A DNA stretch of 33,796 nucleotides from positions 1 to 33,796 of the IMG/VR virus record IMGVR_UViG_3300008117_004422; one strand, given 5' to 3'. Shown piece by piece: positions 1 to 33,796 of the stretch; within the stretch, counting starts at the first letter, position 1, and each line of letters starts with the position of its first letter. This stretch comes from a virus. The position numbers and the translations under genes are program-made. A model generated the notes under the pieces. That model had not been told where the DNA came from, did no database searches, and was given only the letters and a program-made list of their open reading frames with translations.

Positions 1-88
1 TATTTCTATAGATATGCCCATTATAGGCTGAATCGTCGGGTAATTTGATTCCAGCCTGTTCAGCAAGTTCTCGAATTCGTTCGTTCAT
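1..88 (-). CDS. Partial member of tandem small-protein family (N-terminus only)
   Basis: The first 29 codons of a minus-strand gene whose end lies outside the window. It starts MNERIRELAEQAG and continues into a segment matching the N-terminus of the gene at 285..566 almost residue for residue (LPDxSAYNGHIYxN). The start overlaps the stop of the upstream gene by ATGA. A GGAG ribosome binding site lies inside the last codons of that gene. The function is unknown. It shows that the tandem array continues past the left window edge. Confidence 0.75.
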   Translation of the reverse strand, partial: MNERIRELAEQAGIKLPDDSAYNGHIYRN

Positions 89-288
89 TCTTCAACTCCA
101 TATTCCGCATAAAGTTTGCCTAACTCAGCACGAATCCGTTCTGCCACGGGACGATACTTTTCAGGCAGAATTGGATAGTATACCCATTCCATACCACCCC
201 AAACTTTATTACTGCCAAATAATCTATCAAGGTCTGCTAGTAATTGAAATCTAGGATCGGTCCACATTGCTTCCGCTTTTTCTTTCAT
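85..288 (-). CDS. Small hypothetical protein, divergent member of the tandem array
   Basis: A 67-aa minus-strand protein starting MKEKAEAMW and ending YGVEE. It lacks the MNERIRELAEQ start of its neighbours but keeps their C-terminal GVEE. Its codons GGA-GTT-GAA-GAA-TGA supply the Shine-Dalgarno sequence and ATGA overlap for the next gene. Its own start overlaps the stop of the gene at 285..566 by ATGA. The body has many aromatic and charged residues, with no signal peptide or membrane segment. I do not recognise a family and the function is unknown. Confidence 0.7.
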   Translation of the reverse strand: MKEKAEAMWTDPRFQLLADLDRLFGSNKVWGGMEWVYYPILPEKYRPVAERIRAELGKLYAEYGVEE

Positions 289-566
289 TCTTCAACTCCA
301 AAATGTTGTTTGATATTATCAATACAATCGTCAGCACCGGCAAGATCAACCTGATCGCATAAGAACAAACATTGCTTTACAGTTTCTTTGATGCCATCCG
401 ATTGTCCAGAGCGATAACCCTCACTAAAATGTCGAGCTTCGATATCTTTCTCTAGCAGCTGAGCGAATCGTTCAAGACTATTCTTATAGATATGACCATT
501 ATATGCTGAACTGTCTGGTAACTCAATACCAGCCTGTTCGGCAAGTTGTTTAATTCGTTCGTTCAT
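285..566 (-). CDS. Small protein of the MNERIRELAEQ / KQHFGVEE tandem family
   Basis: A 93-aa minus-strand protein. It begins MNERIKQLAEQAG, has a middle FAQLLEKDIEA segment that corresponds to FAELIVREC in the paralogues, and ends IKQHFGVEE. The N-terminal 29 residues closely match the partial gene at the left window edge, which points to recent duplication. Both ends overlap neighbours by ATGA, so translation is probably coupled. Similar short proteins with FAELIVREC and HFGVEE motifs are, from memory, common hypothetical proteins in environmental tailed phages. No function is known to me. Confidence 0.78.
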   Translation of the reverse strand: MNERIKQLAEQAGIELPDSSAYNGHIYKNSLERFAQLLEKDIEARHFSEGYRSGQSDGIKETVKQCLFLCDQVDLAGADDCIDNIKQHFGVEE

Positions 567-817
567 TCTTCAACTCCAAAATGTTGTTTCATATGCGTAA
601 CTGCCTCTGAAATGCCATCATTGAATCCAAGACCATTCCTTACAGCAACATCATCAGCAAGTCCTGCTCCTCGGGCACAGTCAATACATTCTTGGATAAT
701 CAACTCGGCGAACTTTTCTTGCCATAATTCATTTAGACCAGCCAAATCTGGACCAGTGGTATTATTCAAAGCATATCTTTGTGCCTCATGAGAAAGTTCT
801 CTGATTCGTTCGTTCAT
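563..817 (-). CDS. Small protein of the MNERIRELAEQ / KQHFGVEE tandem family
   Basis: An 84-aa minus-strand paralogue. It has an MNERIREL start, a conserved central EKFAELIIQECIDCA segment around residues 34-48, and a KQHFGVEE end. The region between the conserved ends differs from the other copies and includes a DDVAVRNG stretch. It overlaps both neighbours by ATGA. The GGAG encoded within its GVEE codons sits about seven bases before the next start. It is likely cytoplasmic and its function is unknown. Confidence 0.78.
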   Translation of the reverse strand: MNERIRELSHEAQRYALNNTTGPDLAGLNELWQEKFAELIIQECIDCARGAGLADDVAVRNGLGFNDGISEAVTHMKQHFGVEE

Positions 818-1056
818 TGGTCAACTCCAAAATGTTGTTTTAATCCTGACATCATATTATGATAACACAAATCTCGAGTAATTGTCCATTGATCAGCATT
901 TTCACCATTGGATCGTTGGGACTCAATTTCATTAAGACATTCCCGCACAATCAACTCGGCGAACTTTTTACACTCAGGCATATCCCAGTGTCCAACACCA
1001 AATGAGTCCGGTAAATACCCAGCCTGTTCAGCCAGTTCTCGAATTCTTTCGTTCAT
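814..1056 (-). CDS. Small protein of the MNERIRELAEQ / KQHFGVDQ tandem family
   Basis: An 80-aa minus-strand paralogue with an MNERIRELAEQAG start, a central KKFAELIVRECLNEI segment and a KQHFGVDQ end. An upstream in-frame ATG exists at 1071. I prefer the ATG at 1056 because it gives the family's conserved N-terminus, follows an AAGGAAG ribosome binding site, and overlaps the previous stop by ATGA like every other junction. The function is unknown. Confidence 0.76.
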   Translation of the reverse strand: MNERIRELAEQAGYLPDSFGVGHWDMPECKKFAELIVRECLNEIESQRSNGENADQWTITRDLCYHNMMSGLKQHFGVDQ

Positions 1057-1226
1057 TCTTCCTTGCTCCATTCAATTCTTACTGTAAACGTGCCTAGTTG
1101 AAATCCGTATTCGCCTTGTGGAATATCTTTTACCATGGGATTAAATCTGGCATCAAACGCTTCGATGACATCTCGTTGCACATCATAGATGCTCTCGCCA
1201 TCATATTCCTTTTCAAAGATGTTCAT
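1053..1226 (-). CDS. Short hypothetical protein embedded in the tandem array
   Basis: A 57-aa minus-strand reading frame, MNIFEKEYDGES to RIEWSKEE. It exactly fills the space between two array members and shares ATGA overlaps with both. It lacks the FAELIVREC and HFGVEE motifs, so it is not an obvious paralogue. Its terminal codons (GGAGCAAGGAAGAATGA) still carry the ribosome binding site of the next gene. Perfect packing supports it being translated. The function is unknown. Confidence 0.65.
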   Translation of the reverse strand: MNIFEKEYDGESIYDVQRDVIEAFDARFNPMVKDIPQGEYGFQLGTFTVRIEWSKEE

Positions 1227-1483
1227 TCATCAACCCCGAAATGTTTTTCAATTGGTTTATTCCAATCGGGATCGCCCATATGTTTACGCAGGTAATTCAC
1301 TTCATAGCGATTGTTTGGATAATTTTTATACATAAAATCAGCACATTCCCGAACAATCAACTCGGCGAACTTTTCTACAAAATCTCTTTGCAAGGGATCA
1401 GGATCAACAATGGTTGCGTATTTGTTTTCTGCTTTGAATTCCTCTAAAGCCTGCTCGAAAAGTTTTTCAATTCGTTGGTTCAT
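1223..1483 (-). CDS. Small protein of the tandem family (MNQRIEKL / EKHFGVDE)
   Basis: An 86-aa minus-strand protein, the first array member in the direction of transcription. It begins MNQRIEKLFEQALEEF, has the conserved VEKFAELIVRECADF segment around residues 36-50, and ends IEKHFGVDE. It is joined by ATGA overlaps to the membrane protein gene upstream and the 57-aa gene downstream. The nested ribosome binding site is weaker here (GGGG in place of GGAG). The function is unknown. Confidence 0.77.
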   Translation of the reverse strand: MNQRIEKLFEQALEEFKAENKYATIVDPDPLQRDFVEKFAELIVRECADFMYKNYPNNRYEVNYLRKHMGDPDWNKPIEKHFGVDE

Positions 1484-1665
1484 TGTGAGCTATATCCTAC
1501 CAAGGCAATTGAGAAGTAAAGTCCAAATAAAAAACACAACACGGCAACCACATACAACCTAACAGGATTGGATCTATGCTCCACGCTATTGGTCAGTATG
1601 GCACTAGTCAGCATTCCACTCATAAAGAAATGGAATGCTATGAATATTATATAAAATGCCGTCAT
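1480..1665 (-). CDS. Small membrane protein
   Basis: A 61-aa minus-strand protein with two hydrophobic segments, FYIIFIAFHFFMSGMLTSAI near the start and LYVVAVLCFLFGLYFSIALV near the end, separated by a short polar loop. It is therefore a likely inner-membrane protein with two membrane spans. I chose the ATG at 1665, which follows the upstream stop by one base. A TTG three codons earlier is also possible. No strong ribosome binding site is visible. Its end overlaps the tandem-array gene by ATGA. A near-consensus promoter overlaps its first codons, so the true start could be internal. The function is unknown. Confidence 0.6.
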   Translation of the reverse strand: MTAFYIIFIAFHFFMSGMLTSAILTNSVEHRSNPVRLYVVAVLCFLFGLYFSIALVGYSSQ

Positions 1666-1674
1666 GTTAGTCAA
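1646..1674 (-). promoter_or_regulatory. Sigma70-like promoter, TTGACT-N17-TATAAT
   Basis: On the minus strand TTGACT (1669-1674) is followed after exactly 17 bases by TATAAT (1646-1651). This is five of six and six of six matches to the bacterial consensus. Transcription would start near 1639, inside the 5' end of the membrane protein gene, and would read into the tandem small-gene array. It may be an early promoter using unmodified host polymerase. Confidence 0.6.
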
Positions 1675-1888
1675 ATAACGCAGCGGCCTCGGCTGCTAGT
1701 TTTTTAACGGCACGACCTGCAGCCTCACGACTATTAGTAAAAGCATAATCATCGCTTAGACTGTTAAAACCGTGATACAATTCCCATTTGCCATCTACGA
1801 GCCATTCTACTTTTACATCATAGGCTGTATCAAACGGTGAGCCATCGTGTACAATACGGACTGACCCAAAATCTTGTGCTACATACAT
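1667..1888 (-). CDS. Small hypothetical protein
   Basis: A 73-aa minus-strand protein starting MYVAQDFGSVRIVHDG. The frame is open to 1930, but the ATG at 1888 is preferred. An AGGAG sits six bases before it, and the longer version would overlap the upstream gene by about 30 bases. The sequence alternates short beta-like stretches (YDVKVEWLVDGKWELY) and ends with an alanine-rich helix (SREAAGRAVKKLAAEAAALFD). No membrane segment is present. I recognise no family. Confidence 0.65.
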   Translation of the reverse strand: MYVAQDFGSVRIVHDGSPFDTAYDVKVEWLVDGKWELYHGFNSLSDDYAFTNSREAAGRAVKKLAAEAAALFD

Positions 1889-1899
1889 CGCTATCTCCT

Positions 1900-2280
1900 T
1901 TATTTTACCAATGCATACGGTTGATTCCACTTGCCAATATCCACATCAATATAGTGCGAGCAATGGAAGTAATCTACTTGTGCATCCGATTCGTCAAAGT
2001 AATCCGGGCCATACATGGCCGGAATCACTTCACTTAGGAATTCTTTACTGCGACCCACAAAGTGATCTTGATACCAGTAGGGATTGACCTGGATACCAAA
2101 TTGTCTAGCCTTTTCAGAGTTGCCGTAATCCGCATAAAAGTCAATGGTGCCTTGTTTGACCGTTAGTACCAAGGTGCTGTGATTACGCACACTTAGGCTG
2201 GCTTTGACGCCATACTTTTTGCAAATAGCCCGGATAGTGGGTGCTAGTTTAGCCTTGTGCTCTTGTGACATATAAGCCAT
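1900..2280 (-). CDS. LPD29-like phage protein
   Basis: A 126-aa minus-strand protein beginning MAYMSQEHKAKLAPTIRAICKKYG. It contains SLSVRNHSTLVLTVKQG around residues 29-45, a VNPYWYQDHF segment, and DAQVDYFHCSHYIDVDIGKWNQPYA near the end. This pattern matches, from memory, the family called large polyvalent protein-associated domain 29, found in phages and plasmids without known activity. An AAAGGAG ribosome binding site precedes the ATG by about seven bases. A TATACT promoter element lies about 30 bases upstream, so the gene probably has its own early promoter. Family assignment is moderately sure; the function is unknown. Confidence 0.75.
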   Translation of the reverse strand: MAYMSQEHKAKLAPTIRAICKKYGVKASLSVRNHSTLVLTVKQGTIDFYADYGNSEKARQFGIQVNPYWYQDHFVGRSKEFLSEVIPAMYGPDYFDESDAQVDYFHCSHYIDVDIGKWNQPYALVK

Positions 2281-2310
2281 CGTGTGCTCCTTTTGTTTAA
2301 CTTAGCCTAC

Positions 2311-2339
2311 AGTATAACAAAACGGTTCTTTTTGAGCAA
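2311..2339 (-). promoter_or_regulatory. Promoter, TTGCTC-N17-TATACT, overlapping an inverted repeat
   Basis: On the minus strand TTGCTC (2334-2339) and TATACT (2311-2316) are 17 bases apart. The -10 context TTTTGTTATACTGTA nearly repeats that of the promoter at 2585..2613 (TTTTGCTATACTGTA). The -35 matches the consensus only at TTG. It lies just upstream of the LPD29-like gene, and the spacer lies within the hairpin at 2319..2346. Confidence 0.5.
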
Positions 2340-2346
2340 CCGTTTT
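2319..2346 (-). terminator. Perfect 9-bp inverted repeat: terminator or operator
   Basis: AAAACGGTT (2319-2327) and AACCGTTTT (2338-2346) pair perfectly around a 10-base loop. Read on the minus strand the stem ends in TTTTGTTAT, a modest U-tract that could end the transcript of the 64-aa gene at 2359. The repeat also covers the -35 and spacer of the next promoter, so it could instead be a repressor site. The sequence alone does not decide between these. Confidence 0.45.
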
Positions 2347-2358
2347 GCGTGTTGCTAA

Positions 2359-2553
2359 TCAAGCAACCTTTTGATAACTTGCACGGTAGAAACAGTCCGG
2401 GTCTCCGGGATCTCTGTTATATTCATCGCAGAAAGCCTTAGCATCCTGCTCGGTGTTAAACCACCGTTCTCCCATTGGGCGCTGCCCGTAACCACGCTCA
2501 TATTCGGTCATTGTAACTTTAAAAAGAGGACCAGGGTTTTTAACTTGGGGCAT
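2359..2553 (-). CDS. Small hypothetical protein
   Basis: A 64-aa minus-strand protein, MPQVKNPGPLFKVTMTEYERGYG to FYRASYQKVA. AGGAG lies seven bases before the ATG, and a near-consensus promoter (2585..2613) lies about 30 bases upstream, so this looks like a separately transcribed early gene. The core WFNTEQDAKAFCDEYN resembles small beta-alpha domains that reformat query-like input, but I cannot name a family. No signal peptide or membrane segment is present. The function is unknown. Confidence 0.65.
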   Translation of the reverse strand: MPQVKNPGPLFKVTMTEYERGYGQRPMGERWFNTEQDAKAFCDEYNRDPGDPDCFYRASYQKVA

Positions 2554-3139
2554 ATTGTTCTCCTTTCTCTTTTACTACAGTTACAGTATAGCAAAAGGAG
2601 CAATTATGGTCAATGGTTGCAATTTTAACAATAATTGTTGCTATCTTTATAATTTTCTTACAAATCGCCAAATTGGAGGATTTTTTTGTCTTGTGCCCGG
2701 ATCGCCGCCCACTGTTCCAATCCTGAGATAAGCATACCATATTTATAGCTTGGTCAATTTGGTTGGTGGGTACGGCATTTTGTAGATAACCTTCGCGAAC
2801 CATTTCTAAATAGCTTCTGCTGGGTTGTTGTATATAGGTTTGATCGTTCATTTGGTATGTGAGTGCATACATAAAATGATCACCTAGATTAACACGTACA
2901 CGAAATCTAGTATAGTAGTAAGGATATCCTTCTAGTGCGTCGAGCGCCTTTAGATCTTTTTTAGATATATCCCAAAGCACTCCATAACAAATGCTGCCTG
3001 CGGATTGAGCGATGTCGGCGTGAGTGCGGAACACAAATTCGTAGTTGTCAATCCAAGCAGCGCCTAGACTCGCAGCCGTTGGACAGCGGCGGCTCATTTC
3101 CGCCAAATTGGTGTTCATTCCGTATGCAAAGTATTTCAT
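2540..3139 (-). CDS. Gamma-glutamylcyclotransferase-like protein, apparent frameshift near its 3' end
   Basis: The N-terminal ~134 residues fit the gamma-glutamylcyclotransferase/AIG2-like fold. The binding motif YFAYGMN is at residues 3-9, the catalytic Glu is at position 70 in DALEGYP, and YYYTRFRVRV follows. Enzymes of this fold release 5-oxoproline from gamma-glutamyl amines or peptides; the substrate here is unknown. After about residue 134 (near 2736) the frame turns into basic, low-quality sequence that runs through a promoter and into the next gene. In another frame the DNA continues SGLEQWAAIRAQDKKILQF-GDL and stops at 2658. That looks like the true C-terminus, so one base appears to be missing. 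The gene starts nine bases after a perfect TATAAT box. Confidence 0.72.
   Translation of the reverse strand: MKYFAYGMNTNLAEMSRRCPTAASLGAAWIDNYEFVFRTHADIAQSAGSICYGVLWDISKKDLKALDALEGYPYYYTRFRVRVNLGDHFMYALTYQMNDQTYIQQPSRSYLEMVREGYLQNAVPTNQIDQAINMVCLSQDWNSGRRSGHKTKKSSNLAICKKIIKIATIIVKIATIDHNCSFCYTVTVVKEKGEQYAPS
2585..2613 (-). promoter_or_regulatory. Sigma70-like promoter, TTGACC-N17-TATACT
   Basis: On the minus strand TTGACC (2608-2613) and TATACT (2585-2590) are separated by exactly 17 bases, giving five of six matches in each box. It sits upstream of the 64-aa gene at 2359. Its presence argues that the cyclotransferase reading frame, which formally runs through it, really ends earlier, at 2658. 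Confidence 0.65.
2627..2639. promoter_or_regulatory. Short palindrome upstream of promoter, possible operator
   Basis: AACAAT-A-ATTGTT is a perfect 6-bp dyad 13 bases upstream of the -35 box at 2608..2613. It is flanked by an imperfect direct repeat containing GCAAC. It could bind an activator or repressor. Chance in AT-rich DNA cannot be excluded. Confidence 0.25.
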
Positions 3140-3147
3140 AGTATGCT

Positions 3148-3176
3148 ATTATATATAACTTAAATATAGTTGTCAA
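3148..3176 (-). promoter_or_regulatory. Perfect-consensus sigma70 promoter, TTGACA-N17-TATAAT
   Basis: On the minus strand TTGACA (3171-3176) and TATAAT (3148-3153) are separated by 17 bases, a full consensus match in both boxes and spacing. The cyclotransferase ATG at 3139 lies only eight bases beyond the -10 box. Transcription should therefore begin at or next to the A of the ATG, giving an essentially leaderless mRNA. The -35 box abuts the start of the divergent radical SAM gene. Confidence 0.75.
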
Positions 3177-3178
3177 CT

Positions 3179-4327
3179 ATGGAATGTAAATTTTTGGATC
3201 ATGGGTTAGCAATTGCTTACCAAGAAACGGTAAAGCCGTGTTGTACCTGGCAATTTGATGAAAACTATAAGTCAACTCATCAACTTGAACGTGTAAATTT
3301 AGTTACATGGCACAAAAATAAAGATATTCAACACGCAAAACATTTACTGAGTCAAGATATCTGGCCCAAGAATTGTTCTTTCTGTCAAGAATCAGAAACA
3401 CAGGGTAGATCAGACAGCATGAGATTGAATGCAGCAAGTTCTTATGCTGCGTATGGCAACGACGACATCACTCTCGAAATTAGACCTGGGTCTGTCTGTA
3501 ACTTTGCTTGCCAAACTTGTTGGCCAGCTGCCAGTAGCAGAGTCAGCGAATATTACCGACAGGCACAAATAAAATTAGAAAAAAAAGAATATTCTTCATC
3601 AGTAGATACTAATCAAAAATTTAATTTTAACAACTTTGATTTCTTGCAGCCTATATCACATAGGATCAAGTCTGTGGTGCTACTAGGAGGCGAACCATTT
3701 TATGATAAAAACTGTTTGGCTTTTTTAGATTGGTGGCACAATAATACCAATTCAGAACTTATGGTATTTACAAATGGATCCAATATCAAATTTGATTTAC
3801 TTGAAAAAACCAAAAACAAAATTACTTTAGTTTTTAGTTTGGATGCAATAGGTAAACCTGCTGAATACATAAGGTTTGGCACAGAGTGGAATCAAGTTTG
3901 TTCTAATTTTAACAAGTCACGTCAACTAGAAAATGTAGATGTAAGAGTTAATATCACTCAGTCTGTTTACAATTATTATTACTTAGACAAACTGATAGAA
4001 CTATTAATAGACGATTGGCCCAGCTTGGTTACCTTTGGTATGGTTTATGAACCCCACTTCAACGAATCAGTAATACCCAAAACACATAGACAACCAGTTA
4101 TAGCCAAACTTGAAAAACTTGTTGACAAATTAGATAAGGCAAATATAGAAGAAAATCAAAAACACAATGCCGTTAATGCAATAGCCACAACTATTGGCAA
4201 TTTAAAACAATTTGAGTTTGACGAAAATAATTGGAAGAAATTCAAAGACTTTGTTACTAAAATGGACCATGTCAAAGGAATAGATATTAGACAGTATTGT
4301 CCAGAGGTGGCTACGTATATATATTAG
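3179..4327 (+). CDS. Twitch-type radical SAM protein
   Basis: A plus-strand protein of 382 aa from the ATG at 3179; a TTG at 3170 is also in frame. CNFACQTC at about residues 107-114 is the CxxxCxxC motif that binds the radical SAM 4Fe-4S cluster. It is preceded by Cys pairs (KPCCTW, NCSFC) typical of twitch or auxiliary-cluster radical SAM proteins. GGEPF around residue 180 fits the SAM-binding region, and LVFSLDAIGKPAEYIRFG is typical of the family. The substrate is unknown. Twitch-type proteins are, as I recall, frequent in T4-like aquatic phages next to sugar genes. It diverges from the cyclotransferase and its 3' end overlaps the asparagine-synthase-like gene by 17 bases tail to tail. 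Confidence 0.82.
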   Translation: MECKFLDHGLAIAYQETVKPCCTWQFDENYKSTHQLERVNLVTWHKNKDIQHAKHLLSQDIWPKNCSFCQESETQGRSDSMRLNAASSYAAYGNDDITLEIRPGSVCNFACQTCWPAASSRVSEYYRQAQIKLEKKEYSSSVDTNQKFNFNNFDFLQPISHRIKSVVLLGGEPFYDKNCLAFLDWWHNNTNSELMVFTNGSNIKFDLLEKTKNKITLVFSLDAIGKPAEYIRFGTEWNQVCSNFNKSRQLENVDVRVNITQSVYNYYYLDKLIELLIDDWPSLVTFGMVYEPHFNESVIPKTHRQPVIAKLEKLVDKLDKANIEENQKHNAVNAIATTIGNLKQFEFDENNWKKFKDFVTKMDHVKGIDIRQYCPEVATYIY

Positions 4328-5459
4328 TCAAATTTTCCAGGAAGTTACCGGTATTTTTGTTGGTAGAAAGAGTGTTTAACAAATGAGGAGCGTTTCTCTT
4401 TATTAACTCTTTTTGAACAGTACTATCAAAAATTTGATCTATAAGATCTTGTTTGCCCATCGAAGCCACTGTTTCAAATATTTCAAGATCTCTAAAAGGA
4501 GTATAAACCATTGTATGGCCCAAATGCCAGTGCTGGTAATCGTTTACAATCATGTTAGAACATTCTTGTATGACCTGGCTCAGTGTTTCATACTTAAGCT
4601 TGTTTTGAGACTTGAAAAGATCTATATATCTTGAAAAATACAAGTAGTGTAAACTATTTTTATAGTCAGGTAATAATTCATCAATACCAGTATCATAATA
4701 CCTCAATAGCATATTTGCAGTAGTAGGACTTCTTGCTGTAAATTCATCACCAGGTGCACCAGACATCAAAATACACGGCTTTGACCAATGGTGTATTTGC
4801 CCAAATCCCCAAAAATTAGATAATGTATAATGATTTTTTAAATAAAAGTAATCTAAATCTGTATGGAAATAGTTTACCAATTGGTGGGGTATATTTAATT
4901 TTAAAACATATGAATACAATGTGGTTGTATCAATCCCTCCACTAAGAAAGACGTTTAGTGGCAATAAATGATGTTTGAAAAACGTTTCAAGTTTGAGTTT
5001 TATAATATGATCAACTTTTGTTACACAGTCATCAAATGATAAATTTTCAAAATGTTTGCTATCAACTAAAACAAACTTAGACTCAATTTTTTCCAAATTG
5101 TCTGTTAACATAACAAAGCTGTCTGTGTGTATCAAATCTCCGTCTCCGTGAAGATTTGTCAAACAGACTTTGTTATAATACATTGGAAAACTTCGGTACC
5201 TATCAGTCTTGACAGTGACACCTTGATTAAAACATTTGATCAAACAAAAGTTTCCTGTTAGAAAAGGCTCTTCTTGACGAGCTATGTCCAAAATAAAATC
5301 TTCTATATTGCCTTTGTCTAAATACCCTTTATAAAATATAGTGTTTCCGTGTTCATCGTAGGCTGTTTTCCAACCGTGATCTAAATTAATGAACAAATTG
5401 TTGTGTTGATAATTATAAGGAAAATTATCTAGCTTAGAATTACAAATCTCAAAAAACAT
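4311..5459 (-). CDS. Asparagine-synthase-like ATP-pyrophosphatase protein
   Basis: A 382-aa minus-strand protein. The PP-loop NVFLSGGIDTTTLYSYV is at residues 169-185 (SGGxD signature), and ILMSGAPGDEF at about 230-240 matches the conserved GDE region of asparagine synthases. The N-terminal half keeps traces of a class II glutamine amidotransferase fold (GNFCLIKCF, KTDRYRSFPMYY) but lacks the N-terminal catalytic Cys; it begins MFFEIC. It may use free ammonia or another nucleophile, or adenylate a carboxylate for amide formation. It overlaps hldD by 11 bases and is the last gene of the sugar operon, which suggests sugar or glycan amidation. A RiPP-type cyclase role is a less likely alternative. 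Confidence 0.72.
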   Translation of the reverse strand: MFFEICNSKLDNFPYNYQHNNLFINLDHGWKTAYDEHGNTIFYKGYLDKGNIEDFILDIARQEEPFLTGNFCLIKCFNQGVTVKTDRYRSFPMYYNKVCLTNLHGDGDLIHTDSFVMLTDNLEKIESKFVLVDSKHFENLSFDDCVTKVDHIIKLKLETFFKHHLLPLNVFLSGGIDTTTLYSYVLKLNIPHQLVNYFHTDLDYFYLKNHYTLSNFWGFGQIHHWSKPCILMSGAPGDEFTARSPTTANMLLRYYDTGIDELLPDYKNSLHYLYFSRYIDLFKSQNKLKYETLSQVIQECSNMIVNDYQHWHLGHTMVYTPFRDLEIFETVASMGKQDLIDQIFDSTVQKELIKRNAPHLLNTLSTNKNTGNFLENLTNIYT

Positions 5460-6237
5460 TAAGAGTCTCTTTTAATTTTGTCAAATCTGCACAAGTATAA
5501 GTTTGGTAACTGTGGCTTAAATGTTCAGGAAATGGTATTTGTTCAATCAATGCCCCATATTGATTGGCAATACCTTCAGCCACTTCTTTAAAACTTCTAG
5601 TGGTACCTGTACCAATGTTCCAAATTCCGTTTTCATCTATGTCTTGATTGATAAATTGAAATTGTACTCCCAACACATGATCTACTGAAATAAAATCTCT
5701 ACGGAAATTTTCGCTGCCTTCAAACACTTTTATAATTCCAGTGGATTGTGCTTGAATACTGAATTGATGATACGGGCTGGCTTGACTACCCTTGTGGGCT
5801 TCATTAGCACCATAGACATTAAAGTATCTAAATCCTTGGCACCGAACATGTGTCGGATGATGTTGTACATAGTGTTCGAAGAGATATTTTGACCACGCAT
5901 ATGGACTTCGCGGATCAACCGGTGCGGACTCTCTAAAATCCTGGCCAAGGCCATACACGCTCGCAGAGCTTGACCATTGAAGATTGACGTCATGTTTTCT
6001 ACATTCCTCGTAAAGCCACACACTAAAATCGTAATTTTGTCGCATTACCCGAGCGACATCACGCTCAGTAGTGCTGCTAATAGCGCCAAAATGAAATACC
6101 CAGTCTAGTCCTTCTATTCTTGGTAGTGTGCGTTCTTCCCACTCATAGGTATATATTTCGTGGTCGCCCAATTTGTGCCAAAAACTTACTGCGTGGCTCC
6201 CAATAAAGCCTCTACTTCCGGTTATTAATATTTTCAA
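5449..6237 (-). CDS. hldD: ADP-L-glycero-D-manno-heptose 6-epimerase (HldD-like)
   Basis: A 262-aa extended SDR enzyme that interconverts ADP-D- and ADP-L-glycero-D-manno-heptose. The NAD(P)-binding GSRGFIG is at residues 7-13, and the catalytic Tyr/Lys pair is YAWSK at 113-117. HldD-specific stretches are visible: GAISSTTE, RYFNVYG, HKGSQASP, FEGSENFRRDF, IWNIGTGTTRSF and IPFPEHL. E. coli HldD is about 310 aa, so this copy is shortened, mostly at the C-terminus. The start is TTG, overlapping the adenylyltransferase gene by 26 bases. Neighbouring heptose genes strongly support the call. Confidence 0.88.
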   Translation of the reverse strand: MKILITGSRGFIGSHAVSFWHKLGDHEIYTYEWEERTLPRIEGLDWVFHFGAISSTTERDVARVMRQNYDFSVWLYEECRKHDVNLQWSSSASVYGLGQDFRESAPVDPRSPYAWSKYLFEHYVQHHPTHVRCQGFRYFNVYGANEAHKGSQASPYHQFSIQAQSTGIIKVFEGSENFRRDFISVDHVLGVQFQFINQDIDENGIWNIGTGTTRSFKEVAEGIANQYGALIEQIPFPEHLSHSYQTYTCADLTKLKETLNVF

Positions 6238-6631
6238 TTATTTTACTCGTTGAATAATTTTTTACTAGTTCGTAGTATTTAATTTCATCACAATACTGGC
6301 GGCCTGTAATTGGTCGACCTTGATAATCGCTACCTTTTACCATTAAATGTGGCTTATAGATTTTACAGATGTGCTCTAGTTCTTCCTGTGTGTCAAAAAT
6401 CCAAACAGCGTTTACTGCCTTTAGATTTTCAAGTTGAAATTTACGATCCTCTTGATTGTTGATTGGACGGCTGTCGCCTTTTAATTCACGTACCTGACGA
6501 TCACTATCAATGGCCACTAACAAATAGGTTCCTTGACTTCGAGCAAAATTGAGCATTTCAATATGCCCGCGATGCAAGATATCAAAGGTACCGTTAACTA
6601 TTACTCTTCTGACTATCCCCAGGTTGTACAC
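6212..6631 (-). CDS. hldE: Heptose 1-phosphate adenylyltransferase (C-terminal half of HldE)
   Basis: A 139-aa protein of the cytidylyltransferase-like superfamily. VNGTFDILHRGHIEML contains the HxGH nucleotide-binding motif at residues 20-23. KGDSRPIN followed by EDR, and STSKII near the C-terminus, match the adenylyltransferase half of HldE. It would join D-glycero-beta-D-manno-heptose 1-phosphate to AMP, giving ADP-heptose. I accept a GTG start at 6631 because GAGG lies eight bases before it and no ATG precedes the HxGH region. It overlaps the cupin gene by 38 bases. In E. coli this domain is fused to the kinase; here the two are separate genes. Confidence 0.8.
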   Translation of the reverse strand: MYNLGIVRRVIVNGTFDILHRGHIEMLNFARSQGTYLLVAIDSDRQVRELKGDSRPINNQEDRKFQLENLKAVNAVWIFDTQEELEHICKIYKPHLMVKGSDYQGRPITGRQYCDEIKYYELVKNYSTSKIIENINNRK

Positions 6632-6962
6632 GATAATTGTCCTCTACAGAATCTGGTGTGGAAACTTCTACTACAGTACCTTCTTGTAAACATACCAGTT
6701 GATGTGGCATGCAAGGTGGATTATGCCATACTGCACCTTCAACTAATATCTGCTCATGTTGTTCGGCGGTCTTGGTGTCAATCCAACGTACAACAAATTG
6801 ACCAGATTGAACGTACCATGTTTCTTCTTTTTCTCGATGAAAGTGCATGCTGAACTTGGCACCGGTATTAAAGTGCATCATCTTGCCGCAATATTTTTCG
6901 TTAGTGGCCCATATTAATTCATGTCCCCAACCTTTTTCTACATAACCTTCTAGTCTTGTCAT
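6594..6962 (-). CDS. Cupin, phosphomannose-isomerase-type
   Basis: A 122-aa single-domain cupin beginning MTRLEGYVEKGWGHELIW. Metal-binding positions are visible in FSMHFHREKEETWYV (His40, His42, Glu46/47) and in the later PHQL. The GWGHE start and overall pattern resemble the cupin half of type II mannose-6-phosphate isomerases. It may isomerise a sugar phosphate, but the substrate is unproven. It sits between the heptose kinase (ATGA overlap) and the adenylyltransferase (38-base overlap). A similar nucleotidyltransferase and cupin pair is fused in one protein at 21752..22504, which supports a functional link. Confidence 0.75.
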   Translation of the reverse strand: MTRLEGYVEKGWGHELIWATNEKYCGKMMHFNTGAKFSMHFHREKEETWYVQSGQFVVRWIDTKTAEQHEQILVEGAVWHNPPCMPHQLVCLQEGTVVEVSTPDSVEDNYRVQPGDSQKSNS

Positions 6963-7690
6963 ATTTGTTCTATTTCTGCTAATGAAGGACTATACACACC
7001 AATGTGTTGAATAGTCACGCTGGCTGCTCGAGTAGCAAATCTAATAGCAGCTAGTATATCCGAAGATAAAACGTAGTTGTATGCGAGAGCAGACAAAAAA
7101 GTATCACCTGCTCCGCATACATCAAACGCCTCTACTTGTGGAGTAGAAAACCGGTGTTCTTTATATCTTACACCATCCCGACCAAGGGTAACAATAAGGT
7201 CAGTAGGATATGTTTTAGCAGCTTCAAATTCGACTTGGTTGATTTTGACGAAACATCCCTCGAAGCGGGCCAAGTCGCTTTTCTTTGTATCAACAAATAT
7301 CGGACCCGAATAATTCTTGCGAAGAGCTTCGACAGTTTCATACTCTATTGAACCTTTGTTGTAATCACTAACAATAATAGCATTATACTGATCTATGTTG
7401 GTGTAGTCAATTTTTACGGCTTTACTAGGAATGTCTTGATCTATCCTGACAAGATGTTGACCTGTCTTGCTATCGATTACTCGAGCCTTGATACAGGTTT
7501 TGACACCATGTACAAAGTCAACTTCACAACCTAACTTTTCTAAATTGTCTTGAACATTAGCTGCCATGCCTGGTTTGGTTACGGTGTGTGTATAGTTTAA
7601 CACAGGTACAGGTGCTTCAGGACTTATTCTAGTCACTGTTCCAAATTGGTATTGATCAATACCGTTGTCGCCTACTAACAAAATTTTCAT
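6959..7690 (-). CDS. hldE: Heptose 7-phosphate kinase (N-terminal half of HldE), PfkB family
   Basis: A 243-aa ribokinase/PfkB-family protein. The N-terminus MKILLVGDNGIDQYQFGTVTRISPEAPVPV carries the RISPEAPVPV signature of HldE. KPGMAANVQDNLEKLG is the substrate-binding region, and FDVCGAGDTFLSALA is the PfkB active-site motif with catalytic Asp and anion hole. It would phosphorylate D-glycero-D-manno-heptose 7-phosphate at C1. It is shorter than the ~318-aa kinase domain of E. coli HldE. It overlaps the upstream GT9-like gene by one base (TAATG) and the cupin by ATGA. Confidence 0.85.
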   Translation of the reverse strand: MKILLVGDNGIDQYQFGTVTRISPEAPVPVLNYTHTVTKPGMAANVQDNLEKLGCEVDFVHGVKTCIKARVIDSKTGQHLVRIDQDIPSKAVKIDYTNIDQYNAIIVSDYNKGSIEYETVEALRKNYSGPIFVDTKKSDLARFEGCFVKINQVEFEAAKTYPTDLIVTLGRDGVRYKEHRFSTPQVEAFDVCGAGDTFLSALAYNYVLSSDILAAIRFATRAASVTIQHIGVYSPSLAEIEQI

Positions 7691-8439
7691 TAAAAATATT
7701 GACAGTTGTCTCTAGGAAAATAACATTCGTTGTTGGCTAAAGGTTTGATTTTGATTGTTTCAAGTACTGAGGCTTTGCCTAGTCCCATGGCAATACTGTA
7801 GGCAGCACTTTGATTGCCCATAAACAAATCTGCACCGGCTATAATGTCTGCCATTTGTTTAAAGTCCCGCACGGGATGATATTTTACGGCAAATCCAGTG
7901 ACCTTTACAAAATCTTCATGCTCTTCCGGAGTACCTACAAAGATGCCGTTGTTTACAATGTCAGACTGCGCCAAGATATTTTGCCAACTTCCATTGCCTT
8001 GTGGGCAACGGTATCTAAATGTTCTGTTAATAACAATAGGTGCCACTCGAACAGGATCTGCTTCTAACCAAGTTTCGTTGTAGACTTCTGGAGTAAATGG
8101 CAAATTAAATGTTCGATAATATGCTTCCACATAGTTGCCTTCGAAACCTCTAAATAGCACGCCGCGAAATCTATCTAGATCTACCTCGTGGTCACCGGTC
8201 CAGAATGTCACATATTTGATATAACTTTGTCTACTCAGCAAAGGTCTCAGCATGTCAAAATCGGCATTACGAAATCTACCCTTATGTGCAGGGTCTACTT
8301 CGTCTGGTCTATAGCCATATTGTGCCACACACTTTTCTAAATTCTCAATATGGATAGCAAATGTACCTCCGCCCATTTTCTTAACTACAGATAAACTGTA
8401 GATTAAATCTCCAAATGTGCCCGAGTGTCTAAATATCAT
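7690..8439 (-). CDS. GT9-like glycosyltransferase (heptosyltransferase-related)
   Basis: A 249-aa protein beginning MIFRHSGTFGDLIYSLSVVKKMG, which fits the GDxIxSLP-type N-terminus of GT9 heptosyltransferases. Near the C-terminus ADLFMGNQSAAYSIAMGLGK corresponds to the GxDSGxxH nucleotide-binding region, with Asn-Gln in place of the usual Asp/Ser. Members transfer heptose from ADP-heptose to LPS core sugars. It is shorter than typical family members (~320-350 aa), so it may be a divergent or minimal form. It overlaps the next GT9 gene by ATGA. Confidence 0.7.
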   Translation of the reverse strand: MIFRHSGTFGDLIYSLSVVKKMGGGTFAIHIENLEKCVAQYGYRPDEVDPAHKGRFRNADFDMLRPLLSRQSYIKYVTFWTGDHEVDLDRFRGVLFRGFEGNYVEAYYRTFNLPFTPEVYNETWLEADPVRVAPIVINRTFRYRCPQGNGSWQNILAQSDIVNNGIFVGTPEEHEDFVKVTGFAVKYHPVRDFKQMADIIAGADLFMGNQSAAYSIAMGLGKASVLETIKIKPLANNECYFPRDNCQYF

Positions 8440-9308
8440 AATAGTTCCAAAATATTGTTTGCAATTTTTTCTGCATCAAAATTATCCTTACAACGGAAAT
8501 CGCCGTGTTTGCATACAACTTGGCTCACTGGTCTTTGTTGATAATCATTGCAACCTACACAATCCACACTTGATAAAATAGGAACAGCATTTTTATGCTT
8601 AGGTAAAATTCGATCTGGCAGTAAATGTGTGTGCAGTGAAATCATTGTTGTTTCACTAGCACTGGCGATGTGATAAGGGCCACTATCGATGCCAACAAAG
8701 CAACGAGCGTGATCCATTAATAATTTTTGTTGTTGTACGCTTAACTTATCTCTGGCATCGACAAACAGTGGGTGTTCTACGAACCCATCTTGTACTGTAC
8801 CTACACAAACAATCTTAAAATCTGTACGTACATTAAACAAGATTTCAAATACCTTATACCAAGTATCCCATGACATGTTTTTTAAAGGCCAGTACCATTG
8901 TCTAATATGAATAACTATATATTCGTCAATAATGTTATTTTGAAAAAAATTATTAACTATTTCTGCATCTTGATTTGACGTGAACAGTTCTGGTTCTTGA
9001 TTATCCACCGTTGATGTTCCAAAAGCACGATAGAAATAACTGTCCAAGTAATGATTGAGAGGATTATTTTCGTAGGAATCATCCAGATTAATATATAGAT
9101 CATATGTAGAAGGGTCTGGCATGGCACTGGTATGATAAATTGCCCTCACATGAGGATTATTATCGTACACATTAGGAAACTCTGTTGCGACATCAATATC
9201 ACAAATGTATCTGTTTTTTAATTCGCGTACCACTCCGGTGCTCATAATTACGTCGCCTAGTGCTGCACGCCTGCGTACTAAAATCTGTGTTGGTTTTTCA
9301 ATATTCAA
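8436..9308 (-). CDS. GT9-family (ADP-heptose) glycosyltransferase
   Basis: A 290-aa protein with clear GT9 features. RRRAALGDVIMSTGVVRELK at the N-terminus is the acceptor side, IVIHIRQWYWPLKNMSWDTW comes mid-protein, and ARCFVGIDSGPYHIASA contains the nucleotide-sugar-binding DSGPxH motif. A cysteine-containing C-terminal part (DCVGCNDYQ, CKHGDFRC) is unusual and may bind metal. The start is a TTG at 9308, preceded by GAGG within the end of the methyltransferase gene. Together with the HldE/HldD homologues it suggests transfer of heptose. The acceptor is unknown. Confidence 0.8.
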   Translation of the reverse strand: MNIEKPTQILVRRRAALGDVIMSTGVVRELKNRYICDIDVATEFPNVYDNNPHVRAIYHTSAMPDPSTYDLYINLDDSYENNPLNHYLDSYFYRAFGTSTVDNQEPELFTSNQDAEIVNNFFQNNIIDEYIVIHIRQWYWPLKNMSWDTWYKVFEILFNVRTDFKIVCVGTVQDGFVEHPLFVDARDKLSVQQQKLLMDHARCFVGIDSGPYHIASASETTMISLHTHLLPDRILPKHKNAVPILSSVDCVGCNDYQQRPVSQVVCKHGDFRCKDNFDAEKIANNILELL

Positions 9309-10509
9309 CTTCTACCTCAGGGAAATAACGGAGGAATCTATCGTCGGGCATTTGTCGCACACTGCATATCTTAGATTTTATTTCTGTGTAAACATTCCAT
9401 GCCAAGGGAATGAATAAGACGCGATCTTTATCTGTTAATTCATTGAGATAATCTGAACTAACAACAGGAATATCTCTACCCGGACTATATGTTCCTTGTT
9501 TCAAAGGGTTATCATCAATTATAACATCAAGGTCAACTTGTGCATAGTTTAATAGTGTCATTCCCTTGGCAGCAGCACCGTATCCTACTAGTCGATATCC
9601 TGATTCTCTGTATTCGTGACAAGTAGCAGCAAAATCGTTTTTAATTTCCTCTGCCACACTTACCCAACGAGAATAAACTTTTGGATTCATTAAATCTGAC
9701 TCCATTGCTAACAGATTCTTAACATGTTTGGGTTTTAAATTGCTGGTACTTAATACAAACACATAGCTGGTTCCGTGTATAGGAGTTTTAACAGCATCTA
9801 CTAGATACATATCGGCCCGGCGAGCCAATTCATACATTGAGTTGATGTTATAAAAATTAACATGCTCATGATATACGGTATCAAATTCTCCATTACGTAC
9901 CATGTCTGCTTGGCTAGTTTGTATAAAAAATAATCCCTTTTCTTTCATTAATGGTGCAAGCAATTTTAGGTACTTGACTGGATCAGGATTATGTGCAAAT
10001 GAATTTTGAGCAACTACGATGTCAAACCTGTCATGTGCTAGTTGTTTGATACTTTTCTTATCCCAAAATCCGCAAACTATTCGATGACCTTTTGCAGAAC
10101 TTGTTGCATATAAATTTTCTGCCGGGTCTACTCCGTATGTGTTGAATCCTAAACTAGCAAAGGCATCAAGTTGACTACCATCGTTGCAACCAATGTCTAA
10201 TACATGCCCTCGCCAACGATCTGAGTACTCTCTACACCACTTGGCGAACCAACGCATATAATCTAAATACGTTTGACTTGTACCACTTACATAAGCGTAG
10301 TCTCGATAGATAATTTCAGGATCTACCACATGAGTTAATTGTAAGTGACAACACGCAGTACAACGGTTTACTGCCAATGGATAAGTTTCATTTTTACCAG
10401 GATTAGATAAAAAATTATTAGCTAACGGTTGCTCGCCAAGATTTAATTCTAATTTGAGATCAGTACTACCGCAGGCTAAACATTCATTTAGTTCTATGCA
10501 ATTTTTCAT
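9298..10509 (-). CDS. Zinc-binding SAM-dependent C-methyltransferase (sugar C-methyltransferase type)
   Basis: A 403-aa protein. The N-terminal zinc-binding Cys pairs are ECLAC (10, 13) and RCTAC (50, 53), followed by HVLDIGCNDGSQL as the SAM-binding loop, YHEHVNFY as a likely catalytic His region, and GYGAAAKGMTLLNY in the C-terminal Rossmann-like domain. This three-part layout is that of NDP-sugar C-methyltransferases such as the TylC3 type, which methylate 4-keto sugars. The ATG at 10509 is chosen because it follows the upstream stop by one base; the longer frame would overlap that gene. An RmlB-like enzyme in the same operon could supply a 4-keto substrate. Confidence 0.8.
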   Translation of the reverse strand: MKNCIELNECLACGSTDLKLELNLGEQPLANNFLSNPGKNETYPLAVNRCTACCHLQLTHVVDPEIIYRDYAYVSGTSQTYLDYMRWFAKWCREYSDRWRGHVLDIGCNDGSQLDAFASLGFNTYGVDPAENLYATSSAKGHRIVCGFWDKKSIKQLAHDRFDIVVAQNSFAHNPDPVKYLKLLAPLMKEKGLFFIQTSQADMVRNGEFDTVYHEHVNFYNINSMYELARRADMYLVDAVKTPIHGTSYVFVLSTSNLKPKHVKNLLAMESDLMNPKVYSRWVSVAEEIKNDFAATCHEYRESGYRLVGYGAAAKGMTLLNYAQVDLDVIIDDNPLKQGTYSPGRDIPVVSSDYLNELTDKDRVLFIPLAWNVYTEIKSKICSVRQMPDDRFLRYFPEVEVEY

Positions 10510-10510
10510 A

Positions 10511-11221
10511 TTAATTTTTGATAGGCACACCATTCGGGGCAATAAAGCCCTCAACACCTAGTAAAGGAATTTCTTTTACTAATTCTTGCGGTAAAAATTT
10601 ATACAACACATGTTCAATATCTGCGTAACCGCCTTGGCTTACACGGTTGCCGATATAAGCTAGACTATCTTCGTAAACTTTAATTACGGTATCAAGTTGA
10701 GCAGCAGGCCACGACCATAATCTAGCCATGTACTGTAATTCAATTCCGGTTACATGTAACGGAAACTGACTTGAATGTTTTGGCCCAATGATGATTTGGT
10801 CGGGGTATTGTTCGTAAATGCCTAAATCAAAATCATCATTTAGTATATATCTACCGGACATTTTATGAATTCTATCGTATCCTATAAAGTCTCCGTCATT
10901 TTTGCAAATACGTAAAGTTCTACCAAAACACATTATCTCAGTTGAATTTTTAACCACGTCCCAATTGTCGCTTTGATAAATTGCACGAACATCTAGGTCA
11001 TTGCTGAAGTCTATTAAAAGATCGCAGTTGTCCTCTAGTGTTTGACTTTGGTTAGAACTAATCGGTGTACCAGCACATTCCATAACAACGATTTTGGCAT
11101 CAGGCACTTTAAATCTAATGTTCTGTAATGTAATTACAGTCTGAGCTAATCTTTCTTCTGGGCTATAAATTCCAAATTTGCTATTTACTGCACTTGTAAC
11201 TATAAAACAGTGTTTGATCAT
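10511..11221 (-). CDS. Unknown sugar-operon protein, possibly glycosyltransferase-like
   Basis: A 236-aa protein starting MIKHCFIVTSAVNSK. An early beta-alpha pattern (AKIVVMECAG, CDLLIDFSND) and a central YDRIHKMSGRYILNDDFDL suggest a nucleotide-sugar-binding fold, since K-x-SGRY is reminiscent of some LPS glycosyltransferases. I cannot assign a family. It sits between the RmlB-like dehydratase (ATGA overlap) and the C-methyltransferase (one-base gap), so it almost surely belongs to the glycan pathway. No membrane segment or signal peptide is present. Confidence 0.65.
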   Translation of the reverse strand: MIKHCFIVTSAVNSKFGIYSPEERLAQTVITLQNIRFKVPDAKIVVMECAGTPISSNQSQTLEDNCDLLIDFSNDLDVRAIYQSDNWDVVKNSTEIMCFGRTLRICKNDGDFIGYDRIHKMSGRYILNDDFDLGIYEQYPDQIIIGPKHSSQFPLHVTGIELQYMARLWSWPAAQLDTVIKVYEDSLAYIGNRVSQGGYADIEHVLYKFLPQELVKEIPLLGVEGFIAPNGVPIKN

Positions 11222-12252
11222 TTACGCAACCATCTTTCATTTTTTAGTGTCCACTCGACCATTTCCTTAATACGCTCACTTAATTTAATTTTTGGTTCCC
11301 ACCCCAATGATTTTAATAATCCGCCGTCTAGTGCATAACGCATGTCATGCCCAGGGCGACTGCTGTGAAAATCGGTCATTTCATATTTGAGTTCTCGACC
11401 CACTGCTGCTGCGATCATTTGTGCTAGGGTAAGGTTATCAATTTCTTCAGTACCGACAAGATTAAACTTGGGGCAGTGTGCGTGTCCGTAATCCCCTTGG
11501 TGACGATAATTCTCGAGGCCGAGTATGAACATAAGACCCTCAGCAACATCTCTGGCATGGATATACATTCTACTACCAGCCACGGTTCGCGTTGGATCAC
11601 TGTGTATGATGACTGTTTCCCCATCTCTTACCTTTTGAATAGTAGCCGGAATAAACTTTTCCGGATGTTGTCGCTCACCAAACACATTCATTGTATGCGT
11701 AACGACAATAGGCATCTTGTAAGTGTTTTCATATGCAACACAGAACTCTTCTGCAGCCGCTTTGCTAGCAGAATAGGGATTAGTTGAGTTGTATCGGTCA
11801 TATTCTTTATAAGCCACGCCAGGCGGTGCAATGCCGTATATTTCATCGGTGGAAAAGTAAACAAAGCGTTCCAGATTAGGATGATTTTTTCTTGCATAGT
11901 CTAATAGGTTAACAGTGCCCACAACATTGTCTTGTACAAACTCCATAGGATAGGCAATTGAACGATCTACGTGACTACCAGCAGCAAGATGTAGGATGAT
12001 ATCTACTGGTCCAATGTCGTGTACAATTTGGCTGTTAATTTCGGCTTTGAGATCGTGAAATACAATACGTAGACGCTGGCTGACCATTTTGGCATCATGA
12101 TCTTGTAGCATGTCATGTAGTCTGTTTAAATTGCCAGAGATGTCTAATCTGTCTAAACAAATGATATGCCAGTCTGTGGTTCTTAAAACTAAATCAATTA
12201 CATGATGCGCGATAAATCCAGCACCGCCAGTGATTAATACTTTTTTTGACAT
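11218..12252 (-). CDS. dTDP-glucose 4,6-dehydratase-like extended SDR
   Basis: A 344-aa protein of full family length. It has GGAGFIA at residues 9-15 for NAD binding, HLAAGSHVDRSI, FSTDEIYG at 133-140 with the Asp-Glu pair of RmlB-type dehydratases, and the catalytic YSASK at 160-164. EKFIPATI and RPGHDMRYALD also follow RmlB. It would oxidise and dehydrate an NDP-hexose to the 4-keto-6-deoxy form. The nucleotide and sugar are not certain. It is the first gene of the minus-strand sugar operon, with a GAGG ribosome binding site and an AATAAATA late-promoter-like motif 27 bases upstream. Confidence 0.82.
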   Translation of the reverse strand: MSKKVLITGGAGFIAHHVIDLVLRTTDWHIICLDRLDISGNLNRLHDMLQDHDAKMVSQRLRIVFHDLKAEINSQIVHDIGPVDIILHLAAGSHVDRSIAYPMEFVQDNVVGTVNLLDYARKNHPNLERFVYFSTDEIYGIAPPGVAYKEYDRYNSTNPYSASKAAAEEFCVAYENTYKMPIVVTHTMNVFGERQHPEKFIPATIQKVRDGETVIIHSDPTRTVAGSRMYIHARDVAEGLMFILGLENYRHQGDYGHAHCPKFNLVGTEEIDNLTLAQMIAAAVGRELKYEMTDFHSSRPGHDMRYALDGGLLKSLGWEPKIKLSERIKEMVEWTLKNERWLRK

Positions 12253-12279
12253 GAATCCTCAATAATTGTTGAATAAAAC

Positions 12280-12287
12280 TATTTATT
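12280..12287 (-). promoter_or_regulatory. Late-promoter-like motif AATAAATA before the heptose operon
   Basis: The minus strand reads GAATAAATAG here, ending 27 bases before the ATG of the RmlB-like gene. The motif resembles the TATAAATA -10 element of T4 late promoters and the NATAAATA form reported for T4-like cyanophages. The same eight bases occur at 26-base spacing upstream of 13367 and 21590. Confidence 0.5.
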
Positions 12288-12432
12288 CGCCTGCTTTTGG
12301 TGCAATAAATTGCTTGATATGACTCATTGCTTTACGGGCAGTATCAAATACATATTCTCTAGTTTCGTCTTCAAGATTAACTGTTACAATGAAACCATTT
12401 GCCACTTGGCGAATTTCAATTGACTCAAACAT
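12283..12432 (-). CDS. 49-aa hypothetical protein
   Basis: A minus-strand frame from ATG 12432 to TAA 12283, MFESIEIRQVANGFIVTVNL to FIAPKAGE. A strong TGGAGG lies eight bases before the start. The beta-beta-helix pattern, with RQVANGFIVTV then EYVFDTARKAMSHIKQF, looks like a real folded microprotein. I recall similar short proteins in aquatic T4-like phages, without function. It fills the gap between the sugar operon and the GT17-like gene. Confidence 0.75.
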   Translation of the reverse strand: MFESIEIRQVANGFIVTVNLEDETREYVFDTARKAMSHIKQFIAPKAGE

Positions 12433-12459
12433 AATAGGAACCTCCAGGATGAATTAGTA

Positions 12460-13317
12460 TTATAGCATGGCAGGAAGGTATTGTCTAGCACTTGTAGTAC
12501 CTATGTCTTGAATAATTTTATCTTTATATTCTTCTAAATTATTGATAATAGTTTTAGGAAAGTAGTCATCTACTGCAACTGGAGTAAAACGATAATCTTC
12601 GTTAGTTCGAATAATACCTACACCACGACGAATACTATCCTCGATATCCAATTGGTCAAGTATGTCTGGCCGATTAGTTTCGTCATGTGCGAAACTTTGT
12701 ATTTTAGACTTTGCAAAATCTTCATTGCCTAAATATGTAAAATGCCAGCCAGCGTGTTCGATAATTTGAACATTTTCATCTCTGAAGTTTAATGGGCATT
12801 GATTTAACACATGTCTCATACGTCTAAAATCTTCTGGACTATTTAAAAGACTTAGACGTATAGCTCCGGACCAAACTGTGTAGTAGTCCTGAGTGTACAT
12901 CATATAATTAAATTTAAAGTTAAACAAAGGCATTCTAAATCCCCAAATACTTTGGGAGCTTGTGCGCAATGTTACTATAGTTTCTATTCTGGGTATTTCA
13001 TCAATATCACCAATCATAATTATATCATCGGGTTCGGCGCCTATCATTCCGCCTTTAATGGCGTCTCTTTGAAAACGTTCACGGCCCCAGGTATCAGTAT
13101 CAACAGGCATGTCGAAAACCGGTACATGAACAATTTTATCCATCCACGGAAGAAATTGATCCTTATTTTTCCAAAAATATAATTCTTTATCTTTATTTTG
13201 AAATGTTTTGTTAGCTTCAACCAAAACAAAATAATCAACGTGATCATAAAGTTCACGCAATCGCAGTTCTAATAAATCAAACTCATTTAAAAATGTAAAA
13301 CAATCGTAGATTTTCAT
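12460..13317 (-). CDS. GT17-like glycosyltransferase
   Basis: A 285-aa protein starting MKIYDCFTFLNEFDLLELRL, a hallmark of family GT17 (beta-1,4-mannosyl-glycoprotein N-acetylglucosaminyltransferase type). VDYFVLVEANKTFQ, the DxD-like DIIMIGDIDEIPR and HAGWHFTYLGNED also fit this family. The ATG at 13317 is chosen over an upstream in-frame start at 13398 because the family N-terminus begins exactly there and the longer form would run through the opposite promoter. A TATACT element lies ten bases before the ATG. It would transfer a sugar to an unknown glycan and is divergent from the plus-strand sugar operon. Confidence 0.8.
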   Translation of the reverse strand: MKIYDCFTFLNEFDLLELRLRELYDHVDYFVLVEANKTFQNKDKELYFWKNKDQFLPWMDKIVHVPVFDMPVDTDTWGRERFQRDAIKGGMIGAEPDDIIMIGDIDEIPRIETIVTLRTSSQSIWGFRMPLFNFKFNYMMYTQDYYTVWSGAIRLSLLNSPEDFRRMRHVLNQCPLNFRDENVQIIEHAGWHFTYLGNEDFAKSKIQSFAHDETNRPDILDQLDIEDSIRRGVGIIRTNEDYRFTPVAVDDYFPKTIINNLEEYKDKIIQDIGTTSARQYLPAML

Positions 13318-13332
13318 GTGAATACTTAGTAT

Positions 13333-13340
13333 AATAAATA
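13333..13340 (+). promoter_or_regulatory. Late-promoter-like motif AATAAATA before the plus-strand sugar operon
   Basis: AATAAATA ends 26 bases before the ATG at 13367, within TATAATAAATACC. AAGGA follows as the ribosome binding site. Motif and spacing match the copies before the genes at 12252 and 21590. An overlapping plain TATAAT (13330-13335) has no good -35 box. Confidence 0.5.
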
Positions 13341-13366
13341 CCTTACATTGAATTTCAAGGACAACT

Positions 13367-14008
13367 ATGCACGCCGTTGCAAGCTTACATGACGCCAATT
13401 ATAGTGATTTGGCTGCACTAACTGATCAATCAAAACAAGAATATTGCGATAGACACGGATATCAATTTCATGTGCTTACTGAAATGAAGTATAGCACAAT
13501 TACAGGTTTTAACAAAATTCATTTTGCATTAGATATTTTTAATCGACATCCTGAAATTGAATGGTTGTTGTTTTCGGAATGCGATGCTATGATTACCAAC
13601 CAAACTATTCGAATTGAAGATCGAATCGACAACAACTACCATTTTATTGTGCCCGTTGATCGACTCAATCTTAATTCAGGTAACTTTTTGGTTCGTAACA
13701 GTCATGAAGGTTGTATGTATCTCAGAATGATTATAGCCAAAGAAAAAGAATATCAAGACGTTGAATGGGCCGAACAGCAAGTTATCATTGATACTATTGA
13801 AGAATATCAAGACATTGTTAAAATTGTTCCACAAAAATATATGAACAGTTACGAGCCCGAAATTTATGACTACTGTGATGCTAGATTTGATATCTTTGGT
13901 AATAGTGGTGCATGGGAAACAGGTGACTGGATAGTACATTGGCCGGGAACTTACAAGCCAACTAGAATTCAACGAGCTACCACACACTTACCGTTAGTTA
14001 TTCGATGA
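13367..14008 (+). CDS. GT34-like (galactosyltransferase GMA12/MNN10 type) glycosyltransferase
   Basis: A 213-aa plus-strand protein. Its layout fits family GT34: KQEYCDRHGYQFHV, an EWLLFSECDAMITN segment as the DxD-type metal and nucleotide site, LNSGNFLVRNS, WAEQQVIID, and DWIVHWPGTYKP with the conserved His near the C-terminus. Members use UDP-sugars. It is the first gene of a seven-gene plus-strand operon and overlaps the next gene by ATGA. No membrane anchor is present, unlike the eukaryotic relatives. Confidence 0.78.
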   Translation: MHAVASLHDANYSDLAALTDQSKQEYCDRHGYQFHVLTEMKYSTITGFNKIHFALDIFNRHPEIEWLLFSECDAMITNQTIRIEDRIDNNYHFIVPVDRLNLNSGNFLVRNSHEGCMYLRMIIAKEKEYQDVEWAEQQVIIDTIEEYQDIVKIVPQKYMNSYEPEIYDYCDARFDIFGNSGAWETGDWIVHWPGTYKPTRIQRATTHLPLVIR

Positions 14009-14844
14009 AAATTTTTATAACAGGCGCTACTGGTTTTGTTGGACAAAACCTAGTACATTATTACACTCAACGTGGTCACGAAGTATATTCATTTCGTAGA
14101 TATGAATACCTCTACGAAAGTCTAAGAAAATTTAAACCTGACGCCATTATTAATTCAGCTGCTGAAATTTATGATTATGAATTTATGTTTGAGCCAAACA
14201 TATCAATGGTTCAAACAATTTTAGAATATACAAAACAATGTGATCAACGGTGTCGTGTTGTGCAGATTGGTTCTAGCAGCGAGTATGGCCCGACTGATCA
14301 CGCAACTGCCGAAGACGAACTGCTGAAGCCCGTAGACTTCTATCAAGCAACCAAAGGTGCGGCAACATTATTGTGCCAAGGTTGGGCCAGGCTACATAAC
14401 TTGCCAATTTGGATAGTTCGTCCTTACAGCGTTTATGGTCCTGGAGAACGTTCACATAGACTATTTCCTAGATTGTATAGAGCATTCAATTACCAAGAAC
14501 CTATGACACTGTATCAAGGTTATCATGATTTCATTTATATCAATGACTTTGTGAGAGGTATAGACCTAGTTCTTCAGGAATGGAATCTTGCCCCGGGAGA
14601 GATTGTTAACTTCGGAAGTGGGGCGCAAACAAGCAATTTTGATTTGTTAGATTTATGGGAAAACGTAACACAAAAAACAGCACCAGTGGCCAAAGTAGCA
14701 GAAATGCGTAAAGCTTTTGAAAATAACATTTGGGTATGTGACACCAAGAAATCAAATATGTTAGGCTTTATGTGCGAATATGATTTAGAAACAGGAATTC
14801 AAGATTTTTTATTAAAGGCAAAATATGATAGAACAACTAATTAA
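14005..14844 (+). CDS. NAD-dependent sugar epimerase/dehydratase (extended SDR)
   Basis: A 279-aa protein with the NAD-binding motif GATGFVG at residues 7-13, IGSSSEYGP as the active-site Ser strand, the catalytic pair YQATK at 113-117, IVRPYSVYGPGE, and HDFIYINDFVRGI. It probably acts on an NDP-sugar as an epimerase, reductase or dehydratase; the substrate cannot be read. It overlaps the GT34-like gene by ATGA and the FkbM-type methyltransferase by 20 bases. Confidence 0.82.
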   Translation: MKIFITGATGFVGQNLVHYYTQRGHEVYSFRRYEYLYESLRKFKPDAIINSAAEIYDYEFMFEPNISMVQTILEYTKQCDQRCRVVQIGSSSEYGPTDHATAEDELLKPVDFYQATKGAATLLCQGWARLHNLPIWIVRPYSVYGPGERSHRLFPRLYRAFNYQEPMTLYQGYHDFIYINDFVRGIDLVLQEWNLAPGEIVNFGSGAQTSNFDLLDLWENVTQKTAPVAKVAEMRKAFENNIWVCDTKKSNMLGFMCEYDLETGIQDFLLKAKYDRTTN

Positions 14845-15532
14845 AACCAGTCAACACAAAGATTTTTTGTACAGCAGTGACAATACTGAAGTAACAAACT
14901 GGTTTACAAATCCTGAGAATTACACAGATGTTATTCTTAAGCAAATCAATGAAGATCGAATGTATGATCCAATTTTTGCTGGCAGAACAGACATGACCGT
15001 GATTGATCTAGGTGCCAACTGTGGTTTGTTTAGTCTATATGCTGCTGATAGTTGTAAAACTTTAATTGCTGTAGAACCAGCACAATCTACGTTTAATGTG
15101 ATGAAAGAAATAGTCAAGGATCACGAACAAATCACACCATTGCAATTGGCTATTGGTCCGCATAATGAAATGATTAGTTTTTTCATCAATGAAAATAGCA
15201 CAACCAACAGCATGTTGGATCGCAATGGCGTAGAAACTCAAGTTCAATGTATGACGCTGGAAACGTTGCTACACATGCAAAGATTAGATCATGTAGATTT
15301 TATCAAGTGTGATATTGAAGGATCTGAAATGCAGGCACTCACAGATGCCACTCTGGGACCAATAGCTCACAAGGTAAAATTTTGGTTCGTTGAAGTTCAC
15401 CAAACCGATGTAGCAAAGCAACCATGGCCCGGTAACTTAGAATCCAACAGGCAACAACTTTCTGAACTGTTTCAACGCCACGGGTATCAAACAGAATTGG
15501 TCATTCACGATCAATTGTTCGCCTGGAAATAA
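14825..15532 (+). CDS. FkbM-family SAM-dependent methyltransferase
   Basis: A 235-aa protein. VIDLGANCGLFSLYAA is the SAM-binding loop, and VDFIKCDIEGSEMQAL is the diagnostic FkbM segment. LIAVEPAQSTFNVM holds the acidic residue that contacts the SAM ribose. FkbM proteins usually methylate hydroxyl groups of sugars or polyketides, so a glycan O-methylation role fits this operon. It ends one base before the next start. Confidence 0.82.
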   Translation: MIEQLIKTSQHKDFLYSSDNTEVTNWFTNPENYTDVILKQINEDRMYDPIFAGRTDMTVIDLGANCGLFSLYAADSCKTLIAVEPAQSTFNVMKEIVKDHEQITPLQLAIGPHNEMISFFINENSTTNSMLDRNGVETQVQCMTLETLLHMQRLDHVDFIKCDIEGSEMQALTDATLGPIAHKVKFWFVEVHQTDVAKQPWPGNLESNRQQLSELFQRHGYQTELVIHDQLFAWK

Positions 15533-15533
15533 T

Positions 15534-16097
15534 ATGCCACTAGGAAATCATCTATACCAATACATTTGTAATGATTTAAAAGATTATCAAGGAAACTATT
15601 TAGAAATAGGCGTGTTTGATGGTGACGGATTTGTTAGAGTTGCCACAGAATACAAAGATAAAAAATGTTACGCAGTTGATCCTTTTATTGAGGATGGATA
15701 CACTTCACTAACATCAGCTCAAAAACGTGGCAATAAATTAGACTCACAAAAACAAAGTTTCTTAAATTGCACACAAAATTTAAGTAATATTGAACATTTT
15801 GAAATGACCAGTGTAGATTTTTTTAATAATTTTACAGAACAAAAAGCCATTGAGATGAATGTTTCATTTGTTCTAATTGATGGAAGTCATCATTATGATG
15901 ATGTTGTAAATGATTACAAGTTAAGTGTAGAATTAATTAAAAAAACACGCCAAGGAATAATTGTATTTGACGATTTAGCTATCGAAGGTGTTAAAAAGGC
16001 TTTTGATCAATTCGAACAAGAATACAAAAACTATATCGTGCATAGCAGTGGTATTGGTGGTGACGCAGTATCTGTTAAAATTAATTTTCAACAATGA
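15534..16097 (+). CDS. Class I methyltransferase (Methyltransf_24-like)
   Basis: A 187-aa protein with YLEIGVFDGDGFVRVA as the SAM-binding motif and CYAVDPFIEDG. VLIDGSHHYDDVVNDYKL is a metal/His signature of the Methyltransf_24 or cephalosporin-hydroxylase-like group. It likely O-methylates a small or sugar substrate. It is the second methyltransferase in this operon and overlaps the transketolase gene by ATGA. Confidence 0.72.
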   Translation: MPLGNHLYQYICNDLKDYQGNYLEIGVFDGDGFVRVATEYKDKKCYAVDPFIEDGYTSLTSAQKRGNKLDSQKQSFLNCTQNLSNIEHFEMTSVDFFNNFTEQKAIEMNVSFVLIDGSHHYDDVVNDYKLSVELIKKTRQGIIVFDDLAIEGVKKAFDQFEQEYKNYIVHSSGIGGDAVSVKINFQQ

Positions 16098-16708
16098 ATC
16101 TACTAGAAAAAAGAATAATCGACATAACTTATCAAGAACGACTTAGTCACCTAAGTTCTACACTAAGTGCTTTGCCAATTCTTGAGGAAATCTATAATCA
16201 ACGTAAACACGATGAAGTGTTTATTTTGAGTAATGGACATGCTGGTCTTGCATTATATGTAATACTAGAAAAGTATTATGGTGTAGATCCTGTAGCTATG
16301 CTACATAAACATGGTATTCATCCTGGCAGAGATCTCGAAAATCATTTGTATTGTTCAACTGGTAGTTTAGGATCCGGATTACCTATTGCAGTTGGTCATG
16401 CACTAGCTACTCCAAACAAAAACGTTTGGTGCATGATCAGTGACGGTGAGTGTGCCGAAGGATCTATATGGGAAGCTCTGCGTTTTATCAATGATAATCA
16501 AGTTGATAACTTGCATGTTTATGCTAATTTAAACGGCATGGGAGCGTATGACATGATTGATACAAACCAATTGGCGCAAAGACTAAAAGCGTTTCTACCA
16601 AGAATCAATTTACGATTCAGCGACCCACCCAAGTGGTCGTTTGCTCAAGAGTTACTTACACATTACTATGTTCTTAAGCCAGAAGATTATGCGGAGATAA
16701 CACAATGA
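16094..16708 (+). CDS. Transketolase-like protein, thiamine-diphosphate-binding subunit
   Basis: A 204-aa protein matching the N-terminal PP domain of transketolase. It shows SNGHAGLALYVILEKYY, GSLGSGLPIAVGHALA, and the ThDP/Mg motif SDGECAEGSIWEALRF (Asp117) through NLNG at 145-148. Transketolases move two-carbon units between ketoses and aldoses; sedoheptulose 7-phosphate is one product. Two-gene transketolases usually have N-terminal subunits near 270 aa, so this one is trimmed. It overlaps the partner gene by ATGA, consistent with a heteromer. Confidence 0.82.
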   Translation: MNLLEKRIIDITYQERLSHLSSTLSALPILEEIYNQRKHDEVFILSNGHAGLALYVILEKYYGVDPVAMLHKHGIHPGRDLENHLYCSTGSLGSGLPIAVGHALATPNKNVWCMISDGECAEGSIWEALRFINDNQVDNLHVYANLNGMGAYDMIDTNQLAQRLKAFLPRINLRFSDPPKWSFAQELLTHYYVLKPEDYAEITQ

Positions 16709-17187
16709 GAAAAGAATGTGCAACTTTGTTATTAAACAGCATGGCGGAAGATCCTAGCATTCGTGTTATCACTGCCGATCTTGGATTTGGTATACTGGAT
16801 CCAATTAGAAACGCTTTTCCTGATCGTTTTTATAATGTAGGCGCAGCTGAACAACTAATGATTGGTGTTGCCATTGGCATGGCCAACGAAGGCCTCAGGC
16901 CTGTTTGCTATTCAATGAGTAGTTTTTTACTATATCGCCCATTTGAATTTTTGCGTAATTATGTCAACTACGAAAAGATACCAGTTAAACTGATTGGCAG
17001 TGGACGTGACCGTGATTACAGTCACGACGGTGTAAGTCACTGGGCGCACGACGACGAATTGGTACTAGAGGCACTACCGTATATTGGATTATTCAAACCA
17101 GGTAGTATAGTTGATTTGGAAAACATATGGGAAAGATTTATCAACAGTGAATATCCAGAATATCTCAATTTGACAAGAAAAATATGA
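16705..17187 (+). CDS. Transketolase-like protein, pyrimidine-binding subunit, no C-terminal domain
   Basis: A 160-aa protein matching only the central pyrimidine-binding domain. VITADLGFG, NVGAAEQLMIGVAIGMANEG with the catalytic Glu49, and SHDGVSHWAHDD are the domain's typical motifs. The third, regulatory C-terminal domain of transketolase is absent, so the pair totals about 364 residues against ~620-670 for the usual enzyme. It shares ATGA overlaps with the neighbours on both sides. Together the two subunits hold the expected active-site parts. Confidence 0.8.
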   Translation: MRKECATLLLNSMAEDPSIRVITADLGFGILDPIRNAFPDRFYNVGAAEQLMIGVAIGMANEGLRPVCYSMSSFLLYRPFEFLRNYVNYEKIPVKLIGSGRDRDYSHDGVSHWAHDDELVLEALPYIGLFKPGSIVDLENIWERFINSEYPEYLNLTRKI

Positions 17188-17933
17188 CAACAAAAATAGT
17201 TTATGTAACAGGCTGTTTAGGCTTTATTGGTTATCATGTCGCACAGGCATGTTTAGATAACGGATATTATGTGATTGGTGTAGACAAAAAAACCTATGCC
17301 GCCAACGTTCAATTTTTACCGGATTTGATCAAAAACTCACGTTTTAAGTTTATAGAATCAGATATAAACGATTTAGATATGTTGTATGACTGCGACTATA
17401 TCATCAATACAGCAGCAGAGACACATGTGGACAATAGTATTGTAAGTTCAGATGTTTTTTTACGTAGCAATGTCAATGGCGTACATCATCTGTTAAATCT
17501 AATCAAAGAACGTCATAGAATCAAGATGCCCAAAAAGTTTATTCCCAAGAGTATCAAGAGTCTACAACTGGGTAGAGCTATTCCGTTGCACGACGCAGGC
17601 CTACCAAGACGAACATGGTTGCACGTAAGCGATACCGCTAGTGCTGTTATTAAAATTATTGAAGCCGGAGTGCAGAACGAAATTTACAATATAAGCGGCA
17701 ATCACGAGGAACAAAACATTGTAATTGCTATGCAGATAGTTGATATGTTTTGTGAAAACGTTGTAGATGATTACAGCAAATATCTCAATTTAGATATTAC
17801 TAGACCAGGGCAAGATGTTAGGTATAGTATAAATGACGAAAAACTACGATCGTTGAGCTGGCGGCCAAATGCAATTTTTGAAGTGGAGTTGGCTAAGATT
17901 GTTCAGTATTATTCTCAGACGTTTGTGTGGTAG
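17184..17933 (+). CDS. RmlB-like NDP-sugar dehydratase with catalytic core deleted
   Basis: A 249-aa protein collinear with the dTDP-glucose 4,6-dehydratase family at both ends. It has GCLGFIG (10-16), AAETHVDNSI, NVNGVHHLLNLI, then KKFIPKSI, a WLHVSDTA segment, and RPGQDVRYSINDEKL. The stretch that should lie between the KMP at about 114-116 and the KFIP at 118-121 is missing in frame. This is about 75-90 residues that would carry the STDE and YxxxK active-site residues. It is therefore unlikely to be a working dehydratase. It may be decaying, a non-catalytic partner, or an assembly artefact. It overlaps the next gene tail to tail by 41 bases. Confidence 0.7.
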   Translation: MTTKIVYVTGCLGFIGYHVAQACLDNGYYVIGVDKKTYAANVQFLPDLIKNSRFKFIESDINDLDMLYDCDYIINTAAETHVDNSIVSSDVFLRSNVNGVHHLLNLIKERHRIKMPKKFIPKSIKSLQLGRAIPLHDAGLPRRTWLHVSDTASAVIKIIEAGVQNEIYNISGNHEEQNIVIAMQIVDMFCENVVDDYSKYLNLDITRPGQDVRYSINDEKLRSLSWRPNAIFEVELAKIVQYYSQTFVW

Positions 17934-18399
17934 GCACTTCTACCCAAGTGTAGTCACCTAGCCATTTTACTCGTGCAATGTACGTGTAATGGTCAGGAGG
18001 ACCAGTTGTCCAATCACTAGGACCTAGTGGCAATAGTCTAGTATTGTCTATTTTACTATCAAAACACAACCAATAGCACTGCCCGTGATAGACTTGAAAA
18101 TCATATTTTGCGGCATGCACTGCATCTGTTATTTCTAACCTACGTTTTAATTCTGCAGCCTGCTTTGTTAGAACATTTACAAGATCCATTATACGGTTAT
18201 ATTCTTGCTCGGCATGCATGCGAGCAACGTTGACCATAATGTCTTTTTGTTTTTCAACAGGAATCAAATCAAATTTTGGACCACCTGCTTCGGTAGCATA
18301 TGGTGTAATATTTTTATTAAAAAATGCCACCAGTGAGTTATCAAAGGTGGCATCATAACTATTACGACCTTTGGCTACATTACTTTTTTTCTTGGCCAT
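17893..18399 (-). CDS. DUF2452-like conserved protein
   Basis: A 168-aa protein starting MAKKKSNVAKGRNSYDATF. The core TPYATEAGGPKFDLIPVEKQKDIM, LKRRLEITDAVHAAKYDF, and a QVYHGQCYWLCF segment match, from memory, the DUF2452 family of unknown function. The C-terminus (TTQTSENNTEQS) is polar. It converges on the plus-strand operon with a 41-base overlap and overlaps the membrane protein gene by 20 bases at its start. Confidence 0.72.
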   Translation of the reverse strand: MAKKKSNVAKGRNSYDATFDNSLVAFFNKNITPYATEAGGPKFDLIPVEKQKDIMVNVARMHAEQEYNRIMDLVNVLTKQAAELKRRLEITDAVHAAKYDFQVYHGQCYWLCFDSKIDNTRLLPLGPSDWTTGPPDHYTYIARVKWLGDYTWVEVPTTQTSENNTEQS

Positions 18400-18727
18400 T
18401 GTCTTGCCTAATTATAGTGGGCGTTTCGTTGGTAGGATTTCTAGTGTTTGATAACAACCAACCACTGTAGTTAATGACAGCAGCTAACGGATATGATACT
18501 ACTGCTAACATTGCCGCCAAGCATACACCAGTAAACAAAAATAATATAGCAAAAATTGTAAAAACAGTTTCTAACATTAGATTCCAAAAACCAGTTACAC
18601 CAATATCAAAGTCTATATTTTGTGAATAGCCCGAGTTGTGCAATCTAATATGAATTCGCAAAGATTCTATTTGTTCAATGCAGCGCATGACTAAAATTTC
18701 TAACAACCCGCGGTAAAGTTCAGTCAT
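18380..18727 (-). CDS. Membrane protein, unknown function
   Basis: A 115-aa protein with a soluble N-terminus (about 45 residues) and a long hydrophobic stretch, LMLETVFTIFAILFLFTGVCLAAMLAVVSYPLAAVI, at about residues 50-85. This could span the membrane once or twice. A polar tail (NETPTIIRQDNGQEKK) follows. Both ends overlap neighbours (20 and 8 bases). No family is recognised. Its position next to a MazG-like gene gives no clear clue to function. Confidence 0.62.
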   Translation of the reverse strand: MTELYRGLLEILVMRCIEQIESLRIHIRLHNSGYSQNIDFDIGVTGFWNLMLETVFTIFAILFLFTGVCLAAMLAVVSYPLAAVINYSGWLLSNTRNPTNETPTIIRQDNGQEKK

Positions 18728-18989
18728 AAATTTTGCTCCATTGTTTCAGTTTGTTTGCTTTATTTTCTACTGCTTGTGTAACTGCTTCGGGTCTAACTAA
18801 TCCATGTGCTGTGAGCAAATTGATCATACACAAAACATCACCTATTTCCTGCTCTAATTTTTCTCTATGCATCATTCCATCTTTATGTTGTTGATCGATA
18901 CCAAATCTAAAAATTTTAGAAATTTCTTGTATTACTTCGGCACATTCTTCTTGCGTAATCACAAGTATTTCACGTTGTTTTTCATTCAT
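18720..18989 (-). CDS. MazG-like nucleotide pyrophosphohydrolase
   Basis: An 89-aa all-alpha NTP pyrophosphohydrolase. ITQEECAEVIQEISKIFRFG holds the EExxE metal ligands, and LEQEIGDVLCMINLL holds the ExxD pair. Such enzymes hydrolyse (d)NTPs or related nucleotides. Phage MazG proteins have been proposed to affect nucleotide or alarmone pools. The ATG at 18989 (MNEKQREI) is chosen over a TTG one codon earlier. It overlaps the 58-aa gene upstream by eight bases (ATGAATGA). Confidence 0.8.
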   Translation of the reverse strand: MNEKQREILVITQEECAEVIQEISKIFRFGIDQQHKDGMMHREKLEQEIGDVLCMINLLTAHGLVRPEAVTQAVENKANKLKQWSKIYD

Positions 18990-19158
18990 CAATTAAATCC
19001 ATGTCCTCAATAATTGGCAACACTTTCCATTTGGCACCTTCTGTCAAATCTTTTGCCATTGCTTGTGCTGCTTTTTCGGCTGCCGATCTTGTACGGTAGG
19101 CATTTTCCATAATACGATTACCGTCTTCAGTTTCGGCCATTGCAATATATATTTTCAT
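18982..19158 (-). CDS. 58-aa hypothetical protein
   Basis: A minus-strand frame from ATG 19158 to TGA 18982, MKIYIAMAETEDGNRIMENA to EDMDLIDE. The pattern (short strand, TRSAAEKAAQAMAKDL helix, then WKVLPIIED strand) looks like a folded small protein. Its stop overlaps the MazG-like start as ATGAATGA, as at 30915. A TATAAT lies only three bases before the ATG, so translation may begin at the Met at residue 7 instead. The function is unknown. Confidence 0.65.
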   Translation of the reverse strand: MKIYIAMAETEDGNRIMENAYRTRSAAEKAAQAMAKDLTEGAKWKVLPIIEDMDLIDE

Positions 19159-19176
19159 ATTATTATACAGGATAGA

Positions 19177-20037
19177 TTAGGCAAAGTCAACTACGCGAGC
19201 ATCTGTGCAACTTTTACATAAACTGTTACTTGAATAGCAAGTTTTTGCATTTTCTGTTAAAATCATTTGCATTTCGGCTCCAGTAAACAAATCCTCATAA
19301 GATTGAGTTAATAAATTTCCAAGAACATGTTTGTTATCGTAATCCATACAACACAGTACAACATCACCATTTGGTAACAGGACCGTTTGATCGTATTTCT
19401 CCGCTTTGCCGCATACTACAGGCTTTTCATGTTTGAGAACAAAATTTACTGGTTGATCCTTTACTTGTTCTTTATTTAGACTACCAGCTCTATTATGTCC
19501 AAACCAGTTGTATAACTGTATTCCTAAATGCTGTAGATCTTGATGTATTTTTCCATGGTTGCTCATGGTCATGGCTTCTAGTTTGATACCAAGATATTGT
19601 ACAATATTGCTCATGGCTCTAAACACATATTCCCATTCTTCACTATATTTCCATCCACGCATGTTACCATATTCATCAGGAAAGTGAATTGAAAATACTT
19701 CGATTTGATCTTTGTATTCGACTAATAAGTCACTGACTTCATCAACAGTTGTACTATCCCAATTGTACAAAGTGGTATAAATCGCAACATCATGCCCACG
19801 TTCTAGGGCATATGCTAACATTCGAGTACAATCAGGATTCACCCAGGCTTCGGCCATGCCACTAAAGTCTATTCTGGTATCCCATGGTAATTTGTCTACG
19901 GCAGTTTTGAAAGTTTCTAAACTCATGTATTTGGGATCATCTCGGCCATATGCATCTCTGAGATTATCTTGAGGACAAAAGTTACACATTAACGGACAAC
20001 CAATCATGGTTGTCACTTCTAAAGTAGGTCTTGACAT
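19177..20037 (-). CDS. Radical SAM protein with SPASM-like C-terminus
   Basis: A 286-aa protein. CPLMCNFCP (Cys14, 18, 21) is the radical SAM cluster motif, and LPWDTRIDFSGMAEAWVNPD matches the GGE-like SAM-binding region. The C-terminal part VLLPNGDVVLCCMDYDNKHVLGN, followed by CYSSNSLCKSC, matches a SPASM or twitch auxiliary-cluster domain. Such enzymes modify peptides, proteins or sugars; the substrate is unknown. It starts two bases after the stop of the large unknown gene at 20042. It is the second auxiliary-cluster radical SAM gene in the window. Confidence 0.84.
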   Translation of the reverse strand: MSRPTLEVTTMIGCPLMCNFCPQDNLRDAYGRDDPKYMSLETFKTAVDKLPWDTRIDFSGMAEAWVNPDCTRMLAYALERGHDVAIYTTLYNWDSTTVDEVSDLLVEYKDQIEVFSIHFPDEYGNMRGWKYSEEWEYVFRAMSNIVQYLGIKLEAMTMSNHGKIHQDLQHLGIQLYNWFGHNRAGSLNKEQVKDQPVNFVLKHEKPVVCGKAEKYDQTVLLPNGDVVLCCMDYDNKHVLGNLLTQSYEDLFTGAEMQMILTENAKTCYSSNSLCKSCTDARVVDFA

Positions 20038-20041
20038 AGTT

Positions 20042-21505
20042 TTACTTATCGCGTTTTTGACGGGGGGTAGTATCTTTATCTCTTGATACAGCTTTTCTAC
20101 CAGGATGTTTGATTTGAACTCGAGTTTTCTCAGGGTCAGGTGTCTCCAACTCTTTAAAATCGCGTTCTTGGACTTTGGTTATTTCTTCTAATAAAGGACC
20201 TTTTTCTATAATGTTTCTCACGTAAGGCCCAGACGGTCTGTTTTCAATTTTGCAACGTATTGATATTAATTCTTTTTTAGGATTCTCAACATCATGAATA
20301 CTGATTTCCGGTCTAGCTTTGGTACCAATATATGAAGCAGTTAAATCAATGTTCCTTAACTTGTATTGAAGATTTTTGAATCTTAAAATCTTAAAGCCGC
20401 CTTTTGCAAAATCAACTAGCTCAACATTAGAATCTCCCAAGGTTGCAAAATGAGTTACAGCATGGGCAACATTGTCAACAAATCTTGCTTCTTCGGTATC
20501 ACTGTCACCGGCCAGCTTTGTCTGTAATTCATCAACGATTTGTCTGTACATGTATTCAATTGCTTTGAACTGATCTTTTTTGGCTTCTTGTTCGTATTTG
20601 GCTGTATAAGGAGATACATCTATTCCAAAGTATCCAAACAGTTTATTCATTGTTTCGACGCTTGTGCCACCTACTTGTCCAAATTGTGCTACTCCACCAA
20701 CTTTCAAACTGGCATTCAATTTAAGTGTGCGCATGGCACCATTTTTATCTTTGATAGCTACCCAAACATCTGATTTCTTTTCTGTTTCACTGGCAGCACC
20801 GTCTGCCATGATATTGATTTCATCAGCACGACCATTAATATAAAAATACTTGCTGTATCTTTCAGCCATTGGATTATTAACGTAGGCAGCAGCACTAGCA
20901 AGCTCATTTGCTAATAACTTACGTTTGAGCGGATTCATTAGATCTTGGTAAGGTGCAGTTTTTAACTTTAGTATAAAACTAATTGTGTCAGCAATGTCGC
21001 TTTCGGCATCATTGACTGTGACACTATAAGTGTCGTCTCCTTGAGCTTGTAGAGTGTCCAACACATTTGTGATGTCTGCTGGGGTAACTTGTCCTACTTC
21101 TTCGCCAGGTTGTCTTTTGGTAAATTTAGCAAACATGGCTGCACCAAGTATACCTTCACTTACTTCACCTTTATTACTGATAGTACTTTCTTTACTGTGG
21201 TTTAAAGCAGTTTCAATGGTGCCTGTGGTTCCTATAACATAAAAATACACATCGTCTTCGGTACGGAATTCATATACATCTGTTCCTTTGCCAAATCGTG
21301 TGATTATCTCGCTTTTGTCAATCAAGGACTCAAGACCTTTAGATTTGTTTGTAAGCTCAATAATACCAGCTGTGTCAAGACCTAAGGCAGCCAATTGACT
21401 GGACAGTTGTTGTCCGGCAGCACTGTTACTAAAAATAAATTTATGACCCGGGCCGTATTTGCTTAAGGTGACTTCGTTAAGGATAATGTTTATAAGATCG
21501 CGCAT
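20042..21505 (-). CDS. Large conserved phage protein of unknown function
   Basis: A 487-aa protein, MRDLINIILNEVTLSKYGPGHKF to a charged lysine/arginine/proline-rich C-terminus (TPRQKRDK). It has no signal peptide or membrane segment. The middle part has alternating strands and helices (DVYEFRTEDDVYFYVIG; ILGAAMFAKF; AAYVNNPMAERYSKYFYING). The C-terminal KARPEISIHDVENPKKELISIRCKIE could be a nuclease- or DNA-binding-like core, but no catalytic motif is certain. I do not recognise it. It is divergent from the 55-aa gene and immediately upstream of the SPASM gene. Confidence 0.7.
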   Translation of the reverse strand: MRDLINIILNEVTLSKYGPGHKFIFSNSAAGQQLSSQLAALGLDTAGIIELTNKSKGLESLIDKSEIITRFGKGTDVYEFRTEDDVYFYVIGTTGTIETALNHSKESTISNKGEVSEGILGAAMFAKFTKRQPGEEVGQVTPADITNVLDTLQAQGDDTYSVTVNDAESDIADTISFILKLKTAPYQDLMNPLKRKLLANELASAAAYVNNPMAERYSKYFYINGRADEINIMADGAASETEKKSDVWVAIKDKNGAMRTLKLNASLKVGGVAQFGQVGGTSVETMNKLFGYFGIDVSPYTAKYEQEAKKDQFKAIEYMYRQIVDELQTKLAGDSDTEEARFVDNVAHAVTHFATLGDSNVELVDFAKGGFKILRFKNLQYKLRNIDLTASYIGTKARPEISIHDVENPKKELISIRCKIENRPSGPYVRNIIEKGPLLEEITKVQERDFKELETPDPEKTRVQIKHPGRKAVSRDKDTTPRQKRDK

Positions 21506-21555
21506 AATAACATATTTACCGGTTTTATCTATTCTGTTTATTCATGTTGCAATGC

Positions 21556-21563
21556 AATAAATA
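21556..21563 (+). promoter_or_regulatory. Late-promoter-like motif AATAAATA before a 55-aa gene
   Basis: AATAAATA ends 26 bases before the ATG at 21590, the same spacing as at 13333..13340. AAAGGAG follows as the ribosome binding site. A near-palindromic TTGCAATGCAA overlaps its 5' side. Confidence 0.5.
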
Positions 21564-21589
21564 TCTATACACTTAAAGGAGTATCAAAA

Positions 21590-21757
21590 ATGGACTGGCA
21601 AAGTCTTGTAGAGCGTCTGCGTGAAATGTTTCCTAATCAATCAAAATCAGAACTCGAGCAGTATATCGAAAGTAAAAACCCACAAAATGGAGCCGATGTT
21701 GAACACTGGTTACAGCAGTGGACATACAATAACAGCAAAGATTATCTAAGTTTATAA
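21590..21757 (+). CDS. 55-aa hypothetical protein
   Basis: A plus-strand frame, MDWQSLVERLREMFPNQSKS to NSKDYLSL. It has the strongest ribosome binding site in the region (AAAGGAG, eight bases before the ATG) and a late-promoter-like motif upstream. It is predicted to be mainly helical and soluble. Its stop abuts the stop of the convergent nucleotidyltransferase-cupin gene in the palindrome TTATAA. A lone plus-strand gene with its own late-type promoter could encode a small virion or assembly protein, but this is a guess. Confidence 0.75.
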   Translation: MDWQSLVERLREMFPNQSKSELEQYIESKNPQNGADVEHWLQQWTYNNSKDYLSL

Positions 21758-22504
21758 TCTTTCAATATCTTCTTCCACACACTGTTCACCGTATTGTATT
21801 TCAACAATAGTGCATGGCTTTGTAAAAGGATTTGTTAACTGATGCCAAGCATTGGCAGGCACACGCCATTCATCGTACTTGCTCAATATTTTAGGAGGAT
21901 TAGTTAAGTCACCTGGCATGGCCATGTTGATCATACAGGATCCTTCAGTAACCATCCAATATTCACTACGGAATTGATGGCGTTGCATGCTTAAAGTTTG
22001 CCCGGGTTTTACTACCAGAGTTTTTACTTTGGCACCAGGAATTTCATTAAGCACTGTGTAAGAACCCCAAGGTCTTTCTACTTCGACACTGGTCCATTTT
22101 TTTAATATATGACTACTGCTGTTGAGTTTGTCTTCACCTCCGACTCCAAACACAAATTCAACATCATCAAAGATCATCTCAGGGATATTGTCTTGATTTC
22201 TGTCGCCACCATTAGCAAAAACAATATCGTCGTCAGGAAACATTTCTTTTGTTTTACGTATTGCATCACAGGCAGTGCCATCACTGTCGTCAAATTCAAT
22301 TACACGATCTACCATGTGTAGATTGTCAAGAATTGTCATACGCTCGTGCCATGACATAAATGGCCTACCTTTCTTACGTGTAAGCCATTCATCCGAATTG
22401 AGCCCTACAACGAGCCAATCACCTAAATGATCTGCATGATTGAGATATTTTATATGCCCTGAATGTAAAGGATCAAATCCTCCAGTAGCTATTACTATTT
22501 TCAT
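21752..22504 (-). CDS. Nucleotidyltransferase-cupin fusion protein
   Basis: A 250-aa two-domain protein. Residues 1 to ~135 are a cytidylyltransferase-like domain with ATGGFDPLHSGHIKYL (HxGH at 14-17), LTRKKGRPFMSWHERM, and SSSHILKKW. Residues ~141-250 are a type II phosphomannose-isomerase-like cupin with VERPWGSYTVL, metal-site residues in SMQRHQFRSEYW, and WHQLTNP. It would activate a sugar (or polyol) phosphate with a nucleotide and isomerise a related sugar. The same two domains occur as neighbouring separate genes at 6212..6962. It overlaps the methyltransferase gene by ATGA. Confidence 0.82.
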   Translation of the reverse strand: MKIVIATGGFDPLHSGHIKYLNHADHLGDWLVVGLNSDEWLTRKKGRPFMSWHERMTILDNLHMVDRVIEFDDSDGTACDAIRKTKEMFPDDDIVFANGGDRNQDNIPEMIFDDVEFVFGVGGEDKLNSSSHILKKWTSVEVERPWGSYTVLNEIPGAKVKTLVVKPGQTLSMQRHQFRSEYWMVTEGSCMINMAMPGDLTNPPKILSKYDEWRVPANAWHQLTNPFTKPCTIVEIQYGEQCVEEDIERL

Positions 22505-23262
22505 TCTTTTATTCTATGAAAATCTTTATCTAACCAAGTGGTAATTATTTCATCTTGCCTAACGTAACCGTAAGTGTTTATACAATATTCAACACTTTCA
22601 TTTACTAGTTTTAGATCTATTAGATCATGCCATGTGGTAGTTTGCGGATTCATGGGTTCAATTTCGCTTTTATAGACAGCGATATACAACCACATATCGT
22701 TTTCTTTTTTTGTAAAATATGCATCGCGGCAATCAAACCCATTTACAGCAAGCATGTACATTAAATTAACAATGTTATGATTGTAGTACCAACCATTGTG
22801 GCTGATGTTATTGAGTCTGTTGTGTTTATAATGAACTGCTTGCGGAACTGTAAGAATCAACATTCCGTTTACACTCATCATTTCGTTCCATTGGCGTAGA
22901 GTGCCTATTGGGTTAGTAATAAATTGAAAAGTGTCATGACACCATACTAAATCTATTTGTCTAGGAATAAAACGAACAGGATCTTCTAAGTTGGCTTCAA
23001 TGACTTTTACATTTTCGAGAGCACTAACTTCACTTCTAATTTTTTTAGTGTTAGAAGTCACTGCATAACATATATAATTTCTAGGTTCAGGAGGATCATC
23101 TCTGGTTTCTAATGTAGCCCACCATTCAATATTGGATCCATCGTCGCAGCCAAAGTCAGCAACCACTTCCAGACTGTCTAGAAAGGTATCATACTCATAT
23201 AGCAAGTCTCTTATAAATTGAGTATGATTGTAACTTTCCTGCGAATTTTTAAACAGACCCAT
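22501..23262 (-). CDS. Class I SAM-dependent methyltransferase
   Basis: A 253-aa protein with VVADFGCDDGSNIEWWA as the SAM-binding loop, VKVIEANLEDP as the second acidic contact, and IDLVWCHDTFQFITNP and GMLILTVPQ as typical post-loop strands. The ATG at 23262 (MGLFKNSQES) is chosen. An upstream TTG in frame would overlap more of the preceding gene, and GAGG precedes the ATG by nine bases. The substrate is unknown; proximity to the sugar nucleotidyltransferase suggests a glycan. Confidence 0.76.
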   Translation of the reverse strand: MGLFKNSQESYNHTQFIRDLLYEYDTFLDSLEVVADFGCDDGSNIEWWATLETRDDPPEPRNYICYAVTSNTKKIRSEVSALENVKVIEANLEDPVRFIPRQIDLVWCHDTFQFITNPIGTLRQWNEMMSVNGMLILTVPQAVHYKHNRLNNISHNGWYYNHNIVNLMYMLAVNGFDCRDAYFTKKENDMWLYIAVYKSEIEPMNPQTTTWHDLIDLKLVNESVEYCINTYGYVRQDEIITTWLDKDFHRIKE

Positions 23263-23500
23263 TTTGTAAAACCTCAATAACTAATTTTTCTTTCAGGGGT
23301 TTAAGTCTAGATTCTAGTTGGTAACAGGCCTCGGCTAGCTCTTGATCAGACCCCCAGTTTAGATTGTGAATTAAATTTACAGCCCAACGACCACAAGTAT
23401 CTTTTTCTATTTGTATATCTACAGCATTATTTTTTGGACGAGCTGTAGAGCATAGTGCCCATTCTCGTAATATTTTGTTTGCGTAATCTTTGTAATCCAT
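23249..23500 (-). CDS. Small hypothetical protein
   Basis: An 83-aa protein from the ATG at 23500 (MDYKDYANKILREWAL). The longer open frame to 23596 lies within uvsY and is unlikely to be used. The frame starts on the last base of the uvsY stop (TGATG) and ends inside the methyltransferase start. It is mostly helical, with NNAVDIQIEKDTCGRWAVNLIHN in the middle and ELAEACYQLESRLKPLKEKL near the end. No family is recognised. Confidence 0.6.
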   Translation of the reverse strand: MDYKDYANKILREWALCSTARPKNNAVDIQIEKDTCGRWAVNLIHNLNWGSDQELAEACYQLESRLKPLKEKLVIEVLQNGSV

Positions 23501-23952
23501 CACACCACAATATCTTCCATGCCGGCTGTACGCAGTCGTACAACGTGACCTAGCATGAAGTTTTTGCTTTCGAGACCTTTCATAACTCCAAGCCATTTGT
23601 TTCTAAGAAGAGCAACTTCGTTAATGATAGTCTCAAAGTCAATGACTTCATCCTCGCCATCTGTATATTTCTCAGCGTCGCGAGCTGTAAGAGCTCGGGC
23701 ATAAGATTCCAAGTATTTTTGAAAATGCTTTCGTCTAATCTTGCGAAGTTGTATATTAAGATAGTTAAGTACAGCCTCGATCTCCTGAAGCTGGTTAAAT
23801 CTGTGCTCTGTAATACCCGGTAGATTCGCAGCGGACTTTTCAACATTACCTCGTATAAATGTCTCTGTTTTTGCCTGCGCAAGTTCACCTTCATAATAAT
23901 CAATGAAGGCCGGAATTTCTCCAAGGTCTGCAACAACACGATTATACCACAT
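23500..23952 (-). CDS. uvsY: UvsY-like recombination mediator
   Basis: A 150-aa, largely helical, charged protein. The pattern IQLRKIRRKHFQKYLESYARALTARDAEKYTDGEDEVIDFETII followed by LLRNKWLGVMKGLESKNFMLGHVVRLR fits UvsY of T4-like aquatic phages in length and motif order (T4 UvsY is 137 aa). UvsY helps UvsX displace gp32 from ssDNA. Genes for uvsX and gp32 are immediately upstream, which supports the call. It overlaps the small acidic gene by one base (TAATG). Confidence 0.8.
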   Translation of the reverse strand: MWYNRVVADLGEIPAFIDYYEGELAQAKTETFIRGNVEKSAANLPGITEHRFNQLQEIEAVLNYLNIQLRKIRRKHFQKYLESYARALTARDAEKYTDGEDEVIDFETIINEVALLRNKWLGVMKGLESKNFMLGHVVRLRTAGMEDIVV

Positions 23953-24173
23953 TAGTCTTCGTAATCAATTTCTTCGTCTTCGTCGTCGAGATATTCTTCA
24001 ATGGCACGTTTGGTATAACTATCAGTGCCACCAAATTCTCTTAGCTCTTTGTCGCTTAAATTATCAACAAGCATGCTGACTAAATTGTCAGCGGCTGCTT
24101 GTCGTTCTTTGGCAGGAATGTATTCCTTGAGCGTAATATAAGATTCAATTAACACTTCAACATCAATACTCAT
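23952..24173 (-). CDS. Small acidic protein between uvsX and uvsY
   Basis: A 73-aa protein, MSIDVEVLIESYITLKEYIPAKERQAAADNLVSMLVD, ending in a strongly acidic tail (EEYLDDEDEEIDYED). It overlaps uvsX by ATGA and uvsY by one base, so it is co-translated with the recombination genes. It may be an accessory recombination factor, or its acidic tail may interact with DNA-binding partners; both are inference. No named family is known to me. Confidence 0.72.
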   Translation of the reverse strand: MSIDVEVLIESYITLKEYIPAKERQAAADNLVSMLVDNLSDKELREFGGTDSYTKRAIEEYLDDEDEEIDYED

Positions 24174-25240
24174 TCGACAGTTTCCTCTTCTGGTTGAACA
24201 GCAGTGGTATCTTTATGTGGGTTAGCAGCAAAGTCTTTCATCACACGATCAAGACTATTATCTTCGTTACGTTCCCAAGCTTTACGAAACTGCTTGATTA
24301 CTGTACCATCTGCTAGCGTGTATTTAAGACTATTACCTTCTTTCTGTAATAAACCTTTTCCTTCAAACATGTCCACAAGTCCGCTATAAGGATTCATACC
24401 GGACTCATAAGGAATCTTGACCTGCACACTTTCAAATGGTTTTGCATAGCGTGTTTTCATGATCTTGCAAGCTGCTCTAATACCTTTTACTTCTGTAACT
24501 TTGTTGCCATCTTCATCTTCTTTGAGTTTGAGTTTACGCATAGCAACCACAATTGAACTTGCATAGATAAAGCCTTGTCCACCGCTAATCTTATCGTCCG
24601 GATCAAACATATCTTGACTTGCATAGGTATGATTGGTGGCAACTAACCCGATGTTTAAGCTGCCAAACATATTCACACAGTTACGAACCAAGGCAGTTAG
24701 TGCTTTGGGCTTACGGCCCATGTCACCTTTCAAGTCGCCGGCTTCGAACTGATTGACATCTGTAGGAGTTAGTAACATGCCCAGACTGTCTAGTACGATT
24801 AATACTTTAGGTCTTTGATCTTCAGGTAGTGTTTTGTATTCTTTCACAAACTCGGTGATCATCTTGGCAACATCATCAATCATGGCCATATTGAGTTTGA
24901 GAAGTTTGTTCTCACTAGTGTCCACACCGAGTGCGTGTAACCACGCTTCATCAAGTGCGTTCTCAGTATCAATGAGAATAACATATATGCCTTGTTCTTG
25001 TGCATTCTTGACGAGATTTCCAGAGCAGATAAAGGATTTACCCGCACCAGATTCGCCAGCAAATACAGTAACCTTACCCATCGGAATGCCCTTATTAAAG
25101 TCCCCGCTGATAAGATAGTTAAGAGCGTAGTTGTTTGTGCTGATCCAGTCTGTTGGGTCATTGAATCCCACACTGATACCGTCAATACTTTTTGTAATAC
25201 TTTTACGAAATTTGCTTACGTCAAATGGTTTAGTTGCCAT
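24170..25240 (-). CDS. uvsX: UvsX RecA-like recombinase
   Basis: A 356-aa protein of the RecA/UvsX family. Walker A GESGAGKS is at residues 62-69, and LIDTENALDEAWL holds the conserved catalytic Glu. KVLIVLDSLGML is Walker B, LVATNHTYAS the sensor region, and KISGGQGFIYASS the DNA-binding loop 2 region. It carries out strand invasion for recombination-dependent replication and repair. The acidic C-terminus (TTAVQPEEETVE) is typical. It is followed by the acidic small protein and uvsY, as in T4-like recombination clusters. Confidence 0.92.
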   Translation of the reverse strand: MATKPFDVSKFRKSITKSIDGISVGFNDPTDWISTNNYALNYLISGDFNKGIPMGKVTVFAGESGAGKSFICSGNLVKNAQEQGIYVILIDTENALDEAWLHALGVDTSENKLLKLNMAMIDDVAKMITEFVKEYKTLPEDQRPKVLIVLDSLGMLLTPTDVNQFEAGDLKGDMGRKPKALTALVRNCVNMFGSLNIGLVATNHTYASQDMFDPDDKISGGQGFIYASSIVVAMRKLKLKEDEDGNKVTEVKGIRAACKIMKTRYAKPFESVQVKIPYESGMNPYSGLVDMFEGKGLLQKEGNSLKYTLADGTVIKQFRKAWERNEDNSLDRVMKDFAANPHKDTTAVQPEEETVE

Positions 25241-25253
25241 AATCTTTTTATCC

Positions 25254-26156
25254 TCATTCTAAAATTAATTTTGCTTTATTTTGTTGTTTAATATTATTAT
25301 ATAAAAGTTTTCTGTAATCAAACAGATGTTGCTCTAAGTTAATAATGTTCCCAATGGGAATTTTTTCTGCCACAAGCTTTATATTGTTTTTACTTGCCCA
25401 ATCTATTGCTTCTTTACTAAATGGAATAGTTTCGGGCTGACTTAAATTTATTTGAAAAGCGAATTCCAAAGTTTCATAATTGTAATTGTCGGGATTTTCT
25501 AAGTTTAGATCAAAAAATCTAAATTTATTATAGAACTGCCTACCAACATACGTATACGCAAATGAAAAATTTACTATATCATTGTTAGTTACCATGTTTT
25601 CAACAAATGGATTATGAAACACTTCCCATTTATCTTTAGTTTTAAATTCTATATCAGTAAAGCATGATTCTAATCTATGAACTCCCATGTTAACTTCTTC
25701 ATAAGGGAAAATATATCCTAATTTACTAAGTGCTTCTGCGATACTAATAGTTCTTATTTCATCAGGATACATTTCGTGTAGCATATGACCAAACTTTGAT
25801 TTATCTCTAACAGTACTTAATCTAAGTTTATCTATATTAATTTTTTCACATTGTGAAACTACCCAGTCCGAATGAATTTTATTAAGAAATGCCTGATCTA
25901 AATATTCAAGGAAATTATTTTTTTGAACAAAACTTTGGTCTGTTAGATAATTTAAGACTTCATTGGTTTTTGTTATAGCCCAATGTAATTCACTTAATTT
26001 AGAATCAATATTGGTTACAAAAATGTTATCTACATCAAAAGAATTTTGAGACTTTGTTTCTGTAGTATGAACAAAGTATTCAACAAGGTCATGATTATAC
26101 TTTACTGAAAAAGGAATAACATCACCTGAATTTTCAAATACTAGTAGTATTTTCAT
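25254..26156 (-). CDS. Unknown protein inserted between gp32 and uvsX
   Basis: A 300-aa protein, MKILLVFENSGDVIPFSVKYN to KQQNKAKLILE. It is noticeably more AT-rich and Asn/Phe/Lys-rich than its neighbours. It has a beta-alpha N-terminus; later MGVHRLESCFTDIEF and YTYVGRQFYNKFRFFDL stand out, but no known motif is certain. The ATG lies five bases beyond the gp32 terminator, with no ribosome binding site or room for a promoter. It may be expressed by read-through. It could be a recent insertion. Confidence 0.65.
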   Translation of the reverse strand: MKILLVFENSGDVIPFSVKYNHDLVEYFVHTTETKSQNSFDVDNIFVTNIDSKLSELHWAITKTNEVLNYLTDQSFVQKNNFLEYLDQAFLNKIHSDWVVSQCEKINIDKLRLSTVRDKSKFGHMLHEMYPDEIRTISIAEALSKLGYIFPYEEVNMGVHRLESCFTDIEFKTKDKWEVFHNPFVENMVTNNDIVNFSFAYTYVGRQFYNKFRFFDLNLENPDNYNYETLEFAFQINLSQPETIPFSKEAIDWASKNNIKLVAEKIPIGNIINLEQHLFDYRKLLYNNIKQQNKAKLILE

Positions 26157-26161
26157 AGGAA

Positions 26162-26190
26162 AAAATAGTGGGCATTGAGCCCACTATTTT
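26162..26190 (-). terminator. Rho-independent terminator after gp32
   Basis: A perfect 12-bp stem (AAAATAGTGGGC, 26162-26173, with GCCCACTATTTT, 26179-26190) and a 5-base loop begin just after the gp32 stop. On the minus strand it ends in TTTTTT. This would separate the highly expressed gp32 transcript from the downstream genes. Confidence 0.85.
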
Positions 26191-26191
26191 A

Positions 26192-27187
26192 TTACTTTGC
26201 TCTGTTACGAATCATAGCCAAGATGTCCTCGGCTCGCTGACTGGAAGGTTTAGCTGGTGCTGCCTGCACTGGAGCAGTAGCGACTGGTGCATCATCCTCT
26301 TCATCCACATCAAATGGTGCAGCTGATTGAACTGGAGTAGGAGTAGCGGCTGCTTTTGGTACAGGAGCAGCAGCCTCTACATCGTCGCCGCCACGACCTT
26401 GAAAGCCACTGGGCTTGTAGTATTGACTCCAACGATCTGGATCGTATGCTTGTCCATCTACGCTGGCTTCAAACATCTCTTTGAGAACTTTTAATTCTAC
26501 TTCGCCAGGACGCTTTGGCAAGAAGTCACTTAGGTTATAGAGACCAAAACTATCAATGGCACCTTGTTCTTGTGCTGTTAGTGCAGTCTCTTTACGACTC
26601 CACTTGCTAGTTGAATAATCTGCGTAACCACCTTTACTGGTTTTAGTAACAGTAAAATCCAATCCAGCGGTGTAATCTGTAGGCATGCTTTCTAGTTCTG
26701 GGTCCATTAGTGCAGCCTTGATTAAATTAAAGATCTGGGGACTAATAACGAATCTACGAATAGGATTCTCAGGTGTTTTGTCGTCCGCTAGTGGATTTTC
26801 TCTTACAAAACCTTGGAACAAATATGATTTCTTTTTCCAATACTTGCGACCCATTTCTTCTAGACCTGGATCTTTGAACCAAGTACGAACCTCTGCCAAG
26901 ATAGGGCAGGCGTCGCCGTACATTTCTACACAAGGTACTTGTACTACAACAGGCTTTGAATCTGCTTGTCCTTTGATGCCTGCAAATGGCAAGCGAATCA
27001 TCAGTCGCTCAACCCAGAAGAACGAGTTGTTTGTGTTTGCGTCTGGTAAGAATCGAATTTTTGCACTAGAGCCTTCTGGAATGTTCCAGTGTGCATAGAT
27101 GGCGTTATCGCCTTGTGATTGCCCGCCTTGTGAACGGTTTTCTTGCGCTTGTAGTTTAGCGCGAATTTCTGCTAAAGATGTGGCCAT
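26192..27187 (-). CDS. 32: gp32-like single-stranded DNA-binding protein
   Basis: A 331-aa protein. The N-terminal basic segment MATSLAEIRAKLQAQENR resembles the cooperativity domain. NIPEGSSAKIRFLPDAN opens the OB-fold core, and KKSYLFQGFVRENP, NPIRRFVISPQIFNLI and LDFTVTKTSKGGYADYSTS are characteristic of gp32. An Ala/Pro-rich linker and acidic cluster (DVDEEDDAPVA) precede a final helix, which in T4 contacts other replisome proteins. It coats ssDNA in replication, recombination and repair. AAGGAG precedes the ATG, a strong promoter lies upstream, and a terminator closes the unit, consistent with high expression. Confidence 0.9.
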   Translation of the reverse strand: MATSLAEIRAKLQAQENRSQGGQSQGDNAIYAHWNIPEGSSAKIRFLPDANTNNSFFWVERLMIRLPFAGIKGQADSKPVVVQVPCVEMYGDACPILAEVRTWFKDPGLEEMGRKYWKKKSYLFQGFVRENPLADDKTPENPIRRFVISPQIFNLIKAALMDPELESMPTDYTAGLDFTVTKTSKGGYADYSTSKWSRKETALTAQEQGAIDSFGLYNLSDFLPKRPGEVELKVLKEMFEASVDGQAYDPDRWSQYYKPSGFQGRGGDDVEAAAPVPKAAATPTPVQSAAPFDVDEEDDAPVATAPVQAAPAKPSSQRAEDILAMIRNRAK

Positions 27188-27219
27188 AATGTTTCTCCTT
27201 ATAAAATGCCATAATGTTT
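27183..27219 (-). repeat. Direct repeat across the gp32 translation start
   Basis: The minus-strand sequence AAACATTATGGC occurs twice, at 27208-27219 and 27183-27194, 25 bases apart; the second copy contains the gp32 ATG. The upstream copy also contains an ATG. It may be an mRNA site for autoregulation (T4 gp32 represses its own translation by binding its leader) or a chance duplication. Confidence 0.4.
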
Positions 27220-27229
27220 GTGCCTAGAT

Positions 27230-27254
27230 ATACAACTGCACCGTGCAATTGTAT
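27230..27254. promoter_or_regulatory. Imperfect palindrome overlapping the gp32 promoter -10 box
   Basis: ATACAACTGCA (27230-27240) and TGCAATTGTAT (27244-27254) form an 11-bp dyad with one mismatch around CCG. One arm covers the TATACA box of the gp32 promoter, as expected for a repressor operator. Because the arm lies partly upstream of the predicted RNA start, an RNA hairpin is less likely. Confidence 0.4.
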
Positions 27255-27277
27255 AACAAATGTATTTAGCGTGTCAA
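27250..27277 (-). promoter_or_regulatory. Sigma70-like promoter of gp32, TTGACA-N16-TATACA
   Basis: On the minus strand TTGACA (27272-27277) and TATACA (27250-27255) are 16 bases apart. Transcription would start near 27243, giving a ~55-base leader for gp32. The spacer also contains CTAAATA, a sequence similar to late-promoter elements of T4-like phages, so the unit might be read both early and late. Confidence 0.6.
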
Positions 27278-27288
27278 AAGTTTTTTGT

Positions 27289-28737
27289 TTATTTTTTAAT
27301 CAAACCACTCAACCAACGAATCATTTCTACATCTTCACTCACAACTGGTTGATCCATTGTTGAAGCACCAACTGGTTGCTGCGGTGGTGTGGGTTGTTGT
27401 GGTGCTGGTTGTGTATTAGCATTTTGTTGCTGCATCATTGCAAGCAAGCTTTGGGCAAGTGCTCGTTCACCGTTCGACATCAACCAACCGATGATTGTGT
27501 TTCTAATGTCTGCATCTGGTCCTTGTACCTGTGATAATTTTTTTATTGAATTTTGCAAATCTTCTGCATTTAAATCTTGGACGTGATCTATCGCAGCAAT
27601 ACCATCTACACCATCCATACCAGCTGCAATTGGTTTTTGAAATAGTCTTGCTAAATTATCTTCGTCAATGTCGTCTGAATCGGAATCCCAAGTGGTTTCG
27701 GTTACACCGGTAGCCCATGATTCAAATTCTGCCGTTTCGGCGGTGTTTGTTCGTTTTCTGTTTTGATAGGCTTTGTACACATATGGTAATGCTTCATTAA
27801 ATCTATCATCGTAGATCTTTTTAACAAATCTTTCGCGTAATTCATCAATATCTACTTCTTGGTCTACGTCATGCGAATCTGCCAACATATCCATCAACAG
27901 TTGTTGTCCTTGACGACCTTGAAACTTTTTTAATTTTTCTTTTACTTCATTATATCTGTGCATAGCAGCCTCAACCATACCGGTTGTTTCTGCATCTTCA
28001 AAAGTACGATTACGCATTGAACGAACAAAATGTTTCATGCTGGCCATTTCCTTGACCATTTCGTTGATTAACTTACTGCCTTCGTCGCCAATTGAACCAC
28101 CGTGGCGTAAATGATTTGCTACTGCTCTTGCGCCATGTAAATTTGTGTAGTCTAGTAGAAATCTTTCGCCTACAGGTGTTTCAATAAACACATGCTCAAT
28201 CTGTCGAGCACGATCTCCACGCTTTTCTGGATTGATTTGATCTCGGTGTTTAATAATAATTTTGTGAGTGCCAACATCACCAAAACTCACACGTTTGTTA
28301 TTGCCCATGCCATATAAACGGCCTTCGCTTATAGCCAATTCATCTTTACTAAAAGTGGCGTCTGTACCGGCCTGTTGTCTAATATCTTTCAAATCCAAGT
28401 TACTTCTGTTAATGTCTCTAGTATCAAAAGTTAACATATTTCTACGAGCAAAATTCTTTAAATCGCGTAAAAAGGCAAACCACTCTTTGGATTGTATTTC
28501 GTCTAATCCGTCAGTGATATTTGATCCATAATAAATCTTCAAGCTATTTTCATCAATTAGGCTAATTGTAACATTACCAAAGTTTTTACCATCATCGCTA
28601 ACATAATCAAAATTAAAAAACCTTGCTTGTTCCGGATCTGATACTCTTTGGGCTTTGTCGTCCCCAATATTCACACTGTCAAATCTGCTACGGATTTTAT
28701 CAAATAGTGCTGCTGATATTTTGTCTAGTTCACGCAT
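27289..28737 (-). CDS. Conserved phage protein of unknown function, probably virion-associated
   Basis: A 482-aa protein beginning MRELDKISAALFDKIRSRFDSV. ARFFNFDYVSDDGKNFGNVTISLIDENSLKIYYG, WFAFLRDLKNFARRNMLTFDTRDINRSNL, and HFVRSMRNRTFEDAETTGMVEAA are, from memory, strongly conserved among aquatic T4-like phages in proteins without assigned function. The C-terminus is Gln/Pro-rich (QPAPQQPTPPQQPVG), a likely flexible linker. It lies between terminase and gp32. A structural or assembly role is inference. Confidence 0.75.
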   Translation of the reverse strand: MRELDKISAALFDKIRSRFDSVNIGDDKAQRVSDPEQARFFNFDYVSDDGKNFGNVTISLIDENSLKIYYGSNITDGLDEIQSKEWFAFLRDLKNFARRNMLTFDTRDINRSNLDLKDIRQQAGTDATFSKDELAISEGRLYGMGNNKRVSFGDVGTHKIIIKHRDQINPEKRGDRARQIEHVFIETPVGERFLLDYTNLHGARAVANHLRHGGSIGDEGSKLINEMVKEMASMKHFVRSMRNRTFEDAETTGMVEAAMHRYNEVKEKLKKFQGRQGQQLLMDMLADSHDVDQEVDIDELRERFVKKIYDDRFNEALPYVYKAYQNRKRTNTAETAEFESWATGVTETTWDSDSDDIDEDNLARLFQKPIAAGMDGVDGIAAIDHVQDLNAEDLQNSIKKLSQVQGPDADIRNTIIGWLMSNGERALAQSLLAMMQQQNANTQPAPQQPTPPQQPVGASTMDQPVVSEDVEMIRWLSGLIKK

Positions 28738-28744
28738 AATGTAT

Positions 28745-28752
28745 TATTTATC
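28745..28752 (-). promoter_or_regulatory. GATAAATA motif just upstream of the 482-aa gene
   Basis: The minus strand reads CGATAAATA, ending only seven bases before the ATG at 28737. The motif matches a T4-type late -10 element. If used, it would give a leaderless mRNA, unlike the 26-27-base spacing of the other copies. It may be coincidental. Confidence 0.3.
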
Positions 28753-28753
28753 G

Positions 28754-30178
28754 TTAAATCATTATAAAAGGCATAGGTGCGATATAATCGTCGGTAGTAT
28801 CACGCAGTTTTTGATCTAGATCAGCATCATAACTTTGCAATGACTGTATTATTCTAAGCGAAAGCAAGGTAGCGGATACAAGATCATCCGTTTCCCCAAT
28901 TTTGGCAGCAAATCCTGCGCCGCTGGCTACAAATGTTTTAAGCTCACTGATTAAATTTTTACTACAAATTATCATTTTACGGTTTTCTATTAAATTTTTC
29001 AATTTGGCACAAACTGCCAATTTTGTTTTGTTTGTAGTAGTGAACCCTTTCCTATGTATTCTTGCCTGTCCTATTTTGATTGGTTGACTTAAAAAAGTGC
29101 CCTTTATGTTCTCTTCGCCAAACTCGGCTATTACAATTAATGCAGCTTCACCCAAAGTGTTATTTTCTACACTGTAATAAATATCTCCCCCGGTACCCAA
29201 GCTGGGATCTAAACCAATTGCATAAGTACGATTTTTTTGAGGTTTTTGAAACCAACGCACTTGGCCCTGTAGTTCTACAGGATCACGCCCTTCAAGTTCT
29301 GATAAAGTAATACTGTTAATAAGTGTTTCGTCATAAATCAGAAACTCGCAACCGTGTTCACGTCTAAAACGTTCCTCACCAATTCTACCAATTTCTTCAG
29401 CTTTCCATTGTTCGTCCCTGTCAGGATGCTCCCACCATGCAGCCTGATATCCTTTGAATCCATTTACGCCCAGGCCATCTGCTCTGGGATTGCCAAATTC
29501 GTCTATTATTTTGTTTGCCTGTTTCCAAATATATGCAAATTGATCTTCGTCACTGTTAGGAGTGCTAGTAATAATAGCTTTACCACCGGTACTGAGTGTG
29601 GGCGATATACTTGTCCAAAACTCTTTGGCAATAGTGGGCCTGACGAATGCAAATTCGTCACAGTAGAGTAAAGTAATACTCATACCTCGGCCAGTGGTTT
29701 CAGTGGTTGTTTGACTTACAATTCTTGATCCATTTTCAAAATCAATCGACCCTTTGTTATAACTGGTAACACCGGCTCTGATCCAGTCCGGGCATAATTC
29801 GTAAGCATAGCGCACACGTTGCATGATTTCTTGGGCACCGGTGTATTTGTGTGCTGCAATCAATATTGTTGAATCTGGCCTAAACATGGCAAACCATAAC
29901 AGGTAACCAGCTGCACTTGTGGTTTTACCTGTTTGTCTGGGCATTAGGCTAATACTGAATCTGTTGTTGTGATAAGTATCTATAAGCTTTCTTTGATATT
30001 CAAAAGGTTCGTACAACATTTTACCTTTTACAGGATGCTGTATATAAAAATAATTGCTCATAAAATACTCAGGACCTGAATCAGGATCTGCACATCTGGC
30101 AAATTCTAATATCTGGTCCTCGGTCATGTTGACTTTTTGATACGGACTCTTTATAATACTATCATTAGGCTTTAACAT
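28754..30178 (-). CDS. 17: Large terminase subunit (gp17-like)
   Basis: A 474-aa packaging motor protein. Walker A MPRQTGKTT is at 79-87, Walker B ITLLYCDEF with Asp174/Glu175, and the coupling motif AIITSTPNS at about 201-209. The RNase H-like nuclease has YAIGLDPSLGTGGD (Asp324) and, near the C-terminus, ETDDLVSATLLSL. It cuts concatemeric DNA and pumps it into the procapsid. It is shorter than T4 gp17 (610 aa). Its ATG is only ten bases from the divergent HNH gene, whose promoter lies inside the terminase coding sequence. Confidence 0.92.
   Translation of the reverse strand: MLKPNDSIIKSPYQKVNMTEDQILEFARCADPDSGPEYFMSNYFYIQHPVKGKMLYEPFEYQRKLIDTYHNNRFSISLMPRQTGKTTSAAGYLLWFAMFRPDSTILIAAHKYTGAQEIMQRVRYAYELCPDWIRAGVTSYNKGSIDFENGSRIVSQTTTETTGRGMSITLLYCDEFAFVRPTIAKEFWTSISPTLSTGGKAIITSTPNSDEDQFAYIWKQANKIIDEFGNPRADGLGVNGFKGYQAAWWEHPDRDEQWKAEEIGRIGEERFRREHGCEFLIYDETLINSITLSELEGRDPVELQGQVRWFQKPQKNRTYAIGLDPSLGTGGDIYYSVENNTLGEAALIVIAEFGEENIKGTFLSQPIKIGQARIHRKGFTTTNKTKLAVCAKLKNLIENRKMIICSKNLISELKTFVASGAGFAAKIGETDDLVSATLLSLRIIQSLQSYDADLDQKLRDTTDDYIAPMPFIMI
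30129..30157 (+). promoter_or_regulatory. Sigma70-like promoter of HNH gene, TTGACT-N17-TATAAT
   Basis: On the plus strand TTGACT (30129-30134) and TATAAT (30152-30157) are exactly 17 bases apart, eleven of twelve consensus matches. The start would be near 30164, about 25 bases before the HNH ATG. The promoter is embedded antisense in the first codons of terminase. Confidence 0.65.
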
Positions 30179-30188
30179 AATTTTACTT

Positions 30189-30716
30189 ATGGCTCATACT
30201 CTACTTTTAAACAAAGATTATCAACCTATCAGTGTTCTTCCACTAAGCGTAATTGATTGGCGTCATGCTATCAAACTCATGTTCTTGGGTAGAATTACTG
30301 TGATTGAAACCTATTCTGATTGGATAGTACATAGTGAAAAATTGGCACTAAATGTGCCCAGTGTTGCTATTACCAAAGAATACTTCAATTTCAAACGTCG
30401 CGTAAACTTTACTAGACACAACATGTACTTGCGTGATCTTTATCAGTGTCAATACTGCGAAGATACATTTGACTTTAAGGATCTAACTATTGATCATGTG
30501 ATTCCGTTGAGCTTAGGTGGGCAAACCAATTGGGAAAATTGTGTAACAAGTTGCAAGGCATGCAATTTTGCCAAAGCAAACAAGTTAAAAAAGCCTATTC
30601 AAAAACCTTATCGACCTGATTATTGGGCATTGGCTGCGGCCTGGAAGCACAGCCCTTTTAGAGTTAGAGATGCTAAATGGAATCAATATTTAGGTAGAGA
30701 TGCGGAAGCAGCCTAG
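30189..30716 (+). CDS. HNH endonuclease
   Basis: A 175-aa plus-strand protein. Zinc-binding pairs CQYC (87, 90) and CKAC (122, 125) flank the HNH core TIDHVIPLSLGGQTNWENC (His103, Asn117), and Asn126 follows. The N-terminal LLLNKDYQPISVLPLSVIDWRHAI is the common start of this stand-alone HNH family. Such genes often sit next to phage terminases, where HNH proteins can assist packaging; a homing or defence role is also possible. It stands alone on the plus strand and shares the palindromic stop CTAG with the convergent gene. Confidence 0.88.
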   Translation: MAHTLLLNKDYQPISVLPLSVIDWRHAIKLMFLGRITVIETYSDWIVHSEKLALNVPSVAITKEYFNFKRRVNFTRHNMYLRDLYQCQYCEDTFDFKDLTIDHVIPLSLGGQTNWENCVTSCKACNFAKANKLKKPIQKPYRPDYWALAAAWKHSPFRVRDAKWNQYLGRDAEAA

Positions 30717-30922
30717 ATTGGCCGCTCGCCTGTAAGATAGGGCTTGCTAAACCAAAGTTTAAACCAGGCGTCAGTTCCAGGGCGAATATCATGTTTCTTC
30801 ATGAGTTCGCCTTTTTCATTGCCGGTTACACTGATATTGCTGCCAGCAAAGCCCCGGTACTCTTGCATAACTGCACGATTACCAATACCGGCTAACACTT
30901 TTAATTGTTCAATATCATTCAT
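30713..30922 (-). CDS. Small conserved hypothetical protein
   Basis: A 69-aa protein, MNDIEQLKVLAGIGNRAV to WFKLWFSKPYLTGERPI. The ending MKKHDIRPGTDAWFKLWFSKP resembles, from memory, short proteins common in T4-like cyanophages and relatives. No catalytic motif is seen. It is soluble, with a basic C-terminus. Its start overlaps the 55-aa gene by eight bases (ATGAATGA), and its stop overlaps the HNH stop in CTAG. The function is unknown. Confidence 0.75.
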   Translation of the reverse strand: MNDIEQLKVLAGIGNRAVMQEYRGFAGSNISVTGNEKGELMKKHDIRPGTDAWFKLWFSKPYLTGERPI

Positions 30923-31082
30923 TGATTTCTCTGGCTAAACAATAGGCTTGTATTTTTTCTTCTCTGTGATATCTAATTACTGATATTATTTCTTCACATG
31001 CACCAAGTGTAGGGTAAGTGTTCCACTCGCGCCAAACACCATCATCTACTACAAGGACCATTAACACAAAAATCCATTTCAT
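30915..31082 (-). CDS. 55-aa small protein with hydrophobic N-terminus
   Basis: A minus-strand frame from ATG 31082 to TGA 30915, MKWIFVLMVLVVDDGVWREW to CLAREINE. The N-terminus (WIFVLMVLVV) resembles a short membrane anchor or signal segment. Two cysteines are present. It packs exactly between the 21-codon frame (TAATG) and the next gene (ATGAATGA). The function is unknown. Packing supports it; no ribosome binding site is clear. Confidence 0.6.
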   Translation of the reverse strand: MKWIFVLMVLVVDDGVWREWNTYPTLGACEEIISVIRYHREEKIQAYCLAREINE

Positions 31083-31147
31083 TAATGATCGCCGTATGGT
31101 ACAACAGGGCGATCATCTTCGGGCATGTCCGGTCCTAGTTGCACCAT
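31082..31147 (-). CDS. Possible 21-aa microprotein
   Basis: A minus-strand frame MVQLGPDMPEDDRPVVPYGDH. It starts inside the end of the nuclease gene and ends in a TAATG overlap with the 55-aa gene, so it fills the gap exactly. It is acidic and proline-rich. At this size it could be chance, but the junction fits the packing style of the region. Confidence 0.35.
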   Translation of the reverse strand: MVQLGPDMPEDDRPVVPYGDH

Positions 31148-31569
31148 GACTGTTTTGCTTCGCCATAATACTCTCTAGCGAATCCGTTTGCAATTAGCAT
31201 GGCACGTAGGCTCTGTCCATCTAGTATTATATCACCTAACACACGCCCACCAAACTTGTCCCAACCATAAAGTATAACTTGACGTTTGACTGACTTGGCT
31301 ACAGCATTTTTGGTAAATGCAGTTGCAGCTTCGCCGCGTTGGGCTTCGCTGGGGCACATGGCACGATGGCCTTTTTCTGGAGTATCAACTCCGAATACTC
31401 TCACAGCCAATTCAGGCTTTAGCGGAGCAGGTAAAAATTGTGCTGCAATTACCACGGTATCACCATCGTTGACTCTAACTACTTGTGCATCATATGTGAC
31501 ACCTTGTGGTGCCTTTTGAGCTAACACTAAACCTGGTACTAATAATAGAACTGCTAATAATTTTTTCAT
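31135..31569 (-). CDS. Thermonuclease (SNase-like) with signal peptide
   Basis: A 144-aa protein with a staphylococcal-nuclease OB-fold. VVRVNDGDTVVI holds the metal-binding Asp, VRVFGVDTPEKGH the active-site Arg/Asp/Glu region, and YGWDKFGGRVLGDIILDG the second catalytic Arg. Residues 1-17 (MKKLLAVLLLVPGLVLA) form a clear signal peptide with an A-x-A-like cleavage site (VLA-QK), so the product is probably exported to the periplasm. AAGGA precedes the ATG. It could degrade DNA outside the cytoplasm, for example incoming DNA. Two Cys near the C-terminal part may form a disulfide. Confidence 0.85.
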   Translation of the reverse strand: MKKLLAVLLLVPGLVLAQKAPQGVTYDAQVVRVNDGDTVVIAAQFLPAPLKPELAVRVFGVDTPEKGHRAMCPSEAQRGEAATAFTKNAVAKSVKRQVILYGWDKFGGRVLGDIILDGQSLRAMLIANGFAREYYGEAKQSWCN

Positions 31570-31580
31570 TGATTTTCCTT

Positions 31581-32018
31581 TTATGATTTTGTGTAGGTTG
31601 TTTGTATATTTTGACCAGGTTGAATATTTTTACCTGCTCCGCCAAACCCTACACCTTTGTCTACCCGAACATTATGTGTTTGTCCAGGTGTACCTAATGC
31701 GCCTGCGGTGTCTTTGTAGGACGTTTGAACTTGCGATGTACCTGCCAACTGTCCTTTGTTATATGCAGGACTACTTTGTGTGACTGTTGCAGTTAAATTT
31801 GGTGCTACTTGTCGTGAAGCTGAAACTGAACTTGCTCCGCCTGGTGAGAGATCCTGTTTGGCTGTAACTTTTGTACCTGCTACATCTGTAGTGCCTGTGA
31901 CTGTTTTAGTAGATTTGTCTACAGTAAAACTAGAATTGTCACCTACATTGGCTGTTGCAGATGCGGGTTCTTCAGCAATGATATCTAAATACCGCCTAAA
32001 AAACCTCGGATCAGTCAT
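31581..32018 (-). CDS. Low-complexity Ser/Thr/Gly-rich protein, unknown
   Basis: A 145-aa protein starting MTDPRFFRRYLDIIAEEP. It then has a repetitive stretch rich in Thr, Ser, Gly, Val and Gln (TVTGTTDVAGTKVTAKQ, GKNIQPGQNIQTTYTKS), without cysteine and with few hydrophobics. The composition is like extracellular or virion fibre proteins. A short basic/acidic N-terminus precedes it, with no signal peptide. Its ATG directly follows the stop of the upstream gene. The function is unknown; a virion role is inference. Confidence 0.6.
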   Translation of the reverse strand: MTDPRFFRRYLDIIAEEPASATANVGDNSSFTVDKSTKTVTGTTDVAGTKVTAKQDLSPGGASSVSASRQVAPNLTATVTQSSPAYNKGQLAGTSQVQTSYKDTAGALGTPGQTHNVRVDKGVGFGGAGKNIQPGQNIQTTYTKS

Positions 32019-32576
32019 TTACCAACTTCTGCAAGACCAATATCTTGCCTTCCAACGTGGCCCTGGATTGTCGCAGTTGTGTCTGGCTCTGAAACTTTTA
32101 CGACGTTTAGGATTTGACTTTTTAATACGCATGTTAGGATCACCAAATTCAACTTTGACTACATTGCCATTTGGCTTTCTTACATATACTTTACTTTTCT
32201 TAACATCGCCCTTCATCTTCTTACCAAGGGGAACGTTACGACCGCGATATTCTGCCTCTTCTAAATCATTGTCTGGTGATGTTTCAAATTTTACATCGTG
32301 ATAAACATCCTCTTCGATATTCTCATCGCCATTTATAGGGCTGGTAGAATCTTGTGCAGGGGGCAAGTTCGAATTCTCATTGAGATATCCCACTTGTCTT
32401 AGAATCTGTAACATAGTGTCATCTGCCTCGATTACAATACCATCTTCCATTACATCAACAACATAAGTTTCTAATAGCGTTTCATCTCTAGCAATTTCTA
32501 AATCAAAATAATCGCCTACTGAGGGATCCTCATATGATTCTTCAACTTGCTCGATGTATTCTCTTAGAGTTTTCAT
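32019..32576 (-). CDS. Conserved phage protein with Cys/Trp/Arg-rich C-terminus
   Basis: A 185-aa protein. The N-terminal two-thirds are acidic (MKTLREYIEQVEESYEDPS; DENIEEDVYHDV). The C-terminal part EAEYRGRNVPLGKKMKGDVKKSKVYVRKPNGNVVKVEFGDPNMRIKKSNPKRRKSFRARHNC, ending RYWSCRSW, is basic and, from memory, is a conserved segment of T4-like aquatic phage proteins (DUF5872-like). The two cysteines may bind a metal. Its start overlaps the upstream gene by ATGA. A structural or head-associated role is possible but unproven. Confidence 0.72.
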   Translation of the reverse strand: MKTLREYIEQVEESYEDPSVGDYFDLEIARDETLLETYVVDVMEDGIVIEADDTMLQILRQVGYLNENSNLPPAQDSTSPINGDENIEEDVYHDVKFETSPDNDLEEAEYRGRNVPLGKKMKGDVKKSKVYVRKPNGNVVKVEFGDPNMRIKKSNPKRRKSFRARHNCDNPGPRWKARYWSCRSW

Positions 32577-33778
32577 CGTTTGATTCCTGGTGTGACAACA
32601 GGTGCTTTAGGAGCAGCAGGCGCTTTGGGAGCAGCAGGTGACTTACCTACAGGACCTTCATCTGGACTCGGTGGTTGAATACCAAGATCGGCTGTAAAAA
32701 TTTCAGCCTGGCCTGTGTCGCCTTTGGGTCTACGGGGCTCAGCTTCTCTTACTAGTACGCTATCTAGCAGTGCTGACAGTTCTTCATCAAGCATAGCATC
32801 AGTGGCCATTGGATTGTCACCAGCCTTGGGCATGTTGGCAAATTGCTTCTTCTCGCGGTTTAGATCGTTGCCTTGACGAATAATTCTGTCTACAGTTTCA
32901 TATTCTTCTTCTGGAGTGTTGGCGTATTCAGTTTCGCGATCCGCCTCCATCATTTCTTCGTCATCTGAAACGACTAGCATAGACGGTTTATTGCCACCTT
33001 CCATTCCTGCTAATTTCAACATAGATAAAAGTTCTTCTGCCTTGTCGCCTTGCGCAGAGATAGTAACACTCTTTGTTCCGTCACTGCTCATGTTTGTACT
33101 CACATTCATCGAATCACGTTGATCCATGCCCATGTCGCCACATTCGTCTACACGACTTTCGCTGAGACCAGCCAATTTAGCTAGTTCATTTAGTGTGTCA
33201 TCTGCTGCTACTTCGTAAACGGGTGCTTCGTTCATGTTGCCACCTATTTCTGAATAGAAACGATCTGACACCCATTGGTGCGGATCACCTTCTCTTGCTT
33301 TGGCAATACCATAAGGCATTTCGCCACGATCAACGTAGTAATCATACAATGCATCATAAAGATTCTCAGACATGTCTGCGCCACCTAAAAAACTTTTAAC
33401 TTCATGCTTGTATCGATTTACAATATGATTCAATGTGTGGCCTTCTTCGTCTAACATTAAATTTAGACCTTCTGTGACCTTTTGTGGTAAGCCTTTGTGC
33501 TTGGTAGCAGCAAAGTCTTTGGCATCTTTCTTGCCCATAGTTTTGGCAACTTTCTTAAGTTCAGGGCTGGCTCCTTTTATCTTTTCGCCTTTTTGCATGG
33601 CGTGTACCATGCCCATGAACTTTTGCTGTTGTTTACTAACAGCTTTTTCGCTGACTAATTTAGATTCGTCTAAATTTTTTTTTTCTAAACCACTTAGACG
33701 AAGCATATCATTGAATGCTTCCTCTAGTTGTTCATCTAGGGATTCATCGACTTCTTCCTCTAATTCATTTTCCTGCAT
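32573..33778 (-). CDS. Acidic phage protein with DUF3008-like segment, possibly incomplete at the window edge
   Basis: A 401-aa protein. It begins with an acidic stretch (MQENELEEEVDESLDEQLEE), then a segment at about 46-102, AVSKQQQKFMGMVHAMQKGEK through KDFAATKHKGLPQKV, that matches the DUF3008-type motif of phage and bacterial proteins. The middle is rich in Asp, Glu and Met, and the C-terminus has PAAPKAP repeats. The frame stays open upstream of the ATG to the window edge, so translation may begin outside. It is probably virion-associated; the function is unknown. Confidence 0.7.
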   Translation of the reverse strand: MQENELEEEVDESLDEQLEEAFNDMLRLSGLEKKNLDESKLVSEKAVSKQQQKFMGMVHAMQKGEKIKGASPELKKVAKTMGKKDAKDFAATKHKGLPQKVTEGLNLMLDEEGHTLNHIVNRYKHEVKSFLGGADMSENLYDALYDYYVDRGEMPYGIAKAREGDPHQWVSDRFYSEIGGNMNEAPVYEVAADDTLNELAKLAGLSESRVDECGDMGMDQRDSMNVSTNMSSDGTKSVTISAQGDKAEELLSMLKLAGMEGGNKPSMLVVSDDEEMMEADRETEYANTPEEEYETVDRIIRQGNDLNREKKQFANMPKAGDNPMATDAMLDEELSALLDSVLVREAEPRRPKGDTGQAEIFTADLGIQPPSPDEGPVGKSPAAPKAPAAPKAPVVTPGIKR

Positions 33779-33796
33779 TGGTTGGTTTGGCGTGCT

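Follow-up and report, generated by a model that had tools for sequence, protein, structure and literature searches.

Heptose operon and its genes

The viral DNA analysed here, a stretch of 33.8 kb that we refer to as the window, raises the question of whether a phage can make and transfer its own activated heptose and, if so, which enzyme takes the place of GmhA in isomerising sedoheptulose 7-phosphate. The first-pass annotation had proposed such a module, comprising a kinase, an adenylyltransferase, an epimerase and two GT9-like glycosyltransferases in one overlapping operon. The proposal is confirmed in that all five genes are present, lying on the minus strand and overlapping at their ends. 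That annotation had placed the two glycosyltransferases after the epimerase, whereas both are transcribed first, and it had left out a sixth gene, encoding a cupin, between the kinase and the adenylyltransferase; the genes are read in the order GT9, GT9-like, kinase, cupin, adenylyltransferase, epimerase. The genes of the overlapping run and one related gene elsewhere in the window are as follows:

11218-12252, minus strand: NDP-sugar 4,6-dehydratase-like SDR (RmlB-like), first gene of the operon (TIGR01181, 3e-72; conserved neighbour)
10511-11221, minus strand: conserved operon gene with no Pfam match (neighbour kept in related loci)
9298-10557, minus strand: C-methyltransferase (Pfam Methyltransf_13/23/14), located upstream within this operon of overlapping genes (neighbour kept in related loci)
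8436-9308, minus strand: GT9 glycosyltransferase, heptosyltransferase-like, 290 aa (Pfam PF01075, 4.2e-9; TIGR02201, 6e-12)
7690-8439, minus strand: second GT9-like GT-B protein, 249 aa (predicted fold; conserved GD motif)
6959-7690, minus strand: short HldE-type D,D-heptose 7-phosphate kinase, PfkB fold, 243 aa, phrog_8133 (TIGR02198, 7e-43; PDB 4e84 HldA, 3e-18)
6594-6962, minus strand: cupin, 122 aa, phrog_7851, predicted sedoheptulose 7-phosphate isomerase (viral synteny; alternation with GmhA; kinase fusions)
6212-6631, minus strand: D,D-heptose 1-phosphate adenylyltransferase, HldE C-terminal type, 139 aa, phrog_7878 (TIGR02199, 1.6e-34; TFDILHRGH motif)
5449-6237, minus strand: ADP-heptose 6-epimerase HldD, 262 aa (TIGR02197, 4e-62; PDB 1eq2, 4.8e-45; YxxxK and HKGS)
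4311-5459, minus strand: protein with an LSGGIDT motif, possibly asparagine-synthase-like, last of the overlapping run (sequence)
21752-22504, minus strand: fusion of an HldE-like nucleotidyltransferase and a phosphomannose-isomerase-type cupin, outside the operon (PF01467 and PF01050)

Family searches with the 4311-5459 protein gave no match, and among the related loci its gene is kept in one (L026) only.

A cupin probably in the place of GmhA

The cupin carries the PHROGs label 'cysteine dioxygenase'; no cysteine dioxygenase family is found among its Pfam and NCBIfam matches, and a putative cysteine dioxygenase structure (4qm9) is just one of many cupin fold matches. Nineteen residues are invariant across 41 sequences, including H40, H42, E47 and H87, which make up a complete metal site of the 3-His/1-Glu type. 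The structural model is confident (pLDDT 92.9); among its top matches, 7zvm, which is a phosphomannose isomerase, has a Z of 14.4, and D-lyxose isomerases have a Z of ~14. Structural Z scores for the CapF, KdgF and Pac13 cupins are equal to those of the isomerases, and naming the reaction by fold search alone was not decisive, since cupins of many functions tie. Within the window, the profile of the operon cupin matches the phosphomannose-isomerase-type cupin of the 21752-22504 fusion (95.6% probability, E 1.2e-8).

In related IMG/VR loci the cupin is encoded on all 46 viral contigs that carry the kinase, in several gene orders, and no SIS-type isomerase (SIS_2, GmhA) was found in the window or, when the search for gmhA was extended to 25 related phage records, in any of 7 cyanophage records (175-252 kb) and another 18 phage records, which range up to 365 kb. 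Sixty cellular HldE-kinase loci from two phyla, picked by the kinase alone, contained GmhA in 35 cases and the cupin in 16; no locus had the two together, and 9 had neither (Fisher p = 1.4e-8, with kinship ignored). The kinase tree shows 12 changes between GmhA and cupin, 10 of them among these 60 loci; the cupin label changes at least 10 times when well-supported branches alone are used, and independent pairs on the tree gave 0 same and ~7 opposite (median p 0.016). Fusion to the kinase was observed for the cupin in 8 loci, at either end, and for GmhA in 4. Across whole cellular genomes, which are mostly metagenome bins, a clear GmhA was present in only 12 of 30 that encode the cupin and not in the other 18, and a strong HldE-type kinase was present in 16 of the 17 cupin genomes tested. 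Woesearchaeota, Nanoarchaeota and Patescibacteria have cupin-HldD-kinase-GmhB-adenylyltransferase operons without GmhA, and GT9 proteins also lie near the archaeal heptose gene sets; the cupins of the archaeal operons are only about one-third identical to those of phages, with conserved motifs that, by inspection, are common to both.

Exceptions to the alternation were also seen. One cluster (L101) contains both cupin and GmhA, the GmhA there adjoining a GHMP kinase, three genomes (G030, G250, G542) hold both genes genome-wide, the 12 of 30 cupin genomes with a clear GmhA likewise count against it, and some relatives of the cupin adjoin other sugar genes. Marinoscillum pacificum, considered as a clean cultured case with cupin and kinase and no GmhA, was dropped, as its kinase locus lacks other heptose genes. 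We found no paper in the open-access literature tying a cupin to the GmhA step.

A different role for the cupin would be that of a nucleotide-heptose modifier, with RmlC-like C3/C5 epimerase or ketoisomerase activity downstream of ADP- or NDP-heptose and the isomerase always provided by host GmhA. Campylobacter capsule pathways reportedly have cupin 3,5-epimerases that act on heptoses, and the window also holds the 4,6-dehydratase-like SDR and the C-methyltransferase. Against this, the cupin takes the place of GmhA at individual loci, and it is found fused to the kinase, whose substrates are sugar phosphates; the archaeal operons combine it with HldD, kinase, GmhB and adenylyltransferase, and fused versions (L251, L232) have no dehydratase in the core. 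RmlC-type epimerases, moreover, are not known to need a metal, whereas the metal ligands of the cupin are invariant as a full set. We accordingly regard the modifier role as unlikely, and the cupin at 6594-6962 is probably a sedoheptulose 7-phosphate isomerase standing in for GmhA. With fairly high confidence, we propose that phrog_7851 and its cellular relatives are a second, unrelated class of this isomerase, repeatedly swapped with GmhA in archaeal and bacterial operons and often fused to the kinase, which gives phages and cells alike a GmhA-free route to ADP-heptose.

Remaining steps of the pathway

NCBI's curated cut-offs are not reached by the kinase, the adenylyltransferase or the epimerase (TIGR02198, TIGR02199 and TIGR02197, respectively), and the window kinase is a short form, of 243 aa compared with about 315 in the cellular enzyme, two stretches of which it lacks. 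Both features would suit functional genes whose product is another activated sugar, e.g. one derived from some other phosphosugar accepted by the short kinase. Catalytic residues, whose loss the first-pass annotation had offered as grounds for abandoning its proposal, are nevertheless kept in all three enzymes. Alignment with the cellular enzyme shows that the kinase retains its catalytic motifs despite the shortening, and its GAGD and NxxE motifs are unchanged across 23 phage kinases; the adenylyltransferase has an HxGH-type motif in the form TFDILHRGH; and HldD, for which the best PDB match is E. coli HldD (1eq2), aligns with that structure at YxxxK, HKGS and FEGSENFRRDF. Retention of the last two motifs, together with the recurrence of the same functions side by side in phages, archaea and bacteria, the archaeal sets again near GT9 proteins, argues against a non-heptose product, which we consider quite improbable.

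The glycosyltransferase at 8436-9308 is recognised by the Pfam GT9 profile (36.5 bits against a cut-off of 22) and has a GD motif, with D19 invariant in 18 homologues. Its neighbour at 7690-8439 had no match in the Pfam search and likewise has a GD motif, with D11 invariant among homologues; the best Foldseek hits to its AF2 model (pLDDT 79.7) are WaaC (2h1h, 6dfe, 2gt1) and a GT9 protein (3tov), at E values of 6e-5 to 6e-4 and TM-scores of only ~0.4.

Wherever it could be computed, dN/dS for the module genes is 0.03-0.14, indicating purifying selection. Chance can be excluded, because these genes are found together on 46 viral contigs under such selection, and a truncated or decayed pathway is ruled out by the kept motifs and the dN/dS values. 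That the genes are functionless 'stuffer' DNA, an idea considered for the cyanophage LPS clusters and left open there (PMC3037559), is strongly disfavoured and in our view has almost no likelihood, given these dN/dS values and a gene set that stays together through changes of order.

Neither the window nor the larger contigs of its clade, which may be incomplete, yielded a GmhB-type HAD phosphatase. The earlier statement that GmhA and GmhB are not in the window thus stands for a SIS-type GmhA and a GmhB-type HAD, though the cupin probably fills the step of GmhA; for GmhB, a host enzyme could serve the window phage. Cyanophages encode T4-GC306, labelled 'phosphoheptose isomerase', which we considered as a GmhA and rejected, as it has HAD-type motifs and no SIS domain. 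Its DxDxT motif, T49, K94 and D103 are invariant, Pfam support for HAD is weak, and judged by these motifs it is likely to be a HAD phosphatase and GmhB analogue.

In the proposed route, the cupin would isomerise sedoheptulose 7-phosphate in GmhA's place, ahead of the kinase step, by a reaction that would be the one-carbon homologue of the conversion of fructose 6-phosphate to mannose 6-phosphate by phosphomannose-isomerase cupins. By homology, the short kinase would then add phosphate at C1; the C7 phosphate would be removed, i.e. the GmhB step, by a phosphatase of the host or of the rest of the phage genome, and in cyanophages probably by the HAD-like T4-GC306. The adenylyltransferase would yield ADP-D,D-heptose and HldD would epimerise it at C6, again by homology, and the two GT9-like enzymes may, by homology and fold, pass the heptose to an acceptor. 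It is likely that the operon does make activated heptose from sedoheptulose 7-phosphate in this manner, with the cupin replacing GmhA, and attaches it to an acceptor. Good support for a module of ADP-heptose synthesis and transfer, as originally proposed, comes from homology, from retained motifs and synteny, and from purifying selection; the route is more complete than was claimed, because the overlooked cupin probably fills the GmhA step.

Acceptor and implications

In P-SSM2, S-CAM1, S-CAM3 and locus L039 the module has tail-fibre and structural genes nearby, and in L048 a head protein gene; in L036 and L040 a ribonucleotide reductase adjoins it. As a pointer to the heptose acceptor the flanking genes were set aside, since structural genes and ribonucleotide reductase give a mixed picture. 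The LPS of marine Synechococcus WH8102 is without heptose (PMC4515613), yet Sf-CH8, a phage of this strain, has most of the heptose module; in this case the heptose does not merely serve the LPS core of the host itself, which makes an acceptor specific to the phage more likely.

If our assignment is correct, a widespread cupin that at present goes under the name cysteine dioxygenase would gain a reaction, the HAD-like phage protein called 'phosphoheptose isomerase' would be relabelled, and the question, open since 2010, of whether cyanophage 'LPS genes' work (PMC3037559) would become testable. GmhA is reported to be under pursuit as an antibacterial target (PMC11056994), so that an unrelated isozyme would bear on which organisms depend on it.

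Comparison with known systems

Relative to the bacterial ADP-L-glycero-D-manno-heptose pathway (GmhA, HldE, GmhB, HldD), the phage kinase, adenylyltransferase and epimerase are homologous and keep their catalytic motifs; the differences are the cupin instead of GmhA, a GmhB that was not found in the window or clade contigs, and a kinase ~70 aa shorter. The cupin isomerases 7zvm and 7zvy (phosphomannose) and 7nzp and 2y0o (D-lyxose) share the same small cupin domain (Z ~14, rmsd 1.7-2.5), at a sequence identity of 15-24%, and the predicted substrate of the phage protein is the seven-carbon homologue. With the GT9 heptosyltransferases WaaC, RfaF and RfaQ, the phage transferases have in common the GD motif and, in the larger one, the GT9 domain; for the smaller one, of only 249 aa, such enzymes give the best fold match, at a low TM-score. 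The putative acceptor need not be the LPS core.

A close parallel is the heptose cluster of cyanophages (T4-GC304, 305, 306, 307 and 308; P-SSM2, S-SSM7, S-SM2, S-CAM1/3), which has the same adenylyltransferase, short kinase (32-43% identical to that of the window), cupin and HldD. In contrast to that cluster, the HAD-like GC306 is missing from the window clade, whose genes run in an order of their own, kinase-cupin-adenylyltransferase-epimerase, behind the two GT9-like genes, and the window terminase is closest to those of Pseudomonas phage PA5oct-like giants rather than of cyanophages. The module was already known from cyanophages such as P-SSM2 and S-SSM7 (PMC3037559, PMC7378029), and the co-occurrence of GC304, 305, 307 and 308 had been pointed out (PMC3037559); publication of the same gene set reduces the novelty of the present one. 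The phage module is therefore of a known kind, and what is new is the probable isomerase family inside it.

Predicted heptose enzymes and glycosyltransferases

The window, taken from IMG/VR as a virus record of 33.8 kb, encodes a T4-type terminase, approximately 50% identical to that of the Pseudomonas PA5oct-like giant phages, together with a UvsX-like recombinase and a ssDNA-binding protein. Genes on its minus strand overlap end to end from 12252 down to 4311, and this run includes two GT9-like glycosyltransferase genes and those for the heptose kinase, a cupin (phrog_7851), the adenylyltransferase and the epimerase; kinase and cupin genes overlap by 4 bases, such that the cupin start lies within the 3' end of the kinase gene. 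The first-pass annotation had placed kinase, adenylyltransferase and epimerase homologues in one overlapping operon, and the searches bear this out, the three proteins matching heptose models with E-values of 7e-43, 2e-34 and 4e-62, respectively, at scores that all lie below the NCBI strict cut-offs. In alignment with the Salmonella enzymes, the window kinase is missing two stretches and retains the GAGD and NxxE motifs, and the epimerase retains YxxxK and HKGS. The accompanying description of both glycosyltransferases as GT9-like stands for the larger by Pfam match and is less secure for the smaller, for which a Pfam search returned no match and whose predicted structure has WaaC and other GT9 proteins as its best matches, with modest TM-scores. 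The operon product would be ADP-heptose, from which the two glycosyltransferases are presumed to transfer heptose.

Cupin and GmhA at cellular kinase loci

Searching bacterial and archaeal genomes with a cupin profile (the iterated profiles were built in this analysis) gave 73 loci, and in Woesearchaeota, Nanoarchaeota and Patescibacteria the cupin stands in an operon of order cupin-HldD-kinase-GmhB-adenylyltransferase that is without GmhA. Replacement was tested on HldE-kinase loci from two phyla, picked by the kinase alone and not by the cupin, and scored, contig permitting, over approximately 7 kb on either side of the kinase. Among the 60 loci scored, 35 contain GmhA and 16 the cupin, none contains both and nine contain neither. 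As related genomes inflate the Fisher p for these loci, a tree-based test matters; on the kinase tree of these loci GmhA and cupin switch 10 times within the set of 60, and of the independent pairs approximately seven change in opposite directions and none in the same direction (median p 0.016). Both proteins also occur fused to the kinase (8 cupins, 4 GmhAs), complete open frames having been examined for L251 and L232; the first of these loci encodes kinase-cupin and adenylyltransferase-GmhB fusions, with a HldD-like gene on the opposite strand.

Exclusion of cupin and GmhA from one another is strict inside the 60 loci but not absolute genome-wide. A clear GmhA is present in 12 of the 30 genomes with a cupin and absent from 18, and where the cupin lies at the kinase locus GmhA was found elsewhere in only one genome (G030) of 11, counts that rest mostly on metagenome-assembled genomes, which may be incomplete or contaminated. 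Conversely, a good match to the cupin lies elsewhere in two genomes with GmhA at the kinase locus (G250 and G542).

Predicted cupin reaction and other genes in the window

The genes present, their homology, conservation and linkage, and the replacements and fusions are direct observations; the reaction of the cupin, we infer, is the isomerase step missing from the pathway, i.e. that of GmhA. The predicted structure is a confident model; phosphomannose isomerases and D-lyxose isomerases are among its structural neighbours, level with other cupins, and the operon cupin gives a profile match to the cupin part of a fusion protein elsewhere in the window, the first of the following features.

21752-22504, fusion of a HldE-like nucleotidyltransferase with a phosphomannose-isomerase-type cupin
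16094-17187, transketolase-like protein over two genes, with TPP-binding and pyrimidine-binding halves
285-1483, a tandem array of four or more small paralogues of 84-93 aa, with N-terminus MNERI or MNQRI and C-terminus HFGVEE or similar
3170-4327 and 19177-20037, radical SAM-like proteins, one on either side of the sugar gene island

Relatives of the fusion protein occur at more than 200 viral loci; its layout is similar to that of ManC, but the nucleotidyltransferase is different. The split transketolase-like protein could be a source of sedoheptulose 7-phosphate. In cyanophage S-SM2 the heptose kinase gene is preceded, two genes earlier, by one for a transketolase-like protein.

Possible heptose acceptor

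Tail-fibre or structural genes are close to the module in several phages, which suggests virion glycosylation, although other phages have the module beside ribonucleotide reductase. A role in the host LPS core is unlikely for the module of phage Sf-CH8, because the LPS of its host, Synechococcus WH8102, is without heptose (PMC4515613).

Related phages

A scan of IMG/VR located the kinase in 46 loci. The cupin accompanies it in all of them, and the adenylyltransferase and epimerase do so in most, in several different arrangements; the local gene order of the window is common to approximately 20. The absence of GmhA from the window, noted at first pass, extends more widely, in that a GmhA-type SIS protein was not found in any phage record searched. 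Cyanophage cluster GC306, labelled 'phosphoheptose isomerase' in GenBank (e.g. L003:8719-9063), was rejected as GmhA since its sequence carries HAD phosphatase motifs. These motifs, together with a fusion to a nucleotidyltransferase in locus L101 (GC306 part recognised by motif, Pfam matching the nucleotidyltransferase part only), make GC306 a candidate GmhB, and the GenBank label is probably a mis-annotation. Four loci binned as Euryarchaeota or Planctomycetaceae (L087, L093, L094 and L135) have the cyanophage order adenylyltransferase-kinase-HAD-cupin, and are probably phage contigs within those bins.

In cyanophages the kinase, adenylyltransferase, cupin and epimerase (T4-GC305, 304, 307 and 308) are found together, along with GC306; co-occurrence of the four clusters has been recorded previously, with 'stuffer DNA' considered (PMC3037559), and the heptose genes of one cyanophage have been listed (PMC7378029). 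The cyanophage cluster and the window have all four of kinase, adenylyltransferase, cupin and epimerase in common.
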